A stretch of DNA of 64,000 nucleotides from Chloroflexota bacterium. GTDB lineage: Bacteria; Chloroflexota; Anaerolineae; Aggregatilineales; Phototrophicaceae. Position numbers and translations under genes: made by a program. The notes beneath the pieces were generated by a model that ran no database searches, was not told the origin of the DNA, and saw only the letters and a program-made list of their open reading frames with translations. Below, piece after piece: positions 1-64,000 of this stretch (its first letter is position 1; each line of letters begins with the position of its first letter). Location of the stretch: NCBI GenBank assembly GCA_016223085.1, contig JACRPS010000003.1, positions 124,001-188,000 of the forward strand. Reading direction: 5' to 3'.

Positions 1-86
1 AGTTCCGTGACATGCAAAAAATGATGAGCCAGATTGGCAGGGGGCGAATGCCCCGGATGCCGGGTTTCCCCGGCGCCATGCGCTAA
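1..86 (+). CDS. ffh: Signal recognition particle protein Ffh, C-terminal end (partial)
   Basis: The window opens inside a reading frame (first full codon at base 3) that ends in TAA at 84-86. The 27 visible residues are rich in Met, Arg and Gly, with the pattern M-Q-K-M-M then R-G-R-M-P and G-F-P-G-A-M-R. This is the typical tail of the M domain of Ffh, the SRP GTPase that binds signal peptides and 4.5S RNA. The next gene is rpsP, and ffh-rpsP is a common bacterial order, which supports the call. The GTPase domain lies outside the window. Confidence 0.85.
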   Translation, partial: FRDMQKMMSQIGRGRMPRMPGFPGAMR

Positions 87-101
87 CGTGTTAAATGAGA
101 C

Positions 102-129
102 GTAGGGGCACGGCATGCCGTGCCCCTGC
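102..129. repeat. Palindromic element, family A (GGCATGCC core)
   Basis: A perfect 28-bp palindrome except for its last bases. The half-site is GTAGGGGCACGGCAT and the far end reads TGCCCCTGC. It lies between ffh and rpsP, 30 bp before the rpsP start. It is the first of ten family-A copies in this window. Confidence 0.9.
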
Positions 130-158
130 CAACGATTATCTGAGGAGAAAGCAAACTC

Positions 159-554
159 ATGGTTCGTATTCGTCTTCGCCGTGTTGGCTTGAAGAAACAG
201 CCCAGCTACCGCATCGTCGTGATTGACCAGCGCGCCGCGCGGGGTGGGGATTACATCGAAAACATCGGCTTCCACAACCCCCGCACCGAACCGATCACCG
301 ATGATCTGGACGAGGCGCGCGCGCTCTACTGGTTGAGCAAGGGCGCGCAGCCAACCGAAGCGGTGATGTACATTCTCAAACGCACCGGCACCTGGGCGCG
401 GTTTGAACGCCTGCGTAAGGGTGAAGAGATGGATGCGCTCGTGGCGGAAGCTGCCGCCGCGAAGGCCGCCGCCGCGCCCGTCAGCCCGAAGACCCGCCGC
501 CCGTCGCCCGGCCCCGGCCAGGGCCGCAAGGCGGTTGAAGAAGCCGCGTCCTAG
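159..554 (+). CDS. rpsP: 30S ribosomal protein S16
   Basis: This is a structural protein of the small ribosomal subunit body. The start M-V-R-I-R-L-R-R-V-G and the segment P-S-Y-R-I-V-V-I-D are the S16 hallmark, and the core fold covers about residues 1-80. At 131 residues it is longer than the usual 80-100. The extra C-terminus is Ala-, Lys- and Pro-rich and probably disordered, as in several Chloroflexota and actinobacterial S16 proteins. The ATG at 159 follows a clear GAGGAGAAAG ribosome binding site. It begins the rpsP-khpA-rimM run. Confidence 0.97.
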   Translation: MVRIRLRRVGLKKQPSYRIVVIDQRAARGGDYIENIGFHNPRTEPITDDLDEARALYWLSKGAQPTEAVMYILKRTGTWARFERLRKGEEMDALVAEAAAAKAAAAPVSPKTRRPSPGPGQGRKAVEEAAS

Positions 555-572
555 CGCGAAAGGCTTCCCACT

Positions 573-800
573 GTGGAACAACTGATTGAGTACATCGCCA
601 AGAGCCTGGTGGATGACCCCGCCGCCGTGAAAGTCCAGCGGCGTGCATCGGGGTCTACCCTGATTCTGGAACTGCACGTCGCGCCCCAGGACACGGGGCG
701 TGTCATCGGCAAGGGCGGCCACGTGGCGAACGCGATGCGGTCGCTGCTGCGCGCCGGCGCCGACACACGCTACAACCGGGTTATCCTGAAGATCGTCTAG
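573..800 (+). CDS. khpA: KH-domain RNA-binding protein KhpA
   Basis: A 75-residue single KH domain. The GxxG-type loop is seen as R-V-I-G-K-G-G-H, followed by an A-N-A-M-R-S-L-L helix. KhpA proteins bind RNA, often as a heterodimer with KhpB/Jag, and affect ribosome maturation and cell shape; the gene sits almost invariably between rpsP and rimM, as here. The start is GTG at 573, 18 bp after rpsP. The TAG stop at 798-800 abuts the rimM ATG, so the two are probably translationally coupled. Confidence 0.95.
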   Translation: MEQLIEYIAKSLVDDPAAVKVQRRASGSTLILELHVAPQDTGRVIGKGGHVANAMRSLLRAGADTRYNRVILKIV

Positions 801-1358
801 ATGCCGCCATCGAGCAGCGCCGGGGGGCCGCCGCGCCCCCAGTATCTTCTCCTCGGCAAAATTCTGCGCCCGCATGGCGTCACGGGGGAGTTGCGTGTCC
901 ACCTGCTGACCGCCTACCCCGAACGCCTGCCGGACATGGAAACGGTCTACATCGGGCGCGACCCTGAATCGCCGGACGTGACACCCCACCTGATTGAGAG
1001 CGTGCGCTTCCATCAGGGGAATGCGCTCATCCGGCTGGCCGGTGTCACCGACCGCGATCAGGCCGACCGTTTCCGCCAGCTTTATCTGATGGTTGCCATC
1101 GCCGACGCCGTGCCGCTGGAAGACGGCGAAGTTTACCTGTTCCAGTTGATCGGCATGGCGGTACAGACGCAGGATGGTGAGACACTTGGTACCATCACTG
1201 ATGTGCTGGAAACGGGCGCGAATGACGTGTACATCGTAGATAGTCCCCGGTATGGCGAAGTCCTCATCCCGGCCACCGACCACACCATCATCAAAACCGA
1301 TGCCGCCAACCGTCTGGTGATCGTTGACCTGCCGGAAGGTCTGCTCCCCGGCAGCTAA
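801..1358 (+). CDS. rimM: Ribosome maturation factor RimM
   Basis: A 185-residue protein with the RimM N-terminal barrel (about 16-98, starting L-L-G-K-I-L-R-P-H-G-V-T-G-E-L) and a C-terminal PRC-barrel (about 104-182, with Y-L-F-Q-L-I-G-M and E-V-L-I-P-A-T). It assists 16S rRNA processing and 30S head assembly by binding S19. It starts directly after khpA with no gap. The usual next genes trmD and rplS are absent; a promoter-like sequence and dprA follow instead. Confidence 0.96.
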   Translation: MPPSSSAGGPPRPQYLLLGKILRPHGVTGELRVHLLTAYPERLPDMETVYIGRDPESPDVTPHLIESVRFHQGNALIRLAGVTDRDQADRFRQLYLMVAIADAVPLEDGEVYLFQLIGMAVQTQDGETLGTITDVLETGANDVYIVDSPRYGEVLIPATDHTIIKTDAANRLVIVDLPEGLLPGS

Positions 1359-1365
1359 TACACGC

Positions 1366-1395
1366 TTGACAAGCCAAACCGTCGCTTGCTATGCT
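1366..1395 (+). promoter_or_regulatory. Sigma70-like promoter upstream of dprA
   Basis: TTGACA (1366-1371) and TATGCT (1390-1395) are separated by 18 bp, in the rimM-dprA gap. It would give a leader of about 110 nt that contains a palindromic element. A very similar pair (TTGACT, 18 bp, TATGCT) lies before the padR gene at 57328. Confidence 0.6.
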
Positions 1396-1442
1396 GGGAT
1401 TGCACCGTTTAGAATCTTTCTGTAAACCTCTTTTATCTGTCG

Positions 1443-1469
1443 GTAGGGGCACGGCATGCCGTGCCCTGC
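1443..1469. repeat. Palindromic element, family A (GGCATGCC core)
   Basis: Nearly identical to the copy at 102-129 but with one C missing in the right arm (GTGCCCTGC). It lies in the predicted 5' leader of dprA. Confidence 0.88.
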
Positions 1470-1513
1470 AAGGCGTTTATGGATAGATACTTAACCCATC
1501 CCAGAGCAGCATA

Positions 1514-2608
1514 GTGAGTGATCGTCAATTCTGGCTCGGCTTCAGTCTCGTCCCGGAAATCGGCCCCAAACGCCTGTCCCATCTACTGAACTGGTTTGGT
1601 GATCTGGCGAGCGCGTGGACGGCCAGCGAAGCGCAGTTATGCGCGGCTGGCCTCGACCGGCAGCCGCTGGCGAATCTGCTTCAGACACGCCGCACGCTGA
1701 ATCTGGACGCGGAAATGCGGAAGATCGAAGCGGCGGACGCGCGTTTTGTCACCCTGGCCGATGCCGATTACCCTGCCCTGCTCAAGGCGGTGCCGGACGC
1801 GCCAGCCGTGTTGTATGTGCGTGGTACGCTGTCGCCGGACGACAGCCGCGCCCTCAGCATCGTTGGTACGCGGCGGGCGACCAGCTACGGGCGTGACGCC
1901 GCTTACCACTTCGCCAAACATTTGGCTGCCCGGAACATCACCATCATCAGCGGGCTGGCGCATGGGGTGGATGCGGCGGCCCATCGCGGCGCGCTGGATG
2001 GTGGCGGGCGCACGCTGGCGGTCCTCGGCTGCGGCATTGATCGTGTCTACCCGGCGGACAACCACCGGCTGGCTGCGGACATCGTGCAGCACGGCGCGCT
2101 CCTCAGCGAATTTCCGGTTGGCACGCCGCCGGAAGCCTCCAACTTCCCGCGCCGCAACCGCATTATCAGCGGGCTGGCGCTGGGGGTCCTGGTGGTGGAA
2201 GCGCCGGAAAAAAGCGGCGCGTTGATTACCACCACCACCGCCGCCGAACAGGGGCGCGAGGTGTTTGCCGTGCCGGGCAACATCTTTAACCCCATGAGCG
2301 GCGGCACCAACCGGCTGATTCAGGATGGTGCCAAGCTGGTGCTGACGGTCGAGGACATTCTGGAAGAACTGAACATCGCGCACGGCGAAGTCCAGACCAG
2401 CGCCGCCGCCCGCCAGCTTGCTCCGGCCAACGATGCCGAACACCGCCTGCTCCAGCATCTGGGTGCAGACCCGATGCACGTGGATGATCTGACGCGCCTC
2501 AGCGGGCTGCCGGTGGCGCTTGTAACCAGCACGCTCACCATTCTGGAACTGAAGGGGCTTGCGCGAATGGTGGGACACATGCAATATTGCGTGGTGAGGA
2601 CTCATTAA
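1514..2608 (+). CDS. dprA: DNA-processing protein DprA
   Basis: A 364-residue protein of normal DprA length. DprA binds incoming single-stranded DNA during transformation and loads RecA. The Rossmann-like domain shows S-I-V-G-T-R-R (about 115-121), I-S-G-L-A-H-G-V-D-A-A-A-H and F-P-R-R-N-R-I-I-S-G-L. The N-terminal part looks like a helix-hairpin region (P-E-I-G-P-K-R), and a winged-helix domain ends the protein (about 305-360, H-V-D-D-L-T-R-L-S-G-L). The start is GTG at 1514. In many genomes dprA is followed by topA; here manC lies between them. Confidence 0.96.
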   Translation: MSDRQFWLGFSLVPEIGPKRLSHLLNWFGDLASAWTASEAQLCAAGLDRQPLANLLQTRRTLNLDAEMRKIEAADARFVTLADADYPALLKAVPDAPAVLYVRGTLSPDDSRALSIVGTRRATSYGRDAAYHFAKHLAARNITIISGLAHGVDAAAHRGALDGGGRTLAVLGCGIDRVYPADNHRLAADIVQHGALLSEFPVGTPPEASNFPRRNRIISGLALGVLVVEAPEKSGALITTTTAAEQGREVFAVPGNIFNPMSGGTNRLIQDGAKLVLTVEDILEELNIAHGEVQTSAAARQLAPANDAEHRLLQHLGADPMHVDDLTRLSGLPVALVTSTLTILELKGLARMVGHMQYCVVRTH

Positions 2609-2632
2609 CGACTGACCGGAAGGGGCGTAGGG

Positions 2633-3715
2633 ATGCAGCACTATTATGCGATGATTATGGCGGGCGGCGGTGGGACGCGCCTGTGGCCGATGAGCCGGCA
2701 GGATATGCCCAAACAGTTGCTGCCACTGGTGGATGACGTGTCCATGTTTAAAACCAGCGTGGACCGCCTCGCGCCCCTGTTTACGCCGGATCGTGTCTAT
2801 GTTGTCACCGGGCGCAAGTACGTTCATGAGATGCGCGCCCAGGCGCCGGAAATCCCGCCGCAGAATTTTATCGTTGAACCGTATGGCAAGGACAGCGGCC
2901 CGGCTGCCGCCTTTGGCCTCACGGTCATCCACAGGCGCGACCCGGAAGCGACCGTCGCCGTCCTGACCGCCGACCATCACATTCAAGATAAGGAAAAGTT
3001 CCGCGACGTGCTGGCCGCAGCCTATGACGTGGCGCAGCAGGGCTATATCGTCACCCTCGGCATTTCGCCCTCCTACCCCGCCACCGGCTTCGGTTATATC
3101 CGTCAGGGTGAGGAACTGTGCCAGTCGAACGGCTTCACCGTCTATGCCTCGCGTGGCTTCACGGAAAAACCCAATCTGGTGACCGCTACTGCTTTTCTTG
3201 CATCCGGCGATTATAGTTGGAACTCCGGCATGTTTATCTGGACGGCACAGCAGGCACTGGCCGAATTCGCCCGCCAGCAGCCGGAGATGTACGCCGCCTT
3301 GATGGAATTGCAGCCGGCGGTGGACACCCCGGAATTTGACGACCGGCTTGAAACCGTCTGGGAGAAAATTCCCAGAATTTCGCTCGATTATGCCGTCATG
3401 GAAGGCGCCGGGAAAATGGCCGTCATCCCGGTGGACATTGGCTGGAATGACGTGGGCAGTTGGGCGTCCTTATACGAGGTGTTGAAACTGGACAGGTTCG
3501 GCAACGGCTTCAAAGGCCGCCAGTCGGAACGGGTCGTGCTGGACACACGCAACACCTTGGTGTACAGTGACAAACTGACGGTGACGATTGGCGTGGAAGA
3601 CCTGATTATCATCGAAACGCCGGACGCGCTGCTGATCTGCCGCAAGGACCGCGCCCAGGACGTGAAGGATGTGGTTAACCATCTGCTGACCACCAAGAAT
3701 TATAAATATCTGTAA
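2633..3715 (+). CDS. manC: Mannose-1-phosphate guanylyltransferase
   Basis: A 360-residue nucleotidyltransferase that makes GDP-mannose from mannose-1-phosphate and GTP in the cytoplasm, for glycan synthesis. The pyrophosphorylase signature G-G-G-G-T-R-L-W-P-M-S is at about 11-21, with F-I-V-E-P-Y-G-K-D-S-G-P-A and F-T-E-K-P (catalytic Lys) following. It lacks the C-terminal isomerase domain of the long bifunctional forms. It starts 24 bp after dprA and could be co-transcribed with it. The glycosyltransferases at 22580-26089 are possible users of its product. Confidence 0.93.
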   Translation: MQHYYAMIMAGGGGTRLWPMSRQDMPKQLLPLVDDVSMFKTSVDRLAPLFTPDRVYVVTGRKYVHEMRAQAPEIPPQNFIVEPYGKDSGPAAAFGLTVIHRRDPEATVAVLTADHHIQDKEKFRDVLAAAYDVAQQGYIVTLGISPSYPATGFGYIRQGEELCQSNGFTVYASRGFTEKPNLVTATAFLASGDYSWNSGMFIWTAQQALAEFARQQPEMYAALMELQPAVDTPEFDDRLETVWEKIPRISLDYAVMEGAGKMAVIPVDIGWNDVGSWASLYEVLKLDRFGNGFKGRQSERVVLDTRNTLVYSDKLTVTIGVEDLIIIETPDALLICRKDRAQDVKDVVNHLLTTKNYKYL

Positions 3716-3720
3716 ACCCG

Positions 3721-3748
3721 GTAGGGACACGGCGTGCCGTGTCCCTGC
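3721..3748. repeat. Palindromic element, family A (GGCGTGCC core)
   Basis: Half-site GTAGGGACACGGC, right arm GCCGTGTCCCTGC. It lies between manC and topA. An upstream in-frame start for topA falls inside it, but the real topA start is downstream. Confidence 0.9.
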
Positions 3749-3781
3749 ACACCCGATAACAAGCGATCCCAGGAAACCCGC

Positions 3782-6226
3782 ATGAGTAACTCATATCAGG
3801 CTTACTGCGTTAAATGTAAAACCAAACGGGACATCGCCAACGCGCAGCCCGTCTATACCGACAAGGGCACGCCCGCGACGAAGGGCACCTGCCCGGTATG
3901 CGGCACAACCCTGTTCCGCATGGGTGCGACCGGTGCGCACGCCAACCTGCCCAAACCCGAAAAAATCAGTGCGCCGAAGCCGGCGAAACGTGCTGCCAAA
4001 AAGCAAAAAACGGCAGCCGCCGGCAAAAAACGGCAGCCGCCGGCAGCCAAAAAAGCGCGCTCCGGCGGCGTCGGCAAGCTGGTGATCGTCGAGTCACCCG
4101 CGAAAGCGCGCAGCGTTGGCAACTTCCTGGGCAAGGGTTACACCGTCAAGGCATCGAAAGGCCACGTCCGTGACCTGCTGGTGACGCAGCTTTCAGTAGA
4201 CGTGAACAACAACTTCGAGCCGAAATACCGTGTCCCCAATGACAAGCGCGAGGTGGTCAGCGAACTGAAAGCAGCGGCAGACCGGGCCAGCGAAATTTAC
4301 CTGGCGACCGACCCCGACCGTGAAGGCGAGGCCATCGCCTGGCATCTGATCGCCGCCACCGACATGGACGAAAGCCGCGTGAAGCGCGTGGTTTTCCACG
4401 AAATCACCAAACCGGCGATTCAGGAGGCGTTCAGCCACCCGCGCGAACTGGACTTGCATCTGGTGGACGCGCAGCAGGCGCGGCGCGTGCTGGACCGGCT
4501 GGTCGGCTATAACATCACCGAACTGCTGTGGCAGAAAGTCCGCAACCAGCTTTCCGCCGGGCGCGTTCAGAGCATTGCGGTACGGATGGTGGTAGACCGC
4601 GAGCGCGAAATTGAAGCCTTCGTGCCGGAAGAATACTGGACGCTCGACGCCAGACTGCAAAAGCACACCTCCAACGGCAGGCAGGATAACAAACCATTTG
4701 TCGCCCGGCTGGTGAAGATCGGCGGCAGGGACGTGGCCTTCCGCCAGCAGGCCGATGTCCTGCCGCACCTGGACGTGCTGGAGCGCAGCCGCTATACCGT
4801 CAGCGACGTGAAACACGGCACGCGCCAGCGCAAGCCGTCCGCGCCGTTTACCACCAGCACGCTCCAGCAGGAAGCGTCGCGCCGTCTCGGCTTTACCGCC
4901 CGCCGCACCATGACTATCGCCCAGCAGTTGTATGAAGGTGTGGACATCGGCGCCGATGGCTCGGTCGGTCTGATTACGTATATGCGCACCGACAGCACCC
5001 AGGTATCCAGCCAGGCGCAGGCGGAAGCGCGCGATTTCATTCACCAGCGCTTTGGCGAGAAGTACCATCCGGCCAGGCCGCCGGTATACCAGACCAGGGC
5101 GAAGGGCGCGCAGGAAGCGCACGAGGCCATCCGCCCCACCAGTGTCCGGCGTGAACCCGACCAGATGAAAGCCTACCTGACACGCGACCAGTTTAAGCTG
5201 TACCAGCTCATCTGGCAGCGGTTTGTCGCCAGCCAGATGGCAAACGCGGTCTACAACACGCTGCGCGTGGAAATCACCGCCAGGCTGAACGCGGACGACA
5301 TCCCTTATCTGTTCCGCGTGGCGGGCAGTACCATCAGGTTCCCTGGCTTCCTGGCGCTGTACGAGGACAGCCGCGACGAGGACGCCGCGCCGGACGAGGA
5401 CGAAGGCCGCATCCTGCCGGAACTCAGGGTTGGCGATCTGCTTGACCTGCTTAAGCTGCTGCCGGAGCAGCACTTCACGCAGCCGCCGCCGCGTTATACC
5501 GAGGCGACGCTGGTTCGCACCCTGGAAGAATACGGCATTGGCCGCCCCAGCACCTATGCGCCGACGGTCGCCACGATTCAGGACCGCGAGTACATCGAAA
5601 AAGTGGACAAACGGCTGGTGCCGACGGAAACCGGCAAAATCGTGAACGATCTGCTGGTGAAGTTTTTCCCGGACGTCATGGATTACCAGTTCACCGCCCG
5701 CATGGAAGACCAGTTGGACGACATCGCCGAAGGCCACCGTGAATGGCACCGCATGATGCACGAATTTTACACGCCGTTTGAACAGCGGCTCCAAGCGGCG
5801 CGCCAGGCCATGCCGCAGGTACAGCAGGAAGAAACCGTTGGACGGAACTGTCCGGTATCCGGCCACCCGCTGGTGGTGCGCTACGGGCGTTTTGGTAAAT
5901 TCATCGGCTGCTCCAACTACCCGGAGTGTCGCTACACCGAACCCTGGCTGGAACGCACCGGCATCGCCTGCCCGGTGTGTGGCAAAACGCACGGCGGCGA
6001 AATCATCGTGCGCAAATCGAAAAAGGGACGTACCTTCTACGGCTGCTCGCGCTACCCGGACTGTGACTTCACCAGTTGGAAGCGCCCGCTGGCGACGCCC
6101 TGCCCCAACTGCGGCGGGCTGCTGGTGGAGCAGAGCCGCGCGACCGCCCAGTGTACCAACTGCAACCGCACCTACCAGATGGACGAAATCGGTGAAACCG
6201 CGCCGGAGCCGGCGCTGACGGAATAG
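3782..6226 (+). CDS. topA: DNA topoisomerase I with N-terminal zinc ribbon
   Basis: A type IA topoisomerase of 814 residues that relaxes negative supercoils. An N-terminal zinc ribbon (C9, C12, C37, C40; DUF5679-like) and a Lys/Ala-rich linker precede the Toprim domain (from about 100; D-P-D-R-E-G-E near 180). The catalytic Tyr is about 400 in T-Y-M-R-T-D-S-T. Three C-terminal zinc fingers follow; the first has lost its second Cys (C-P-V-S-G). I chose ATG at 3782 because AGGAAA lies just before it, while the longer frame begins in the palindromic repeat. The linker contains a 20-bp tandem duplication. Confidence 0.96.
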   Translation: MSNSYQAYCVKCKTKRDIANAQPVYTDKGTPATKGTCPVCGTTLFRMGATGAHANLPKPEKISAPKPAKRAAKKQKTAAAGKKRQPPAAKKARSGGVGKLVIVESPAKARSVGNFLGKGYTVKASKGHVRDLLVTQLSVDVNNNFEPKYRVPNDKREVVSELKAAADRASEIYLATDPDREGEAIAWHLIAATDMDESRVKRVVFHEITKPAIQEAFSHPRELDLHLVDAQQARRVLDRLVGYNITELLWQKVRNQLSAGRVQSIAVRMVVDREREIEAFVPEEYWTLDARLQKHTSNGRQDNKPFVARLVKIGGRDVAFRQQADVLPHLDVLERSRYTVSDVKHGTRQRKPSAPFTTSTLQQEASRRLGFTARRTMTIAQQLYEGVDIGADGSVGLITYMRTDSTQVSSQAQAEARDFIHQRFGEKYHPARPPVYQTRAKGAQEAHEAIRPTSVRREPDQMKAYLTRDQFKLYQLIWQRFVASQMANAVYNTLRVEITARLNADDIPYLFRVAGSTIRFPGFLALYEDSRDEDAAPDEDEGRILPELRVGDLLDLLKLLPEQHFTQPPPRYTEATLVRTLEEYGIGRPSTYAPTVATIQDREYIEKVDKRLVPTETGKIVNDLLVKFFPDVMDYQFTARMEDQLDDIAEGHREWHRMMHEFYTPFEQRLQAARQAMPQVQQEETVGRNCPVSGHPLVVRYGRFGKFIGCSNYPECRYTEPWLERTGIACPVCGKTHGGEIIVRKSKKGRTFYGCSRYPDCDFTSWKRPLATPCPNCGGLLVEQSRATAQCTNCNRTYQMDEIGETAPEPALTE
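4003..4042 (+). repeat. 20-bp tandem duplication inside topA
   Basis: The unit GCAAAAAACGGCAGCCGCCG occurs twice in perfect head-to-tail order (4003-4022 and 4023-4042) in the linker of topA. The unit length is not a multiple of three, so loss or gain of one copy would shift the frame before the Toprim domain. Confidence 0.95.
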
Positions 6227-6230
6227 GCCT

Positions 6231-6258
6231 GTAGGGACACGATATATCGTGTCCCTAC
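6231..6258. repeat. Palindromic element, family A (GATATATC core)
   Basis: A perfect 28-bp palindrome, half-site GTAGGGACACGATA, starting 4 bp after the topA stop. Confidence 0.92.
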
Positions 6259-6283
6259 GCCCCATCACAACCCGGCGCATTCA

Positions 6284-6313
6284 TTGTCGTTCCGTTGAAA
6301 TGTACTGTACAAT
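6284..6313 (+). promoter_or_regulatory. Sigma70-like promoter upstream of the 6368 gene
   Basis: TTGTCG (6284-6289) and TACAAT (6308-6313), 18 bp apart, in the gap after topA. A GAAAGGCGG stretch before the ATG at 6368 serves as ribosome binding site. Confidence 0.5.
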
Positions 6314-6367
6314 AGGCGTAGCTTAAACCGGATTGTTACGCAGATTTTTGACGAAAGGCGGCAGTTT

Positions 6368-7741
6368 ATGGTGGGCAAAATCCGAGACACGATCACCGGC
6401 CTGTGGCCGGTAATCAAGCCTTACATCCCCAAGCCCCGGCAGGTCATCGTTGTTGTGCTGGCCTTTTTGTTTGGTCTCGTTTGGGCATACGCGCTCGATC
6501 CTGTCGTGTTTTTTAATGCCGATCCCAGCCAGCTCAGTCAGAGCTGGCAGGACGAATGGGTGCGTCTGGTTGCAGCCAATTACGATGCCAACACGGCCAA
6601 TGCCGCCCCAAGCGAAGACCTGAACCAGAACACCATTATTCTGCTGCGCGCCGTAGATAACCCGCAGGAAATCACCAGCCGCCTCGGCCTGACCCAGATT
6701 GACGATCTGGCCGCGCAGGCCGACCCGGTCGCTGCCCGCGCTCCCCAGCCGACCATCATCGGCAGCCTGCGCCCCTGGATTCTCGGTTCGATTGTGGTGG
6801 CGGTCATCGCCGTCCTCGGTTCGCTGATTTACGGCTTCTACATCAATCCAATGCTGGTTGAGCCGGTCAGCCGTTCGATTCGCCGCCGCCGTGCCGGCAT
6901 CACCGGCTCGGCTGGCCCCGCTGCCACCGTCACAGCGATCAAGGAATCGCGCAAGATCGCCGAACAACTGGCGAAGGAAGCGGCAGCCGCGCCTGCCAGC
7001 AACTTTGGGCCGCCCGTTTCGCGCCATGTCTCGATGTACAGCCCGACCCGCGCCTTTGACGACTCGTTTGCCATCGAAGACGCCAAACGCGATGACGAAT
7101 TCCTGGGTGAATGTGGCGCGGTGATTTCAGAAACCATCGGCGTCGGTGACCAGGAACGAGCCACCGCCATTGAAGTCTGGTTATTCGACAAGGATGATTT
7201 TGTCCGCACGCTGACCGGCGTGTTCGCCTCGGAATACGCTTACAATGACCCGGCCATTCGTTCCAAACTCGACCTCAAAGGGCCGGTGGTACTGGCGCAA
7301 CCGGGCGCGGTGATTACGCTGGAAACAAACACGCTGCGCTTCCAGGCTCGTATCGTGGACATGGCCTACGGCACCGGGCCGCTGCCGCCCAACAGCTTTT
7401 TCGAGAAGCTGACGATTGAACTGCTGGCGTGGCGCAAGGATACCGCCGCCGTCGCCCAGCCGGTGAACGTCGCTCCGGCGCAAACCTACGCGCCGCCCGC
7501 TGCCACGCCAGCGTATGCGCCGCCGACAACAGCCGCACCGGCGTTCACGCCGCCCCCGATGCCGACCGCGCCGCTGCCAAGTTACACCCCGCCGCCCACC
7601 ACCCCGCCGCCGTCACCACCGGCCTATGGCTCTGGCGTCGCGCCGCTGAAGCCACCGCCGCTGCAAATGCCGCCCGAACCGCCGCGCCGCCGGGACGATG
7701 ACCCGTTTGGCGGCACGGGCGACTGGACACCGGTGCAGTGA
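6368..7741 (+). CDS. Membrane protein with proline-rich C-terminus, function unknown
   Basis: 457 residues. A first membrane segment is at about 20-40 (V-I-V-V-V-L-A-F-L-F-G-L-V-W-A-Y-A) and a second at about 138-160 (I-L-G-S-I-V-V-A-V-I-A-V-L-G-S-L-I-Y-G). The roughly 95-residue loop between them is probably outside. After a basic stretch (R-R-R-R-A-G) comes a globular region (about 230-360) that I do not recognise, then a Pro/Ala/Thr-rich tail of about 90 residues. Such tails often bind partners or are disordered. It stands alone between topA and a terminator. I recognise no enzymatic motif. Confidence 0.8.
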   Translation: MVGKIRDTITGLWPVIKPYIPKPRQVIVVVLAFLFGLVWAYALDPVVFFNADPSQLSQSWQDEWVRLVAANYDANTANAAPSEDLNQNTIILLRAVDNPQEITSRLGLTQIDDLAAQADPVAARAPQPTIIGSLRPWILGSIVVAVIAVLGSLIYGFYINPMLVEPVSRSIRRRRAGITGSAGPAATVTAIKESRKIAEQLAKEAAAAPASNFGPPVSRHVSMYSPTRAFDDSFAIEDAKRDDEFLGECGAVISETIGVGDQERATAIEVWLFDKDDFVRTLTGVFASEYAYNDPAIRSKLDLKGPVVLAQPGAVITLETNTLRFQARIVDMAYGTGPLPPNSFFEKLTIELLAWRKDTAAVAQPVNVAPAQTYAPPAATPAYAPPTTAAPAFTPPPMPTAPLPSYTPPPTTPPPSPPAYGSGVAPLKPPPLQMPPEPPRRRDDDPFGGTGDWTPVQ

Positions 7742-7762
7742 CAAATTCAACGTAGACAGCAA

Positions 7763-7791
7763 AACGCCCCGTGCTTACCGGGGCGTTTTTA
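7763..7791 (+). terminator. Rho-independent terminator after the 6368 gene
   Basis: The 8-bp stem AACGCCCC / GGGGCGTT with an 8-9 nt loop is followed by a T run. It ends the transcript of the membrane protein gene. Confidence 0.9.
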
Positions 7792-7851
7792 TTGGAGAAA
7801 TTGTCGTTGAGCCGTTCTCAGTTTAGCGTTGGAGCAGCCCAAACCATCCGG

Positions 7852-7888
7852 GCTGAAAGCTGATAACTGCCAACTGAAAACTGACAAC
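7852..7888. repeat. Degenerate 'AACTGATAACTG' type repeat
   Basis: A run of related short units (CTGATAACTGC, CAACTGAAAACTG, CAACTAC) that ends at the greA stop codon. Similar low-complexity tracts occur in many bacterial intergenic regions. A related tract lies at 45100-45146. Confidence 0.6.
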
Positions 7889-8364
7889 TACTTGATCGCC
7901 TTGATCCTAAACACCAGCTCACCCGACGGTGTGGCGACACGCACTTTATCACCCTTACGGTGGCCGAGCAGCGCCGCGCCAATCGGGCTTTCGTGAGAGA
8001 TTTTCCGTTCGCGCGGGTTAGCTTCCGCCGGGCCGACGATTTTGTAGGTTTCTTCGTCGTCCGTGCCCTCTTCGACAATCGTTACCTGCGAGCCAATGCG
8101 CACGTCTTCCGACGCGCCGTTATGGGTGATGAGTTGTGCCGACCGCAGGATGTTTTCCAGATACTGGATGCGCCCTTCCAGGAAAGCCTGCTGCTCCTTG
8201 GCGTCGTGGTAGTCGGCGTTTTCCTTCAGGTCGCCCTGCGCCACCGCTTCCCGCAGTTTCACCGCCAGTTCCGGGCGGCGAACTTCGACCAGTTCCTTTA
8301 ATTCGCGTTCCAGTTCGGCTTTGCCTTCGGGCGTCAGAAAAACCTGTTCGGGCATGATCTCCAC
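7888..8364 (-). CDS. greA: Transcription elongation factor GreA
   Basis: 158 residues, the standard GreA length. The N-terminal coiled coil (about 1-75) has the two acidic tip residues in the Y-H-D-A-K-E segment (D-Y-H-D-A), which stimulate RNA polymerase to cleave backtracked transcripts. The C-terminal FKBP-like domain has I-V-G-P-A-E-A-N-P and S-P-I-G-A-A-L-L-G-H-R-K-G-D. The start at 8364 is preceded by GGAAGATGAGGTGGAGATC on the minus strand. The gene appears to be transcribed alone or with the hydrolase upstream of it (8404-9243). Confidence 0.96.
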   Translation of the reverse strand: MEIMPEQVFLTPEGKAELERELKELVEVRRPELAVKLREAVAQGDLKENADYHDAKEQQAFLEGRIQYLENILRSAQLITHNGASEDVRIGSQVTIVEEGTDDEETYKIVGPAEANPRERKISHESPIGAALLGHRKGDKVRVATPSGELVFRIKAIK

Positions 8365-8403
8365 CTCATCTTCCTGTCTAACCGATAAGGACGTTACCGG
8401 CGC

Positions 8404-9243
8404 TTACAGCTCAACCACTTCGCGGCGCTGGCTGGCGAGGGCCAGCACATTGCGGCGGTGAAGCTGCGGCGCGGCGCCGTTCAGCAAAATCCGGCTTTTG
8501 CCACAGCTTTCAATATCAATCGCTTCGAGCGCCTTTTCCGGCTCGGAACTGCGCAGCGCCCGGTCCACCGCCTCGCGCAATTTCGTTAAATAGCGTAAAT
8601 CCTCGTGGATTTTCTCTTCCACTTCCCCGCGCAGAATCACCTCGCCATGCCCCTGAATGACATGTTCGTAGTTGCCGTTGTGCAGGCTCTTGAGCGAGGC
8701 CACCAAGTCGTCGTAACTGCCATCCACAAAATACGGCAGCGGCATCAGCGTGTCCGCCGCGAACAGAGTCCGGTCTTCCTTGACATGGACGATAATGGAA
8801 TCCGGGCTGTGGCCAGGCGTGGACAGCAGCTGGAAGGTTTTCCCGCCCACGTGCAGGCACATCGTCCCGCCATCAAACACCAGATCAGGCAGCGCCACTT
8901 CAATCTCGCGCAGTTCCGGCGATGCCGCTTTGGCCTGCGCCAGGCTCCGCCGCCCGCGTTCTTCCAGCAGGTTACGGCAGCGGGCGTGGGCCACCACCCG
9001 TGCGCCGTTAAACAGGCACGTGCCGGTTGAATGATCGGCGTGGAAGTGGGTATTGATGACGTACCGCACGGTTGTTCCCAGCCGCGTTTCCACAAACCGT
9101 TTGATCGCAAGCGTTTCTTCCGGGTACGCCAGCGTGTCAATCACGACCGCGCCATCACTGGTGACAACCACGCCAGCCGTCACCTGGGCGTAGAGATCGC
9201 TGGTAAACACGTAAATATCGTCGGCAACTCGTTCTCGTTGCAT
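8404..9243 (-). CDS. Metallo-beta-lactamase-fold hydrolase
   Basis: 279 residues. The zinc-binding signature T-H-F-H-A-D-H is at about 65-71 (H66, H68, D70, H71), with further metal ligands likely at G-H-S-P-D (about 144) and G-H-G-E (about 199). The family includes glyoxalase II, quinoprotein relay hydrolases and others; the early Y-V-F-T-S-D-L-Y-A-Q-V-T-A-G stretch resembles SoxH/quinoprotein-relay members, but the substrate cannot be read from sequence. There is no signal peptide, so it is cytoplasmic. It lies 39 bp upstream of greA on the same strand. Confidence 0.87.
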   Translation of the reverse strand: MQRERVADDIYVFTSDLYAQVTAGVVVTSDGAVVIDTLAYPEETLAIKRFVETRLGTTVRYVINTHFHADHSTGTCLFNGARVVAHARCRNLLEERGRRSLAQAKAASPELREIEVALPDLVFDGGTMCLHVGGKTFQLLSTPGHSPDSIIVHVKEDRTLFAADTLMPLPYFVDGSYDDLVASLKSLHNGNYEHVIQGHGEVILRGEVEEKIHEDLRYLTKLREAVDRALRSSEPEKALEAIDIESCGKSRILLNGAAPQLHRRNVLALASQRREVVEL

Positions 9244-9339
9244 ATTATCTCAGGACGTACTCAGGCATGAACACCAGACGGGTGGCAGGTCAGTATAGTG
9301 ACTCGCCAGCCGAAAATCAAGATTTGACCCCGGCAGCCC

Positions 9340-9367
9340 TTGTGAGCCGACATAAGCCCGCTACAAT
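9340..9367 (+). promoter_or_regulatory. Sigma70-like promoter for the 9425 gene
   Basis: TTGTGA (9340-9345) and TACAAT (9362-9367), 16 bp apart, 58 bp before the start codon. CAGGAGAAGG before the ATG at 9425 is a strong ribosome binding site. Confidence 0.55.
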
Positions 9368-9424
9368 CAAACACGATTCCAATTCATAATCTTTATCTTA
9401 AATAATAATTCAGGAGAAGGCCCG

Positions 9425-11536
9425 ATGAAAAAACGTTGGTTACACCTTGCCATCATTGTCAGTTTTATGCTCGTCACCGCCCTTGCCACCGTTCAGGCGC
9501 AGGGGCAGCCGGTGTTCCGTATCGGTGTGCTGGACAGACCGCTGGGTGAGATTACCAAAGGCGCGTTCCTGGCAATTGAGGAGATCAACACCGGCGGCGG
9601 TGTTCAGGGTGCGGACGGCACATTCTTCCGGCTGGAACTGGTCGCGCAGCCGATTGCCAACTTCCAGACGGCGATCACGAATCTCAATCAGGCCGGTATC
9701 ATCGCGGTGCTGGGGCCGGAGGACAACGAAACCGTTCTGGACAACCTGAACCTGCTGCAATCGCTGAATGTGCCCGTGCTGACGCCGGCAACGGTGGATA
9801 CGCTGCTCGCCGCAGATACCTCTGGCCGCATCTTCCGTACCCGCGCGGCTGAAGTGCTGCGCGGGCGCGCCCTGGCCGATTACCTCATTAACGACTTGCA
9901 GGTACAGCGTATCGCCACCGTACAGCTTGGCTTTGACATTGACGTGACCGCCGGCGTGATTGGCTTTTCAGAAGCGGCCCGCGCGCTGGGTGTGCTGCCC
10001 CAACCGGCGCTGACGGTACAGGAACAGGCCAATATCCCGGCGACGCTGGCACAGATCATCCAGGCGAACCCGGAAATTGTGGTGATTTATGGCAATCCGG
10101 CGGAAGCCGGCAGCTTTTACGAGAGCCTGCGGCTGGCCGGCTGGTCGGGGCTAACAGCCTACAACGACACGGATGACCCGGCTTTCCGTGGGCCGGTTGC
10201 ACCGGAACGGCTGGCGAATCTCATCTCCACCACTACCTGGCCGTTCACCGCGCAGGACGAGGCCAGCAACTTCTTCCGCGAACGGTACATCTTTACGTTT
10301 GGCGAAGTGCCAGACGCGGTCGCCGCCGCCAGCTATGACGCCGTGTATCTACTGGCGGAAGCCATCCGCCGCCCCGGCGAACTGGTAAACAACCTGCTGG
10401 ACGTGGACAACGTCGCAGGCGTGCAGGGGATGTTAAACCCCGCCGAGTTAGGACGAGGCGAAACCAGCAACAACGTGGCGGTGGTGCAGCTTAACGCCTT
10501 TGGCGTGCCGCAGGTGCTGGCGCGCTTCCAGGGCACGGAACGGCTGGCGCCCGGCCAGGTTATCCCCGCCACGCCCACCCCGGCGGCAACCGCCACCCCA
10601 CAGGGGGTAGTCGCCACCATCACCCGCGCCATCCAGAACGTCCGCAGCGGGCCGGGTCTGGCCTACGACGTGATCGGCCAGCTGAACCAGGGCGATCAGG
10701 TGCCGGTGATCGGCGCGAATGTGGATTTCTCGTGGCTTGTCATCCAGTTCCGGGGGCAGCAGGGCTGGATTTCCCGTGCGATTCTGGACGTGTTTGGCGA
10801 CCTGAACACGCTGCCGATTGTGCAGCCGCCGCCCACGCCTACGCCGCTGCCCAGCCCAACCGTGCCGCCGCAGCCGGACATCGTGATTGATTCGGCCTTT
10901 GTTACACCGTCGCCGATCATCCCCGGCGTGCCGTTCACCGTCAGCGTCACCGTGCGTAACGCCGGCGGTGGCAATGCCGGGCAGTTCGCCATCGCGGCCA
11001 CCTTCCCGCCGAACAACGTCTATGCGTCGGCCATTGTGCCGGGTCTGCCCGCCGGTCAAAGCACGATTGTGAATCTGGTGGGGACGCTTGCCAACACCGG
11101 CTACTACTCGGTGGCGATTGTGGCTGACCTGAACAACGAAGTGGCGGAACTGAACGAAAACAATAACTCGTTTAACTTCAGCTATACCGTCAACCGGCCT
11201 ACCATTCGGCAGGCGTCACAGACGTTGAACCCCGGCGACACGCTTGATCTGGAAGGCAACGCTATTCAGGGGGATGTGAACTGGGACGCCAGCGCGTCCG
11301 CGCTGAACGCCATCTTCGGCGCGAAGATCGCCGTGCTGCCGAATGTCAATATCAGCACGATTCACTGGGATCTGCTCGACCCGAACGTGATTAACCAGAC
11401 CTCGATCCCGGTTGCCAGCCTGGTGCCCGGCACAACCATCGGCATCATCACGGCGGACGGCAATCGCGGCGTGATGCGCGTGGACAGCCTGAACAACAAC
11501 CAGCTCACCCTGTCGTTTATCGTGTTCCAGAAGTAA
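9425..11536 (+). CDS. Secreted SBP-SH3b-CARDB protein (receptor-like)
   Basis: 703 residues. A signal peptide (about 1-26, cut near V-Q-A-Q-G) precedes a type 1 periplasmic-binding domain like those of branched-chain amino acid transporters (about 28-365; I-G-V-L-D-R-P-L-G-E-I-T-K-G-A and A-V-L-G-P-E-D-N-E). Then come a Thr-Pro linker, a bacterial SH3 domain (about 397-457; N-V-R-S-G-P-G-L-A-Y-D), another Thr-Pro linker, a CARDB adhesion-type Ig domain (about 485-595) and an unidentified C-terminal domain. No ABC permease or ATPase genes are nearby. The fusion suggests a wall-bound ligand receptor or adhesin rather than a transporter component; that role is inferred. Confidence 0.85.
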   Translation: MKKRWLHLAIIVSFMLVTALATVQAQGQPVFRIGVLDRPLGEITKGAFLAIEEINTGGGVQGADGTFFRLELVAQPIANFQTAITNLNQAGIIAVLGPEDNETVLDNLNLLQSLNVPVLTPATVDTLLAADTSGRIFRTRAAEVLRGRALADYLINDLQVQRIATVQLGFDIDVTAGVIGFSEAARALGVLPQPALTVQEQANIPATLAQIIQANPEIVVIYGNPAEAGSFYESLRLAGWSGLTAYNDTDDPAFRGPVAPERLANLISTTTWPFTAQDEASNFFRERYIFTFGEVPDAVAAASYDAVYLLAEAIRRPGELVNNLLDVDNVAGVQGMLNPAELGRGETSNNVAVVQLNAFGVPQVLARFQGTERLAPGQVIPATPTPAATATPQGVVATITRAIQNVRSGPGLAYDVIGQLNQGDQVPVIGANVDFSWLVIQFRGQQGWISRAILDVFGDLNTLPIVQPPPTPTPLPSPTVPPQPDIVIDSAFVTPSPIIPGVPFTVSVTVRNAGGGNAGQFAIAATFPPNNVYASAIVPGLPAGQSTIVNLVGTLANTGYYSVAIVADLNNEVAELNENNNSFNFSYTVNRPTIRQASQTLNPGDTLDLEGNAIQGDVNWDASASALNAIFGAKIAVLPNVNISTIHWDLLDPNVINQTSIPVASLVPGTTIGIITADGNRGVMRVDSLNNNQLTLSFIVFQK

Positions 11537-11541
11537 TTCAC

Positions 11542-11630
11542 CTCACCCCCTGCCCCCTCTCCACAACGTGGAGAGGGGGTAAAGGCACAGTGAAGCTCCT
11601 CTCCATCATATGGAGAGGGGTTGGGGTGAG
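11542..11630. repeat. CTCACCCC...GGGGTGAG double-hairpin element
   Basis: An 89-bp inverted element between two convergent genes. The outer arms CTCACCCC and GGGGTGAG enclose two hairpins: a perfect 12-bp stem CCCCCTCTCCAC / GTGGAGAGGGGG with a 3-nt loop (11553-11579), and a 9-bp stem CCTCTCCAT / ATGGAGAGG. It may act as a bidirectional terminator. Similar 'CTCTCC' elements are dispersed in many genomes. Confidence 0.85.
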
Positions 11631-11632
11631 TC

Positions 11633-12766
11633 TCACGGTTTCAACTGCACCTCCAGCCAGGTCGTGCGGTTGGGATAGACATAGACGATCTGCTGGAAGC
11701 GCACGCGACCGTTATCGCTGACAGTGACGGTGTAATAATTTGCCGGCAGGTCGCCCAGCGTGAAGTTCTCGCCAAACACCGGATCGGGGTTGACACTGGT
11801 ATCGGCATATGAAAACGCATAGCGGCTGATGTCGGTGGACTTCACTTGCAGCGTAACATCGTAGAGCAAAGCGCCGCTGGCATCCGTCACACGCCCTGCC
11901 AGCGTGCCAAAACCCTGGAACGGGTAAATCCATAAATCGGGGTTCAGGGTGGCGCGGTAGCTGCGCGGGTCGCCGGCCCGCACTTCAAAATGCAGGTGCG
12001 GCCCAAACGCTACGCCTGTGCCGCCCACGATGCCAATCTGGTCGCCCTGGCGCACGGTTTGCCCCGGCTCCACGTCCACGCGCTGCATGTGCCCGTAGAG
12101 CGAAAACACCGGCTGCCCCGCCGACTGGAACGGGTGCTGAATCACCACCAGATTGCCATAATAATTGGTCGTCGGGCCGAACTGCTCCCCCGCGTCGCTG
12201 CCCGCGTAATACACCGTACCGTCAGCAGCCGCCAGCACCGGCGTGCCGCTGGGATTTTCCATATCTACCCCCAGGTGCACCTGCAAGCGCCCGCCGGAGG
12301 TATTGCCATACGGGTACGTCCGCGCAATCCAGTTCACGCCGCCGTCTGAAATCGGACGCCGCATCCGGTAATGATCGTCTATCTGCGTGGCAGCGTCGGG
12401 CGGCGGGGGTGTCCAGGTCGGCACCGGCGTATTGTTCGGGTCGCTGGCGGGGTCGGTGGGCGTGGCGGACGCAATCGGTGTGGGGGTGAGCGTGATCGTC
12501 GGCGTCAGCGTGATCGTCGGCGATAATGTCAGCGTCGGCGTTGGTGTGATCGTCGGTGTCACAGTCGGAGTCAGGGTGGCCGTTGGCGGCAGCGTTGGCG
12601 TGCGGCTGGGCAGCGGGTTGGCGGTTGGCACGGCAGTCGCGCCCTGCGCCACCGGCTGGGCAGCGTTGGCTGCCGGAATCGTCGCAGCAAACGGCGTCGC
12701 CGCCGGCGGCGACTGGCAGGCGGCAAGCGTGAAGATCAGCAGGAGTAACGGTAAACCTCGTTGCAT
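11633..12766 (-). CDS. M23-family peptidase lipoprotein
   Basis: 377 residues. The lipobox L-A-A-C places the lipidated Cys at 17. A Thr-Pro stalk (about 45-115) lifts the M23 domain (about 160-275) from the membrane. The LytM metal ligands are visible in H-L-G-V-D (His and Asp) and G-P-H-L-H-F-E-V, with Y-G-H-M as the further conserved His. M23 enzymes cut peptidoglycan peptide cross-links, or act as regulators when inactive; the ligands here look intact. The C-terminal 90 residues resemble a carboxypeptidase-regulatory Ig-like domain. The next gene upstream is the SH3b stalk protein 14 bp away, so they form an operon. Confidence 0.9.
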   Translation of the reverse strand: MQRGLPLLLLIFTLAACQSPPAATPFAATIPAANAAQPVAQGATAVPTANPLPSRTPTLPPTATLTPTVTPTITPTPTLTLSPTITLTPTITLTPTPIASATPTDPASDPNNTPVPTWTPPPPDAATQIDDHYRMRRPISDGGVNWIARTYPYGNTSGGRLQVHLGVDMENPSGTPVLAAADGTVYYAGSDAGEQFGPTTNYYGNLVVIQHPFQSAGQPVFSLYGHMQRVDVEPGQTVRQGDQIGIVGGTGVAFGPHLHFEVRAGDPRSYRATLNPDLWIYPFQGFGTLAGRVTDASGALLYDVTLQVKSTDISRYAFSYADTSVNPDPVFGENFTLGDLPANYYTVTVSDNGRVRFQQIVYVYPNRTTWLEVQLKP

Positions 12767-12780
12767 GTTTCCTGACTCGG

Positions 12781-14796
12781 TTAACGGTGGTCGTCATCAT
12801 CCACAAATGCCGGCGGTGGATTGGTTGGCCGCGCCTGCGCCGGGCGCTGGTTGGCAAGCTGCGCCAGCGTGCGTTCGTCAATCTCGCGGCCATTGTACTG
12901 CCGGTACAGCGCCGGGTTTGCCATCGGGTCAACGGCGTAGCGCCAGCGGCGGCTGCCGACTTCGCGCAGCACCGACCGGCACACCGAACAGCGCACGATA
13001 CGCCGGGCGCGCGGGATGCCCAGGAAGCGCTCCTGCCGCGTTTCAATGTGCAGGTCGCCCTGGTTGCACACCGGGCAGCGCCGCACGACGAAGCCGCCAG
13101 CATAACGTTCCATGCCGCGCAGCCCCAGCCAGTACAGCCCGGCATAACCCAGCACGACCACTAGCCCGGCTCCGCCAACCACTGCTTCCAGCGGTAGGCC
13201 GCCGCCGGATGGCGCGGCTGTCTGTGGCGTGAACGTGGCTGTGGGTGCGAGTCCGGCGACAACCGCCGGTGTTGGCGTCAGCGTTGCCGGAAGCGACGTT
13301 GCGCTTGGCCGGGCAGTATCCGTCGGGCGCGGCGCATCCGTTGCTGTATCACTCGGCACAGGCGTCCGGGTGGACGCGGGAGTCCGGGTTGCGGTCAGCG
13401 TCGGCGTATCGGTCGGCGCGACGGTAACGGTTGCCGTTGGTGGTTCAGTCGGCGCAGGCGTATCGGTTGGCGCAGGCGAAGGCGTCAATGTCGCTGTAGC
13501 CGTCGGCGTGAGGGTTGGCGTATTCGTTGGTCGCGGCGTCCGCGTCAGTGTGGGTTGCGGCGTGCGGGATGCGGACGGTGATACTGTTGGCAGCAGCGCC
13601 AGCGATTCCACCGTTACCTCCGGTCGTTCGGTCGGCACAACGGTGAATGTCGGCGTGTGTGTCGGTAGAGGTGTATTCGTCGGTGTCGCCGTCGCTGTAC
13701 TGGTTGTTGTTGGCGTGAACGAGGGTGTGTTTGTTGGTACAGGCGTATAAGTTGGCGTATCGGTCGCCGTGGGCGTGTTCGTTGGCGTATCCGTCGCCGT
13801 ACCGGTTGCCGTTAGCGTCAGCGTTGCAGTATCGGTCGCCGTCGGTGATGCCGTAGCGGATGGCGTCAGCGTCGCGGTCAGCGTGGGGGTATCACTCGGC
13901 GCGGCAGTTGGCGTCACGGTCGGCAGCGCCGTATCGGTCGGCGTGTCACTGGGACGAACAGTTGGGACGGTCGTCCGGGTGGGCGTGAACGAAGCGGTGC
14001 TGGTCGCCGTTGGCGTAAGCGTGGCAGTCAGCGTTGGCGTCGCGCTTGGTGTTCGGCTCGGCGTAACCGTAGCGGTCGGACTGGCCGTGAACGTCACCGT
14101 ATTCGTGGGCGTCGCTGATGCGGTCGCCGTAGCGGACGGTGTGTGGGTCGCCGTGAAGGTAGCCGAGGGTGTCAGGTTATCCGCCGCCACGACCGGCAGG
14201 CGATCCACGTCAATCACCCAGCGGGCTGTTTCGTAGACAATCCAGCCGAAACCCTCGCCCAGCCGAATCATCACCCAGGTGGAATCGCCATTGCGCGCCA
14301 CCGGCTCAATAACCGTTCCAGGCGCTAAATCGGTCAGCCGCAGATAGGTGCGCCCCGGCCCGGCGCGGACATACACGCTGCGCGCGCTGGTGCGGATCCA
14401 GTTGCCGGTGGGGGTTTCAGTCGGAAAAAATGGCGTAGCCGTGATGCGCCCCGGCACGGGCGACGGCGTCAGATTGGCCTCGTCCAGCACCGGCAGCGCG
14501 CCAATATTCTCCACCCAATCCACGAGATTGCGCTGCACCCAGCCAAAACCGCGATTGTAGCGGATGAGCACCCAGTCCCCGGCTTCGTTGCGATTGACCG
14601 GCACCACAATCCGCCCCTCGACCAGCCGCCCCACGTGCGGGTACTGCCGCCCTGGCCCACCGCGTACCACAACATCGGCTGCTACCACCCGGCTGACCGC
14701 CAGCGTTGGGGTAGGCGCCGCCGTCGGAATGGACTGCGCGTGTGTTTCCATTCCCCATAGCAGCACAACGGCCAGGATGAGCAGCAGACGTTTCAA
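12781..14796 (-). CDS. SH3b surface protein with long Thr-Pro stalk, membrane segment and zinc ribbon
   Basis: 671 residues from a TTG start at 14796; GAGGTG lies 4 nt before it and a signal peptide follows at once ([12 protein letters not shown]). Two bacterial SH3 domains (about 37-95 and 130-185; [10 protein letters not shown] and [10 protein letters not shown]) are followed by about 330 residues of Thr/Pro/Ala/Ser repeats. A membrane segment lies near 550-570 ([17 protein letters not shown]), then a C4 zinc ribbon (C-P-V-C and C-S-V-C) on the predicted cytoplasmic side. SH3b domains commonly bind cell-wall peptides. A wall-to-cytoplasm sensor or anchor is my inference. Confidence 0.85.
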
Positions 14797-14851
14797 GGGA
14801 CACCTCGGCGCAGTATGGTAACACGAAGCGCGCTCATGCACCATAGCCCAT

Positions 14852-15529
14852 CTAGCCTGCCGTGATGCTGAACGAAACCGCCGGCTCGATTTTGCTCCCA
14901 TCGGCGGCCAACTCCACCGACCAGTTCCCGGCCTGGAACGGCACGTCTTCCGGCGTAATGAAGTACCACAGGCAGAAGTCAGTGGCATCCTGGTTCACCG
15001 TCCAGGTGTCGCTGTACACCACCTGTCCTTCGTAGCGCCACTCGACGCTCATCACCGTCCCGGCGCGGATGCTGGTCGCCCGTGTCGTCACGTAAATCCG
15101 GTCGGCGTCAGCAGTAAACTGTGTTTGCAGCCCATTGGCGCAGCCATCGGACTCGCGGATACTGCCGGTCACGCCGGTATTGATAAACGCCGGCGTGCCT
15201 GCCCCATCGGCGCTCATCATCTCCGGCATCGGCGACCCGGCCACCTCCGGCGCGCTGCCGACTGTTCGCCCCGGCGTTGGAGGGACCAGCACCCGCGCCG
15301 TCGCCAGTAGCTGCTGGTTGATGCTATTGGTTTCAGCGACCCGCGTTCCGGCGGCGTCAACCGTCGCTGCCAGCCGTTCCTGCTGTGCCTGCACGGTTTG
15401 AGCGATGGCCGTTGCTTCCGCCACGTAAGCCCCAGCTTCAGCTTGCAGCGTCGCCGGCATATCCGGTCGTTGCAGGGCCTGACACGCACCTAACACCAGC
15501 AGCAGCCCGCCGAGGATACCGATTCGCAT
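14852..15529 (-). CDS. Lipoprotein with coiled-coil N-terminus, function unknown
   Basis: 225 residues. The start at 15529 is chosen because AAGGTG precedes it and a lipoprotein signal follows ([14 protein letters not shown], Cys 16); the frame runs further upstream but without a plausible start. Residues 25-75 are Ala/Glu/Gln-rich and likely form a coiled coil. The C-terminal 110 residues look like a beta-sandwich ([22 protein letters not shown]). I do not recognise a family. It lies 55 bp upstream of the SH3b stalk gene on the same strand, so the three envelope genes 15529 to 11633 may be co-expressed. Confidence 0.78.
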
Positions 15530-15828
15530 CGTCACCTTACTCCATCTGAACACAGTAAGGACGAGGCAGACCTCGTCCAGCAGAATCTTAACCGTCTGGT
15601 ATAACCCGTTTTTATTATACCATTCGCCGACTCGTACCGGCGTGTAAAGGTCATTTAACCACCGGTATACACGGGATACCACCGGCTGCTGGTTCATCCC
15701 TTGTCTGCGGTCAATCTTCAACTTGTTGGCGCCAAAGCGCAAACTTGACCACCAGCGTAGAAACGCACCTGTGGTTTGTTTCACAATAGTGCCGACATCA
15801 CGGACACTTATGAAAGGAGCATCGTATC
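15530..15828. other. Divergent intergenic region (299 bp)
   Basis: Contains the promoter and leader hairpin of the minus-strand lipoprotein gene at its left side and the ribosome binding site of the plus-strand iron-binding gene (GAAAGGAGC before 15829). No further gene is supported: an open frame through it on the minus strand lacks a ribosome binding site and a family match. Confidence 0.7.
15559..15619 (-). promoter_or_regulatory. Extended -10 promoter and leader hairpin of the lipoprotein gene
   Basis: On the minus strand TGGTATAAT (TATAAT complement at 15614-15619) is an extended -10 box. The leader then holds a perfect 8-bp hairpin GGACGAGG-TCTG-CCTCGTCC (15578-15559), about 30 nt before the start codon. 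There is no T run after it, so it is more likely a stability or translation element than a terminator. Confidence 0.55.
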
Positions 15829-16836
15829 ATGCGTAGAAGTTGGTTTGGATTGCTACTGGGATGTGTCCTGCTGGCACTGATGCCGCTGGCAGCCAGCGCG
15901 CAGGAAGGCGAACGGCTGGTAGTGTATTCCGGGCGTACCGAAGGTCTGATCGGCCCGATTTTGCAGCAGTTTGTGGACGAAACCGGCGTGCAGTTGGACA
16001 TCCGCTACGGCGGCACGGCAGAGATGGCCGCGACCATTCTGGAAGAAGGGGACAACAGCCCGGCGGACGTGTTTATCGCCCAGGACGCGGGCGCACTCGG
16101 CGCGCTGGCCGCTGCCGGTCGCCTCAGCGCCCTGCCCTCGGACATTCTGGAGCGCGTGCCGTCCCAATATCAGTCATCGGAAGGGCTGTGGGTGGGTCTG
16201 TCGGGGCGGGCGCGCGTGCTGGTCTACAACACCAACCTGATTCAGCCGGAGGAACTGCCAGACTCCATTCTTGACCTGACCGCGCCCGAATGGCAGGGCC
16301 GCATCGGCTGGGCACCAACCAATGCTTCGCTCCAGGCCAACGTCACTGCCATGCGCCTGCTGCTGGGCGAGGACGCAACGCGCGACTGGCTGGAAGGCAT
16401 GGTTGCCAACGGTGCGGTCGCCTTTGAGAACAATGACAGCATCGTGCAGGCCGTCATCAACGGCGAAATCCCCGCCGGCCTGGTCAATCACTATTACGTG
16501 TTTGAGTTTAAGGAACAGTTCCCCGATGCGCCAATTGCCCTGCATCACTTTGCGGCGGGCGACGTGGGCGCGCTGGTGAACGTGGCTGGCGCGGGCGTGG
16601 TCAGCACCAGCCAGAACAAAGGACTGGCGCAGCGGCTCATCCTGTACCTGCTGGGTAAAAACGCGCAGACCTACTTTGCGAACACGACCGGCGAGTATCC
16701 TCTGATCGAAGGTGTGCCTGCCAACCCCCATGTCACGCCGCTCGATCAGGTACAGGGGCCGGAAATTGACCTCAGCCAGCTCAACGATTTGCAGACGACA
16801 CTTGATCTGATGCGCGACACCGGCGCGCTGCCCTAA
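15829..16836 (+). CDS. Iron(III) ABC transporter substrate-binding protein
   Basis: 335 residues with a signal peptide (about 1-24, ending A-S-A-Q-E). The mature start L-V-V-Y-S-G-R-T-E-G-L and the segments Y-G-G-T-A-E-M-A and P-A-D-V-F-I-A-Q-D match the FbpA/FutA family, which binds ferric iron outside the membrane. The usual C-terminal Tyr pair region is visible as N-H-Y-Y-V. No permease or ATPase gene adjoins, so the partner must be elsewhere. GAAAGGAGC is the ribosome binding site. A palindromic element and a tRNA gene follow. Confidence 0.9.
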   Translation: MRRSWFGLLLGCVLLALMPLAASAQEGERLVVYSGRTEGLIGPILQQFVDETGVQLDIRYGGTAEMAATILEEGDNSPADVFIAQDAGALGALAAAGRLSALPSDILERVPSQYQSSEGLWVGLSGRARVLVYNTNLIQPEELPDSILDLTAPEWQGRIGWAPTNASLQANVTAMRLLLGEDATRDWLEGMVANGAVAFENNDSIVQAVINGEIPAGLVNHYYVFEFKEQFPDAPIALHHFAAGDVGALVNVAGAGVVSTSQNKGLAQRLILYLLGKNAQTYFANTTGEYPLIEGVPANPHVTPLDQVQGPEIDLSQLNDLQTTLDLMRDTGALP

Positions 16837-16932
16837 CCGGCGGAAGGTGATACTATCATTGCCGTCTGTTCCGGCATTGCCCGGTTGCGGGTGGCTTTTC
16901 CCGGTCAACTTTGATAATCAGGTTCGGTTTAC

Positions 16933-16960
16933 GTAGGGACACGATATATCGTGTCCCTAC
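16933..16960. repeat. Palindromic element, family A (GATATATC core)
   Basis: Identical in sequence to the copy at 6231-6258. It lies between the iron-binding protein gene and tRNA-Arg. Confidence 0.92.
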
Positions 16961-17012
16961 AGAGGAGGTATAGCCGCACAATTTATCGCTTCTCCCGGCA
17001 GCAGAATCAGGC

Positions 17013-17041
17013 TTGCCCTGGCTGCAAATTTCTGTTAAGAT
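17013..17041 (+). promoter_or_regulatory. Promoter of tRNA-Arg
   Basis: TTGCCC (17013-17018) and TAAGAT (17036-17041) are 17 bp apart, which places the transcript start a few bases before the tRNA 5' end at 17053. Confidence 0.6.
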
Positions 17042-17052
17042 AATGCCAGAAT

Positions 17053-17124
17053 GTCCCTGTAGCTCAGTGGATAGAGCGCAGCCCTCCGGAGGCTGAAGCC
17101 CGAGTTCGAGTCTCGGCAGGGACG
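17053..17124 (+). tRNA. tRNA-Arg (anticodon CCG)
   Basis: The acceptor arms GTCCCTG / CAGGGAC pair perfectly. The D arm holds AGCTCAGTGGATAGAGC. The anticodon stem CAGCC / GGCTG encloses CTCCGGA, giving anticodon CCG for the CGG codon. The T arm CCGAG-TTCGAGT-CTCGG is standard. There is no variable-arm expansion and CCA is not encoded. A terminator follows at once. Confidence 0.96.
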
Positions 17125-17127
17125 CAC

Positions 17128-17151
17128 AACGGCGCTGACGCGCCGTTTTTT
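17128..17151 (+). terminator. Rho-independent terminator of tRNA-Arg
   Basis: The 8-bp stem AACGGCGC / GCGCCGTT with a 4-nt loop (TGAC) runs into six T residues, 4 bp after the tRNA. Confidence 0.92.
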
Positions 17152-17188
17152 GTTGTTCGGAAGCGGTAACGAGTGAACGCGTGGGCGG

Positions 17189-18643
17189 CTATACGAGAGG
17201 ATACACCAGCCGGAAGCCAATCGAAGCGTAGCGATACACCGGCTTGAGGATGAAGAAGCTGTTGATATCCGACCGGTCCTGTGGGCTGACAAACGACCCA
17301 CCGCGCACCATCCGCCCCACTTCGTTATGGGTGCTGGCGTCCTTGCGCCAGGTAGTGCACCATTCCCACACGTTGCCGGTCATATCAAATACGCCATAGG
17401 GACTGATGCCACCGGCGTAGCAGTTGACCGGCGTGGTGCTGCGCAGGCCACTTTCGCGGGTGTTGCAGCGCGACGCATCAAACTTCTTACCCCAGGGGAA
17501 CGGGCGTGGCCAGTCACCCTGCGCCGCCCGTATCCATTGCGTTTCGCTCGGCAGCGTGATTGGCAAACCGCTTTTGGTGCCCAGCCATTTGCAGAAGGCC
17601 ATCGCCTCGTACCAGGTGATGTTGTTGCGGGGATGCCAATCGCCGGCGAAGGCCGGTTCCATCGGCGTCGGGTTGTCCCGGTGCCATTGAAGAATATGCG
17701 GTGCGTAGCTCCACCAGCGATCATCGTAGTAACCGTCCGGCGCCTCCAGGAAGGCGCGGTACTGGGCATTGGTTATCGGGTATTTGCTGATGCGGAAGGC
17801 TTCCACCGTCTGCGCCAGGGGACTGCCGTTTTGCTCGACCAGCACCTTGCCGGTTGGGATGTCACACCACTCGATGTCCGGCAGCGTTTGCAGGCAGATG
17901 GCAGCCAGGTTCTGCGGGTCATAATCCGGCACGTTGGCGCGGAACTGCATAAACGCCTCGCAGCCCAGCCGGTAGGTGCGCTTCTGCCGCACCAGCGCCA
18001 CGATGTTATCATACTCACGCTCGATTTCGCGCACATACGTCTGGTAATTGAGCGCCGCTTCAGCTTCTTCCAGCATCGCCGCCAGATTGATGAAACGCGA
18101 TTCGTAGCCGTGCGCCTGTGCCTGCTTCAGCAAAAAGACCGCCCGGTCGAAATCGCCCTGGTCGAGTGCCTCGGCAGCTTCCGGGATGGCCGTCCGGGGG
18201 TCAAACGGCGGCGGCTTCAGCAGCGTGCTGGGCAGGCTGGCCGTTGACCGCGCCGACTGCTGCCCCTGGCGCTCTGCCATGTAGATCGAGTTCAGCAGCA
18301 GCTTCACGGCGCGGGCATCCAGCCCGTTGCTTAAATCGGCGTACTGGATGTCCTTCAGCGCGTCGGGAATCGGCGTGTCGCCTTTAATCAGTACCGGGAA
18401 AATGAATTTGCCCAGGCTTTGCGCGATGGCAAATTCCTTCTGGCAGTAGAGAGACTCGACCGAATCCGGCGACAGCAGGTAGATGAACCCGTCACACTCG
18501 CTGAGCTGGCGCAGGATTTCATCCCACCACTTCTGTCCGGCGTGCATCCGGTGGTCGAACCAGACCTCGTGAACGTCCAGGGTTTCGACGATCTGGATAC
18601 AGTAAGGTTGGTCTACGCGCGCATAGCTAATGAAGAGACGCAT
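17189..18643 (-). CDS. TIR domain fused to a formylglycine-generating-enzyme-like domain
   Basis: 484 residues. The TIR domain is at 1-110 (L-F-I-S-Y-A-R-V-D start; catalytic-type Glu about 70 in Y-C-Q-K-E-F). A helical linker (about 145-230) may hold TPR-like pairs. An FGE-sulfatase fold fills 240-484 (I-S-K-Y-P-I-T-N-A-Q-Y-R-A-F, G-N-V-W-E-W-C, R-G-G-S-F, I-G-F-R-L-V). The Cys pair of true FGE, expected just after R-G-G-S, is absent (V-S-P-Q-D-R-S-D), so it probably does not make formylglycine. TIR domains can cleave NAD+ or scaffold signalling. A closely related TIR is at 60594. A defence or sensing role is inferred only. Confidence 0.88.
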   Translation of the reverse strand: MRLFISYARVDQPYCIQIVETLDVHEVWFDHRMHAGQKWWDEILRQLSECDGFIYLLSPDSVESLYCQKEFAIAQSLGKFIFPVLIKGDTPIPDALKDIQYADLSNGLDARAVKLLLNSIYMAERQGQQSARSTASLPSTLLKPPPFDPRTAIPEAAEALDQGDFDRAVFLLKQAQAHGYESRFINLAAMLEEAEAALNYQTYVREIEREYDNIVALVRQKRTYRLGCEAFMQFRANVPDYDPQNLAAICLQTLPDIEWCDIPTGKVLVEQNGSPLAQTVEAFRISKYPITNAQYRAFLEAPDGYYDDRWWSYAPHILQWHRDNPTPMEPAFAGDWHPRNNITWYEAMAFCKWLGTKSGLPITLPSETQWIRAAQGDWPRPFPWGKKFDASRCNTRESGLRSTTPVNCYAGGISPYGVFDMTGNVWEWCTTWRKDASTHNEVGRMVRGGSFVSPQDRSDINSFFILKPVYRYASIGFRLVYPLV

Positions 18644-18707
18644 GGCACTTCGTCCACAAAATTAATTTTTCGATTTCTAGCCTGTGTGAGTAAGGACTGC
18701 TACATAT

Positions 18708-18736
18708 ATTATATGATAATCGCATTCCAATGAAAG
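18708..18736 (-). promoter_or_regulatory. Promoter of the TIR-FGE gene
   Basis: On the minus strand CTTTCA (18736-18731) and TATAAT (18713-18708) are 17 bp apart, 65 bp upstream of the start codon, in an AT-rich divergent region. Confidence 0.5.
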
Positions 18737-18788
18737 TAGCGGTTACAGTTTCGTAACGATTTTTGGTGAAATATTCGCTTTTTTAGGA

Positions 18789-18794
18789 TATTAT
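18789..18794 (+). promoter_or_regulatory. -10 box close to the start of the glycosidase gene
   Basis: TATTAT ends 7 bp before the ATG at 18802, and no Shine-Dalgarno sequence lies between. This spacing would put the transcript start at or next to the start codon, as in a leaderless mRNA. A TTGGTG upstream is poorly spaced. Confidence 0.4.
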
Positions 18795-18801
18795 TCACAT
18801 T

Positions 18802-19968
18802 ATGCCGGTTGCTTTCATCATCCGTTTCCTTCGCCGCCACTTTTTATGGCTGGTCCGCGCCGTCATTGCCGCAGCGATTCTTCTCCGGTTGAGTCCCGCG
18901 CCACCCCGCGCCCCGCTGGGGCCGCCGCAAACGGTGCAAACCGTCAAGCCGCTGGTCTGCGTCCATACCCGGCTGATTGACGAAGTGTACGAGTGGAAAA
19001 TCCAGCGGTCGCTGCAACTGGTGCGTGAAATGGGGGCGGATACCATCGTCGAATTTTTCCCCTGGGCCTATGCTGAACCTGCCCCTAATCAGTATGATTG
19101 GACATCGTTCGACCGCATCATCAACCATGCACGCAACCAGGGTTTGCACGTCATCGCCCGCATGGGGTTGGTGCCAGCCTGGGCACGCGATGATAAAACA
19201 GGCGGCAGCACGACGCTCAACTACCTGCCGGACAAGTCGTTTGACGATTTCACCGCCTTTGTGGCGGCATTCGCGGCACGGTATGCTGGTGTTGTTGACC
19301 ACATCATCATCTGGAACGAACCGAATCTCTCGTTCGAGTGGGGCTACCGCGAGGTTGACCCCGCCGGTTACGTCCGCCTGCTCAAGGCGGCCTATGCTCC
19401 TGTCCATGCCGCCAACCCGAACGTCGTCATTCTCGCCGCGCCGCTGGCGCCCACGCTGGAACCGCCGGGCAGCCCCAATGGTCTGAACGATGTACTGTAC
19501 CTTGAAGCTATGTATCAGGCCGGCGCGGCAGCTTATTTCGATGCCCTGGCGATGCACACCTACGGCTTTACCGACCCGCCGGAAGCGCCACCCGCGCCGG
19601 AAGCGTTAAACTTCCGCCGCGCTGAACTGCTGCGCGCCGTGATGGAACGGTACGACGCGCCGGACAAGCCGGTGTACATCACCGAAAGCGGCTGGAACGA
19701 CAACCCGCGCTGGACCAAAGCGGTGCGCCCGTCGCTGCGCGTGGCCTACACCATCAACGCTTTCGAGTGGGCGGAAGCCAACTGGCCCTGGCTGGATAAG
19801 CTGTGTGTGTGGGCGCTGCGGTATCCGATTTCAACCCGCAGCTATCCCGACAACTTCACGCTGCTGACTGCTGATTTTCAGCCGAAGCCGATCTACACGG
19901 CCATTCAGGCTTACGCGCGCGGCTGGGAACACAACGAGGATTTATGGCTGCCCGCCCCTGGCGATTGA
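18802..19968 (+). CDS. Membrane-anchored glycoside hydrolase-like protein (clan GH-A)
   Basis: 388 residues. An N-terminal membrane anchor (about 14-32) precedes a TIM-barrel domain. The acid/base Glu is about 173 in I-I-W-N-E-P-N, and the nucleophile Glu about 295 in Y-I-T-E-S-G-W-N-D; both are the positions expected for clan GH-A retaining glycosidases such as GH39 or GH5. The substrate is not readable. It is followed, with a 25-bp overlap, by a solute-binding protein gene. Its start lacks a ribosome binding site and may be leaderless. Confidence 0.85.
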   Translation: MPVAFIIRFLRRHFLWLVRAVIAAAILLRLSPAPPRAPLGPPQTVQTVKPLVCVHTRLIDEVYEWKIQRSLQLVREMGADTIVEFFPWAYAEPAPNQYDWTSFDRIINHARNQGLHVIARMGLVPAWARDDKTGGSTTLNYLPDKSFDDFTAFVAAFAARYAGVVDHIIIWNEPNLSFEWGYREVDPAGYVRLLKAAYAPVHAANPNVVILAAPLAPTLEPPGSPNGLNDVLYLEAMYQAGAAAYFDALAMHTYGFTDPPEAPPAPEALNFRRAELLRAVMERYDAPDKPVYITESGWNDNPRWTKAVRPSLRVAYTINAFEWAEANWPWLDKLCVWALRYPISTRSYPDNFTLLTADFQPKPIYTAIQAYARGWEHNEDLWLPAPGD

Positions 19969-20750
19969 TTCTGCCCATGCTGCTGGCCGCCATCACGCTG
20001 TGGCTGTGGGCGCTGGCGGGTATGTTATTTGTGATTCGCTGGAACTCGGTCGAGCGCCCCGGCCCGCCCGTGCGCGTCCTGTTCCCGTATGGCGAAATGC
20101 GCGTGGGGGTGGATGCCAGTTACCCGCCGTTCGCCGTAGCGACCGCCGATGACCTGTTTGGGCTGGACATTGACCTGGGACGCGCCATTGCCGAACGCAT
20201 CGGCATGCCACTGCGCTTTGTTAATATGGGCTACGATGGCCTGTACGATGCGCTCAAGGCCGATCAGGTGGACGTGGTCATTTCCGCGCTGCTGATTGAC
20301 TCCTCGCGCACCAACGATGTGCTGTACACCCTGCCCTACTACAACGCCGGCTTTGTGCTGGTCAGCCGTGCCGACCAGCCGCTAACGACGATGAACGACA
20401 TGTCCGGTCACGCTCTGGCTTACGAATTTGGCTCGGACGCAGATACCTTCGCCCGCGCCTGGCTGCGGCGCATCCCGCCATTTGAGACACGCCCCTACGA
20501 GTTACCCACTTATGCGCTGGATGCCGTTCGGCTGGGCGAAGCCGACGCCGCGCTGGTGGACGCGACCAGTGCCCGCCTGTACCTGCGCGACCATCCCGAT
20601 TGGGACGCGCCGATGCGCTACGTTAGCGATTCGCTGTACGCAATCGCCGTTCGCATCAACCGGGGCCAAACCTGGGAAGCGGTCAACGCCGCGCTGCAAT
20701 CGCTGATTAATGATGGCACACTGGCGGAAATCATGCGAAGGTGGCTGTAA
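19944..20750 (+). CDS. Membrane-anchored family 3 solute-binding protein
   Basis: 268 residues. A membrane segment at about 7-30 is followed by the SBP family 3 fold: V-G-V-D-A-S-Y-P-P-F near 52, F-G-L-D-I-D-L-G-R-A-I-A, and D-V-V-I-S-A-L-L-I-D. This family binds polar amino acids or similar small ligands. No transporter genes are adjacent, so it could feed a distant ABC permease or act as a sensor. It overlaps the glycosidase gene by 25 bp and is probably translationally coupled to it. Confidence 0.88.
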   Translation: MAARPWRLILPMLLAAITLWLWALAGMLFVIRWNSVERPGPPVRVLFPYGEMRVGVDASYPPFAVATADDLFGLDIDLGRAIAERIGMPLRFVNMGYDGLYDALKADQVDVVISALLIDSSRTNDVLYTLPYYNAGFVLVSRADQPLTTMNDMSGHALAYEFGSDADTFARAWLRRIPPFETRPYELPTYALDAVRLGEADAALVDATSARLYLRDHPDWDAPMRYVSDSLYAIAVRINRGQTWEAVNAALQSLINDGTLAEIMRRWL

Positions 20751-20818
20751 GCCACTTGATGATTCAGACCCGTTGCTGGATAATGTCCTTAAGACGCTGA
20801 GTAGGTGGAGACGTAAAA

Positions 20819-21109
20819 ATGACCTTACCGCTGATTGCTCAATCACCCCCGTTACGGCTGGACGATAATGGCGTGATCCGGGTGGGAAAAACACGAGTAC
20901 CTGTGGAAACGGTCGTTTACACCTTTAATCGCGGGGCAACGGCGGAAGAAATTGTGCAGCAGTGTCCCGCCCTGGCGCTGTCTGACGTATATTTGGTCAT
21001 CGGCTACTATCTGCAAAACCGGGCTGAAGTGGACGCATACATCCAGGAGCAGCGGCAGGAAGCGGAACAGATTCGGCAGAAAAACGAAGCACGGTTTGAC
21101 CCGGCTTGA
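20819..21109 (+). CDS. DUF433-family small protein (possible antitoxin), C-terminus shortened
   Basis: 96 residues. The core L-R-L-D-D-N-G-V-I-R-V-G-K-T-R-V-P-V-E-T and G-A-T-A-E-E-I matches DUF433, a wing-helix-like family often paired with a DUF5615 PIN-like toxin. The protein ends R-F-D-P-A at TGA 21107-21109, but the frame continues as I-R-E-R-L-L-A-R-E-H-T-I to a second TGA at 21146-21148, which overlaps the ATG of the next gene. That continuation looks like the normal tail of the family, so the first TGA may be a recent nonsense change. No DUF5615 gene follows. Confidence 0.85.
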   Translation: MTLPLIAQSPPLRLDDNGVIRVGKTRVPVETVVYTFNRGATAEEIVQQCPALALSDVYLVIGYYLQNRAEVDAYIQEQRQEAEQIRQKNEARFDPA

Positions 21110-21144
21110 ATCCGGGAACGACTGCTGGCGCGGGAGCATACAAT

Positions 21145-21441
21145 ATGAATACATCTATCCCGTTTCTGATTTTATTTCTTCTTGCTGGAATATTCACATT
21201 TCTTAGTGCTGTAAACAATTGGAGTTGGTGGTGGCGAATTAGTGGTGTAGGAAATTGGTTTTATAAGCGGTATGGTCACGAAGCCACGCGATTATCATAT
21301 GGATTTATTGGGATGCTTCTCATAGTTGCAGCAATGCTGGACATAGGAAAAACGTTACTTGCCACCACACTAGGGAAATTTTTTGTTATTGTGATACTAT
21401 TAATTACAATCGGTTTTATGGGCTACAAGAAACTAAAATAG
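21145..21441 (+). CDS. Small membrane protein, function unknown
   Basis: 98 residues with about three membrane segments (I-P-F-L-I-L-F-L-L-A-G-I-F-T-F; L-S-Y-G-F-I-G-M-L-L-I-V-A-A-M-L; F-F-V-I-V-I-L-L-I-T-I-G-F-M-G). The ATG at 21145 is favoured because the hydrophobic N-terminus begins there. The codon use is clearly more AT-rich than the neighbours, which suggests a recent arrival. It stands where a DUF433 gene would normally be followed by its toxin, but shows no similarity to PIN or DUF5615 proteins. Confidence 0.7.
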   Translation: MNTSIPFLILFLLAGIFTFLSAVNNWSWWWRISGVGNWFYKRYGHEATRLSYGFIGMLLIVAAMLDIGKTLLATTLGKFFVIVILLITIGFMGYKKLK

Positions 21442-21453
21442 CACAAAAACACA

Positions 21454-21690
21454 TCATTCGGTAACATTGAAACATTCTGTAATCAACTGCTTGATCTCCA
21501 GAACAGATACTTTCTCTCCTGTCACCGCCTCATGAAGGCTCTGGCGCAGGTCGTCCAGCAGTGCCGCTTTCTCGGCGTTTACATCTTCTTCAACCGCCAG
21601 TTCATTCACCAGCAGTTGCACCACCCGCAGTTTTTGCGCCCGGTTCAGTTTTTGCAGTTCTTCCAACAGTTTATCCGATACGACCATCAT
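21454..21690 (-). CDS. Small acidic helical protein, function unknown
   Basis: 78 residues with no membrane segment. Two amphipathic helices are likely (K-L-L-E-E-L-Q-K-L-N-R-A-Q-K-L-R-V-V-Q-L-L and A-A-L-L-D-D-L-R-Q-S-L-H-E-A). The L-N-R-A-Q-K-L-R-V-V-Q-L-L pattern resembles short proteins encoded next to toxin-like genes, but no partner ORF overlaps it. It is convergent with the AT-rich membrane gene and lies just after parA on the same strand. Confidence 0.65.
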   Translation of the reverse strand: MMVVSDKLLEELQKLNRAQKLRVVQLLVNELAVEEDVNAEKAALLDDLRQSLHEAVTGEKVSVLEIKQLITECFNVTE

Positions 21691-21735
21691 CCACCTCTAT
21701 CTGGATCACTTTGTCGTCTATTTTGCCTCTGGTAG

Positions 21736-22500
21736 CTAGGGTATTGAGCTACCGCCAATCTCCTCCGCCAGCTTGCGATAAGCGACTGCGCCGGGGCTGT
21801 CCGGCGCGTAATCCAGCACCGCCTTGCCCTGATGCGGCGCGTCGGCAATATGCGTGTCGTAGGGAATCACGGTGTCGAGCACCGGCACGAGCGCCCGCAG
21901 TTCGTCCAGCGTTTTCTGTGCATAGGCGGCGTTACCGTCGAAGAAGGTTGGCAGCACACCCCGCACCTTCAGGCCGGGGTTGCCCATGTCGTCACGCACG
22001 CGCCGTGCCATGTCCTGAATCCCTCGCACACCGAGCATCGCCAGATGGTCGCACTGCGCCGGAATCAGCACCTCATCGGCGGCCAGGAAACCCGCTACCG
22101 ACAGCACGTTTAATCCCGGCGGGGTATCCACCAGCACGAAATCAAACGGCATCCGGCTGCCGCGCAGCGCGCTCCGCAGCCGCAGCAACGGGTGACGCTC
22201 CTGCACCAGCCGCACCGCCGCCGTCGCCAGATCAATGCTGCCGGGCGCCAGCGCCAGATTGGCGCGCGGTGTCCTGAGGATGCGCGCCAGCCCCATGCTG
22301 TCGAACATCAGCAGCGAATAGGTGCTGCGCCCGACGCGGTACGGGTCAAAACCCAGGAACGCCGTCAGGCTGGCCTGCGGGTCAACGTCCACCAGCAGCA
22401 CCCGCCGCCCCTGTGCTGCCAGCGCCAGGCCCAGATTGAGGGCTGTCGTGGTCTTACCCACGCCGCCCTTCTGATTGGCTAATACCAGTATGCGTGTCAC
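21736..22500 (-). CDS. ParA/Soj-type ATPase
   Basis: 254 residues. The deviant Walker A motif N-Q-K-G-G-V-G-K-T-T-T is at about 9-19, Walker A' is L-L-V-D-V-D-P-Q (about 35-42) and Walker B is F-V-L-V-D-T-P-P-G (about 121-129). Such ATPases position DNA or protein cargo by dimerising on the nucleoid. No parB gene or parS-like site is seen beside it, so it is an orphan here and may serve something other than chromosome partition. The start is GTG at 22500, behind a G-rich ribosome binding site. Confidence 0.92.
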   Translation of the reverse strand: MTRILVLANQKGGVGKTTTALNLGLALAAQGRRVLLVDVDPQASLTAFLGFDPYRVGRSTYSLLMFDSMGLARILRTPRANLALAPGSIDLATAAVRLVQERHPLLRLRSALRGSRMPFDFVLVDTPPGLNVLSVAGFLAADEVLIPAQCDHLAMLGVRGIQDMARRVRDDMGNPGLKVRGVLPTFFDGNAAYAQKTLDELRALVPVLDTVIPYDTHIADAPHQGKAVLDYAPDSPGAVAYRKLAEEIGGSSIP

Positions 22501-22564
22501 ATGCCCCCACCCTGTTACTGCCCTGATTATACTCCAAAGGCTGGATACTTCACCGTGAAACCGT

Positions 22565-22570
22565 TATACT
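22565..22570 (+). promoter_or_regulatory. -10 box close to the start of the first glycosyltransferase gene
   Basis: TATACT ends 9 bp before the ATG at 22580, with TGGATA 17 bp further upstream (22542-22547). No Shine-Dalgarno sequence separates it from the ATG, so the transcript may begin at or just before the start codon. ATTATA at 22526-22531 is a likely -10 box for parA on the other strand. Confidence 0.4.
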
Positions 22571-22579
22571 CGGCGGACT

Positions 22580-23683
22580 ATGCACATCGGCATTGACGCA
22601 CGCCTGACCTACTACCGTACCGGCGGTATCAGCACCTACATGCGGCGGCTGGTCGCCGCGCTCGAACCCCTGGACACGGCCAATCGTTATACTGTCTTTC
22701 ACAGCCGCAAATCACGCGAGTCGCTGACGACCCGCTTCCGCCGCGCCGCGCTGTGGACGCCCTGCCACCACCGCCTGGAACGGCTGGCGCTGTCGGTCGA
22801 ACTGGCGCGCTTCCGGCTCGACGTGCTGCATAGTCCGGATTTTATCCCCCCACTGCGCGGCGCGCGCCGCCACGTGATTACCGTGCATGACCTGACATTT
22901 TTGCACTATCCCCAGTTTTTAACGCCGGATGCCCGCCGCTATTACAACGGCCAGATCACCGCCGCCGTGCGTCAGGCTGACCAGATTCTGGCCGACAGCC
23001 AATCCACCAAAAATGATCTGATGACCATGCTGGGCGTACCACCGGAAAAAGTTTCCGTGCATATGCTCGGCGTAGACGAACGCTTCCGCCCACTGCCGCC
23101 AGAAATGATTGCAGTGGCGCGGCGCACGTCACAACTGCCGGAAACGTACATCCTGCACGTTGGCACGCTCGAACCACGCAAAAATATCGGCGGCCTGCTG
23201 GCGGCGTACCGCACGTTACTCGACCGCCTGCCGGACGCGCCGCCGCTGCTGCTGGCCGGGCGCAGGGGGTGGCTGTTCGAGGAAACGCTGGCAGTTGTAG
23301 ATCAACTGAAACTGGGCGAGCGAGTGATCTTCCGCGACGACATCAGCGACGAGCAGTTGCCCGCGCTGTATAATGGTGCATCGCTGCTGGTCATGCCCTC
23401 GTTTTACGAAGGTTTTGGCTTCCCGGCGCTGGAAGCGATGGCCTGCGGCACAGTGACGGTGGTCAGCAACCGGTCATCGCTGCCGGAAGTGGTGGGCGAG
23501 GTCGGCTTGCAGGTCAATCCTGACGACACCCACGCCCTCGCTGCCGCGCTGGAACACGCCCTCACCGATCAGGTATGGCGCGACGCCAACCGTGAGGCCG
23601 GCTTGCAGCGGGCGAAACAGTTCACCTGGGAAAACACGGCCCGGATTGCTCTCTCAGCTTACCGGGCGGCAGCGGAGGTGTAA
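22580..23683 (+). CDS. Glycosyltransferase family 4 (mannosyltransferase-like)
   Basis: 367 residues with the GT-B fold. The N-terminal domain starts M-H-I-G-I-D-A-R-L and has the G-G-I-S-T-Y acceptor loop. The donor-binding domain has H-V-G-T-L-E-P-R-K-N and the E-x7-E motif in P-S-F-Y-E-G-F-G-F-P-A-L-E-A-M-A. GT4 enzymes transfer sugars from nucleotide donors, often GDP-mannose, at the inner membrane. It is the first of three overlapping glycosyltransferase genes, so it probably makes an exported glycan or glycolipid. Confidence 0.93.
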   Translation: MHIGIDARLTYYRTGGISTYMRRLVAALEPLDTANRYTVFHSRKSRESLTTRFRRAALWTPCHHRLERLALSVELARFRLDVLHSPDFIPPLRGARRHVITVHDLTFLHYPQFLTPDARRYYNGQITAAVRQADQILADSQSTKNDLMTMLGVPPEKVSVHMLGVDERFRPLPPEMIAVARRTSQLPETYILHVGTLEPRKNIGGLLAAYRTLLDRLPDAPPLLLAGRRGWLFEETLAVVDQLKLGERVIFRDDISDEQLPALYNGASLLVMPSFYEGFGFPALEAMACGTVTVVSNRSSLPEVVGEVGLQVNPDDTHALAAALEHALTDQVWRDANREAGLQRAKQFTWENTARIALSAYRAAAEV

Positions 23684-24900
23684 TGCGTATTCTGATCCTG
23701 GCCGCCAGCCTGCCGTATCCACCCCATCAGGGCGGCGCGCTGCGGACGTATGGCATTTTATACGGCCTGCACCAGGCCGGTCACGACATCACCCTGCTGA
23801 GTTTCCACGACGGCGACGTGCAGCCGGCGGACACGCCGCTGGCGGGGTCTTGTTCGCGCATCGAAACCGTGCTGCCTCCTGTACGCAGCAAAGCCGACCG
23901 CCTGCGCGATCTGCTGCTGACCGGCGAGCCGGACATCGCCCGCCGCCTGTACAGCGACGCCTTCCGCGCCCGACTGCTGCAACTGCTGGCGGAAACGCGC
24001 TTCGACCTGATTCTGTTTGAAGGTATCGAAGTCGCCTGCTACCTCCCCCTCGTCAGACAAATGGGCGTCACGGCTAAACTGTGCTACGACGCCTTCAACG
24101 CCGAAGCCGCCTTACAGCAGGTCATTTTTCGGGTAGACCTGGGCGACCCCAAACGCTGGCCTGCCGCCGCCTATTCGCTCGTCCAGTCGCGGCGCATCGC
24201 CCGGTTCGAACGGCTGCTATGCCAGCAGGCCGACGCTGTGATCGCCGTGTCTGACGAGGATGCTGCCATATTAAAACAGATGTGCCCGAACCAACCGGTG
24301 CCGGTGGTGAACAACGGCATTTTTGTGGACGACTACGCCTGTGCCGGGCAGCAGCTAGACCTGGGCGAGCACGTCATGGTTTTCACCGGCAAGATGGATT
24401 ACCGCCCGAACGTGGACGCCATCACCTGGTTTGCCGACAGCATCCTGCCCCGTGTGCAGGAGCAACTGCCGGACGCGCGGCTGTACATCGTTGGGCAGAA
24501 GCCGCACCCGCGCGTGGAACAGCTTCGGGGCCGCCGTAATGTCGAAGTCACTGGCTGGGTACGGGATGTCAGGCCATTCCTCCACGCCGCCGGCGTGTAC
24601 GTCGCTCCGTTGCGGATGGGCAGCGGCACTCGCCTGAAAATCCTGGAAGCGATGGCCGCCGGCTGCGCTGTGGTCGCCACGCCGGTGGCGGTCAGCGGGA
24701 TGCGCGACGATGTGAAAAACGTCGCCATCATCACTGACCAGCCAGACGCCTTCGCCGCTGCGGTGATCGGCCTGCTGCAGGACCCCCAGCGCCGCCAGCA
24801 GACTGGCCAGGCGGCGCAGCAGTACGTCAAGCAGCGTTACGATTGGCCGGTATTAATCCCGCGCCTGCTGGCAATCTTCAAGGAACTGGGACTTGAATAG
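23683..24900 (+). CDS. Glycosyltransferase family 4
   Basis: 405 residues, GT-B fold. The acceptor-side loop P-H-Q-G-G-A-L-R-T-Y is near 17-26, and the donor site has F-T-G-K-M-D-Y-R-P-N and G-S-G-T-R-L-K-I-L-E-A-M-A-A-G. It resembles GT4 members of exopolysaccharide clusters. Its ATG overlaps the stop of the previous gene by one base, which indicates coupling. Donor and acceptor are unknown. Confidence 0.92.
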   Translation: MRILILAASLPYPPHQGGALRTYGILYGLHQAGHDITLLSFHDGDVQPADTPLAGSCSRIETVLPPVRSKADRLRDLLLTGEPDIARRLYSDAFRARLLQLLAETRFDLILFEGIEVACYLPLVRQMGVTAKLCYDAFNAEAALQQVIFRVDLGDPKRWPAAAYSLVQSRRIARFERLLCQQADAVIAVSDEDAAILKQMCPNQPVPVVNNGIFVDDYACAGQQLDLGEHVMVFTGKMDYRPNVDAITWFADSILPRVQEQLPDARLYIVGQKPHPRVEQLRGRRNVEVTGWVRDVRPFLHAAGVYVAPLRMGSGTRLKILEAMAAGCAVVATPVAVSGMRDDVKNVAIITDQPDAFAAAVIGLLQDPQRRQQTGQAAQQYVKQRYDWPVLIPRLLAIFKELGLE

Positions 24901-26085
24901 GGAAACGCTCGTCCTGCGTAACCGCAGCATCGCGGCAGCGTTCCACCGCCCCGCCCCCAAACACCGGCTGCGGCGTGGGCTGCTGGCGCTGGCCGGGCGC
25001 ATACCTGTCCCTACAATTCCCACCCACAACCGCAACCGCATCCTGCTCATCCGGCCTGACCACCTGGGCGATGTGCTGCTGACCACGCCCGCCATTTACG
25101 CCCTGCGCGAAGTGAACCCGTACACCGAAATCCACGCGCTGGTTGGCCCCTGGTCAGCCGATGTGATTGCCGCCTACCCGGAAATTGACCTGGTGCTGAC
25201 GCTGGCCTTTCCCGGCTTCAGCCGCGAACCAAAAGAAAACTGGCGCTCGCCCTACCAGCTTGCCCTGCAAACGGCGGGGCACTTGCGGCGCATCGGCTAC
25301 AGCAGCGCCCTGATCCTGCGCCCCGATCACTGGTGGGGCGCGCTGGTCGCCAAACTGGCGGGCATACCGGAGCGCATCGGTTACGATCTGCCGGAGGTCG
25401 CGCCCTTCCTGACGCAGGCGGTCGAACACCGGCATGAGCATGCCGTCCGGCAAAGCCTGCGCCTGGTCGAACACTGGACGGGCTTCGTTGCGCCGGAAAA
25501 GATTGTCTACCGTTTTCCATCCGACCCGGTGAGCGAGGGCTACGTCAACGGCTATCTGCAGGAATGGGGGATTGGGCCAGCGCAGCCGATCATCTGCGTT
25601 CACCCCGGTACGGGCACGTGGGTGAAACACTGGCGCGAGGACAAATGGGTGGACGTAGCGGACACGCTGGCGGAACAACTGAACTGCGCCACCGTCTTTA
25701 CCGGCGGCGCGCATGAACTGGCGCTCGTCCGTCGCATCGCCGGTCAGATGAACCACCGCGCCTGTATCATGGCGGGGGATACTCGCGTCAGCCAACTGGC
25801 GGCGGTCTTCCGGCGGGCGAAGGTGGTATTGGGGCCGGACAGCGGGCCGCTGCATCTGGCGGCGGCGGTTGGCACGCCGACTGTTTCGCTCTACGGCCCG
25901 GCTGACCCGCTGGAATTTGGCCCCTGGGGGTCGCCGCAAAAACACTATGTCCTTGTCAGTGACATCGGCTGCCGCCCCTGCCGCATCCTCGATTGGGGCG
26001 CAGATGACCCAAATTTCCATCCCTGCGTGCGGGAAATCACGGTTGCCCGTGTGCTGGATGCCGCCCGCCGCGCTATGAATCACGG

Positions 26086-26089
<4 letters not shown>
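24893..26089 (+). CDS. Glycosyltransferase family 9 (heptosyltransferase-like)
   Basis: 398 residues from a TTG start that overlaps the previous gene by 8 bp. The family signature I-R-P-D-H-L-G-D-V-L-L-T-T-P-A is at about 46-60, and the C-terminal donor site has G-P-D-S-G-P-L-H-L-A-A-A-V-G-T-P. GT9 enzymes are best known from LPS core synthesis but occur in bacteria without LPS, where they modify other glycans. The N-terminal 40 residues are variable; the sequence CTGTCCCTAC near 25010 may be a decayed palindromic element. It closes the operon. Confidence 0.9.
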
Positions 26090-26895
<806 letters not shown>

Positions 26896-26918
26896 AAATT
26901 CCTCTCTAAACGATTCAC

Positions 26919-26947
26919 ATAGGGGCGAACCGCCGGTTCTCCCCTAC
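26919..26947. repeat. Palindromic element, family B (GAACCGCCGGTTC core)
   Basis: 29 bp, left arm ATAGGGGCGAACC, right arm GGTTCTCCCCTAC with one mismatch to a perfect palindrome. It lies upstream of ppk2. Confidence 0.88.
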
Positions 26948-26963
26948 AGGTACACCTTTCTTG

Positions 26964-26990
26964 CTTGGCGTTCTTGGCGTCTTGGCGGTT
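26964..26990. repeat. CTTGGCG-type dispersed repeat
   Basis: Three related heptamers in tandem: CTTGGCG, TTCTTGGCG, TCTTGGCGG, then TT. The same 27-bp tract, with one or two differences, is at 45867-45893. Confidence 0.8.
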
Positions 26991-27004
26991 TATTACCGTC
27001 CGCT

Positions 27005-28723
27005 TTAACCGGACAACTCCGCCTCGCTGCGCGGCTGCACGTTGAGCGTTTCCTCGTTGCGGTACGTCACCATGCCCTGCCCCGCGCCCTTGATCTTCCT
27101 GACGTACATCACGCGCGTGACATCCACCGGCACGCGCGTATCGTTGCGCCGCGCGCTGTAGTAGGCGGCCAGCGCCGCCGCCTGCTCAATGACTGCATCC
27201 GGCGTTTTCCGCCCGTCGAACTTAATCACCACGTGCGCCCCCGGCACGTCGCGGGCGTGCAGCCACAGGTCCTGCCCCCCACCCTTGCCGAACGTCACCT
27301 GTTCGTTCTGGCGGCTGTTGCGCCCAACCCAGATCACAAAATTGTCTTTGGTGACGACCTTCAGCGGCGCGCTCTGCCCGCTGCCGGCGATGCGTTTGGT
27401 CGGCTTGCCGCGCCAGTAACCTCGCGTCTGGAGCGCCTGCTGCACTTCGTCAATCTCTGGCCAGTTGGCGGCCAGTTCGAGGTCGGTATCCAGTTGGTTG
27501 AGGAATGCCAGTTCGCGCCGGGTTTCATCCACCAGACGCGGCACATCTTCCAGCGCGCGTTTGGCCTTGTCATAGCGTTCAAAGTAGCGCTGCGCGTTTT
27601 CCAGCGGCGTCAGCGTGGGGTCGAGTGTAATCGTCAGTTCAGGCTGCTCCGGGTCGTACTGTGCCTTCAGTTCGGTCTGCCCCGGTTTGATGCTGTACTG
27701 GTAGGCGAGGATGAGTTCCCCACTCTGGCGCAGCGTTTCGCGCTCGGCTTCGTCGGTCAGCGACTTTTCCAGCGAGGCCAGCCTGGCGCGGAGTTTGGCC
27801 TGCGCCTCGCGCAGTTCTTCCCGCACTGGCACTTTGGCCGCCGCGTAGGCTTCCTCCCCCACCGCCGCGCCGTAATAGGCCGCCAGCGCCTCGCTTAAAC
27901 TGGGCATCGGATGCCAGCCGGGGATGCTTTCCAGTGGATAGACGCTGTAGGCTTCCACGCCATTTTCGGTTTCGGCGATACCGGGCTGCCACTGACGCCG
28001 CGACAGCGGCTCAATAACTACACGAATCGCATTCAGCAGGCGGGCAAGGTCAGCCTCCATCGCCTTCTGGTTCACATCGCCACCCGCCCGGTACACGATC
28101 TCCTTTGCCAGCAGTGGGCTGACACCCAGCAGCCGCGAGGCCAATACCTGCTGCGTCTTGCGCTTCGGGTCTTCGTTCTGCTGGAAGATGCCGAGCAGGG
28201 TTTCGGGCGTCAGCGCCGCCGGGTCGTGTTTACCGATCTGCGGCGGTGGCAGCTTGTATTCGTGCTGCGGCAGGCTCAGACGGTAGCGGTTTTCCTCCGG
28301 CCCGACGCGGCGCATACAATCGAGAATGATGCCGTTTTGCACCAGCAGCAGATTGCTGCGGCGCTCCATCGGCTCGACGATGATCGAAACATCGCCTTCC
28401 GGCCCCTGCACATCCAGCACGATAATCCGTTCCCAGGACGGCTGGCTGACGTGTGTAATGATTCCGCCTTCGACGTAACGCCGGAACAGCAGGCCAAGCT
28501 GCAAGGGTTTGCTGACCCCGCGCCGCAGTTTATCAGGAACGAGGTGCACGCGCGGATGCTGCGAATCGGCGCTCAGATACAGATAGCGCCGCTGGTGATG
28601 GGCATAAATTTCCAGCCCCAGGCCGGTCGGGTCTACGTCCAGCACATCCTGCACCCGCCCGCCCACCAGCACATCCAGAAATTCATCCACCAGCGCCGCC
28701 AGCGTATAGGCATCCAGATACAT
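27005..28723 (-). CDS. rqcH: RqcH/NFACT family ribosome quality-control protein
   Basis: 572 residues: NFACT-N (about 1-240), helical/coiled-coil middle (about 290-430) and NFACT-R (about 455-560; F-V-I-W-V-G-R-N, D-L-W-L-H-A-R-D-V-P-G-A-H-V). Bacterial RqcH binds 50S subunits with stalled peptidyl-tRNA and recruits tRNA-Ala to add alanine tails. The Asp-Arg pair needed in Bacillus RqcH (near 97-98) appears here as E98-R99 in S-W-E-R-I-I, a conservative change. Older annotations call the family fibronectin-binding. It follows the cytochrome gene with a 2-bp gap. Confidence 0.93.
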   Translation of the reverse strand: MYLDAYTLAALVDEFLDVLVGGRVQDVLDVDPTGLGLEIYAHHQRRYLYLSADSQHPRVHLVPDKLRRGVSKPLQLGLLFRRYVEGGIITHVSQPSWERIIVLDVQGPEGDVSIIVEPMERRSNLLLVQNGIILDCMRRVGPEENRYRLSLPQHEYKLPPPQIGKHDPAALTPETLLGIFQQNEDPKRKTQQVLASRLLGVSPLLAKEIVYRAGGDVNQKAMEADLARLLNAIRVVIEPLSRRQWQPGIAETENGVEAYSVYPLESIPGWHPMPSLSEALAAYYGAAVGEEAYAAAKVPVREELREAQAKLRARLASLEKSLTDEAERETLRQSGELILAYQYSIKPGQTELKAQYDPEQPELTITLDPTLTPLENAQRYFERYDKAKRALEDVPRLVDETRRELAFLNQLDTDLELAANWPEIDEVQQALQTRGYWRGKPTKRIAGSGQSAPLKVVTKDNFVIWVGRNSRQNEQVTFGKGGGQDLWLHARDVPGAHVVIKFDGRKTPDAVIEQAAALAAYYSARRNDTRVPVDVTRVMYVRKIKGAGQGMVTYRNEETLNVQPRSEAELSG

Positions 28724-28725
28724 GG

Positions 28726-29205
28726 TTAGTGCGCGCCGGGGGTCAGCAGGTAGGCGATAATATCGCCTAGCTCCTGCTCGCTCAGGACATCGGGGTAATT
28801 CTGCGGCATGGCCGGGGTGAAGCCCTCGACCACATACGCGGTTGGATGGGTGATCGCCTCATAGAGGTAGGCTTCCGCCGCCAGCGGCGGTCGGCGCGAG
28901 GGCGCGCGCTCAGCGACCCCCGCGAACGGTGGCGCGATCCGGTTCTCCGCGCCGGCGCGGTGGCAGGCGATACAGTTGTATTTTTCCACCAGCTTTGCGC
29001 CGTTGCCGGGGTTGGCATTTGCCAGCAGCGCCGCCACCCGGTCAAGATACGTGTTTTCGGTGAGTTCTCCGGGCGCCTGCTGCCGCGCCGCCAGTTCCGC
29101 CTGCGTGGTCAGGATAAACTCGATCAGGAAAATCAGGGTGATGAGGATGAGCAGCCCGACCGCCACCAGCACCGGCCATCGTGCCGCCTGTCGTTCGCCG
29201 TTCAC
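28726..29205 (-). CDS. Membrane-anchored cytochrome c
   Basis: 159 residues. An uncleaved membrane anchor (about 12-32) is followed by one haem-binding motif C-I-A-C-H (about 79-83) and a likely Met ligand in T-P-A-M-P-Q-N-Y. It would carry electrons on the outer face of the membrane. The start overlaps the end of ctaB by 4 bp, so it belongs to the ctaA-ctaB operon, which suggests service to a haem-copper oxidase encoded elsewhere. Confidence 0.92.
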   Translation of the reverse strand: MNGERQAARWPVLVAVGLLILITLIFLIEFILTTQAELAARQQAPGELTENTYLDRVAALLANANPGNGAKLVEKYNCIACHRAGAENRIAPPFAGVAERAPSRRPPLAAEAYLYEAITHPTAYVVEGFTPAMPQNYPDVLSEQELGDIIAYLLTPGAH

Positions 29206-30098
29206 AGCACCAGCCGATCAATCATCATCGCCAGAAACAGAAACGCGAGGTACGCGGTGGAGTATTTGTACATGCTGCGCGCTGCCGCGCCGGTCGCCTG
29301 CCAAATCAGGTTCACTGAGGCGCGAATCAGCCCCACGCTGAGCAGCACCACCGCCACCAGATACACCACGCCCAGCATCTGAAAAAACACCGGCAGCAGT
29401 GTCACGATCACCAGTTGAATCGAATACAGCAGAATCTGGACGCGTGTGGCTTCCTCGCCACGCGCGACCGGCATCATCGGCACGTTCGCCAGCGCGTAGT
29501 CCTTGTTTACCAGCAGCGCCAGCGCCCAACTGTGCGGCGGCGTCCAGTAAAAGACAATCGCAAACAGCAGGAAGGCCTCCAGCGACAGCGACCCCGTTAC
29601 CGCCGACCAGCCAACCAGCACCGGCACCGCCCCCGCGCCGCCGCCGATCAGGATGTTTACAACCGTGTTGCGCTTCAAAATCATGGTGTACAGGATGACG
29701 TAATACAGACCGCCGAACAGCGCCAGCCCTGCCGCCAGCCAGTTGACCCACAGCCCCAGTACCAGCACCGACCACGCTACCAGCGCCAGCCCAAAGAACA
29801 GCGCGTTCACCGGCTCAACCCGCCCGGACGGAATCGGTCGCCGCGATGTGCGCGCCATTTTGGCATCCATATCGCGGTCCAGATACTGGTTGATCGCGCT
29901 TGACCCCGCCGCTGCCAGCGCCCCGCCGATCAGCGTGGGGAGTAAAATCGCCAGATCGGGGATGCCATCGGCGGCGATCACCATCGCTGTCAGCGTGGTG
30001 AACAGCAGCAGCAGGACGATGCGCAGTTTCGCCAGTTCGAGATAGGTTTTGAAGGTAGAGGTGAAATTTAGCTGGTAGCTTCGGACTGTGGATTCCAT
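29202..30098 (-). CDS. ctaB: Protohaem IX farnesyltransferase (haem O synthase)
   Basis: 298 residues from the ATG at 30098; the frame is open further upstream but that part lies inside ctaA. The UbiA-type prenyl-binding motif is N-Q-Y-L-D-R-D-M-D (about 78-86), with R-T-S-R-R-P-I-P following, and eight or nine membrane helices. It attaches a farnesyl chain to haem B to give haem O, the substrate of CtaA. It overlaps ctaA by 31 bp and the cytochrome gene by 4 bp. Confidence 0.95.
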   Translation of the reverse strand: MESTVRSYQLNFTSTFKTYLELAKLRIVLLLLFTTLTAMVIAADGIPDLAILLPTLIGGALAAAGSSAINQYLDRDMDAKMARTSRRPIPSGRVEPVNALFFGLALVAWSVLVLGLWVNWLAAGLALFGGLYYVILYTMILKRNTVVNILIGGGAGAVPVLVGWSAVTGSLSLEAFLLFAIVFYWTPPHSWALALLVNKDYALANVPMMPVARGEEATRVQILLYSIQLVIVTLLPVFFQMLGVVYLVAVVLLSVGLIRASVNLIWQATGAAARSMYKYSTAYLAFLFLAMMIDRLVL

Positions 30099-31015
30099 CG
30101 TGTCTCGCTTGATACAACGCTTTCCCGGCTGCCCAACCATTCGGTCGCGCTTAATACAACCAGCATCGCCCAGGTAGCCGCCGCAAATCCGACGTGGGCC
30201 GCACCCCACAGCGGCGCGGCGCTGGTCAGCACGTACAGCGCCCCGATGCCCGCCTGAGCCAGATAGGAGAGGAACGCCAGCGCCGCCAGCGTACGGGCGC
30301 CGCCGGCGCGGTGTCTAAAAACATACCATACCAGTATTAGAAGTGTGATTCCCAGACCCAGCACCGCGAAGCGATGGAACATGTGAATCGTCGCCAGTTG
30401 CCCCTGGCTGAACGGCAGCACCTGCCCATTGCACAGCGGCCAATCGGTGCAGGCCAGCGTCGCGCCGCTGCCACGAACCAGCGCGCCGGTCAGGATGATG
30501 ACCAGCGACAGCGCGGTGGTGATATACGCCAGCGACGCCACCATCGTCCCGCCGCTGCGCGCCGGCGGACGATACGCCGACCATACGGCGGCCAACAGCA
30601 GCGCGCCCAGCAGCAGCATGGCCGTGCCCAGGTGCAGCGTGACAAACGTCGGCGGCAGCTCCAGCCGGACGACAATCGCGCCCAGCGCGCTTTGCACGGC
30701 AAATAGCACCGCTGCGACCACTGTAACCGTCAAAACCGCCCGGTTGCGCTGCCGGTAGGCGCGGATGGCGACCAGGAGTGTCCACAACCCCAGCAGCCCG
30801 ATCAGCACCGCAAACAGCCGGTGCAGCCATTCAATCCAGGCGGTGATGTTGTCCAGCGGCGGGAAAATCGTGCCGTTGCACAGCGGCCAGTGGTTGCCGC
30901 AGCCCAGACCGGAGTCGGTCACGCGGACAACCGCGCCAAACACAATCAGGCCGAAGGTGAACAGGGCTGTTGCCAGCGCCAGCCGAGTGAACAGACGAGG
31001 AGAAACTGTGTCCAT
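30068..31015 (-). CDS. ctaA: Haem A synthase CtaA
   Basis: 315 residues with about eight membrane helices in two similar halves. The conserved G-A-V-V-R-V-T-D-S-G-L-G-C (first half) and G-A-L-V-R-G-S-G-A-T-L-A-C-T-D-W-P-L-C (second half) contain the paired Cys of the outer loops, and E-W-L-H-R / M-F-H-R-F hold His ligands. It oxidises haem O to haem A for aa3-type oxidases. It leads the operon ctaA-ctaB-cytochrome c and implies aerobic respiration. No cox subunit gene is in the window. Confidence 0.95.
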   Translation of the reverse strand: MDTVSPRLFTRLALATALFTFGLIVFGAVVRVTDSGLGCGNHWPLCNGTIFPPLDNITAWIEWLHRLFAVLIGLLGLWTLLVAIRAYRQRNRAVLTVTVVAAVLFAVQSALGAIVVRLELPPTFVTLHLGTAMLLLGALLLAAVWSAYRPPARSGGTMVASLAYITTALSLVIILTGALVRGSGATLACTDWPLCNGQVLPFSQGQLATIHMFHRFAVLGLGITLLILVWYVFRHRAGGARTLAALAFLSYLAQAGIGALYVLTSAAPLWGAAHVGFAAATWAMLVVLSATEWLGSRESVVSSETRWNPQSEATS

Positions 31016-31119
31016 GCCAAACCTGAACCACTGTAACTGGTTCCATTCTATACAACGTGACAGGTTTTTCGAGAATGACTCTGATTCTGTTGAACAGCAG
31101 AACCGGAGACCGGCGGGTG

Positions 31120-31443
31120 CTAGGTTTCGTTGGTTGCTGATGTGCGGGCAGGCTGCCCGCCGCCTTCCGCCTTCACCCGCTTCACCTGCCGGTGCAGCAG
31201 CCAGAAAACCACTGCCACCGTCACCGCCGCGCCGATCAGGTTAAACAGGATGAAGCCGATCACAAGGAAAAGCTGTTCTGCCTTCCAGGGGGTCATATCC
31301 AGCACGGAGGCATCGGGATTATTGGTAGTACGAATCACCGCCGGCACCTGGAACGTCCCGCCCTCGGACGCGATTTGCGCGGTCAGACCGCCACCGACAA
31401 TTAACAGTAGAAGCACAAACGCCAGAATAGCCAACCGCCGCAC
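31120..31443 (-). CDS. Small two-helix membrane protein, function unknown
   Basis: 107 residues. I place the start at GTG 31443, which has GGGAGG 7 nt before it, rather than at the longer frame. Helix 1 (about 3-22, L-A-I-L-A-F-V-L-L-L-L-I-V-G-G-G) and helix 2 (about 60-83) flank an external loop of about 35 residues; the C-terminal tail is basic and cytoplasmic. It lies 100 bp upstream of ctaA on the same strand, so a link to oxidase assembly is possible but not shown. Confidence 0.75.
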   Translation of the reverse strand: MRRLAILAFVLLLLIVGGGLTAQIASEGGTFQVPAVIRTTNNPDASVLDMTPWKAEQLFLVIGFILFNLIGAAVTVAVVFWLLHRQVKRVKAEGGGQPARTSATNET

Positions 31444-31559
31444 GGGGAACCTCCCACTGATGGAATAAAGCCGGAACGCTGCGAAATTGTACTCTTTCTC
31501 ACAAGGCGCTGCAAGCAGCATTCATTTACCGGATACGGGAGATTTCAAGGGCATTTGCC

Positions 31560-31587
31560 GTAGGGGCATGGCATGGCGTGCCCCTAC
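31560..31587. repeat. Palindromic element, family A (diverged GGCATGGC core)
   Basis: Left arm GTAGGGGCATGGCAT, right arm GGCGTGCCCCTAC. The two core halves no longer match exactly. It lies just after the histidine kinase gene. Confidence 0.88.
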
Positions 31588-31614
31588 GTGACCTCGCTTT
31601 CCCCAGTCCCTGAT

Positions 31615-32478
31615 TCACGTTTCATCGCTGCCGGACGGATCCACACGCGGACGTTCACGCTGTTCCTGGAAGGCGTCATTCACCGAGTCGCGTTCCTCCA
31701 TCGCGGCATCTGTCAGGTAAGCATCCCCGTTATCCTCGCCCTCGCCGGGTGTCTGCTGCGTTTCTACCACCCGGTCGCCGCCTTCGCTGATTTCCAGCGG
31801 CAGGCTGACAAAAAAGGTTGTCCCTTCACCCGGCTGGCTCTCGAACCAGATGCGCCCGCCGTGTTTCTGCACAATCGCCCGCGTGATCGCCAGCCCCAGG
31901 CCGCTGCCTTCAATCCGCCGCGCCACGCCTTCACGCGCCCGGAAGAATCGTTCAAACACACGCGGCTGGTCTTCCGCCGTGATGCCCATGCCCGTATCGC
32001 GGACGCTGACGATAATCCGGTCCACGTCCTGCGTGGCGCGAACCCAGACCTGTCCGCCATCCCGGTTGTACTTCACGGCATTGCTGACCAGATTATCCAT
32101 CACCTGTGCCAGCCATTGGGCGTCACCCATGATCGGCTGTAACGGTTCATCCAGTTCCACGTGCAGGCTGATTCCCCGGCTCTCCGCAGCATCACGCAGC
32201 ATGTCAACCGCCTCGTGGATAATCGCGGCCAGGTCACATTCCTGAAGGTCAAGCGCCATGCCGGCATCAATCCACGAAATATCGAGCAGCCGCGCGACGA
32301 GGTGCTCCATCCGCACCAGACCGTTGATCGCTTTTTCGGCGAACTGCTGCTGCCGGTCGTTCAGCGGGCCAAGCTGCTGCATCAGTTCAATGCAGCCGCG
32401 CACGAAGTTGATCGGCGTTTTGAGATCGTGGGCGACGGTATTGAGCCAGTCCGCCTGCGAATGATTGGCCTGATTCAT
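31615..32478 (-). CDS. Sensor-less histidine kinase
   Basis: 287 residues. There is no input domain: HisKA starts almost at residue 1, with the phosphorylated His in V-A-H-D-L-K-T-P-I-N (about 17). The HATPase domain has N-A-V-K-Y-N (N box), D-T-G-M-G-I and G-S-G-L-G-L-A-I. A 55-residue acidic, probably disordered tail ends it. No response regulator is adjacent. It overlaps the BtuF-like gene by 4 bp, so the two are co-translated; the kinase may receive its signal from that partner, which is inference. Confidence 0.92.
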   Translation of the reverse strand: MNQANHSQADWLNTVAHDLKTPINFVRGCIELMQQLGPLNDRQQQFAEKAINGLVRMEHLVARLLDISWIDAGMALDLQECDLAAIIHEAVDMLRDAAESRGISLHVELDEPLQPIMGDAQWLAQVMDNLVSNAVKYNRDGGQVWVRATQDVDRIIVSVRDTGMGITAEDQPRVFERFFRAREGVARRIEGSGLGLAITRAIVQKHGGRIWFESQPGEGTTFFVSLPLEISEGGDRVVETQQTPGEGEDNGDAYLTDAAMEERDSVNDAFQEQRERPRVDPSGSDET

Positions 32479-33371
32479 GGGTTGTTATCCGGGCACAATA
32501 GAGCAGGAAGGGTATCCAGGGCATACGCCAGCCGCGTGCCGTGCCACGTCAGCAGCGAGCCATCCACCACATGAATCTGGTAGTGATGCGCCGCCGGAAT
32601 ATCAAGCCCGGCAAACAGTGGGATATGGTCTTGCGTAAACGGATAGGGTTCGCTCGGCAGCAGAATCATATCCGGCTGGGCTGCAATCACCTCATCCAGC
32701 GTCACGCGGGGATAGCGCGTATCACGACTGGCCGCACGGGGATCGTCAGAAGCATAAGGTTCACTCTGGCCGAGATCGGCTTCCAGCGGGTACAGCCGGT
32801 CCCGCCTGGCAAACACGTTGCTGCCGCCGCACACACGCAGCAGGTCATGGCAGTACGTATCAGCGTTAAACGTCATCAACGGATCGAGCCAGATGGGGAC
32901 AAATACCCGGCACGGTCTGGCGCGGCTTTCCGCCAGCCGCAGCACCCAGTCATAGGTCTGTTCGATCAGACGCACGCGCGGCACCATCGCCGGTTCGTCA
33001 AACACGTGCATGATGTTCCATAGCAGGTTGATCGCGTCCAGCACGGTGCGCGGGAACGTCACCCAAACCGGAATACCCGCCGCCTGCAACACCAGGACAT
33101 GCTCCCTGTGGTTTTCCTCACGGTTAGCGATGACGAGATCAGGCTTCAGCGCGATGATGCGCTCAACATCCGGGTTCTTCGTGCCGCCGATACGTGGCAG
33201 CGCGGCCACCTTATCCGCCGGATGCACGCAGTAATCGGTAATCCCCACCAGCCGGTCGCCCAGGTTGAGATCAAACAGTGACTCGGTCACGCTGGGCACG
33301 AGCGATACCACGCGGCGCGGCGGCTGCGTCACGGGCGCTTCCATTTCGTAAGCATAGGTGTTCGCGTCCAT
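32475..33371 (-). CDS. BtuF-like cobalamin/siderophore-binding domain protein without signal peptide
   Basis: 298 residues from ATG 33371. The family III binding fold (BtuF/FhuD) is clear from R-R-V-V-S-L-V-P-S-V-T-E-S-L (about 19-32), G-I-T-D-Y-C-V-H-P, P-R-I-G-G-T-K-N-P-D and K-P-D-L-V-I-A. No signal peptide or lipobox precedes it, so it would stay in the cytoplasm, unlike normal BtuF. No BtuC or BtuD genes are near. Together with the overlapping kinase gene it may form an intracellular sensing pair. The open frame upstream of 33371 is only the palindromic element being read through. Confidence 0.85.
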   Translation of the reverse strand: MDANTYAYEMEAPVTQPPRRVVSLVPSVTESLFDLNLGDRLVGITDYCVHPADKVAALPRIGGTKNPDVERIIALKPDLVIANREENHREHVLVLQAAGIPVWVTFPRTVLDAINLLWNIMHVFDEPAMVPRVRLIEQTYDWVLRLAESRARPCRVFVPIWLDPLMTFNADTYCHDLLRVCGGSNVFARRDRLYPLEADLGQSEPYASDDPRAASRDTRYPRVTLDEVIAAQPDMILLPSEPYPFTQDHIPLFAGLDIPAAHHYQIHVVDGSLLTWHGTRLAYALDTLPALLCPDNNP

Positions 33372-33385
33372 GCGTTTATCCCCAT

Positions 33386-33413
33386 GCAGGGACACGATAA
33401 ATCGTGTCCCTAC
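33386..33413. repeat. Palindromic element, family A; supplies the purA stop codon
   Basis: Left arm GCAGGGACACGATA, right arm ATCGTGTCCCTAC. On the minus strand its first bases GTAG provide the TAG that ends purA (complement of 33410-33412). It lies 15 bp before the BtuF-like start codon. Confidence 0.9.
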
Positions 33414-34699
33414 GTTAAATGCACCAATTGGTCGCGCTCCGGCCCGACGCTGACGGTATAAACAGGCGTACCGCACAAGTCGGCAACGCGCCGGATGTAG
33501 TTCCGCGCCGCTTCCGGCAAATCCGCCCCACGCCGCGCGCCGCTGATGTCCTCGCTCCAGCCGGGCAGCGTTTCGTAGACCGGTTCGGCGCGTTCCAGTT
33601 CGGCGTTAGTCGTGGGCGGGTAAGCGATCTCCTGTCCGTCCAGGCGGTACGCGACAGCGATTTTTAACTCGTCGAAGCCGCTGAGAATATCCAGCTTGGT
33701 CAGCACCAGTTCGGTGCAGCCGTTGATCTGCGCGGCGTAGCGCAGCATCACCGCGTCCAGCCAGCCGCAGCGGCGCGGCCTGCCGGTGGTCGTGCCGTAT
33801 TCGTCCCAGAAGCGCTCGCCCGTGCCGCGCAGCCGGTCGCCAATGGCGTCGTTCAGTTCCGTTGGCATCGGCCCCGCACCCACCCGCGTGCTGAAACTTT
33901 TGGCCGCGCCGACCACCCGATCAACCACGCCCGGCCCGATACCCAGACCCGTCAGCGCGCCGCCTGCCGTCGGTGACGAGCTGGTGACAAATGGATAGCT
34001 GCCGTGATCTACATCGAGCAGCGTGCCCTGCGCGCCTTCGCACAACACACGCGCGCCCGCTTTCAGCCGCCGGTTCAGATACACCGCCGTGTCGGCCAGA
34101 AATGGCTGTAACCGCGCCGCCGCATCAAGATACGGGGCAATCGCAGCATCAGCATCCAGCACTTTTATGTCCTGCCGCGCCAGCACTTCATTCGCTTCCT
34201 GAATGCTGCGCTGTAACGCGTCAGCAAAATCTTCGAGATTCACCATGTCGCCGGCGCGGATGCCCTTGCGCCCGGTTTTATCCAGATACGCCGGGCCGAT
34301 GCCCCGCAGTGTTGTGCCAATCGCCCCCGCCCCGCGCGCCTTCTCCGAGGCGGCGTCGAGCGCGATGTGCGCCGGCGTGATGAGGTGCGCCCGCGTGCTC
34401 AACAGCAGTCGTTCCGGCGTGATGATGACGCCCTTCGCCTGAATCTGATCCATCTCCTTCACCAGATTCACAGGGTTAACAACCATGCCGTTGCCCAGCA
34501 CGCACATCACCTGCTCACGCAAAATGCCGGATGGAATCGTGTGCAGCTTAAACACCTGCTGTCCGACATACACGGTATGTCCGGCGTTGTCGCCGCCGCC
34601 ATAGCGCGCCACTACATCCGAGTCCATCGCCAGCCAGTCGGCAATGCGGCCCTTGCCTTCGTCGCCCCACTGCGCGCCTACCAGAATTGTCGCCGGCAT
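33410..34699 (-). CDS. purA: Adenylosuccinate synthetase
   Basis: 429 residues, standard length. It joins IMP and aspartate using GTP in AMP synthesis. The P-loop Q-W-G-D-E-G-K-G-R is at about 9-17, the catalytic His is in N-A-G-H-T-V-Y, and the T-T-T-G-R-P-R-R-C-G-W and K-L-D-I-L-S-G segments are intact. The stop codon TAG lies inside a palindromic element. The gene upstream on the strand (34700-35362) ends directly before its start. Confidence 0.97.
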   Translation of the reverse strand: MPATILVGAQWGDEGKGRIADWLAMDSDVVARYGGGDNAGHTVYVGQQVFKLHTIPSGILREQVMCVLGNGMVVNPVNLVKEMDQIQAKGVIITPERLLLSTRAHLITPAHIALDAASEKARGAGAIGTTLRGIGPAYLDKTGRKGIRAGDMVNLEDFADALQRSIQEANEVLARQDIKVLDADAAIAPYLDAAARLQPFLADTAVYLNRRLKAGARVLCEGAQGTLLDVDHGSYPFVTSSSPTAGGALTGLGIGPGVVDRVVGAAKSFSTRVGAGPMPTELNDAIGDRLRGTGERFWDEYGTTTGRPRRCGWLDAVMLRYAAQINGCTELVLTKLDILSGFDELKIAVAYRLDGQEIAYPPTTNAELERAEPVYETLPGWSEDISGARRGADLPEAARNYIRRVADLCGTPVYTVSVGPERDQLVHLT

Positions 34700-35362
34700 C
34701 TATCCCCCCTTGCCCAGTTCACGCCCCAGCGCGACCGTCACCTGATGCCGCCCCCAGGGTTCCACCTCGCCGTCCGGGCCAAGCGCCAGCGCCGACCCAT
34801 ATCCCACGCCCACCGCCAGCGCGGCAGGCTGCGCCTGTAATACCAGTTGCGCCGGCGCGGATTGCGCGACAGCGGTCACGCCTGGCACGACCAGCGCCTT
34901 TTCCAGCCAACCTAACCCGGCCAACACCTGCCCGCCAGCCGTGACCACCCACGCGCCGAGTGCCATCGCGGCGCTGCCCTCCGCCAGCACTACCGCGCCG
35001 TTTTCAAACGCCGCCTGCATCCCCTGCGCCGCCGCGCCGATCAGCCCGGAGCGCACGGTTGTCACGTCCGGCGCGCCTTCAATCACGATAATCGCCGCCT
35101 CGCCCAGCCGTGCGATCAGCGTCTGGTCGTCTTCCGTCAGCGCGTCAACAATATACCCCGGTGGCGCGCCCAGGTCGTCCATATCAGCCAGCACCTGTTC
35201 GCTCCAGCCACCGTGATTGCCGAGTGCCAGATAAGCCACACCGCCGTCTGCCGCTGCCCGGCCCAATGCCTGGGCGCGGACATCAGTCGCGCCTTCGCCG
35301 CCGCCGGACAGCACCAGCCAGCCGCGCCCATCACGCCAGCGCAGGATGTTCTGACTCGCCAT
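34700..35362 (-). CDS. Cyanophycinase-like (peptidase S51 fold) protein, divergent
   Basis: 220 residues. L-V-L-S-G-G-G-E (about 16-23) and V-V-L-A-E-G-S-A-A-M-A-L-G (about 126-138) match the S51 layout, where the G-S-A segment holds the nucleophile Ser. The rest is Ala/Gly-rich and I cannot place a clear catalytic His and Glu, so activity is uncertain. It sits between an M20 amidohydrolase gene (1-bp overlap) and purA (adjacent), so it belongs to a small hydrolase-purA operon. Confidence 0.7.
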   Translation of the reverse strand: MASQNILRWRDGRGWLVLSGGGEGATDVRAQALGRAAADGGVAYLALGNHGGWSEQVLADMDDLGAPPGYIVDALTEDDQTLIARLGEAAIIVIEGAPDVTTVRSGLIGAAAQGMQAAFENGAVVLAEGSAAMALGAWVVTAGGQVLAGLGWLEKALVVPGVTAVAQSAPAQLVLQAQPAALAVGVGYGSALALGPDGEVEPWGRHQVTVALGRELGKGG

Positions 35363-36549
35363 TAGCCCTCAGGTAAGACGTACTCCGCAGCCGCCGCTGC
35401 CAGCAGCGCCACACCCAGCGGCAGCGCCTCCTCCACAAAATCGAATCGGGGGTGATGGTGGCCGTAATACACGTCCTGATCGGGCACCTTCGCCCCCAGG
35501 AAGAAGTACATCCCCGGTATGTTGTCCATGAACAGGCCAACATCCTCCGCGCCCATCGTACGCTCGTTCAGGCTCAGCCTGTCGTCGCCAACGATCTGCC
35601 GGAACACCTCGCGCAGCCGGGCGCTCACGTCAGGATGGTTCACCACCGGCAGCAGTTGGTGGTTCAGGCGCAGTTCCGCCGTGCAGCCCATCGCCCCGGC
35701 TATGCCCTCGCTGATCTCAAACATCCGGCGTTCCACCAGATCGCGCACCTCAAGCCGGAACGTCCGCACCGTACCCCGTAGCTCCACATCCTGCGGAATC
35801 ACGTTGAAGGCCGTGCCCGCCTGCATCTGCGTGACCGATACCACCGCGCTGTCCAGCGGGTTGACGCTCCGGCTGGCGATGGTCTGGAAAGCGGTGATGA
35901 CATGCGCTGCGCACACCACTGGGTCAACTGCCAGATGAGGCGAGGCAGCGTGCCCGCCCTTGCCCGTGACCTTAAGCGTAAATTCCGATGAACCGGCCAT
36001 GACCGGCCCATCAGCTACGCCCAGCGCGCCAAACGGCAGCCCGTTCCAGATGTGCAGCCCCAGGCTCACATCCGGGCGCGGGTCACGCAGCACGCCGTCG
36101 GCGATCATCGCTTTGGCGCCCCCCGCCACTTCCTCCGCCGGCTGGAACACAAATTTCACCCGCCCTTTCACCTGCTCGCGCCGCCGGGAGAGCAATTTTG
36201 CCACGCCCAGCGCAATTGTGGTATGTCCATCGTGACCGCAGGCGTGCATCCTGCCCGGTTCGGCGGAGGCGAAGTCAAACGTGTTTTCCTCGCAGATGGG
36301 CAGCGCGTCCATATCGGCGCGCACCAGCACCGTCGGCCCGTCCTGGTCGCCTTCCAGCAGGCCGACCACGCCGGTTTTACCAACGCCGGTCTGCACTTCC
36401 AGCCCCAGACGGGTCAGTTCTTCCGCCACGATACCGGCGGTACGGAATTCTTCAAAGGCCAGTTCCGGGTGCCGGTGGAAATCGCGGCGGCGGGCGATCA
36501 GTTCATCCCGCAGCCCTTCCGCTTCGGCCATAAAATTCATTTTTGCCAT
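35362..36549 (-). CDS. M20-family amidohydrolase
   Basis: 395 residues. Metal ligands are visible in H-A-C-G-H-D-G-H (about 103-110), the A-D-M-D-A-L-P segment, and the catalytic E-E pair in Q-P-A-E-E-V-A-G-G. The dimerisation (lid) domain starts near 185 with G-K-G-G-H-A-A-S-P-H. The closest known groups are hippurate hydrolases and N-acyl-amino-acid or diaminopimelate deacetylases; the substrate cannot be read. The next gene downstream overlaps its stop by one base. Confidence 0.93.
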   Translation of the reverse strand: MAKMNFMAEAEGLRDELIARRRDFHRHPELAFEEFRTAGIVAEELTRLGLEVQTGVGKTGVVGLLEGDQDGPTVLVRADMDALPICEENTFDFASAEPGRMHACGHDGHTTIALGVAKLLSRRREQVKGRVKFVFQPAEEVAGGAKAMIADGVLRDPRPDVSLGLHIWNGLPFGALGVADGPVMAGSSEFTLKVTGKGGHAASPHLAVDPVVCAAHVITAFQTIASRSVNPLDSAVVSVTQMQAGTAFNVIPQDVELRGTVRTFRLEVRDLVERRMFEISEGIAGAMGCTAELRLNHQLLPVVNHPDVSARLREVFRQIVGDDRLSLNERTMGAEDVGLFMDNIPGMYFFLGAKVPDQDVYYGHHHPRFDFVEEALPLGVALLAAAAAEYVLPEG

Positions 36550-36579
36550 CGCTGTCTCGCCATATATACCAATGATTGT

Positions 36580-36609
36580 GTAGGGGCGAGCCTGTGTGCC
36601 CGCCCCTAC
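36580..36609. repeat. Palindromic element, family B-like (diverged)
   Basis: 30 bp with outer arms GTAGGGGCGAG and CCCGCCCCTAC and a degenerate centre (CCTGTGTG). It lies between the PIG-L and M20 genes. Confidence 0.8.
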
Positions 36610-36617
36610 TGGACCAA

Positions 36618-37328
36618 TTATAAGTTCAGCACCCGGAACACCTCAACGTAACGCGGCGCATCCGGCGGCGCTTCCGGGTCTATATTACCGCGAATACGCT
36701 GCTCCAGCGCGTCCATGTCCGCGATCTGGCTTTTGTGTTCGCGCAGGGCGCGGATGCGCGTTTCCACGTAGGGCGTTATGTCTACTTTGACGTTTGGGTC
36801 GCGGGTGATCGTCAGCCAGATGTGGCTGACCTTGTGCGGCGCCAGACCTTCATCCCGCTCCAGTTCGGGGAAGTACATGTGGTTGCCCGCCGCCGGGAAG
36901 ACCGCTTCCAGCGCTGCCGCGCCAATCGTGCGGTGGTCAGGATGATTCGGGCGGTTCCACAGGTTGTACCAGGTGGTCGGGTCGTTCGTTACCAGAATAT
37001 CCGGTTTGCGCAGGCGAATCATACGGACGATGTCCCGTTTCAGTTCCGGCGTCACCAGGAGTTCGCCGTCCCGGTAGCGTAAAAAGACCACATCCTGCAC
37101 GCCCAGCACCGCCGCCGCGCAGCGTTCTTCTTCCTCGCGGATGGCGACCAGCTTTTCCGGTGTCATGTCCGGCAGATCGCTGCCCTTGTCGCCGCTGGTT
37201 GCCAGCACAAACGTGATGGCTGCGCCCTCTGCCGCCCACCGGGCAAAGGTAGCCCCGCAGAAAAACTCCGGGTCGTCCGGGTGAGCAAACACACCCATGA
37301 TTCGTTTTGGCCGGGATGTTTCCGCCAT
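36618..37328 (-). CDS. PIG-L (LmbE) family deacetylase
   Basis: 236 residues from ATG 37328; the upstream continuation of the frame is a palindromic element. The zinc motif F-A-H-P-D-D-P-E is at about 14-21 and the third ligand is in H-P-D-H-R-T (about 121). The family removes N-acetyl groups from sugar conjugates such as GlcNAc-PI, mycothiol or bacillithiol precursors and some antibiotics; no thiol-pathway partner is near, so the substrate is open. Confidence 0.92.
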   Translation of the reverse strand: MAETSRPKRIMGVFAHPDDPEFFCGATFARWAAEGAAITFVLATSGDKGSDLPDMTPEKLVAIREEEERCAAAVLGVQDVVFLRYRDGELLVTPELKRDIVRMIRLRKPDILVTNDPTTWYNLWNRPNHPDHRTIGAAALEAVFPAAGNHMYFPELERDEGLAPHKVSHIWLTITRDPNVKVDITPYVETRIRALREHKSQIADMDALEQRIRGNIDPEAPPDAPRYVEVFRVLNL

Positions 37329-37359
37329 GATTGCTCCAGCGAGCTTGACAGGTGTTTTG

Positions 37360-37388
37360 GTAGGGGCGAATCGCTGGTTCGCCCCTAT
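37360..37388. repeat. Palindromic element, family B (GAATCGCTGGTTC core)
   Basis: 29 bp, left arm GTAGGGGCGAA, right arm TTCGCCCCTAT; the core has two mismatches. It lies between ricT and the PIG-L gene. Read on the minus strand it is open in the PIG-L frame upstream of the true start. Confidence 0.88.
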
Positions 37389-37400
37389 CACGTCCACGCC

Positions 37401-38333
37401 TTACGATTCTTCTTCCGTCTTCTGCTTGCCCGGCTTGGCGCCGCACTCACACGGGCCATCGCCGTGTTTGGCGCACGGCTCCTTGGCCTTCTTTTGCAGG
37501 GCTTCCCACTCCTCCAGCGGGATGATTTCCTCACGCTGGACGACGTAACGCACATCTTCGACCAGCACGGTCACGGCGTCCTGCAATGGGTGAACATCCA
37601 GCACCTTGCCTTCGCCGTGCGGCGTGCCGATGCGTTTGTTTTTCTTCGGCAGGTGTTTGCGCGCTTCCACGTACTGTTCGTACTCGTAGACCAGGCAGCA
37701 GCGCAGCCGCCCGCACATCCCCGTGATTTCCGATGGGTTGAGCGAAATCCCCTGCGCCTTCGCCATCTTGATGGAAATCGGGCTGAAGTCGGTCAGGAAA
37801 GTGCTGCAGCAGCGCAGTTCGCCGCACGCGCCGAAGCCACCCAGCAGCTTGGCAACGTCACGCGGGCCGATCTGCCGCATCTCCACCTGGGAATGCGGGA
37901 ACAACCGGCTCAGTTCGTTCCACAGGCGGCTGGTGTTGATCTTGTCTTCCGCCGTGAACAAAAACGTCAGCAGGCTGCCATCGTAGTTGTAGTGCGCGGC
38001 GACAAACTTCACGTTGTCAAAGCCGCCAAGCTGCGCCGCCTTGTCCTCGCATTTTTCCAGCGCCTCATCCTGCTTCGCTTCCCATTCCTGTTTGAGCAGC
38101 AGATCGCGCGGCGTCGCCAGCCGCATGATCGGCTTGTAGTCCATCGTATTATCATCGGCGGCAGCAAAGGCCGACACCTGCCCCATCTGCCGCCCCCGCG
38201 CCGTTTCTACAATCACATAATCCCCGATTTGCAGGTCAGGAAATTCACTGTAATCAAAATGATACAGTTTGCCAACTTTATGAAAACGCACACCGGCAAC
38301 CATTCGCTGCCGAACCATTGCAACCTCAGACAT
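37401..38333 (-). CDS. ricT: PSP1-domain protein RicT
   Basis: 310 residues. The PSP1 domain covers about 60-150, with Y-V-I-V-E-T-A-R-G near 38. The Cys-rich region C-G-E-L-R-C-C-S-T-F (about 170) and C-G-R-L-R-C-C-L-V-Y-E (about 206) matches the iron-sulphur-binding cysteines of Bacillus RicT (YaaT), part of a complex that affects RNase Y and mRNA decay. The C-terminus has another C-A-K-H-G-D-G-P-C-E-C-G cluster. RicA and RicF are not nearby. The long tail after 270 is Lys/Glu-rich. Confidence 0.92.
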   Translation of the reverse strand: MSEVAMVRQRMVAGVRFHKVGKLYHFDYSEFPDLQIGDYVIVETARGRQMGQVSAFAAADDNTMDYKPIMRLATPRDLLLKQEWEAKQDEALEKCEDKAAQLGGFDNVKFVAAHYNYDGSLLTFLFTAEDKINTSRLWNELSRLFPHSQVEMRQIGPRDVAKLLGGFGACGELRCCSTFLTDFSPISIKMAKAQGISLNPSEITGMCGRLRCCLVYEYEQYVEARKHLPKKNKRIGTPHGEGKVLDVHPLQDAVTVLVEDVRYVVQREEIIPLEEWEALQKKAKEPCAKHGDGPCECGAKPGKQKTEEES

Positions 38334-38419
38334 TGTTGATTTATCCCACTAATGAGCGAACGATCTCTGACTTTTGTCCTCATACATCATACGGCACAGT
38401 TGTCCGTCCTGGCAAAAGT

Positions 38420-38448
38420 TTGACATAAATTCGGCAAAATGCTAGTCT
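38420..38448 (+). promoter_or_regulatory. Promoter of lysC
   Basis: TTGACA (38420-38425) and TAGTCT (38443-38448), 17 bp apart. Transcription would start near 38455, where the leader inverted repeat begins. Confidence 0.65.
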
Positions 38449-38454
38449 CAAAAA

Positions 38455-38536
38455 GCCGCAAACCGTAACGCAGGCTTTGACATCGGGTTAGAACGCGCAG
38501 GATACCGTCGCGTTGTACGTGGCTTTTGTTTGCGGC
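38455..38536 (+). promoter_or_regulatory. Leader inverted repeat before the lysC ribosome binding site
   Basis: GCCGCAAAC (38455-38463) at the predicted transcript 5' end is the exact complement of GTTTGCGGC (38528-38536), which ends directly before the G-rich ribosome binding site. AAAAGCC (38451-38457) can instead pair with GGCTTTT (38521-38527), though its first bases may lie before the transcript start. The pairings are partly exclusive, as in a leader switch. Confidence 0.5.
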
Positions 38537-38546
38537 GGGGGGAAGC

Positions 38547-39953
38547 ATGACCACCCTGGTGATGAAATTTGGCGGCTCGTCCGTCGGTACAAAAACAGCC
38601 TTAACCCAGGTTCTCAGCATCGTGCTGCACGAACGCGAACAGTGGGATAATTTGATTCTCGTCGTATCCGCCCTGGATGGCGTGACCGACGCGCTGATCG
38701 AAGCGGCGCATCTGGCGCACCTGGGCAACCAGCGCGGCTACCGGCGTATCGTCGCCAACCTGCGCACCCGCCACATGGCCCTGATCGAAGAACTGCCGCT
38801 GGGCGCGACGGAACGCTCCGCCCTGCAAGCCGACATAGACCGGCTGCTGTTCGACATGCTCGGCATGTATGAAACCATGTCAAACACCCCTGCCGAAACG
38901 CCCGTCCCCGACCTGATTGATGCGACCATCGGCGTGGGCGAAAAGCTGGCAGCGCGGATTATCGCGGCGCTACTGCGGCAGAAAGACGTTCGCAGTGTGG
39001 CGCTGGATGCGACTGATCTGATCGTGACCGACGACACTTTCGGCAACGCCACGCCGGATATTCCCCTGACGTGCGAACGGATTCGCACTCACCTGCTGCC
39101 CAGTCTGGAACGGCGCATCGTGCCGGTTGTGACCGGCTTCATCGGCGCGACCCGGACTGGCAAACCGACAACGCTGGGGCGCGGTGGCAGCGACTATACC
39201 GCGTCCATTTTTGCCATCTGCGCCAATGCCAACGAAACCTGGATTTGGACCGGCGTGGACGGCATGATGACCGCCGACCCGCGCGAAGTAGACAGCGCGC
39301 AGGTGATTCCGCGTCTATCGTATGAAGAAGTGGCTGAACTGGCCTACTTTGGCGCGCGGGTGTTACACGCCCGTATGATCGGCCCACTGCGCGACCAGCA
39401 CATCCCGCTGCGGATTAAAAACGTGTTTAAGCCGCAGCAGCCCGGCACACTGATTCATGACGCTCCGCCAGAGCCGCCGCAGCAGTTGAAGGCGGTTACG
39501 TCCATTTCCGGCATCGCGCTCACCGCGGCGCGCAACGGCCCGCTGTCACCCATCCGCCAGTTGGTAGACCGGACGCTGGTCGCCACCACCCACACCCATG
39601 CCGACGTGATGATCTCATCGCAATCCGCCACGCACAGCCTGGTGTGTTTTCTCGTCCCGACCAGCGCCGGGCCAGACGCCGTTCACGCGGCGCGGACGAT
39701 GCTGGAACAGGAATTGCGGGATACGCCGGATACGGCAGCCTGGACGGTGAAACCGGTCGGCATTGTCACCGTCATCCGCGACAAAATTGACGAAGCACCA
39801 CTGCTAATCGCCGGCATCATCCAGTGCCTCGCCGGGCAGCGTATCCTGGCGCTGACGCTGGGGCCGTCGCGGTGCAGCCTGTCCATCGTGGTTGAGCCGG
39901 AGCAGGTTGATCAGACACTGCTGGCGATTCACGATCTCATCATCCATCAATAG
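38547..39953 (+). CDS. lysC: Aspartate kinase
   Basis: 468 residues from ATG 38547, with a G-rich ribosome binding site before it. The kinase domain has M-K-F-G-G-S-S-V-G (about 6-14), G-R-G-G-S-D-Y-T-A-S (about 212-221) and W-T-G-V-D-G-M-M-T-A-D-P-R. Two ACT domains follow (about 315-468) and should bind lysine or threonine as feedback inhibitors. It phosphorylates aspartate, the first step to lysine, threonine, methionine and diaminopimelate. It ends 7 bp into the convergent glnA stop region. Confidence 0.95.
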   Translation: MTTLVMKFGGSSVGTKTALTQVLSIVLHEREQWDNLILVVSALDGVTDALIEAAHLAHLGNQRGYRRIVANLRTRHMALIEELPLGATERSALQADIDRLLFDMLGMYETMSNTPAETPVPDLIDATIGVGEKLAARIIAALLRQKDVRSVALDATDLIVTDDTFGNATPDIPLTCERIRTHLLPSLERRIVPVVTGFIGATRTGKPTTLGRGGSDYTASIFAICANANETWIWTGVDGMMTADPREVDSAQVIPRLSYEEVAELAYFGARVLHARMIGPLRDQHIPLRIKNVFKPQQPGTLIHDAPPEPPQQLKAVTSISGIALTAARNGPLSPIRQLVDRTLVATTHTHADVMISSQSATHSLVCFLVPTSAGPDAVHAARTMLEQELRDTPDTAAWTVKPVGIVTVIRDKIDEAPLLIAGIIQCLAGQRILALTLGPSRCSLSIVVEPEQVDQTLLAIHDLIIHQ

Positions 39954-41281
39954 CGCAGCAGATACCGTTCCAGCTCCCAGGGCGTCACCTGCTGGTTATA
40001 GGCGTCAAACTCCTGCCGTTTGGCGGCGATGTAACGGTCGCTGACGTATGCCCCAAGCGCCGACAGAATCACGTCGTCCTGGCTCAGGGCGTCGAGTGCC
40101 TCTCCCAGTGAGGTCGGCAGCACTTCAAGCTGGCGCAGGCGAGTGCGTTCCTGCCGCACCAGCGTTTCTTCCAGCGGGTCAGGCAGCGGCATCTGCTGGC
40201 GGATGCCGTCCAGCCCGGCCATGAGCATGACGGCGCTGGCAAGGTACGGGTTGGCGCTGGGGTCGGGGCAGCGCAGTTCCAGCCGGGTGTGGGCTTCCTT
40301 GCCCGCCGAGATATGCGGCACGCGGATGAGCGCCGCCCGGTTGATATGCGCCCAGGTCACGTTTACCGGCGCTTCAAAGCTCGTCCCCAGACGTTTGTAC
40401 GAGTTCACCAGCGGCGCCAGCACGGCGCACATGGCGCGGGCGTGGGCAAGCTGTCCGGCCAGGAAATACCTGGCAACTTCCGACAGACCGTACTGGTCGC
40501 TTGAATCGGCAAAAACGTTTTGCCCGGTATTTAGATCGTGCAGGCTTTGATGCGTGTGCATTCCCGACCCCGGCAGGTTTTCGTCCGGGCGCGGCATAAA
40601 GGTGCAGTGCAGATTATGGCGGCGCGCCACCGCTTTCAGCGCCACCCGCGCCATCAGGATTTTATCGGCCTGTGCCAGCGCCTCGTCATAGCGGAAGTCT
40701 ATCTCGTGCTGGCCAGAGCCGATTTCATGGTGAGTTGAGTCTACGCCGATGTTCATCTGCGCCAGCGTCGCCAGCATCTGCCGCCGGATGGACTGCGACA
40801 TATCGGTGGACATGTCAAAATAGCTGGCTTCGTCCTGCGGCAGGCGTGGGGTAAACCCCTGTCCGTTCTCCCCCCGGAACAGGAAAAATTCGAGTTCCAC
40901 CCCGGTGTTATAGGCGAAGCCCATCTCTGCTGCCTGCTTCAGCGCCCGCATCAGCACATTGCGCGGGTCGCCGATAAATGGGTCGCCCTGCAAGGTATGC
41001 ACGGTGCAGATCAGGCAGGCGGTGCGTTCGTCGTGTGGGTCCCAGGGCAGAATCGTGAAAGTGTCCAGATCAGGCACCAGCACCATGTCGCTCTCGGCAA
41101 CCCGCGCAAAACCTTCGATGGATGAGCCATCAAAATGAGAACCATCGTCCAGCACCTCCGGCAGCTTGCTGGTTGGCACGGTTACGCTTTTGACCATGCC
41201 GGTGATGTCCGTGAACCACAGGTCTACAAACCGCACGCCGTGTTCATCAACGGCGGCCAGAATCGCCTCTTTTGTTGCCAT
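39947..41281 (-). CDS. glnA: Glutamine synthetase, type I
   Basis: 444 residues from ATG 41281 (M-A-T-K-E-A-I), the usual family start; the longer frame runs into a palindromic element. The beta-grasp domain (about 15-95; D-G-S-S-I-E-G-F) and the catalytic domain (E-I-G-S-G-Q-H-E-I-D, G-S-G-M-H-T-H-Q-S, R-L-E-L-R-C-P-D) are complete. The N-L-Y-D-L-P adenylylation site of enterobacterial GlnA is replaced by T-L-V-R-Q-E-R, so control by adenylylation is unlikely. The start region carries no obvious GlnR box. Confidence 0.95.
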   Translation of the reverse strand: MATKEAILAAVDEHGVRFVDLWFTDITGMVKSVTVPTSKLPEVLDDGSHFDGSSIEGFARVAESDMVLVPDLDTFTILPWDPHDERTACLICTVHTLQGDPFIGDPRNVLMRALKQAAEMGFAYNTGVELEFFLFRGENGQGFTPRLPQDEASYFDMSTDMSQSIRRQMLATLAQMNIGVDSTHHEIGSGQHEIDFRYDEALAQADKILMARVALKAVARRHNLHCTFMPRPDENLPGSGMHTHQSLHDLNTGQNVFADSSDQYGLSEVARYFLAGQLAHARAMCAVLAPLVNSYKRLGTSFEAPVNVTWAHINRAALIRVPHISAGKEAHTRLELRCPDPSANPYLASAVMLMAGLDGIRQQMPLPDPLEETLVRQERTRLRQLEVLPTSLGEALDALSQDDVILSALGAYVSDRYIAAKRQEFDAYNQQVTPWELERYLLRY

Positions 41282-41303
41282 AAACGACCTTTCAGACATG
41301 GGT

Positions 41304-41331
41304 GTAGGGACACGATACATCGTGTCCCTAC
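41304..41331. repeat. Palindromic element, family A (GATACATC core)
   Basis: Half-site GTAGGGACACGATA, with one mismatch in the core. It lies 22 bp upstream of the glnA start codon on the leader side. Confidence 0.9.
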
Positions 41332-41432
41332 ATCATCAACCATTTGGCAGGTGAATATACCCAAAGTCGAGGCAGCCTAACCAGGGAGGAGATTGCCAAA
41401 AATTACGGCGTTCGCTTGTGGAGGGCAGACAA

Positions 41433-41897
41433 TTATTCCGGCGCCGGCAGCAGCCCCAGGTGCGCCAGCAGCGCGTCAATCCCTAGCAGGTAGCTCTGCC
41501 AGCCGAAGCCGCTGATCTGACCGATACACACCGGCGCGATCATCGAAACGTGCCGGAATGACTCGCGAGCGTGGATATTCGACAGGTGGATTTCGACTAC
41601 CGGCAGACCGATGGCGCTGATCGTATCACGCAGAGCGATTGACGTGTGCGTATACGCGCCGGGGTTAAACACCACACCGCTGGCCCAGGTCGCCGCAGTT
41701 TGCAGGATGTCAATCAACAGGCCTTCGTAGTTGGACTGTTCCGCCCGCAGTTCCACACCGCGCCGCCGGGCATGAATGCCGGCCCACTGGTTAATCTGTT
41801 CCAGCGTGACCCGCCCGTATACTTCCGGTTCGCGTGTACCAAGCAGATTCAGGTTCGGCCCGTGCAGCAGCAGAATTTCTTTCGCCATCGTGGTCAC
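41433..41897 (-). CDS. aroQ: 3-dehydroquinate dehydratase, type II
   Basis: 154 residues. It dehydrates 3-dehydroquinate in the shikimate pathway. [15 protein letters not shown] (about 11-25) holds the active-site Tyr/Arg loop region, with N-P-G-A-Y-T-H-T-S and [11 protein letters not shown] intact. The GTG at 41897 overlaps the stop of the upstream zinc-ribbon gene (GTGA), which favours it; an ATG three codons further in is the alternative. It is the last gene of the aro cluster. Confidence 0.96.
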
Positions 41898-42352
41898 TCG
41901 CTTACTGGCAGGTCACATTCCCGGCACACCGAAACAGCGCGCGCATAGGACAGGTCACAGTTCGGGCACGTGCGCCGTTCCGTGCCCACTGCCACATTGA
42001 CGATGTTCCACGCTGCTTCCCGCTCCAGCCCGGCAGCGTTCAGATCGCGCACGAAATACTCAATCGGGTAGCCGCCCTCCAGCCGCGACTTCGCCGAATT
42101 GATTAAACCGGCCAGGTCGTTTTTTGGCACGGGCGGTTTCACGTCCAGCACTTCGGGACGGTACGTCAGATGGCAGGTCTGGCACTGCACAAACTCACCC
42201 GCGTCCCCCATCGGAATCAGCGGAATGAAATACAGGCTGAAGTAGCGTTTGGCCTGCTTGCGCTCGTAGGCGCGGGTGGTCCGGCAATTGGGACAATAAA
42301 ACTGGCCGCTGCCGGTTGTCTTCATTTTATTGGACGTGCCAAAGATAATCAT
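41894..42352 (-). CDS. Zinc-ribbon protein of the aro cluster, function unknown
   Basis: 152 residues from ATG 42352, with AAAGGA before it. A first C-x2-C pair is Y-C-P-N-C-R (about 20-23), a second V-Q-C-Q-T-C-H-L (about 57-60), and a third and fourth at the C-terminus (T-C-P-N-C and S-V-C-R-E-C). The region after the second pair resembles the SHOCT-like or DUF1676-like tails of zinc-ribbon proteins with F-I-P-L-I-P-M-G. It is tightly placed between aroB (13 bp) and aroQ (4-bp overlap), yet no shikimate role is known to me. Confidence 0.78.
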
Positions 42353-42365
42353 CTTGCTTATCCTT

Positions 42366-43442
42366 TCAGCGCAGGCTATCCAGCACACTCAGCACGCGCT
42401 CGCGCGGCACATCTTCCACAATCACCGGCTGACCCACACCGCGCAGCAGCACAAACCGGGATCGGCCAGCCTGCCACTTTTTGTCGGTGCCCATCGCCGC
42501 GTAAATCGCATCGGCATCAAAACCTTCGATTCGAGTGGGCAGGCCAATCCGGGTGAGAATATCCTGTACGCGCCGGGGCAGCGCCGCGTCCGCCAACCCC
42601 AGTGCGTAAGACAGCCGCGCCGCCGCCAGCAGCCCAACGCCAACCGCCTCGCCGTGCGGCCACGCGTAGCCCGATACCTGCTCGATGGCATGGGCGAAGG
42701 TGTGCCCCAGGTTGAGGTGCGCGCGAACGCTGCGCTCATACGGATCCTGCTGCACCACGTCCACCTTGACCTGCACCGCCCGCCGCACCAGTTCCGCCGC
42801 ATCCTGTGGTGACACGGCGTTGCCATGTTCGTTCTCGATCAGTTGCAGCAACCCTTCATCCGCCAGCAGGCCGTGTTTAATGACCTCCGCCATCCCGCAG
42901 CGCCACTCGCGCGGGGGCAGCGTGTGCAATACATCCGGGTCAATCAGCACCGCGTCCGGCTGCTTAAACGCGCCCACCAGATTTTTCCCCTGCGGCAAAT
43001 CCACGCCGACCTTGCCGCCGACGCTCGAATCCACCATCGCCAGCAGGCTCGTCGGTACCTGCACCAGCCGCACGCCGCGCATGTAGGTCGCCGCCGCGAA
43101 GCCAACGGTATCACCCACCACGCCGCCGCCCAGCGCGATCACCGTGCCAGTGCGATCTAATCCAGCCGCCACAAAATCAGTGTAGAGTTTCGCCACCGTC
43201 GCCAGCGTTTTGTACTGCTCACCGTCGGGAATCGTGACCAGCGCCGCGTCGGGCAGCGCCCGCGCCAGCGGTTCGCCATACAGCGGCGCAAGCGTCGTGT
43301 TGGTAGCGACCACAACCGGTGAAGCGATGTAGGGGCGAACCGGCGGTTCGCCCCTACGGGCAATGCTCTGCAACACCCCCGGCTCAATCCAGATATCGTA
43401 GTCGCCGCCGGGCGCGGTTACACGGATGTGGTCTGCTGCCAC
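42366..43442 (-). CDS. aroB: 3-dehydroquinate synthase with an in-frame palindromic-element peptide
   Basis: 358 residues. It converts DAHP to 3-dehydroquinate with NAD+ and a metal ion. P-D-G-E-Q-Y-K-T (about 72-79), G-G-G-V-V-G-D-T-V-G-F-A-A-A, M-V-D-S-S-V-G-G-K-V-G-V-D and the metal ligands in E-V-I-K-H-G and G-H-T-F-A-H-A-I-E are intact. Residues 29-38 (R-R-G-E-P-P-V-R-P-Y) are encoded by a palindromic element and sit in the turn between the first helix and the next strand, where orthologues usually have a shorter linker. It overlaps aroK by 25 bp. Confidence 0.95.
   Translation of the reverse strand: MAADHIRVTAPGGDYDIWIEPGVLQSIARRGEPPVRPYIASPVVVATNTTLAPLYGEPLARALPDAALVTIPDGEQYKTLATVAKLYTDFVAAGLDRTGTVIALGGGVVGDTVGFAAATYMRGVRLVQVPTSLLAMVDSSVGGKVGVDLPQGKNLVGAFKQPDAVLIDPDVLHTLPPREWRCGMAEVIKHGLLADEGLLQLIENEHGNAVSPQDAAELVRRAVQVKVDVVQQDPYERSVRAHLNLGHTFAHAIEQVSGYAWPHGEAVGVGLLAAARLSYALGLADAALPRRVQDILTRIGLPTRIEGFDADAIYAAMGTDKKWQAGRSRFVLLRGVGQPVIVEDVPRERVLSVLDSLR
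43329..43357. repeat. Palindromic element, family B, inside aroB
   Basis: 29 bp, left arm GTAGGGGCGAACC, right arm GGTTCGCCCCTAC, core GGC: a near-perfect palindrome. It is translated on the minus strand as part of AroB. Confidence 0.93.
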
Positions 43443-43933
43443 CGTTCGACAACCTCCTGGGCCACCTGTGCCGGGGTTTTGTCAGTGGTATCAATCTGTA
43501 CCGGAATGGCGTCGTAGGCCGCGCGGCGCTGTTCCAGCAGGGCGCGCCAGTTGCCGCGCAGCAGCGGGCGTTCGCCGGAATCCTCTTTCAGACGCGCCTC
43601 AATCGCTTCCGGTGTCGCCGTCAGGCATACCACCACACCGGACGCCAGCATCACCTCGCGGTTGCCAGCATCCACCAGCGTCCCGCCTCCGGTGGCAATC
43701 ACCAGCCCGCGCCCTGCCGCCAGGAAACGGCACAGCCGGCGTTCGATGTGCCGGAAGCCTGCTTCACCCTCTTTGGCAAAAATCTCCGGGATGCTCATGC
43801 CCATGCGGTGCACGATCTCGGCGTCGGTATCCATAAACGGACGCCCCAGCCGGTCGGCGACCAACTGCCCAACGGTCGTTTTGCCCGTCCCCATAAAACC
43901 GGTGATGACGATGTTCCGGTCATTCGTAGCCAA
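43418..43933 (-). CDS. aroK: Shikimate kinase
   Basis: 171 residues. The P-loop G-F-M-G-T-G-K-T-T-V-G is at about 11-21, the shikimate-binding D-T-D-A-E-I at about 36-41, and the G-G-G-T-L-V and R-P-L-L-R lid segments follow. It phosphorylates shikimate with ATP. It overlaps aroC upstream by 14 bp and aroB downstream by 25 bp. Confidence 0.96.
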   Translation of the reverse strand: MATNDRNIVITGFMGTGKTTVGQLVADRLGRPFMDTDAEIVHRMGMSIPEIFAKEGEAGFRHIERRLCRFLAAGRGLVIATGGGTLVDAGNREVMLASGVVVCLTATPEAIEARLKEDSGERPLLRGNWRALLEQRRAAYDAIPVQIDTTDKTPAQVAQEVVERWQQTTSV

Positions 43934-45095
43934 AGCGCCACTCCACGTTATCCATCGGCAGATCGTCTACCCGCATTCGCCGTAATGCCGCAAAGCGCGG
44001 ACGCATCTCATCCAGGCTGTCACCGCCCAGCTTTTCCAGCAGCGCGTCGGCAATCACCAGCGCCAGCATCGCTTCGCCAATCGGCACGGCGCGTGGCAGA
44101 GCGCAGAAGTCACTGCGCTCGTAGGTGGTACGCTCCGGCTCTCCGGTCGCCAGATTGACCGACTCCAGCCCCTGCAGCAGTGTCGCAATCGGCTTCATCG
44201 CCGCCCGCGCCACAATCGGGTCGCCGGTGCTGATACCACCTTCGATGCCCCCGGCGCGGTTGGTATGGCGCACCAGGTTGCCCGCCTCGTTCACAAAAAT
44301 CTCGTCGTGCACCTGCGAACCGCGTTTGCCGGCGTTGTCGAAGGCCGGGCCAACTTCCGCGCCCTTCATGGCGTGGATGCTGACCAGCGCCGCCACGATG
44401 CGTGCGTCCAGCCGCCGGTCGTAATGCACGTGCGACCCCAGTCCCGGCGGCACGTTGAGCGCCACCACTTCAAAGATACCGCCAAGTGTGTCTTTGTCAA
44501 TTTTTACCTGCCGAATCGCCTCGTGCATGGCTTCAACTGAGTCAATCACGGGGCAGCGCACGTCGTTTTCTTCCGCGATGCGAAACCGTTCTTCGTAGGG
44601 CATATCCTGCGGAATGTCAACCTTCACGTCGCCTACCTGCACCACGTAGCCGCCGACCGTAATGCCAAATTCCGCCAGCAGCTTTTTGCAGACCGCGCCA
44701 ACGGCGACGCGCATCGTCGTTTCGCGGGCGCTGGCGCGTTCCAGCGCCAGCCGCAGATCACGATAACCATACTTGACCGCGCCGGTTAAATCGGCATGGC
44801 CGGGGCGCGGCGTGGTCATCGGCGGGATGTCCTTGTCGCGCCAGTTCTTGAAGTCGCGGTTTTCGACCAGCAGCGCGATTGGCGCACCGGTCGTAAGGCC
44901 GTTCATCACGCCCGAAGTAATCCGCACCTCGTCACGTTCGATGCTCATGCGCCCGCCGGAGCCGTAGCCCTGCTGGCGGCGCGCGAGTTCAGCGTTGATG
45001 TCGTCCGGCGACAGCGGCAGCCTGGCGGGCAGCCCTTCGATGATGGCTGTCAGCATCGGCCCGTGTGATTCTCCAGCAGTGAGGAAACGTATCAT
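43920..45095 (-). CDS. aroC: Chorismate synthase
   Basis: 391 residues. It makes chorismate from EPSP with reduced FMN. T-A-G-E-S-H-G-P (about 6-13), R-R-Q-Q-G-Y-G-S-G-G-R-M and the long family signature around R-P-G-H-A-D-L-T-G-A-V-K-Y are present; the C-terminal S-D-F-C-A-L-P and A-G-G-I-E-G-G segments complete the fold. It is the first aro gene downstream of two small hypothetical genes, 32 bp after the first of them. Confidence 0.96.
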   Translation of the reverse strand: MIRFLTAGESHGPMLTAIIEGLPARLPLSPDDINAELARRQQGYGSGGRMSIERDEVRITSGVMNGLTTGAPIALLVENRDFKNWRDKDIPPMTTPRPGHADLTGAVKYGYRDLRLALERASARETTMRVAVGAVCKKLLAEFGITVGGYVVQVGDVKVDIPQDMPYEERFRIAEENDVRCPVIDSVEAMHEAIRQVKIDKDTLGGIFEVVALNVPPGLGSHVHYDRRLDARIVAALVSIHAMKGAEVGPAFDNAGKRGSQVHDEIFVNEAGNLVRHTNRAGGIEGGISTGDPIVARAAMKPIATLLQGLESVNLATGEPERTTYERSDFCALPRAVPIGEAMLALVIADALLEKLGGDSLDEMRPRFAALRRMRVDDLPMDNVEWRFGYE

Positions 45096-45099
45096 GCGT

Positions 45100-45146
45100 T
45101 TGGCCTTTGGCGGTTAGCTTTTGGCAGTTAGCGATTGGCTTTTGGC
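45100..45146. repeat. GGTTAGCTTTTGGC-type degenerate repeat overlapping a gene end
   Basis: Tandem-like units TTGGCGGTTAGC, TTTTGGCAGTTAGC and GATTGGCTTTTGGC. On the minus strand the tract encodes the last residues (E-P-K-A-N-R) and the TAA stop of the 45128 gene. Confidence 0.65.
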
Positions 45147-45595
45147 TCTGGTTGAAAATCAACAACTTCTATTCGTGCCCGTTCATGAAATCCCCAAACA
45201 ATGTGTCTTAGATAAACATACATGGGATCGTAAGCAACTGAACAGAAGAAACCTGTACACTCGAAGGCCGTCTTAAACAAACCCTCTACCGTGTAGTGAG
45301 TATTTGTTGCCTGTTGACTGTTTACATCCTCAACCACCTGATTGTTTCGCACCTCAACCGCGAAAGTGGCGATTTGTTGGCTACCGTCAAAACTCTCTAC
45401 CACCATCGTGTAACTGCTAATGTTGTTCTTTTGCCACTGTTCTAAATATTTGGATACCTCCTGATGATGCTCAAGACGATCAATCTCTGGTATTCCAAAC
45501 ACAACAAAAAATGCCAAAACAGCAACGATGACGGTAAAACCAAAAAATATTACCAGCAAGTTTCTACCGCAGGAATTTTTACGTGGGGTGGTCAT
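45128..45595 (-). CDS. DUF6174-like membrane-anchored protein
   Basis: 155 residues. A membrane anchor (about 13-35, L-L-V-I-F-F-G-F-T-V-I-V-A-V-L-A-F-F-V-V-F-G-I) precedes a domain with W-Q-K-N-N-I-S-S-Y-T-M-V-V-E-S-F, the pattern I associate with DUF6174. Later T-V-E-G-L-F-K-T-A-F and V-A-Y-D-P-M-Y-V-Y-L also fit that family, whose function is unknown. A C-x4-C pair (E-C-T-G-F-F-C) may form a disulphide outside the cell. It overlaps the upstream small gene by 4 bp; its stop lies in a repeat. The region is more AT-rich than its neighbours. Confidence 0.75.
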   Translation of the reverse strand: MTTPRKNSCGRNLLVIFFGFTVIVAVLAFFVVFGIPEIDRLEHHQEVSKYLEQWQKNNISSYTMVVESFDGSQQIATFAVEVRNNQVVEDVNSQQATNTHYTVEGLFKTAFECTGFFCSVAYDPMYVYLRHIVWGFHERARIEVVDFQPEPKANR

Positions 45596-45855
45596 TCTTT
45601 AACGACTCGTCTAAATTCGTCTAGGACACCAATGTCCAGTTCTTCCCTGTCCGTGTGCAGTACGTAATACTCACGCCATTTGTCAGCATGATGCAGGCGC
45701 TTGTAGTGTTCCCAGGCGGGTTTCCAATCGTCCTCGAACACGCCTACCACTTCGAGATGGTTAATCACCCGCTTGCCTTTTTCGGTATAGGCATTGTAGG
45801 CTTCTACCACCAACCAGCGATGTGGATACTTCTCCCGTATCTCCTGCCAGTTCAT
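45592..45855 (-). CDS. Small soluble protein, function unknown
   Basis: 87 residues, rich in Tyr, Trp and Glu. The start M-N-W-Q-E-I-R-E-K-Y-P-H-R-W-L-V-V-E-A and the end R-E-E-L-D-I-G-V-L resemble small proteins found next to retropepsin-like or other uncharacterised genes in Cyanobacteria and Chloroflexota, but I cannot name the family. It has no signal or membrane segment. It overlaps the DUF6174-like gene by 4 bp. Confidence 0.72.
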   Translation of the reverse strand: MNWQEIREKYPHRWLVVEAYNAYTEKGKRVINHLEVVGVFEDDWKPAWEHYKRLHHADKWREYYVLHTDREELDIGVLDEFRRVVKE

Positions 45856-45866
45856 AACCTTCTCCT

Positions 45867-45893
45867 CTTGGCGCTCTTGGCGTCTTGGCGGTT
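45867..45893. repeat. CTTGGCG-type dispersed repeat at the end of aroE
   Basis: The same tract as at 26964-26990 (CTTGGCG, CTCTTGGCG, TCTTGGCGG, TT). Its end overlaps the TAA stop of aroE. Confidence 0.8.
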
Positions 45894-46725
45894 AAACTGC
45901 TTGTAGTGCCGTTTTCGCCGCCTCGAACATCACCTCGACCGGCGCGGGCTGCCCCGTCCAGATTTCAAACGCCGCCGCGCCCTGCCGCACCAGCATACCC
46001 AATCCACCGACGGACTGTCCACCGGCTGCCTCGGCCTGTCGCATCAGGCGCGTCACTGCCGGGCGATAGACCATATCGTACACCGTCACGCCACGCGGGA
46101 ACGGCACGCCGTCAATCCAGGGCGACTCGTCCACGTGCGGCCACATGCCCACCGACGTGCAGTTCACGATCAGCGACACGTCGGCATCTTCTACGGCGTC
46201 GTCCAGCGTTTTGGCGTCCACACCCCACACACCCGCCGAAATCGAGAGATCCGCCAGCATCACCTGCGCTTTTTCCAGCGTGCGGTTAACCACCGTCACC
46301 CGCGCGCCTTCCCGCGCCAGCATGTAAACCGCCGCCCGCGCCGCGCCGCCCGCGCCCAGCACGATGACTCGGCGTTCCAGCAACGCGATACCGTGCGACT
46401 GCATATCGGCCAGGAAGCCCAGCACGTCGGTATTGGTGCCGGTGTTGTCACGGAAGTCAATCGTATTGACCGCACCAACCGCCCGCGCCCGGTCGTCCGG
46501 CTTGACGTAGGGCATAACAGCCTGCTTGTGTGGCACGGTCACGTTGACGCCGATGAAGCCGCCCTCGTCGCGCAGCGTCCGCAAGCCCTGGCGCACGATG
46601 TCCGGCGGAATCGCCGCCAGTTCATACGACCAGTCCTTGAGGCCGAGCGCCGCGAACGCCGCGTTGTGCATGGCTGGACTGATGCTGTGGATCACCGGCC
46701 AGCCGATCAATCCGACTTTGTTCAC
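45892..46725 (-). CDS. aroE: Shikimate dehydrogenase
   Basis: 277 residues from GTG 46725, which has AAGGGG before it and gives the family start V-G-L-I-G-W-P-V-I-H-S-I-S-P-A-M-H-N; the longer frame overlaps another gene. The substrate Lys is in N-V-T-V-P-H-K, the NADP-binding loop is L-G-A-G-G-A-A-R-A, and V-N-R-T-L-E-K is the adenosine-phosphate-binding motif. It reduces 3-dehydroshikimate with NADPH. It overlaps the upstream zinc-ribbon gene by 4 bp. Confidence 0.96.
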   Translation of the reverse strand: MNKVGLIGWPVIHSISPAMHNAAFAALGLKDWSYELAAIPPDIVRQGLRTLRDEGGFIGVNVTVPHKQAVMPYVKPDDRARAVGAVNTIDFRDNTGTNTDVLGFLADMQSHGIALLERRVIVLGAGGAARAAVYMLAREGARVTVVNRTLEKAQVMLADLSISAGVWGVDAKTLDDAVEDADVSLIVNCTSVGMWPHVDESPWIDGVPFPRGVTVYDMVYRPAVTRLMRQAEAAGGQSVGGLGMLVRQGAAAFEIWTGQPAPVEVMFEAAKTALQAV

Positions 46726-47279
46726 AGAATACCCCTTGTCAGTCCGAAAAGCAGCGCGGCTGCACCCGGTATAAGAAATGTGGGCAGCGGACAGCACAGG
46801 ATAGCCGGCGTTTGCGTGAGAATTGCCGACACCAGCGCCGTTGCTCCCCACAGGACAAAAACTCCGACCACCACAACCACTACCAGCGTACCGCATTGAA
46901 TCACCCGCCGCTGGCTTTCGTAATCCCGCTTCACCTCTGGCGAGACATACCGCTTGCCGCCACACAATTTACATGGCGTGTAGGTGAACACCTGCTCCGG
47001 TTCGCCTTCGGTTTCGCCCCAGCGCCACGACCGCTTGCCGCCCGTTCCGCCGCACGATGGACACGGCGGATAAACTTGCAGCGTTTGCCATTCCAGCAAC
47101 ATATCATGAGTAAACGGTTGCCCGCCGCACAACCAGCACGGCTCGGCGTGGGGCTGGCTTTCGCCCATTACGTCGTACCGGTGGCGCGGCTTGAAGGCAT
47201 ACGTTTCCTCGATCTCTCCCACCCCGCCGCAGACCGGGCACACGTCCGGCGCATACTGTCGTACTTCCTTATCTGACAT
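46722..47279 (-). CDS. Cys-rich zinc-ribbon membrane protein, function unknown
   Basis: 185 residues. Four C-x2-C-x-G-type pairs (C-P-V-C-G-G; C-W-L-C-G-G; C-P-S-C-G-G-T-G; C-K-L-C-G-G) occupy residues 14-110, spaced much like the zinc-finger domain of DnaJ but without its J domain. Two membrane segments follow (about 128-150 and 155-180). The stop overlaps the GTG of aroE by 4 bp. A redox or protein-folding role is possible, but nothing here shows it. Confidence 0.75.
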   Translation of the reverse strand: MSDKEVRQYAPDVCPVCGGVGEIEETYAFKPRHRYDVMGESQPHAEPCWLCGGQPFTHDMLLEWQTLQVYPPCPSCGGTGGKRSWRWGETEGEPEQVFTYTPCKLCGGKRYVSPEVKRDYESQRRVIQCGTLVVVVVVGVFVLWGATALVSAILTQTPAILCCPLPTFLIPGAAALLFGLTRGIL

Positions 47280-47395
47280 ACATTACCACTACGTCAATTC
47301 GTCGTTTTTCCGCTTCCGTTTTGGCTTACCTTTACGCTTCGGCAGCCAATGGAGTTGATCTAATGGTTAAATGAAAACCGATACATGGATTTTTC

Positions 47396-47424
47396 GTAGG
47401 GGCGAACCGCCGGTTCGCCCCTAC
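47396..47424. repeat. Palindromic element, family B (GAACCGCCGGTTC core)
   Basis: A perfect 29-bp palindrome around a central C, half-site GTAGGGGCGAACCG. Confidence 0.92.
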
Positions 47425-47675
47425 ATTCCATGAATCTGTTTTCGGTCATCCATAAGGTATAGAGAATACCCAAAGGCAGTATCGAAACTAGCCGAGTCAA
47501 CACGAAGTACCGCAGATTGAATACCTTACCACCAGAGTTCAGGATAAGGCGGGACACCTTTCACAGAAGGGGTATGCTTCTGGCAGCCAGGTAAGAAAGA
47601 AGTCTCACCGATGATTTCTGTCAAATGGCTAAGTACTCTGTCCGGCAACTGTTTCGAGTAAAGCCACTGGCATGT

Positions 47676-47700
47676 GTAGGGGCGCAAGGCCTAACGCCCT
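47676..47700. repeat. Palindromic element, diverged (GCGCAAGGCCT core)
   Basis: Left arm GTAGGGGCGCAAGGCC, right side TAACGCCCT, which lacks the last bases of the usual end. Probably a decayed member with a fifth core. Confidence 0.6.
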
Positions 47701-47711
47701 TCCTTCCGAGA

Positions 47712-48476
47712 TCAATACCCCAGTTTCGCCAGCGCCTCGGTCGCGCGCCGCTTCAGGAACACGTCGCTGGCTTCCGACGCCTTAATCAGCGCCTTCAGCG
47801 CCCGGCGGTCGCCAAGCTGCCCCAGCGCCCAGGCGGCATTGTAACGCGACCAGTGGCCGTCGTCTTCCAGCACGTGAATCAGCGCGTCGGCGGCTTCGGC
47901 AGTGCCCAACTGCCCCAGCGCGCTGGCAACGCTGCCGCGCATCCAGTCGTCCTCATCCGCCAGGGCGGACAGCAGCGCCCCCGCAGCAGCGGCGTCGCCG
48001 ATACGTCCCAGCGCAAACGCGGCGCTGCTGCGCACCAGCGCGTCTTCATCCTTCAGCAGCGCGATCAGCGGCTTAACCGCGCGTTTCTCCCGCATGTAAC
48101 CGAGCGCCAGCGCCGAATTGCGCCGTACTCCCGGCGTTGGGTTTTGCAGCGCGCCCAGCAGCGGCTCAACCGCGCGGCTGTCCCCGATTTCCCCCAGGGC
48201 TGAAGCGGCCCAATCCTGCACCGTCGGGTTTTCATCGTGCAGTAGCGTGTCAATCAGGGGTTCAACTGCCGCCGGGTTGCCGATTTGCCCTAGCGCCCAG
48301 GCAGCGTAATAGCGTACGCGCCAACTGGCGTGCCGCAGCGCGCCGATCAGCGCCTCCAGCGCCGGTTCGCCGATTTCGAGGATTTCGACCGCCGCCGACT
48401 CGCGTTTATCTGAATTAACGTCATCCAGTGCTTCAATTAATTGGGCGATTCGCGCCGCATCCGACGTCCCACTCAT
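47712..48476 (-). CDS. HEAT-repeat protein
   Basis: 254 residues from ATG 48476, with GGGAGA before it. At least six PBS-lyase-type HEAT repeats of about 31 residues run from 25 to 245, each with the pattern A-A-x-A-L-G-x-I/L-G (for example A-A-W-A-L-G-Q-I-G and A-A-S-A-L-G-E-I-G). Such solenoids act as scaffolds for protein-protein contact. Phycobilin lyase activity is not implied. The next gene downstream on the strand is beyond the 432-bp gap. Confidence 0.9.
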   Translation of the reverse strand: MSGTSDAARIAQLIEALDDVNSDKRESAAVEILEIGEPALEALIGALRHASWRVRYYAAWALGQIGNPAAVEPLIDTLLHDENPTVQDWAASALGEIGDSRAVEPLLGALQNPTPGVRRNSALALGYMREKRAVKPLIALLKDEDALVRSSAAFALGRIGDAAAAGALLSALADEDDWMRGSVASALGQLGTAEAADALIHVLEDDGHWSRYNAAWALGQLGDRRALKALIKASEASDVFLKRRATEALAKLGY

Positions 48477-48504
48477 GTTGTTCTCCCGTTTCCCATCGGC
48501 CTGA

Positions 48505-49506
48505 TTATGCGTCAAAATCGTCAGAACGTCCAAGTAAGTCCAGCGCCTGCTGCTCCAGTTCGGATAGCTCCAGGTCTTCCTGTGAGCGGACCAGGCTGTT
48601 CAGTCGGCGGTAACCGTCCGCCGCTTCTTTCGCCCACTCCTGGGCAAACCGTCCGGTGTGGATTTCATCCAGCGTCACTTCCATCAGACGTTCCAGTTTC
48701 AGATCGTTAAACCGATCAAGCCGGCTGAATGTGCCATACTGGCTGGTCAGCGAGCCGGATTTGAGCGTGGGCAGCAACCCTTTCTGCTCGGCCTGGCGCA
48801 GGAACAGGCTGAACTCGCCGGATAGATACAGTTCGGTCAGCACGGCTTCCGGCGGGTAGCCCCGACTGATGAGCAACTGCGCGGCCTTCTGGATGACGTG
48901 CTGCATCACCGGCAGCAGCACCTGCTGCGTGAACAGGTCGAGTTCGGCTTCCTGCTCAAAGCTCACCTCAATCGCGCCGCCGCGCAGCGCCCCGGCAGCC
49001 CTCGCCAGGCCCAGCAGCCGCCGCCAGGCCTGCCCGCTGGCATCCTGACCGACGGACACAAAGCAGCAGAAGCCTTCCCCGCTTTCATAACGTTCGCGCA
49101 CGGCAGCGCCCATCAGGCGCGGTGCCAGCAGCCCCACGTCTACAAACGCCGGCGCTTCGATAAAGCCAAACGCGACATTATAGGCGCTGCCAAATACCAG
49201 CATGTCGTCGCGCTTGAGATACGGTGACACCTGTTCCAGATAAAACGCCGGCATCACCTCGTCCGGCAGCAGCATAAAGATGATCTGGCCGCGCCGGACG
49301 GCGTCTTCAATCGTTGTGGCTTCCACGCCATCCTCGCGCGCCTGCTCGCGTGAATCCTCGCCGCGTGTGCCCACCAGCACGTTAATGCCGCTGTCGCGCA
49401 GGTTCAGCGCCAGGGGCCGGCCCAGATTGCCATAACCGATAATGCTGACCTGCCTGCCGGAAAGATCGTTCTGGTCGCCATCGTCTTCATGATAGATAAA
49501 AGGCAT
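48505..49506 (-). CDS. Ketol-acid reductoisomerase-like protein lacking catalytic residues
   Basis: 333 residues. The N-terminal Rossmann domain (I-I-G-Y-G-N-L-G-R-P, about 21-30) and the knotted C-terminal domain match IlvC end to end (L-L-P-D-E-V-M; L-L-A-P-R-L-M-G). However the catalytic segment A-H-G-F-N is G-S-A-Y-N (His lost), the metal site T-D-L-F-G-E is L-D-L-F-T-Q (Glu to Gln), and F-E-x3-E is T-E-x3-S (second Glu lost). It is therefore unlikely to make branched-chain precursors. No other ilv gene is near. A nucleotide-binding or repurposed enzyme is possible. The start is ATG 49506. Confidence 0.87.
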   Translation of the reverse strand: MPFIYHEDDGDQNDLSGRQVSIIGYGNLGRPLALNLRDSGINVLVGTRGEDSREQAREDGVEATTIEDAVRRGQIIFMLLPDEVMPAFYLEQVSPYLKRDDMLVFGSAYNVAFGFIEAPAFVDVGLLAPRLMGAAVRERYESGEGFCCFVSVGQDASGQAWRRLLGLARAAGALRGGAIEVSFEQEAELDLFTQQVLLPVMQHVIQKAAQLLISRGYPPEAVLTELYLSGEFSLFLRQAEQKGLLPTLKSGSLTSQYGTFSRLDRFNDLKLERLMEVTLDEIHTGRFAQEWAKEAADGYRRLNSLVRSQEDLELSELEQQALDLLGRSDDFDA

Positions 49507-49525
49507 GGTTGCATCCTGACTGTTT

Positions 49526-49556
49526 GGCGGAGGCAAACCGGCGGTTCGCCTCTGCC
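49526..49556. repeat. Palindromic element, family B core with altered ends
   Basis: The core AAACCGGCGGTTC is that of family B, but the ends are GGCGGAGGC and GCCTCTGCC in place of GTAGGGGC / GCCCCTAC. It lies upstream of the KARI-like gene. Confidence 0.65.
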
Positions 49557-49581
49557 GACCTTGTTTGGGTGCGAGCACAAG

Positions 49582-50454
49582 TTACAGCTTCACCAGCCAG
49601 TACGGGAGATCGTATCCGTTGGGTTTAAACCCGTAGCGCGTGTACAGGTGGCGGGAACGGATATTGCTGGACTGTGTGTTTAACGTCATGGTGTACACGC
49701 TGCGCCGCATGAACCGTTGCAACGCATCGCCCAGCAGCGCCCCCCCCAATCCCAGTCCCTGCGCCTCCGGCACGACCGCGAGCCGCGCCAGATGCGCGCC
49801 GTCGAAATACAGCGTTGTAAGCTGGTAGCCCACCATCTCCCCATCCAGTTCGCCGACGGTGCAACTGGCGGCGATACGGTACGCCTGCCGCAGTTCATCC
49901 AGTGAGAGCTGCCAGGGCGGCGCGAACGCGGCGTTATCCACCCGCACCATCGCCTCCAGGTCTTCCATCTCCGCCGAACGGATTAGCATCGGGTTTGGGC
50001 GCGGCGGCGGCAGTTCTGCCCCGTTGCGCTCCAGCGTGATAATATCCTCAATGTAACGAAAGCCCAGCATGGGGATATACCGCAGAATCCAGTCGTGCAT
50101 CGCCAGCAGCGCCACCGCTTCGATGTACAGGCTGCGCAGTTCGATAACCAGTTCATCCCACAGTGCCCGCAGGATGCGGGAATGGTCGGACTGATCCTGC
50201 ACCACCGCCAGCCGCACCCAGCAGGTGTGATTCAGTGGCGCGGACACCCCCAGCACACCGACCAGCCGCCCCTTGTACCACGCCAGCCGCATCGGCACCG
50301 TCTGCGTGTCCAGCCACTGGTCGGTTTCATGCCAGTCCAGATGCGTATGCACCATGTGGTTGTGGAAAATCAGATCGCGCACACGCTGCAAGTACCGGCG
50401 CTGGTAGGGGGTAATGGTAAGGGGGAACACCGCGCCTCCTGCCGGTGAGGTCAC
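49582..50454 (-). CDS. GNAT-family N-acetyltransferase
   Basis: 290 residues. The C-terminal half (about 140-290) is a clear GNAT domain with the acetyl-CoA loop V-V-P-E-A-Q-G-L-G-L-G-G-A-L-L. The N-terminal half looks like a second, degenerate GNAT fold without the loop. The substrate is unknown. The GTG start overlaps the stop of the upstream ATPase gene by 4 bp (GTGA), so it may be translated with the replication cassette. Confidence 0.88.
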   Translation of the reverse strand: MTSPAGGAVFPLTITPYQRRYLQRVRDLIFHNHMVHTHLDWHETDQWLDTQTVPMRLAWYKGRLVGVLGVSAPLNHTCWVRLAVVQDQSDHSRILRALWDELVIELRSLYIEAVALLAMHDWILRYIPMLGFRYIEDIITLERNGAELPPPRPNPMLIRSAEMEDLEAMVRVDNAAFAPPWQLSLDELRQAYRIAASCTVGELDGEMVGYQLTTLYFDGAHLARLAVVPEAQGLGLGGALLGDALQRFMRRSVYTMTLNTQSSNIRSRHLYTRYGFKPNGYDLPYWLVKL

Positions 50455-51827
50455 TCGCGCTTCATCCGCAGCGGGTAGCCGGGCGCGGTAATCGCCACCG
50501 TCGTGCAGCGGCGTTCGTCTATCAGCCGGCTGCGAATCCGGCCATCAATGTCTTCCAGCCGCTTGGCGGTGGTAATCACGGTTGGCCGCCGCGCCACGTA
50601 GCGGTAATCCATGATCTGGAACAGTTTTTCCTTCGCCCACGCGCTTGAATTTTCCGTACCCAGGTCATCCAGCACCAGAAACGCCGCGGTCCGCACCTGT
50701 TGGAAACGATGGTCAAAGCTGACGGGCGCGTTTGGGTTATACGCCAGCCGCAGGTAATCGAGCAGGTCCGGCACGGTGATAAACATCACTTCCGTACCAC
50801 GCTGCTGCTGGTAATGGGCGATCGCGGCAGCCAGATGGGTTTTGCCGCTGCCATACGGCCCCATCAGCACCAGCCAGTCCTGCGGGTTGCGGGCATACGA
50901 CGCCGCGATCTCCAGCGCCAGTTCCAGGTTGCGCCGTTCCTCCGGCGTCACTTTCTTGCGCGTGTCAAACGTCTCAAACGTCTGGTCCTGATAGAGATTA
51001 AGCGTCGAGAGCAGTTGGTCCCGGCGGTTCTGGATAGACGAGCGGTAATCCGGCGCGGTGATTTTGACGCGGTGAATCAGGCTCTGGTCCAGCAGGCGGC
51101 TGCGAACGCGGGGGTCCAGCGTATCGAGTTCGACATTGGTGGTGACAACCGTCGGCAGGCGGCGGCTGTAACGGTAGTTCAGCAGTTGGAACAGTTTTTC
51201 CTGCGCCCAGGCGCTGGCATTTTCCGCGCCCAGATCGTCCAGAATCAGCAGCGGCACGTTGCGAACGCGGTCAAACGTTTCGTCGTAGCCGGTTTCGGAC
51301 GACGGGCCATAGGTGCTGCGCAGGTAATCCAGCAGGTCGGGCACGGTGATAAACAGCACCATATCGCCCTGCCCGATGCGGGCGTTGCCGATAGCGGCTG
51401 CCAGATGGGTTTTGCCGCAACCGTAGCCACCCTCCAGCAGCAGCCAGCCGTCCGGCTCATCGGCAAACCCGCGCGCGACCCGCAGCGCCATGTGCAGCGA
51501 ATGGGACTCGGACGGCGTGAGGACTGCCGGGTCAATGGCGAAGTTGTCAAAGGTTTTATCCGTGTAGGCGTCAAGGTTGCTTAATCGGCGCAGACGGTCC
51601 TTGCGCTCGGTGTCTTTCTCAACCGGATTGTTGGGACAGCGGAACAGCCTGCCAAAACGGGGGTCATCCACCGGCACATCGTAACGGACCACCCCCAACC
51701 CCTGGCAGATCGGCTCGCCACCGCAGATGGGGCACCGGCTGCTGTCATCAGTGTTTGATGAATCGGGAATATTCCCCACTGACATAGCTCTGCCCATCCT
51801 GTTCAGCATGTCGTCCAACGGGTTCAC
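50451..51827 (-). CDS. Tandem DnaC/IstB-type AAA+ ATPase (helicase loader-like)
   Basis: 458 residues from GTG 51827 (GGAAGGAAAGA before it). A zinc-binding-type C-P-I-C-G-G (32-37), with a later C-P-N-N, begins the protein. Two AAA+ domains follow, with Walker A G-Y-G-C-G-K-T-H-L-A and G-P-Y-G-S-G-K-T-H-L-A, each followed by F-I-T-V-P-D-L-L-D-Y-L-R, and Walker B L-I-L-D-D-L-G-A-E-N and L-V-L-D-D-L-G-T-E-N. DnaC/DnaI proteins load replicative helicase; one AAA+ domain is normal. The neighbours dnaD and dnaB support a helicase-loading role. It overlaps the dnaD gene by about 80 bp. Confidence 0.92.
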   Translation of the reverse strand: MNPLDDMLNRMGRAMSVGNIPDSSNTDDSSRCPICGGEPICQGLGVVRYDVPVDDPRFGRLFRCPNNPVEKDTERKDRLRRLSNLDAYTDKTFDNFAIDPAVLTPSESHSLHMALRVARGFADEPDGWLLLEGGYGCGKTHLAAAIGNARIGQGDMVLFITVPDLLDYLRSTYGPSSETGYDETFDRVRNVPLLILDDLGAENASAWAQEKLFQLLNYRYSRRLPTVVTTNVELDTLDPRVRSRLLDQSLIHRVKITAPDYRSSIQNRRDQLLSTLNLYQDQTFETFDTRKKVTPEERRNLELALEIAASYARNPQDWLVLMGPYGSGKTHLAAAIAHYQQQRGTEVMFITVPDLLDYLRLAYNPNAPVSFDHRFQQVRTAAFLVLDDLGTENSSAWAKEKLFQIMDYRYVARRPTVITTAKRLEDIDGRIRSRLIDERRCTTVAITAPGYPLRMKRE

Positions 51828-52458
51828 GGCTCTTTCCTTCCGTCTCCCAACGCTTGAGTATCCGTTGAATATACCGCCAACTACGCTTGTTCTGCTCCAC
51901 CGCTTCCCGAATCGCGTCTTCAATCCAGTGCGCCGGGTAATCCTTTTCGGCGTCCTTAAGCGCATCCGCGATCATGGCGGTCAGCGGGCCGATGTTTTCT
52001 TCGTACAGGCGGTAGATATTCGGACGCTCCGGCAGAATTTCAACCGGGTTATCGGCATCGTGTGGCTGCCACTTGCCGGCCTGTAGCTGGTTCACGGCGG
52101 CGCGCCCCAGCGCCGTATTCACAAAATACAACGGTTCAACGCGGTTGTCCAGGTTGACGGGCGCGCACAGCAGCGCCCCGCGTTCGACCGCGCGAAGCAG
52201 TGCGGCATCCAGCAAATCATCGGGGTCGGCTTCGGGGTCAATCGTGGACAGGCCGCGCACCAGTTCCGGGTTGTCGGCAAAATCCTGGCGGCGCAGGTAG
52301 CGGAACTTTTCATCCTTCTGCGGCAGCGCCCAGAAGCAGAACAGAATCACCTTTAACTCGGCAGGGTCATCCACCAGCGGCAGCAGTTCGGAGAAAAACG
52401 ATGCCGGGACTTCAACCATCCGCACTTTGCCGGGCGGGAAACCATTAAACTTCTGCAT
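51748..52458 (-). CDS. dnaD: DnaD-domain primosome protein
   Basis: 236 residues. The N-terminal winged-helix-like part has F-F-S-E-L-L-P-L-V-D-D-P-A-E-L-K-V (about 18-34). The C-terminal DnaD/DnaB2 domain covers about 145-220, ending with the conserved W-R-Y-I-Q-R-I-L-K-R-W pattern (Y-I-x-x-I-L-x-x-W). In Firmicutes DnaD helps to load helicase at origins and restart sites. Its ATG shares one base with the dnaB stop. Finding dnaD with dnaC-like and dnaB genes in one operon is strong context for its role. Confidence 0.92.
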   Translation of the reverse strand: MQKFNGFPPGKVRMVEVPASFFSELLPLVDDPAELKVILFCFWALPQKDEKFRYLRRQDFADNPELVRGLSTIDPEADPDDLLDAALLRAVERGALLCAPVNLDNRVEPLYFVNTALGRAAVNQLQAGKWQPHDADNPVEILPERPNIYRLYEENIGPLTAMIADALKDAEKDYPAHWIEDAIREAVEQNKRSWRYIQRILKRWETEGKSREPVGRHAEQDGQSYVSGEYSRFIKH

Positions 52459-53819
52459 CAGATTCGGCTCAAATCTACGCTGCGTTCGGCGGCGTTGAGG
52501 AACTTCGTCAGCGTCTTTTCAAAGTAAAGCGAGATCGTACCGGTCGGCCCATTGCGGTGCTTGGCGATAATCAGATCCGCCTGATTCGGGAATTCGGTCG
52601 CTTCGTTATAGACTTCATCTCTGTATAAGAATATTACTATATCACTATCCTGCTCAATACTACCCGATTCCCTAAGGTCAGATAGGACAGGCCGCTTATC
52701 CTGCCGCTGCTCGACTGCACGCGAAAGTTGCGCCGCCGACAGCACCGGCACGTTTAGCTCGCGCGCCATCTCCTTCATACTACGGCTGATGAAACTGATT
52801 TCCTGCACGCGGTTGTTGGCATAGGCGCCGCCCGCGTTCATCAACTGTAAGTAATCCACGATCACCAGATCGAGGCCGTGTTCCCGCGCCAGCCGGTGAC
52901 ATTTCGTCCGCATCTGAATCGGATTCATGGCCGGAGTATCATCAATAAACAGCCGGAAGCTGCTGAGGTTGCCCGCCGCATGTACAAAGCGTGACCATTC
53001 CTGCGCCGTCAACTGGCCGCTGCGCAGATTCTGGCTGTTGATGCCGGCCTCCATTGAAACCAGGCGCTGGACGATCTGCTCCACGCCCATTTCCATACTG
53101 AAAACCGCGATGCGCGCGCCCAGTCGCGCCATGTTCACGGCTGCCGAAAGCATGAAACTGGTTTTACCCATCCCAGGCCGGCCCGCAAAAATGATAAGGT
53201 CAGACTTTTGCAGGCCGCCCAGCAGCTTGTCGAGGTCTTTAAAGCCGGAGGGCAGCCCCAGCGCTTCATCCTGATAGCGCATCAGGTGTTCGATGCGGTC
53301 GTAGTAGGCGCTGATCGCCTCGCGCATCGGAATCAGTTCTTTCGTGAGCTGGCGCTCGGTCACGTCAAACAGCTTCGCTTCCGAATCCGCGATGACCTGC
53401 TCAATCGTGATTTCTTCGTTCAGCGCCAGCGCCTTGATCTGATCGGAAGCCGAGATCAGACGGCGGCGCGTAGCGGCGCGCTCGACCAGCCGGGCGTATA
53501 CTTCCGCGTGGACCGAGGTCGGCGTGCTGTTAATCAGTTGGGTGATGTACGCCGGGCCGCCGATCTCGTCCAGCTTGCCGATGTCGCGCAGTTCTTCGAT
53601 CAGCGTCAGGTATTCAATCGGCTCGTCACGTTCGGCCAGCCGCTGTAGCGCCTGCCAGATGTAACGATGGCGCAGCAGGAAAAAATCGTCGGCCTGCAAA
53701 AACGCAGCCACGCCAAAATACGCCACCGGGTTGATGAGGATGGCCCCGATGGTGGCTTCTTCGGCTTCCTGGCTGTAGGGTACCGGTTGGCTTCCCCAAC
53801 CGCTGAATTGATCGCTCAT
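52458..53819 (-). CDS. dnaB: Replicative DNA helicase DnaB
   Basis: 453 residues from ATG 53819. The N-terminal domain (P-Y-S-Q-E-A-E-E-A-T-I-G-A-I-L) binds primase and forms the collar; the RecA-like motor has Walker A F-A-G-R-P-G-M-G-K-T-S (about 204-214), Walker B L-V-I-V-D-Y-L-Q-L-M, and E-S-G-S-I-E-Q-D-S-D with the arginine-finger region following. It unwinds DNA at the fork. It leads the dnaB-dnaD-dnaC-like-GNAT operon. No intein is present. Confidence 0.97.
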   Translation of the reverse strand: MSDQFSGWGSQPVPYSQEAEEATIGAILINPVAYFGVAAFLQADDFFLLRHRYIWQALQRLAERDEPIEYLTLIEELRDIGKLDEIGGPAYITQLINSTPTSVHAEVYARLVERAATRRRLISASDQIKALALNEEITIEQVIADSEAKLFDVTERQLTKELIPMREAISAYYDRIEHLMRYQDEALGLPSGFKDLDKLLGGLQKSDLIIFAGRPGMGKTSFMLSAAVNMARLGARIAVFSMEMGVEQIVQRLVSMEAGINSQNLRSGQLTAQEWSRFVHAAGNLSSFRLFIDDTPAMNPIQMRTKCHRLAREHGLDLVIVDYLQLMNAGGAYANNRVQEISFISRSMKEMARELNVPVLSAAQLSRAVEQRQDKRPVLSDLRESGSIEQDSDIVIFLYRDEVYNEATEFPNQADLIIAKHRNGPTGTISLYFEKTLTKFLNAAERSVDLSRI

Positions 53820-53837
53820 CGCTCTCCCGGCACAGAG

Positions 53838-53873
53838 AAACAAAACGGCGCGAACCCAGGGCGCACCGTTTCA
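53838..53873 (-). terminator. Possible terminator or attenuator before dnaB
   Basis: On the minus strand AACGGTGCGC pairs, with a bulge, to GCGCCGTT, followed by TTGTTTC. It lies after the DUF151 gene and 19 bp before the dnaB start codon, so it could end the upstream transcript or attenuate entry into dnaB. Confidence 0.4.
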
Positions 53874-53928
53874 GTGACCGTTGTGATGCAGAACCTTGTC
53901 ACCGGCGCGAACGAAGCCGCCGGCCAAT

Positions 53929-54453
53929 CTAATCGTCGCTGTCTTCCAGATCGTCGAAGTCCAGCGTGTCCACAAAATCGGCAAACGGACTCAGCCGCAG
54001 GTCGTCGGATTCGCCGTTGGCGCCTTTCTCGGCAGCTTCCTGCTCCACGTCCTCATCCGGCGCAGTCGCGGCGCGGTCCATCACCGTTTCCGCCACAAAG
54101 ATTGGCGCGCTCACCCGCACGGCCAGCGCAATTGCATCACTGGGGCGCGAGTCAATTTCGATTTGCTCGCCGGCGACATCCACCACAATCCGCGCATAAT
54201 ACACGTCCTGGCGCAGATCGCTGATGAGAATGTGAACGACGCGGCCACCCAATTCACGAATCGCGGATTTCAGCAGATCATGGGTCAAGGGGCGAGGTGT
54301 TGGCATTTCCTGGAGTTTCACCGTGATCGCTTCCGCTTCGCACGGCCCAATCCAGATGGGCAGGTAGCGTTCGCCGTTCACGTCTTTGAGGACAACCACC
54401 CGATGCTGCGACATAAGGCTGACCCGGATGCTGTCAATGATGACCTCGATCAT
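53929..54453 (-). CDS. Bifunctional nuclease (DUF151) family protein
   Basis: 174 residues. The DUF151 core is at 1-135, with [13 protein letters not shown] (about 30-42), the R-P-L-T-H-D-L segment and the family motif [11 protein letters not shown]. The plant homologue has DNase and RNase activity, but the role in bacteria is largely unknown. The last 40 residues are acidic and probably disordered. It lies upstream of dnaB on the same strand, separated by a possible terminator. Confidence 0.9.
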
Positions 54454-54603
54454 AAGTTTTAACTTTACCCCTCAGTGCCCTGATTTCCACTGATGTTGTC
54501 TTTAAGCAGATTATACCCCGAAGCAGGCATACGGCAATATACAAAAGAGCGGCAGCGGTTAAACTCTCATCCACCTGACTCGCCAATCTTCACCACTTCC
54601 GCC

Positions 54604-54609
54604 TATAAT
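54604..54609 (+). promoter_or_regulatory. -10 box upstream of the flavodoxin gene
   Basis: TATAAT at 54604-54609 in an AT-rich stretch, 90 bp before the ATG at 54699. No good -35 box is seen at the normal distance. ACTGAGGAGC before the ATG is the ribosome binding site. Confidence 0.4.
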
Positions 54610-54698
54610 AAAAAATAAATCGTTGTATTCGTTGTGTTCGCTGGATGCGGGAATCCAGAAGGACATGCCTATAAACTTATTGAACTGAGGAGCAAATC

Positions 54699-55223
54699 AT
54701 GAACATTTTGGTCGCCTATGCCAGTTCGCATGGTTCAACCGCAGAAGTCGCCGAGTTTATCGGCAAAACGCTGACGGAACGCGGACTCAAAGTGACCGTC
54801 GCTGATGTGGATTCGGTGCGGATTATCAGCCCTTACGATGTGGTCATCCTGGGCACTGCGATTCATGCTGGCGCCTGGCTGCCCCAGATGACCGACTTCG
54901 TGACCCGCTTCCAGGACAGCCTGGCGGAAAAACCGGCCTACCTGTGGGTGAGCTGCATCCGCGTTCTGGAGCCGCATGGCTTCCAGCACGTGCTGGAATA
55001 TTACATGCCTGACGACCTGATGGAGAAGTTAAACCTTCAGGACGTGACGGTCTTCCCCGGCAAACTCGACCTGCAAAATGTGGACTGGAACGAACGCTGG
55101 ACGCTGGCCGCCCGCTATGACGGCGCGACCTGGCCGAGCAGCTTCGACGGCGACTTCCGCGACTGGGACCGAATCCGCGCCTGGTGCGACAAAATCGCCG
55201 AGGGTGTCTCGGCTTTGCCCTAG
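54699..55223 (+). CDS. Flavodoxin-domain protein (HemG-like)
   Basis: 174 residues. The FMN phosphate loop is A-Y-A-S-S-H-G-S-T-A-E-V-A (about 5-17) and a second FMN loop is L-G-T-A-I-H-A-G-A-W (about 51-60). The layout fits the flavodoxin-5 group, which includes protoporphyrinogen oxidase HemG. Its exact substrate is not shown; no other haem gene adjoins. The next gene starts directly after its stop codon, so they are co-transcribed. Confidence 0.88.
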   Translation: MNILVAYASSHGSTAEVAEFIGKTLTERGLKVTVADVDSVRIISPYDVVILGTAIHAGAWLPQMTDFVTRFQDSLAEKPAYLWVSCIRVLEPHGFQHVLEYYMPDDLMEKLNLQDVTVFPGKLDLQNVDWNERWTLAARYDGATWPSSFDGDFRDWDRIRAWCDKIAEGVSALP

Positions 55224-55877
55224 ATGTGCTGGCGCTTGACGGCGGCGCTGCTGCTGGCCGCCTGTTCAACGGTTAGCCGGCAGCCCGGCGCGCGGGTTGT
55301 CCTGCTAGGGGAGCGAAATCGCTATTCGTTTGACGTGGGGGAAACCGGCTGGGACACCTTCACCGTTCCCGGCAATCTCGCGCTGTTTCAGGTCAGCAAT
55401 GGCACGTTGGAAGGCGCGGTCGTTGGCGACCGGGGTTACATCTGGTCGCTGAACAACGTTTATCATCGCAACATTGCCGTTGAGGCCACCGTTCGGCAGA
55501 CTAGAGGCAGCGTTGGCAACGGTTTTGGTTTATTATGCCGCGCCGATGCCGCTGGCAACGGTTACTATTTTGTGATTTCGAGCGCCGGACAGTTCGCTAT
55601 CCTGAAAGCGGTTCCCGGCGTGGACGACCCCACGCCGCTGGTCGCCTGGCAGAGCCATCCCGCCATCCGGCAGGGGTTTGAACCCAACACCCTCTCGATT
55701 ATTTGCGTAGATGATTATCTGGCGCTGTACGCCAACGGCCAGTTCCTCGCCGAAACCCGCGACAGCGACTTCGACGCCGGCGCGCTTGGCGTGGTGCTGG
55801 GCGCGACCGGGCAAACCGCCTGGGTGCAGTTTGATGACATCCGCGTGAATGATGCCACGATCACCGGGCCGAGGTAG
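55224..55877 (+). CDS. Lipoprotein with a concanavalin/DUF1080-like domain; stop codon in a repeat
   Basis: 217 residues. The signal ends in L-L-A-A-C (Cys about 14). The mature part looks like a jelly-roll of the DUF1080/LamG kind: N-V-Y-H-R-N-I-A-V-E-A-T-V-R-Q near 75, G-F-G-L-L-C-R-A-D-A-A-G-N-G-Y-Y-F near 100, and the end W-V-Q-F-D-D-I-R-V-N. Such domains bind carbohydrates or act as surface modules. The ATG directly follows the flavodoxin stop. The TAG stop (55875-55877) is part of a palindromic element. Confidence 0.83.
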   Translation: MCWRLTAALLLAACSTVSRQPGARVVLLGERNRYSFDVGETGWDTFTVPGNLALFQVSNGTLEGAVVGDRGYIWSLNNVYHRNIAVEATVRQTRGSVGNGFGLLCRADAAGNGYYFVISSAGQFAILKAVPGVDDPTPLVAWQSHPAIRQGFEPNTLSIICVDDYLALYANGQFLAETRDSDFDAGALGVVLGATGQTAWVQFDDIRVNDATITGPR

Positions 55878-55902
55878 GGGCTTGTCGGCGACAGGCCCCG
55901 AC
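55874..55902. repeat. Palindromic element, family D (TGTCGGCGACA core)
   Basis: 29 bp: GTAGGGGCTTGTCG then GCGACAGGCCCCGAC. Its second to fourth bases are the stop codon of the preceding lipoprotein gene. The start of a second copy ends the window at 63980-64000. Confidence 0.88.
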
Positions 55903-55909
55903 AATTGGT

Positions 55910-56764
55910 TTACCCCGACGGCGCTGGGATAATCAACTGCTGACCGACGCTGAGACGGTCGGGATTCGCCAGATTGTTCGCCTCCACAATGGCTGCAATC
56001 GTCGTGTTAAACTGCCGCGCAATCGTAAACAGGGTATCGCCGGGTTTCACCGTGTACATCGTGCCGCTGCCGGGGTTGGTTTCCGCCGCCGGCGTATCGG
56101 GCGCCGTGACCGCCGTATCCGGTGACCCACCGCCCGGGGTGCAGCCGGGAATCTGCAAAATCTGGCCGGGCTGCAATAAATCACCGGTCAACTGTGGGTT
56201 GGCCTGTCGCAGTTCCGCCAGCGACACGTTGTTGTTGGTGGCGATGCGGAACAGGTTGTCGCCGGAACGCACGGTGTAGGTACACTCGTTGCCGCCTTCA
56301 ACAAACGCTGTTGGCGTTATCAGGCCGGACGGTGTAGCGCTGGCTGCGCCGAGGGCGAACGTCGGGGTTGGCGCATTGACCGTGACTGGCCCAATCGGGC
56401 TGAACGGCGTGATAAACGTGGCCTGCGTCGGTTGAACCGCCGGGGTAGCCTCCGGTAGCACGCCGGCTTCGGTGGTTGGCTCACCGGGCGTATTATCGGT
56501 GGTTTGGGATTCAGCGGTGGGCTGGTCAGATGGCGTTTCTGGCGTCACCAGCAGCGACCGGGTCGGGGCGATGATTGTGATTGGTGGCAGCGTGGCCGTC
56601 GCCGGGAACGCGGTCAAATCCTGCAAACCGCCGGTTGCTTCCGGCACATTGACCGGGATTTCGGTTTGGTTCACCGGCTGGAACGATTCGCTCGCCTGCT
56701 GGTAACAACCCGCTAACAGAAGCAGCAAGAGCGCTATCCCAACACGCTCAACATGAATTCGCAT
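55910..56764 (-). CDS. LysM-domain lipoprotein
   Basis: 284 residues from ATG 56764 (GAGGAGAAAG before it). The lipobox L-L-A-G-C puts the lipidated Cys near 20. A Thr/Pro/Ala-rich stalk (about 25-160) is followed by two LysM domains: Y-T-V-R-S-G-D-N-L-F-R-I-A (about 165-210) and Y-T-V-K-P-G-D-T-L-F-T-I-A (about 236-280). LysM binds GlcNAc in peptidoglycan, so the protein may bridge membrane and wall. It has no catalytic domain. Confidence 0.92.
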   Translation of the reverse strand: MRIHVERVGIALLLLLLAGCYQQASESFQPVNQTEIPVNVPEATGGLQDLTAFPATATLPPITIIAPTRSLLVTPETPSDQPTAESQTTDNTPGEPTTEAGVLPEATPAVQPTQATFITPFSPIGPVTVNAPTPTFALGAASATPSGLITPTAFVEGGNECTYTVRSGDNLFRIATNNNVSLAELRQANPQLTGDLLQPGQILQIPGCTPGGGSPDTAVTAPDTPAAETNPGSGTMYTVKPGDTLFTIARQFNTTIAAIVEANNLANPDRLSVGQQLIIPAPSG

Positions 56765-56852
56765 CGAAACTTTCTCCTCGATTCCGGTGGACAAGCCCTG
56801 TTCCCCCACGTTCAGAGCATACACCCAAGCGCGTTTCCAGGCAAAGTTTGAG

Positions 56853-56881
56853 GTTGATTTTGCGTTGGGGTTGCGTTAAAA
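56853..56881 (+). promoter_or_regulatory. Promoter of the receiver-domain gene
   Basis: TTGATT (56853-56858) and TAAAAA (56876-56881), 17 bp apart, 38 bp before the GTG start at 56919. AACGAAAGG is a weak ribosome binding site. Confidence 0.45.
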
Positions 56882-56918
56882 ATAAAGTGACTACCCGGCA
56901 ACGAAAGGTATCATTGGC

Positions 56919-57323
56919 GTGGCTGCTGAGGGCAAAAAACGAATCCTGGTGGTGGACGACGACCAGGAGTTACAAAATCTTGTGAAGGCGCTGCTGGAAC
57001 GCGGCGGCTTCGAGGCTGTTCCCGCCCTGAATGTGGCAGACGCTGTTCAGATTTTGCGCGCCAGACCGATGCCCGATATGGTTCTGCTCGACCTGATGCT
57101 GCCGGACATCAGTGGGCTGGAACTGCTGCGCCAGATGCGGGCCAAAGAGGTGTTTGACCATCTGCCGGTGATTATTCTGTCGGCGCTGGCCGACCCCAGG
57201 GAAATCCGGCAGGGGCTGGAACTGGGCGCGGACCGTTACCTGACCAAGCCGTACATCGCCCACAATCTGCTGAAGACGGTCCACGAAGTGCTGCGCCAGG
57301 GCCGTACCCGCATTGAGACCTGA
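56919..57323 (+). CDS. Single-domain response regulator (CheY-like)
   Basis: 134 residues. The receiver has the acidic pocket V-V-D-D-D-Q (about 11-16), the phosphorylated Asp in L-L-D-L-M-L-P-D (about 57), the Ser in I-L-S-A and the Lys in L-T-K-P-Y. No output domain follows. The kinase partner is not adjacent; the sensor-less histidine kinase at 31615 is one candidate in the window. The start is GTG. The padR gene downstream has its own promoter-like sequence. Confidence 0.93.
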   Translation: MAAEGKKRILVVDDDQELQNLVKALLERGGFEAVPALNVADAVQILRARPMPDMVLLDLMLPDISGLELLRQMRAKEVFDHLPVIILSALADPREIRQGLELGADRYLTKPYIAHNLLKTVHEVLRQGRTRIET

Positions 57324-57327
57324 CCGC

Positions 57328-57357
57328 TTGACTCCGCTGTGACTGCCCTGCTATGCT
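57328..57357 (+). promoter_or_regulatory. Promoter of the padR gene
   Basis: TTGACT (57328-57333) and TATGCT (57352-57357), 18 bp apart, 45 bp before the ATG at 57402. It matches the dprA promoter in spacing and -10 sequence. Confidence 0.6.
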
Positions 57358-57401
57358 TAACCGTAGATCGGAATGAGCATAAACTGGATAAACTGCCGGT
57401 G

Positions 57402-58079
57402 ATGACCGATGCCGAACTCACCATTTTGAGTCTCGTGGCGGAAGGCCCGCGCTACGGCTACGAAATTCAGCAGATCATTGACGAACGCGGCCTGCGCGAG
57501 TGGCTGACCATCGGCTTTTCCTCCATTTATTACATCCTCAATAAACTCGAACAGCAGAACATCGTCACCAGCCGCCTTCAGCCGGAAGGCCGCGGCCCGG
57601 CGCGTAAGGTTTATTCAATTACCGAAGCCGGGCGCGGCATTCTGCAAACGGCCATCGCCGACCTGCTGCGCCAGCCGCGCGCGCTGGGATCGGGGTTTGA
57701 ACTGGGGCTGGCGAACCTGCGCGCGCTGAAGCCACGCCAGGTGTACCAGGTGCTGCGACATCACCGTAGCGACCTGCAGTACAATCTGGACGCGGTCGAA
57801 AAGGCGTGGCAGCGCCACCAGCAGGAAGGTACGGCCAATGGCGACCACATCCTGGCGTTGTACACCCACAGTATCGCCGTGATGCGCGCCGAACTGGAAT
57901 GGCTGGACACGTTTCTCAACGACTGGAAAACGCGCTACCCTGGTGTCGAGCAGGACAATCCATCCGACGACACCGACCCCAGCACCGCCGATACACGCGT
58001 CAATTCCCGCACGCAATCATCCGATCCGGTGAAAATGATCCAGCGCCTTAAGCGCCTGCCCAAACCTACGGACGAGTAA
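57402..58079 (+). CDS. PadR-family transcriptional regulator
   Basis: 225 residues from ATG 57402. The winged helix (about 1-85) has L-T-I-L-S-L-V-A-E-G-P-R-Y-G-Y-E-I-Q-Q and the wing G-R-G-P-A-R-K-V-Y-S-I-T-E-A-G-R. The C-terminal helical domain (about 95-185) is the VirR-like dimerisation part, and the last 40 residues are polar. PadR proteins repress genes for membrane exporters or phenolic stress; no target is evident here. The stop overlaps the convergent GT39 gene by 14 bp. Confidence 0.92.
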   Translation: MTDAELTILSLVAEGPRYGYEIQQIIDERGLREWLTIGFSSIYYILNKLEQQNIVTSRLQPEGRGPARKVYSITEAGRGILQTAIADLLRQPRALGSGFELGLANLRALKPRQVYQVLRHHRSDLQYNLDAVEKAWQRHQQEGTANGDHILALYTHSIAVMRAELEWLDTFLNDWKTRYPGVEQDNPSDDTDPSTADTRVNSRTQSSDPVKMIQRLKRLPKPTDE

Positions 58080-59553
58080 GCTCGTACACGTGGAAGCGGC
58101 CATCGTCGTACACCAGCGATACGCCAAAGCCGGCGGCGCGCAGCGCGTCCAGCCAGGGCTGGACTGGTTGCCCGGCAGGAACGGGGAAATAACGCGGCGC
58201 GGGGTCGGGCTGCAACCGGGCATCGGCGGCCAGCGCGGCGGGCGTGGAATGATATACGCGCCGTTTATCCGACCAGACACCCAGGTAATACCCCAGTTCC
58301 CACCCCAGCCAGTGATCGTAGATGATTGTCCCCAACGGCTTCTGATTGAGATAAGCTGCCAGCGCATCTATCCCATCATGCTGCCCTCGGTCGCCGCCGA
58401 TCGGGATACGCCCTTTCGCGGCGTCAAGTGCGGGCAAAACACCCAGTAAGCCGATAATCAGCAAAAGCATCTGTAGGGACACGATAGATCGTGTCCCTAC
58501 AGGCAAAATCCAGTCCAGCCCCCGCGCCAGCAGCAGCAGCGTCACCGGCAGCAGCGGCAGCAGATAACGGTCATACGTATTGAACGCCACCACCCAGTGC
58601 AGCAGGAAATACGCCAGCAGATAGGCCAGCAGCAGCGCGTCAAACAAGGTCTCCCGCCGGCGCGGCTGGCGAACAAGCCGCCTCAGGAACGTCAGCGCCG
58701 CGAATATCGTCAGGACTGCTGTCAGCCAGCCGTAACCGGCGAACCACTGCCCATAACTCACCCACTGCGCCAGACGCGGCAGCACTTCGTCGGCGCGTAT
58801 CAGGCGGCCCGGATCATTATTGGCGGCGGCCAGCGCCCACAGGCTGACGGATTGACCACGTGCCGCGTCCCAGGCGATCAGCAGCAGCAGGAACACCACG
58901 ATCAACGGCAGAGAAAAAAGGGCAGCAGATCGAAACAGCGCCGGTGTAGGGGAGGGTCTCAGACCCTCCCCTATAGACTCCCTTTTTGATACCCCCACTC
59001 CCCACCCCACCAGCAGCACCAGCGGCGCGTACAGCAGCGCCTGCTGCTTGCCGGCGAAGCCGAGCGCCAGCCACACTCCTGCCCATAGCGGACGCCGCGC
59101 CGCCGCCAGCCATAGTGATAACACGATAAACAGCAGCATCAGGCCATCGGTGAAAGCGGTCGCGCTGAAGGCCAGCGCAAACGGCGACAGCGCCACCAGT
59201 AGGGACACGATAGATCGTGTCCCTACGTCCTTCGGGTACAACCGCTTGGCCAGCGCGCCCATCGCGGCCACCAACAGGATACTGGCAAAGACGTTTGGCA
59301 CCCGCGCCGCGAATTCACCGGCGCGGCTCTCCAGCGTCAGCACGCCGTTGGGCAGCGACGTCACGCCAACCAGCGTCATGGATACGGCGCTGGCGTAGAT
59401 CGTCAGCGGCGTCTTGTCGAGCGCGCCATGCAGCAGCCAGTCGCCCTGCACCGCGGCGTTGCGGGCGAAGGTGGCAAACAGCGCCTCGTCAGGCTGAAAC
59501 CGCGCCTCCTGCGCCAGCGCGTGAAACCGCAGCCATGCTGCGATGAATAACAC
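58066..59553 (-). CDS. GT39/ArnT-type membrane glycosyltransferase with three in-frame palindromic elements
   Basis: 495 residues with about ten membrane helices. The first outer loop has F-Q-P-D-E-A (about 19-24), where GT39/GT83 enzymes carry their catalytic acid, and D-K-T-P-L follows. Such enzymes transfer a sugar from a lipid carrier to protein or glycolipid. The frame runs through three palindromic elements: residues 110-118 (V-G-T-R-S-I-V-S-L), 194-203 (I-G-E-G-L-R-P-S-P-T) and 352-360 (V-G-T-R-S-I-V-S-L). All three lie between helices or near their ends. The GTG start at 59553 is uncertain. Confidence 0.85.
   Translation of the reverse strand: MLFIAAWLRFHALAQEARFQPDEALFATFARNAAVQGDWLLHGALDKTPLTIYASAVSMTLVGVTSLPNGVLTLESRAGEFAARVPNVFASILLVAAMGALAKRLYPKDVGTRSIVSLLVALSPFALAFSATAFTDGLMLLFIVLSLWLAAARRPLWAGVWLALGFAGKQQALLYAPLVLLVGWGVGVSKRESIGEGLRPSPTPALFRSAALFSLPLIVVFLLLLIAWDAARGQSVSLWALAAANNDPGRLIRADEVLPRLAQWVSYGQWFAGYGWLTAVLTIFAALTFLRRLVRQPRRRETLFDALLLAYLLAYFLLHWVVAFNTYDRYLLPLLPVTLLLLARGLDWILPVGTRSIVSLQMLLLIIGLLGVLPALDAAKGRIPIGGDRGQHDGIDALAAYLNQKPLGTIIYDHWLGWELGYYLGVWSDKRRVYHSTPAALAADARLQPDPAPRYFPVPAGQPVQPWLDALRAAGFGVSLVYDDGRFHVYELTRP
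58473..58500. repeat. Palindromic element, family A, inside the GT39 gene
   Basis: A perfect 28-bp palindrome, half-site GTAGGGACACGATA with core GATAGATC broken only at one base pair. Translated on the minus strand as V-G-T-R-S-I-V-S-L. Confidence 0.93.
58946..58974. repeat. Palindromic element, family C (GGGTCTCAGACCC core), inside the GT39 gene
   Basis: 29 bp: GTAGGGGAGGGTCT then AGACCCTCCCCTAT. It has the shared outer ends but a third core type. Translated as I-G-E-G-L-R-P-S-P-T. Confidence 0.9.
59199..59226. repeat. Palindromic element, family A, inside the GT39 gene
   Basis: Identical in sequence to the copy at 58473-58500, and read in the same frame, giving the same nonapeptide about 240 residues earlier in the same protein. 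Confidence 0.93.
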
Positions 59554-59570
59554 CAGCAGCCACAGAACCT

Positions 59571-59606
59571 TTTCTCTGTGCCTCTGTCTCTCTGTGTCTC
59601 TGTGTT
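59571..59606. repeat. CTCTGTG tandem tract
   Basis: TTTTCTCTGTGCC, TCTGTCTC and TCTGTGTCTCTGTG form a degenerate repeat of CTCTGTG units between the DUF1028 and GT39 genes. Its end overlaps the possible ribosome binding site region of the GT39 gene. Confidence 0.7.
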
Positions 59607-59612
59607 GCGCTT

Positions 59613-60485
59613 TTATCCGAATCGCTCCCGCAGATATTCCAGCGCCACGCGGTCAATCATGTCGGTGTTGCCGTCCAGGTTCCAGCGTTCTTCCAGGTTC
59701 TCCACGCCCACCAGTTCCCAGAACGCCTTTTTCGATGCCTCATCCCACACGCCAGACACGTCCTGCCGGAGATAACCCAGCCGCACCAGCCAGCTTTGAA
59801 TCTCCCGCGCCAGCTCGTCGGTGATCGGCATCTGGTCTTCCGGGCGCGGCGGCTGGAAGAACAGTCCATGCACGCCCACCAGCCGCCGCAGTTCCGGCAC
59901 GGGGTCAGGGTGATCGTCCACCCGCAGATCAAGGTAGCGGTCGTTGTCGCCGCCGTACCCGCCGTTCGGTCGCGCCACCAGCACCGCCGCCGACTGTTTG
60001 CCGCGCCGGTCGCCGCCAGCGTCATCGCCGGCCAGCAGCGCCGCCAGAAGCCGTTCCGCCAATTGGCCGGATGCAGCCTGATACACTTCTGCCATCGCTT
60101 CAACCACCCGCGCCCCTGCCAGGATGTTACCCTGGCAGGTGAAACCTTCACCTACGCGATGCCCTGCCCACTCGTGGCAGGCGCTGCCCGTGTGTGCCGC
60201 CGCGCCGCCATTCGCATCTACCAGGCCGACCTGCCGCTGCTCGCGCTCCGGGTCGGCGGCCAACAGCGTTTGCAGCGTATCCGCCGCGCTGCGCCCCTGT
60301 TCCATCAGCGCCAGCCCATCCGGCCCAAAGCTAACTCTGGCATAAGACTGGGTGGCTACCGCGCCTGCCCCGGCCCGCGCCCAGGGCACCACCGCCCCTA
60401 CTGCCAGGAACTTGCTGGCAACCGCCACCCCCCACGCCGGTTCGGCGGGGTCATACGCCACAATCGAAAATGTACTGGGACGCAT
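59613..60485 (-). CDS. DUF1028 protein with C-terminal peptidoglycan-binding-like domain
   Basis: 290 residues. The DUF1028 domain (about 1-205) starts F-S-I-V-A-Y-D-P and has G-V-A-V-A-S-K-F-L-A-V-G and the central Q-G-N-I-L-A-G; this Ntn-hydrolase-like family has no settled function. The C-terminal 75 residues (E-I-Q-S-W-L-V-R-L-G-Y, then A-F-W-E-L-V-G-V-E-N-L-E-E-R-W) look like a PG-binding-1 type domain common in DUF1028 proteins. No signal peptide is present. It is divergent from the TIR gene. Confidence 0.88.
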   Translation of the reverse strand: MRPSTFSIVAYDPAEPAWGVAVASKFLAVGAVVPWARAGAGAVATQSYARVSFGPDGLALMEQGRSAADTLQTLLAADPEREQRQVGLVDANGGAAAHTGSACHEWAGHRVGEGFTCQGNILAGARVVEAMAEVYQAASGQLAERLLAALLAGDDAGGDRRGKQSAAVLVARPNGGYGGDNDRYLDLRVDDHPDPVPELRRLVGVHGLFFQPPRPEDQMPITDELAREIQSWLVRLGYLRQDVSGVWDEASKKAFWELVGVENLEERWNLDGNTDMIDRVALEYLRERFG

Positions 60486-60528
60486 CGCTACACCTTGTCA
60501 ACCTTTCGCCAGGGAATGTGTCCGGGCA

Positions 60529-60537
60529 TGATATAAT
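60529..60537 (+). promoter_or_regulatory. Extended -10 promoter of the second TIR gene
   Basis: TGATATAAT contains the TG dinucleotide one base before TATAAT (60532-60537), an extended -10 box that can act without a -35. It is 56 bp before the ATG at 60594. Confidence 0.6.
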
Positions 60538-60593
60538 ACTCCCGTTGCGTCGGCACACCGGCCTATTATAGCCTGCGCCGCGCCAGAGGGGAC

Positions 60594-61442
60594 ATGACTC
60601 ACATTTTCATCTGTTACAGCCGGGTGGACAGACCGATCACCGAGCAACTGGGCACGCTGCTGCGGAAAGCCTACAACCACGTCTGGTTTGACGAAAACCT
60701 GCACGGCGGCGAAGACTGGTGGACGGAAATCCTCAAGGAAATCGCCCGCTGCCACCACTTCCTGTACATGATGTCCGATGAGGCGATTGAGTCCGAGTGG
60801 TGCCGCCGCGAACTGGACGAAGCCCGGCGGCTGTCCAAACACATCGTTCCGATTCTGGTGCGCGCCCGTACCTTCGTGCCGCTGGAACTGCAAAAACTTC
60901 AGCGGATTGATATGTCGTCCGGCATCACGGTTGAAGCCCTCAACGCTCTGTACGCCTCGCTGATTCGCTCGATCAACGACGATCATTCGTCCATCAGCAA
61001 ACAGAAGCAGCGCGCCGCCGACCGTCGCGCGCTGGAACGCCTGTGGCCGTTCATCAGCGGCAGCACGATTGAAACGATCTGCGGCGAAATCCAGCAGTGC
61101 AAGGTGGACTGGGAGCAGTACACCTCGCACATCACCAAGTATCTGGACCTGCGCGCCAAAACCTACGACCGCTTTTCCAACATCGTGCTGGAAGAAGCGT
61201 TTGAAGCGTTTGACGACACGCTGATCCGGCTGGACGGGCAGCTTGGCTGGACGTATGAACTGCGCACCAACGACGGGCGCGCCTACATGATGGAGCCGGC
61301 AAAAGCCAGAGACGACAGCTATTGGTTCGAGAAGTATAACCGGCTGGTGCGCCGGTCAACCGATGTCTGGATGCGGCATGTCGGTCTGGTCGAAACGATC
61401 AAGACCGTGCTGCCGGAATTTGAATTCGAAAGGGAATATTAG
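60594..61442 (+). CDS. TIR-domain protein with unidentified C-terminal domain
   Basis: 282 residues. The TIR domain (about 1-125) starts H-I-F-I-C-Y-S-R-V-D-R and has the catalytic-type Glu about 73 in W-C-R-R-E-L. It is close to the TIR of the 17189 gene: both share the V-W-F-D and W-W-x-E-I-L segments. The C-terminal 150 residues are predicted helical and Trp/Tyr-rich, and I do not recognise them. AGAGGGGAC is the ribosome binding site. A HAD phosphatase gene starts 7 bp after its stop, so they form a pair. NAD+ cleavage or scaffolding is possible; neither is shown. Confidence 0.87.
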   Translation: MTHIFICYSRVDRPITEQLGTLLRKAYNHVWFDENLHGGEDWWTEILKEIARCHHFLYMMSDEAIESEWCRRELDEARRLSKHIVPILVRARTFVPLELQKLQRIDMSSGITVEALNALYASLIRSINDDHSSISKQKQRAADRRALERLWPFISGSTIETICGEIQQCKVDWEQYTSHITKYLDLRAKTYDRFSNIVLEEAFEAFDDTLIRLDGQLGWTYELRTNDGRAYMMEPAKARDDSYWFEKYNRLVRRSTDVWMRHVGLVETIKTVLPEFEFEREY

Positions 61443-61449
61443 TCGTATC

Positions 61450-62235
61450 ATGGATTTTGCAGCCATCAAAGGCGTCATATCCGATATGGACGGCGTGCTG
61501 TGGCGCGGCGACCAGCCCCTGCCTGGTATGCACGACCTGTTCGCCACTCTGCGCGCGCGCGGCATCCCCATCGTGCTGGCGACCAACAACAGCAGCAAGT
61601 CGCAGGCGGACTACGTGCACAAGCTGCGGCAGATGGGCGTGAACGGTGTGAACGAACAGCAGATTGTCACATCCGGCACGGCGACCGCCAGCTACCTGCA
61701 AAAGCACTATCCGCCGGGAACGCCCGTTTACGTCCTCGGCGGCGACGGCCTGCGCCATATTCTTACGCGGGCGGGCTTCACCATCGTGCAGGAAAAAGCG
61801 CGGGTGGTCGTTGTTGGCGTGGACTTCAACCTGACCTACGAGAATCTCAAACGTGCAACCTATCAGATACAGGCCGGCGCGGATTTCATCGGCACCAACA
61901 TTGATGCCACCTTCCCCCTGCCGGACGGCCTCGCGCCGGGCGCGGGCAGCATCATCGCGGCAGTTGCCACCGCCACCGGCGTGACGCCGCAGATCATGGG
62001 CAAACCGGCAGCGGCGATGTTCGATGCGGCGCTGGATGTGCTGGGCACGCCCCCCTGCGAAACCTTGATGATCGGCGACCGATTAAATACCGATATTGAA
62101 GGCGCGATGCAGGCCGGCTTAAAAGCCGCGCTGGTGCTGACCGGCGTCACCTCACTGGCAGAACTGGCCGCCAGCGGCGTGCAGCCGGATGGTGTGTACG
62201 ATGGTCTGCCCGCGCTGCTGGCGGCGTGGTCGTAG
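61450..62235 (+). CDS. HAD-IIA (NagD/AraL-type) sugar or nucleotide phosphatase
   Basis: 261 residues from ATG 61450. HAD motif I is I-S-D-M-D-G-V-L (about 13-20), motif II A-T-N-N-S-S (about 44-49), motif III near G-K-P-A-A, and motif IV M-I-G-D-R-L-N-T-D-I-E. The C2 cap lies between motifs II and III. Substrates of this class include ribonucleotide and sugar phosphates. It directly follows the TIR gene; if that TIR cleaves NAD+, a phosphatase acting on ADP-ribose-type products would be a logical partner, but this is speculation. Confidence 0.92.
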   Translation: MDFAAIKGVISDMDGVLWRGDQPLPGMHDLFATLRARGIPIVLATNNSSKSQADYVHKLRQMGVNGVNEQQIVTSGTATASYLQKHYPPGTPVYVLGGDGLRHILTRAGFTIVQEKARVVVVGVDFNLTYENLKRATYQIQAGADFIGTNIDATFPLPDGLAPGAGSIIAAVATATGVTPQIMGKPAAAMFDAALDVLGTPPCETLMIGDRLNTDIEGAMQAGLKAALVLTGVTSLAELAASGVQPDGVYDGLPALLAAWS

Positions 62236-62281
62236 CTCAGCCCGCTTTTAATCCGGTTCTAAGCCTTCATTTTCATGGCTC

Positions 62282-62300
62282 ATATAAAGACTTTTTATAT
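62282..62300. promoter_or_regulatory. AT-rich inverted repeat upstream of hsp20
   Basis: The 7-bp arms ATATAAA (62282-62288) and TTTATAT (62294-62300) flank a 5-bp spacer. It lies directly before the larger operator-like palindrome. Confidence 0.5.
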
Positions 62301-62304
62301 ACAA

Positions 62305-62332
62305 GGTTGTAAACATAATCGTGTTTACAACC
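62305..62332. promoter_or_regulatory. Operator-like palindrome upstream of hsp20
   Basis: Perfect 11-bp arms GGTTGTAAACA and TGTTTACAACC enclose a 6-bp spacer (TAATCG). It is not the CIRCE element of HrcA nor the HspR box. A possible -10 box CATAAT (62314-62319) lies within it, so a bound regulator would block transcription. Confidence 0.7.
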
Positions 62333-62365
62333 ACAACCCTATGTCCAGTTTCAAGGAGGTGTGAT

Positions 62366-62827
62366 ATGACGACGATCACTCGTTGGAATCCCTTCCGTGA
62401 AATGGCGGCGATGCAAAGCGCTCTGGACCGCCTGTTTGACGATACCTGGCGGACGACCTGGCCGACGACAGCCAGTAACGCCCTGCCGCTGGATGTCCAT
62501 GAAACGGACTCCGCTTATACGGTCGTTACAGCCCTGCCCGGCCTGAACGCCGACCAGATCAACGTCAAACTGGAAAACGGCGCGCTCATCATCAGCGCGA
62601 ACGTCCCGCAGCCGTCGGTGCCGGACAAGGCTCGCGTGCTGATTCAGGAGCGTCCGTTTGGGCAGTTCGTACGCGCGATTAACCTGCCGCAGCCGGTAGA
62701 TACCCAGAAGGTTGAAGCGACCTACGAGCAGGGTATCCTGACGCTGACGCTGCCGAAATCACCCGAAGCGCAGCCGAAGCTGATCCCGATCAAGGCGAAC
62801 GGCAAACTGCTGCAATCGAGCAACTAG
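62366..62827 (+). CDS. Small heat-shock protein, Hsp20 family
   Basis: 153 residues from ATG 62366, with the strong ribosome binding site AAGGAGGTG. The alpha-crystallin domain covers about 38-135: L-P-L-D-V-H-E-T-D-S-A-Y, L-P-G-L-N-A-D-Q-I-N-V-K-L-E-N-G-A-L, and A-T-Y-E-Q-G-I-L-T-L-T-L-P-K. The C-terminal I-x-I anchoring motif is seen as I-P-I-K. It holds unfolding proteins without ATP. The two palindromes upstream suggest tight control. Confidence 0.95.
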   Translation: MTTITRWNPFREMAAMQSALDRLFDDTWRTTWPTTASNALPLDVHETDSAYTVVTALPGLNADQINVKLENGALIISANVPQPSVPDKARVLIQERPFGQFVRAINLPQPVDTQKVEATYEQGILTLTLPKSPEAQPKLIPIKANGKLLQSSN

Positions 62828-62871
62828 GCAGCTGCCATTTCTTGCCCAATAAACCTCATACCACAACCATC

Positions 62872-62905
62872 AGCGGTGAGCCGGGGCAGCTCACCGCTTT
62901 TTTTG
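62872..62905 (+). terminator. Rho-independent terminator of hsp20
   Basis: The 9-bp stem AGCGGTGAG / CTCACCGCT with a 9-nt loop is followed by a run of seven T residues. Confidence 0.92.
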
Positions 62906-63002
62906 TGAATTGGCCTTGCACGGTCGTTGGCGGCGAGGGCGGGCGTCGTTACAATGTCTGCCAGTCCGTACCTAAAACGATCTTTTTTAAGGAGTAGTCC
63001 CA

Positions 63003-63974
63003 ATGGAATACACCCAGTTAGGCCGCACCGGGTTGAAGGTCAGCCGCCTGTGCCTGGGAACGATGAACTTTGGTCCGGAAACCACCGAGGCCGACAGCTA
63101 CGCGATTATGGACAGGGCGCTTGACCTGGGCATCAACTTTTTTGACACCGCCAATGTCTACGGCTGGAAGAAGGGCGAAGGTGTCACCGAGCAGATTATC
63201 GGGCGCTGGTGGGCGCAGGGTGGCGGTCGGCGCGAGAAGGTGGTTATCGCCACAAAAGTGTATGGCAACATGGGCGACTGGCCGAACGAAAGCCGACTGT
63301 CAGCCGTCCACATTCGCCGCGCCTGCGAGGACAGCCTGCGTCGGATGAAAACCGACTACATTGACCTGTACCAGATGCATCATGTTGACCGCAACTCCCC
63401 CTGGGAGGAAATCTGGCAGGCGATGGAAACGCTGGTGCAGCAGGGCAAGGTCGTCTACGTCGGCAGCAGTAACTTCGCCGGCTGGCATATCGCCCAGGCG
63501 AACGAGGCAGCAAAGGCGCGGCACTTCCTGGGGCTGGTCAGCGAGCAGAGCCTGTATAACCTGAAAGACCGCATGATCGAACTGGAAGTGATTCCGGCGT
63601 GCGAGTATTACGGGGTGGGCATCATCCCCTGGAGTCCGCTGGCGGGTGGGATGCTGGGCGGCGCCCTGCAAAAGGCCAGAGAAGGCCGGCGCGCGTCCGA
63701 AAACCAGCAGAAGCAGATCGAAAAGTACCGCGCCCAACTGGAACAGTACGAAGCGTTCTGCGCCGAAATCGGCGAGCAGCCCGCCGATGTGGCGCTGGCT
63801 TGGCTGCTCCACAACCCGGCGGTGACCGCGCCGATCATCGGCCCGCGCACGATGGACCAGCTTACCGGCAGCCTGCGCGCGCTGGAAATCAGGTTCACTG
63901 ACGAGCAGATGAAACGGCTGGACGACATCTGGCCCGGCCCCGGTGGCCCCGCGCCGGAGGCCTACGCCTGGTAA
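63003..63974 (+). CDS. Aldo/keto reductase
   Basis: 323 residues. The catalytic tetrad is visible: Asp in F-F-D-T-A-N-V-Y (with Tyr), Lys in V-I-A-T-K-V-Y, and His in Y-Q-M-H-H-V-D. The NADPH site has I-I-P-W-S-P-L-A-G-G and I-I-G-P-R-T. It belongs to the YajO/Tas-like subgroup (Y-T-Q-L-G-R-T-G-L-K-V-S start), which reduces aldehydes and ketones. TTAAGGAGTAG is the ribosome binding site. It is transcribed alone after the hsp20 terminator. Confidence 0.95.
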   Translation: MEYTQLGRTGLKVSRLCLGTMNFGPETTEADSYAIMDRALDLGINFFDTANVYGWKKGEGVTEQIIGRWWAQGGGRREKVVIATKVYGNMGDWPNESRLSAVHIRRACEDSLRRMKTDYIDLYQMHHVDRNSPWEEIWQAMETLVQQGKVVYVGSSNFAGWHIAQANEAAKARHFLGLVSEQSLYNLKDRMIELEVIPACEYYGVGIIPWSPLAGGMLGGALQKAREGRRASENQQKQIEKYRAQLEQYEAFCAEIGEQPADVALAWLLHNPAVTAPIIGPRTMDQLTGSLRALEIRFTDEQMKRLDDIWPGPGGPAPEAYAW

Positions 63975-63979
63975 AAACC

Positions 63980-64000
63980 GCAGGGGCTTGTCGGCGACAG
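63980..64000. repeat. Palindromic element, family D, cut by the window end
   Basis: GCAGGGGCTTGTCGGCGACAG is identical to the first 21 bases of the copy at 55874 except for its second base. It begins 5 bp after the aldo/keto reductase stop codon. Confidence 0.85.

Follow-up and report, generated by a model that had tools for sequence, protein, structure and literature searches.

GTAGGG-ended palindromes in frame within genes of a Chloroflexota bacterium and their possible rewriting in place

Rickettsia palindromic elements (RPE) and their Wolbachia relatives are palindromes translated within unrelated genes, and RPE are known as inserts that lengthen the protein. They are also termed insertions in the available text of Di Nocera et al. 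(2013, PMC3733652), which describes GTAG-tagged REPs, mostly intergenic, in several phyla including Chloroflexi, and reports that in many species GTAG and CGTC REPs also lie within genes, where linkers and loops are likely to tolerate them. According to the same text, two Xanthomonas species carry different REPs at nearly the same position in recB, which is a precedent for a palindrome swap. REPINs, in the portion of Bertels and Rainey (2011, PMC3116915) at hand, form a within-genome population of short hairpin elements. TnpA-REP cleaves REP at CT beside the hairpin, and the spread of single REP-type palindromes is called still unsettled in the part of PMC8266576 consulted. Searches of the literature on intragenic palindromes, on this lineage and on REP conversion at fixed positions, with most subscription papers outside their coverage, found no closer report than that of Di Nocera et al. 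A sequence-only reading of the DNA studied here had likened three palindromes in one gene to RPE, as mobile inserts that add peptides, and knew of no such report for this lineage. The latter statement has to be softened in view of the Chloroflexi elements and of intragenic REPs in many bacteria other than Rickettsia (PMC3733652, available text). Intragenic REPs are already known.

The window is a 64-kb stretch of a 6.03-Mb genome (G000), a draft assembly of 37 contigs that is 97.85 % complete and 4.44 % contaminated; the genome was compared with its closest relative (G013) and with three others (G005, G006 and G007). A strict palindrome pattern, GTAGGGN10-22CCCTAC, was searched for together with the same motif reversed as a control. 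A detailed survey covered 1.264 Mb, consisting of the window and 1.2 Mb downstream, for palindromes of 24–36 bp with paired ends, a requirement to which asymmetric elements are invisible. Genes in the 1.264 Mb (1,072, coding fraction 0.857) were called by a purpose-made simple hexamer caller, a non-standard annotation in which some starts may be miscalled.

The strict pattern matched 749 times in the genome and the control 11 times, and the detailed survey returned 279 palindromes against two for its control, which rules out chance palindromes. The 279 elements were 26–31 bp in length and strongly depleted in genes, with 229 intergenic, 27 at a gene edge and 23 inside 16 genes; all 23 intragenic elements were 28 or 29 bp. 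The commonest 13-base arms were GTAGGGACACGAT (39 palindromes), GTAGGGGCGAACC (35) and GTAGGGGCACGGC (28). A dispersed population that also lies in frame inside genes, as had been supposed from the window, is supported. The window itself holds 16 palindromes, four inside predicted genes, two overlapping a gene edge and ten intergenic. Intergenic copies of family A stand at 6231–6258, 16933–16960 and 41304–41331, and one of the GTAGGGGCGAACC family at 47396–47424; another palindrome (43329–43357, minus strand) lies near the N-terminus of a predicted DHQ synthase gene whose start codon is possibly miscalled.

In the broad sense (palindromes of 20–40 bp, in high copy number and mainly intergenic) these elements are REP-like. 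They resemble RPE in lying in frame within unrelated genes (23 of 279), but where RPE lengthen the protein, little net gain was found at most tested sites (mean +0.6 codons), with exceptions at single sites. With GTAG-tagged REPs they share small size, dispersal, GTAG ends and a mostly intergenic, partly intragenic position; however, in those REPs the tag stands unpaired at one end, and a transposase, RAYT, is associated (PMC3733652, available text), whereas here GTAG pairs with CTAC (paired ends being required by the search) and no RAYT was recognised. Three PF01797 matches were found in G000, of which the two covered by RAYT/IS200 classification were IS200-type and neither was recognised as a RAYT, and the third lies in a 1043-aa ORF. 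They also form a within-genome population of short hairpin elements like REPINs, but REPINs are paired REPs tied to RAYT (PMC3116915, in part), and inverted pairs are not the unit here: the spacing between neighbouring palindromes had a median of 3222 bp and was <100 bp in 12 of 278 cases. The palindromes therefore behave like REPs but are filed neither as GTAG REPs nor as REPINs, since the unpaired tag is absent and no RAYT was recognised.

Three intragenic palindromes lie in one minus-strand gene (58066–59553) for a GT39/PMT_2-type membrane glycosyltransferase of 495 aa (PF13231, 27.3 bits against a cut-off of 26.1). If the 23 intragenic copies of the 1.264 Mb were placed randomly on coding DNA, at least three in one gene would be expected with P of about 0.005. 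Site 1 (59199–59226, minus strand; residues 110–119, VGTRSIVSLL; perfect arms) and site 3 (58473–58500, minus strand; residues 352–361, VGTRSIVSLQ; perfect arms, 2-nt loop) hold identical family-A 28-mers, GTAGGGACACGATAGATCGTGTCCCTAC on the plus strand. Site 2 (58946–58974, minus strand; residues 194–203, IGEGLRPSPT) holds a family-C 29-mer with 13+13 inner arms and a single mismatch, at its end. The first base of the element is a codon start at all three sites, and the two family-A copies, as previously noted, are read in the same frame to give V-G-T-R-S-I-V-S-L at residues 110 and 352, with I-G-E-G-L-R-P-S-P from residue 194 at site 2. Their proposed position near helix boundaries also held, in that by hydropathy the elements either separate two hydrophobic segments or coincide with the beginning of one (flanking segments 85–103 and 115–133, 171–189 and 209–227, 334–352 and 357–375). 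Stop-free translation is unremarkable by itself because these palindromes are open in two of their three frames.

The GT39 protein had matches in 57 of 61 genomes (its own included), with internal stops absent from the matches listed, and dN/dS was about 0.3 against four relatives. The gene therefore appears functional, and the frameshift or pseudogene that the sequence-only reading had named as a counter-case is ruled out by these open, conserved ORFs. Its expectation that orthologues would show gaps of 9–10 residues at the three palindromes was borne out at site 2 alone, which is nine codons longer than in G005–G007 and four longer than in G013, where a decayed copy (V-G-E-A-V-R-L-S-P) is found. 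Site 1 is one codon longer than in G005–G007 and 15 codons shorter than in G013, and site 3 is one codon shorter than in each of G005, G006, G007 and G013. At site 3 the closest orthologue reads T-G-T-R-S, and GGNACACGATC is common to both genes although the orthologue has no palindrome; together with the decayed copy at site 2, this goes part of the way towards the other counter-case, the same residues without the palindrome. Among 29 GT39 orthologues, a strict scan picked up a single further palindrome, in L022, and an anchored scan picked up two, in the site 2 loop of L020 and of L022, fewer than a reading by eye.

A Pfam scan covered 11 of the 16 host genes in the 1.264 Mb. The hosts scanned include genes for DnaG primase, a fused glycyl-tRNA synthetase, an AMP-binding ligase, a heavy-metal P-type ATPase, YfhO, two more PMT_2 proteins, asparagine synthase, a GT9-WecG fusion and DHQ synthase. 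The densest host seen was the gene for a YfhO-like membrane protein of 978 aa, with five palindromes (L123:14496–17432, minus strand). Proteins with at least six hydrophobic segments make up 13 % of the coding length and contain 12 of the 23 elements (by gene, six of 16). The GTA frame was used by 17 elements, the AGG frame by five and the third frame by one with an altered end; the bias towards GTA (17 of 22) has a P value of 0.017, which is uncorrected and treats non-independent copies within one gene as separate. Outside the 1.264 Mb, an in-frame palindrome, AAVGTRHAVSLQ, was also seen in a gene for methionyl-tRNA synthetase (L055:459–486 in frame 3–1307, plus strand), shortly upstream of the KFSKS motif and in a region about 4–5 residues longer than in the solved MetRS 1rqg.

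A palindrome scan of seven orthologues in G013 (13.3 kb, two partial) detected three, with 11–13 of 13 arm pairs. All three lie within 6 nt of the G000 element and all are of another family. The G013 palindrome is at the same codon as the G000 element in the AMP-binding ligase, shares its left-hand base in the P-type ATPase, and in AsnB coincides with it to the base at one end but is displaced by 6 nt at the other. Three such coincidences have P of about 3e-6 for random starts, a figure that makes them look more striking than they are, because few loops are tolerant. Decayed copies were recognised by eye in DnaG and GT39 site 2 of G013 and in GlyQS of G005 and G006, which brings the intragenic addresses shared between genomes to six (ligase, ATPase, AsnB, DnaG, GT39 site 2 and GlyQS). 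The families found at one address have arms that differ, on both sides, at too many positions to be interconverted by a few point mutations. The dS between G000 and G013 was 0.64–0.83 (three genes), so simply inherited 28-mers should carry several changes on the G000 side. At the six shared addresses, the G000 arms have no mismatch in four cases, one in GT39 site 2 and two in GlyQS, and 14 of the 23 intragenic G000 palindromes are without arm mismatch. Neither sites without length change nor exchanges of family at several addresses, as seen here, were found described in the available text of PMC3733652.

Evidence for shared occupancy of intergenic sites is modest. In the complex I operon, one site between subunit genes holds family A in G000 and GTAGGGGCGGGTTTNNAAACCCGCCCTTAC in G005 and G006, and a site after a sigma-70 gene holds the same family in four species. 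In an objective scan, a relative had a palindrome at two of 12 sites (four of 12 with a laxer cut) versus three of 40 gaps lacking a G000 element, where reading by eye had suggested more.

The phenomenon is real and more general than the sequence-only reading could show, some of the occupied intragenic addresses seem to be old, and their palindromes appear to have been rewritten. With somewhat better than even confidence, we propose that genomic copies supply the sequence by which old resident palindromes at tolerated intragenic addresses are overwritten, and that some genuine insertions occur as well. These dispersed REP-like elements, about 28–30 bp long and of the form GTAGGG...CCCTAC, are mostly intergenic; a minority lie inside genes, where they would occupy linkers and loops between helices in which some ten residues of any kind are tolerated, translated in either open frame. 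Some copies would arrive by imprecise insertion. Several intragenic addresses would be old, and their occupant would later be overwritten by copying from other genomic copies, a conversion-like replacement of palindrome by palindrome that would alter the peptide and keep the address, the frame and the approximate length. Such copying into a resident palindrome would explain the intact arms despite high dS, the family swaps and the small length change. The presence, copy number, frame and host genes of the palindromes, the missing length gain at most tested sites and the family differences between sister species at one address are observed; the direction of copying, conversion in place of repeated insertion, the participation of an enzyme and the production of the peptides are what we infer. 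Gene conversion of REPs is reportedly the subject of a review from 1988.

The main alternative to rewriting is that palindromes insert independently, time and again, at one tolerated base, which would require loss of the earlier element every time. If rewriting is true, unrelated proteins would share evolving peptides through a process at the DNA level. A bolder form of the proposal, which we regard as tentative and rather doubtful, is that fixed addresses are maintained in genes for membrane proteins and even essential enzymes, with the occupant repeatedly overwritten by the currently abundant family and the peptides of unrelated proteins evolving in concert; conversion might then depend on no more than short ends in common and dispense with a dedicated transposase.

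It is unlikely that all intragenic copies arose by simple in-frame insertion of mobile palindromes, each a recent peptide-adding insert as proposed for RPE. The lengths between conserved flanks were compared for eight of the 16 host genes, comprising 15 of the 23 elements and one with degenerate ends (16 sites), with up to four relatives per gene (G013, G005, G006 and G007; AsnB with G013 only) and omitting rows with <10 aligned residues, such as the second site of the truncated G013 ligase. The mean change over the 57 comparisons was +0.6 codons, with 15 at zero, 31 within one codon and four at +8 or more. Control windows changed length in 11 % of 1,336 cases, indicating that the palindrome sites are variable loops. 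Gains consistent with insertion were found at GT39 site 2 (the nine codons against three relatives), in AsnB relative to palindrome-free relatives, and at YfhO sites 207, 358 and 492, where 4–10 codons were gained in 11 of 12 comparisons and a palindrome scan of the orthologues of four relatives found none. One intergenic element is missing in G013 along with about 20 further bases, and strict copies are far fewer in G005–G007, which is also as expected from insertion. However, the small mean change, the lengths of 28 or 29 bp, at which precise insertion would cause a frameshift, and the palindromes of a different family that G013 has at shared addresses all argue against insertion as the rule. 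The idea of a mobile insert that adds a peptide fits GT39 site 2, AsnB and the three sites in YfhO, and fails as a general description. Counting against rewriting, palindrome remnants in relatives were, over all sites, only weakly above control (mean 8.1 versus 7.6 of 13 arm pairs, P 0.003, with the three G013 palindromes included). The median difference in the length of intergenic gaps was +5 for 22 gaps with one palindrome versus +6 for 77 without.

Copying between palindromes is favoured over insertion alone because occupancy is often without net length change and because sister species differ in family at some addresses. Coding sites provide for this an exact ruler of frame, residues and conserved flanks that intergenic sites lack.

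Mobilisation of the palindromes as REP elements by a RAYT or IS200-type HUH transposase is improbable. It would account for the GTAG ends and for the two IS200-type genes of G000, each of which has a palindrome no more than 100 bp away. Of 388 ends (194 perfect-ended palindromes in G000), 78 % are directly flanked by C or T and only 5 % by A, a possible target or cleavage preference that may be compared with the cutting of TnpA-REP at CT (PMC8266576, in part). Nevertheless, both IS200-type genes scored below the RAYT cut-off of 80 (34.6 and 25.7) and above the IS200 cut-off, and the palindrome-rich G013 and G036 (the latter only 85 % complete) have no PF01797 match outside long ORFs (1040 and 887 aa), leaving the link with RAYT unsupported. 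In addition, short Y1 genes occur in palindrome-poor genomes, and GTAG is paired in these elements. A weak Y1_Tnp match was also seen in long ORFs (about 600–1500 aa) of many genomes (L056 and relatives).

Still less probable is that the hairpins are selected as RNA signals, such as terminators or determinants of mRNA stability, and lie inside genes incidentally. The predicted folding energy of four elements (−20 to −25 kcal/mol) and the preference of intergenic copies for convergent over divergent gaps (53 versus 24) are compatible with such a role, which would nonetheless leave unexplained one 13-base arm common to 39 of 279 palindromes, the different families at one address and the positions deep within genes. 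Assembly error, contamination or a pseudogene, for which the draft, partly contaminated state of the genome might be invoked, is very improbable given that 28-bp repeats are shorter than ordinary sequencing reads, that the ORFs are open and conserved, and that other genomes have palindromes at the same addresses.

Strict copy number ranged from 0 to 749 among 61 related genomes (749 in G000, 283 in G036, 184 in G013 and 18–28 in G005–G007), and the rich genomes, among them also G021 and G047, belonged to various genera, a pattern suggestive of bursts. When its two middle bases were left free, the family-A palindrome was found in at least 36 named stretches elsewhere, comprising at least 26 from Chloroflexota (a placing that for some names we take to be correct), at least three each from Coleofasciculus and Acetofilamentum, and at least one each from Spirochaetes, Bacteroidia, Planctomycetota and Fibrimonadaceae. 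These taxa are record labels, nearly all of metagenome bins, and some may be wrong. Protein identities to such contigs reached 68 %, which together with these matches suggests an Anaerolineae-like member of the Chloroflexota as the source of the window. The family-A pattern had no match in a collection of viral contigs, leaving viral carriage unsupported. The Coleofasciculus (Cyanobacteria) records with the family-A palindrome were L080, L090 and L102, the last without a metagenome-bin label. Within G000, a complex I stretch (G000:C12:223895-242565) has one or two palindromes, of several families, in nine of its 14 intergene gaps.
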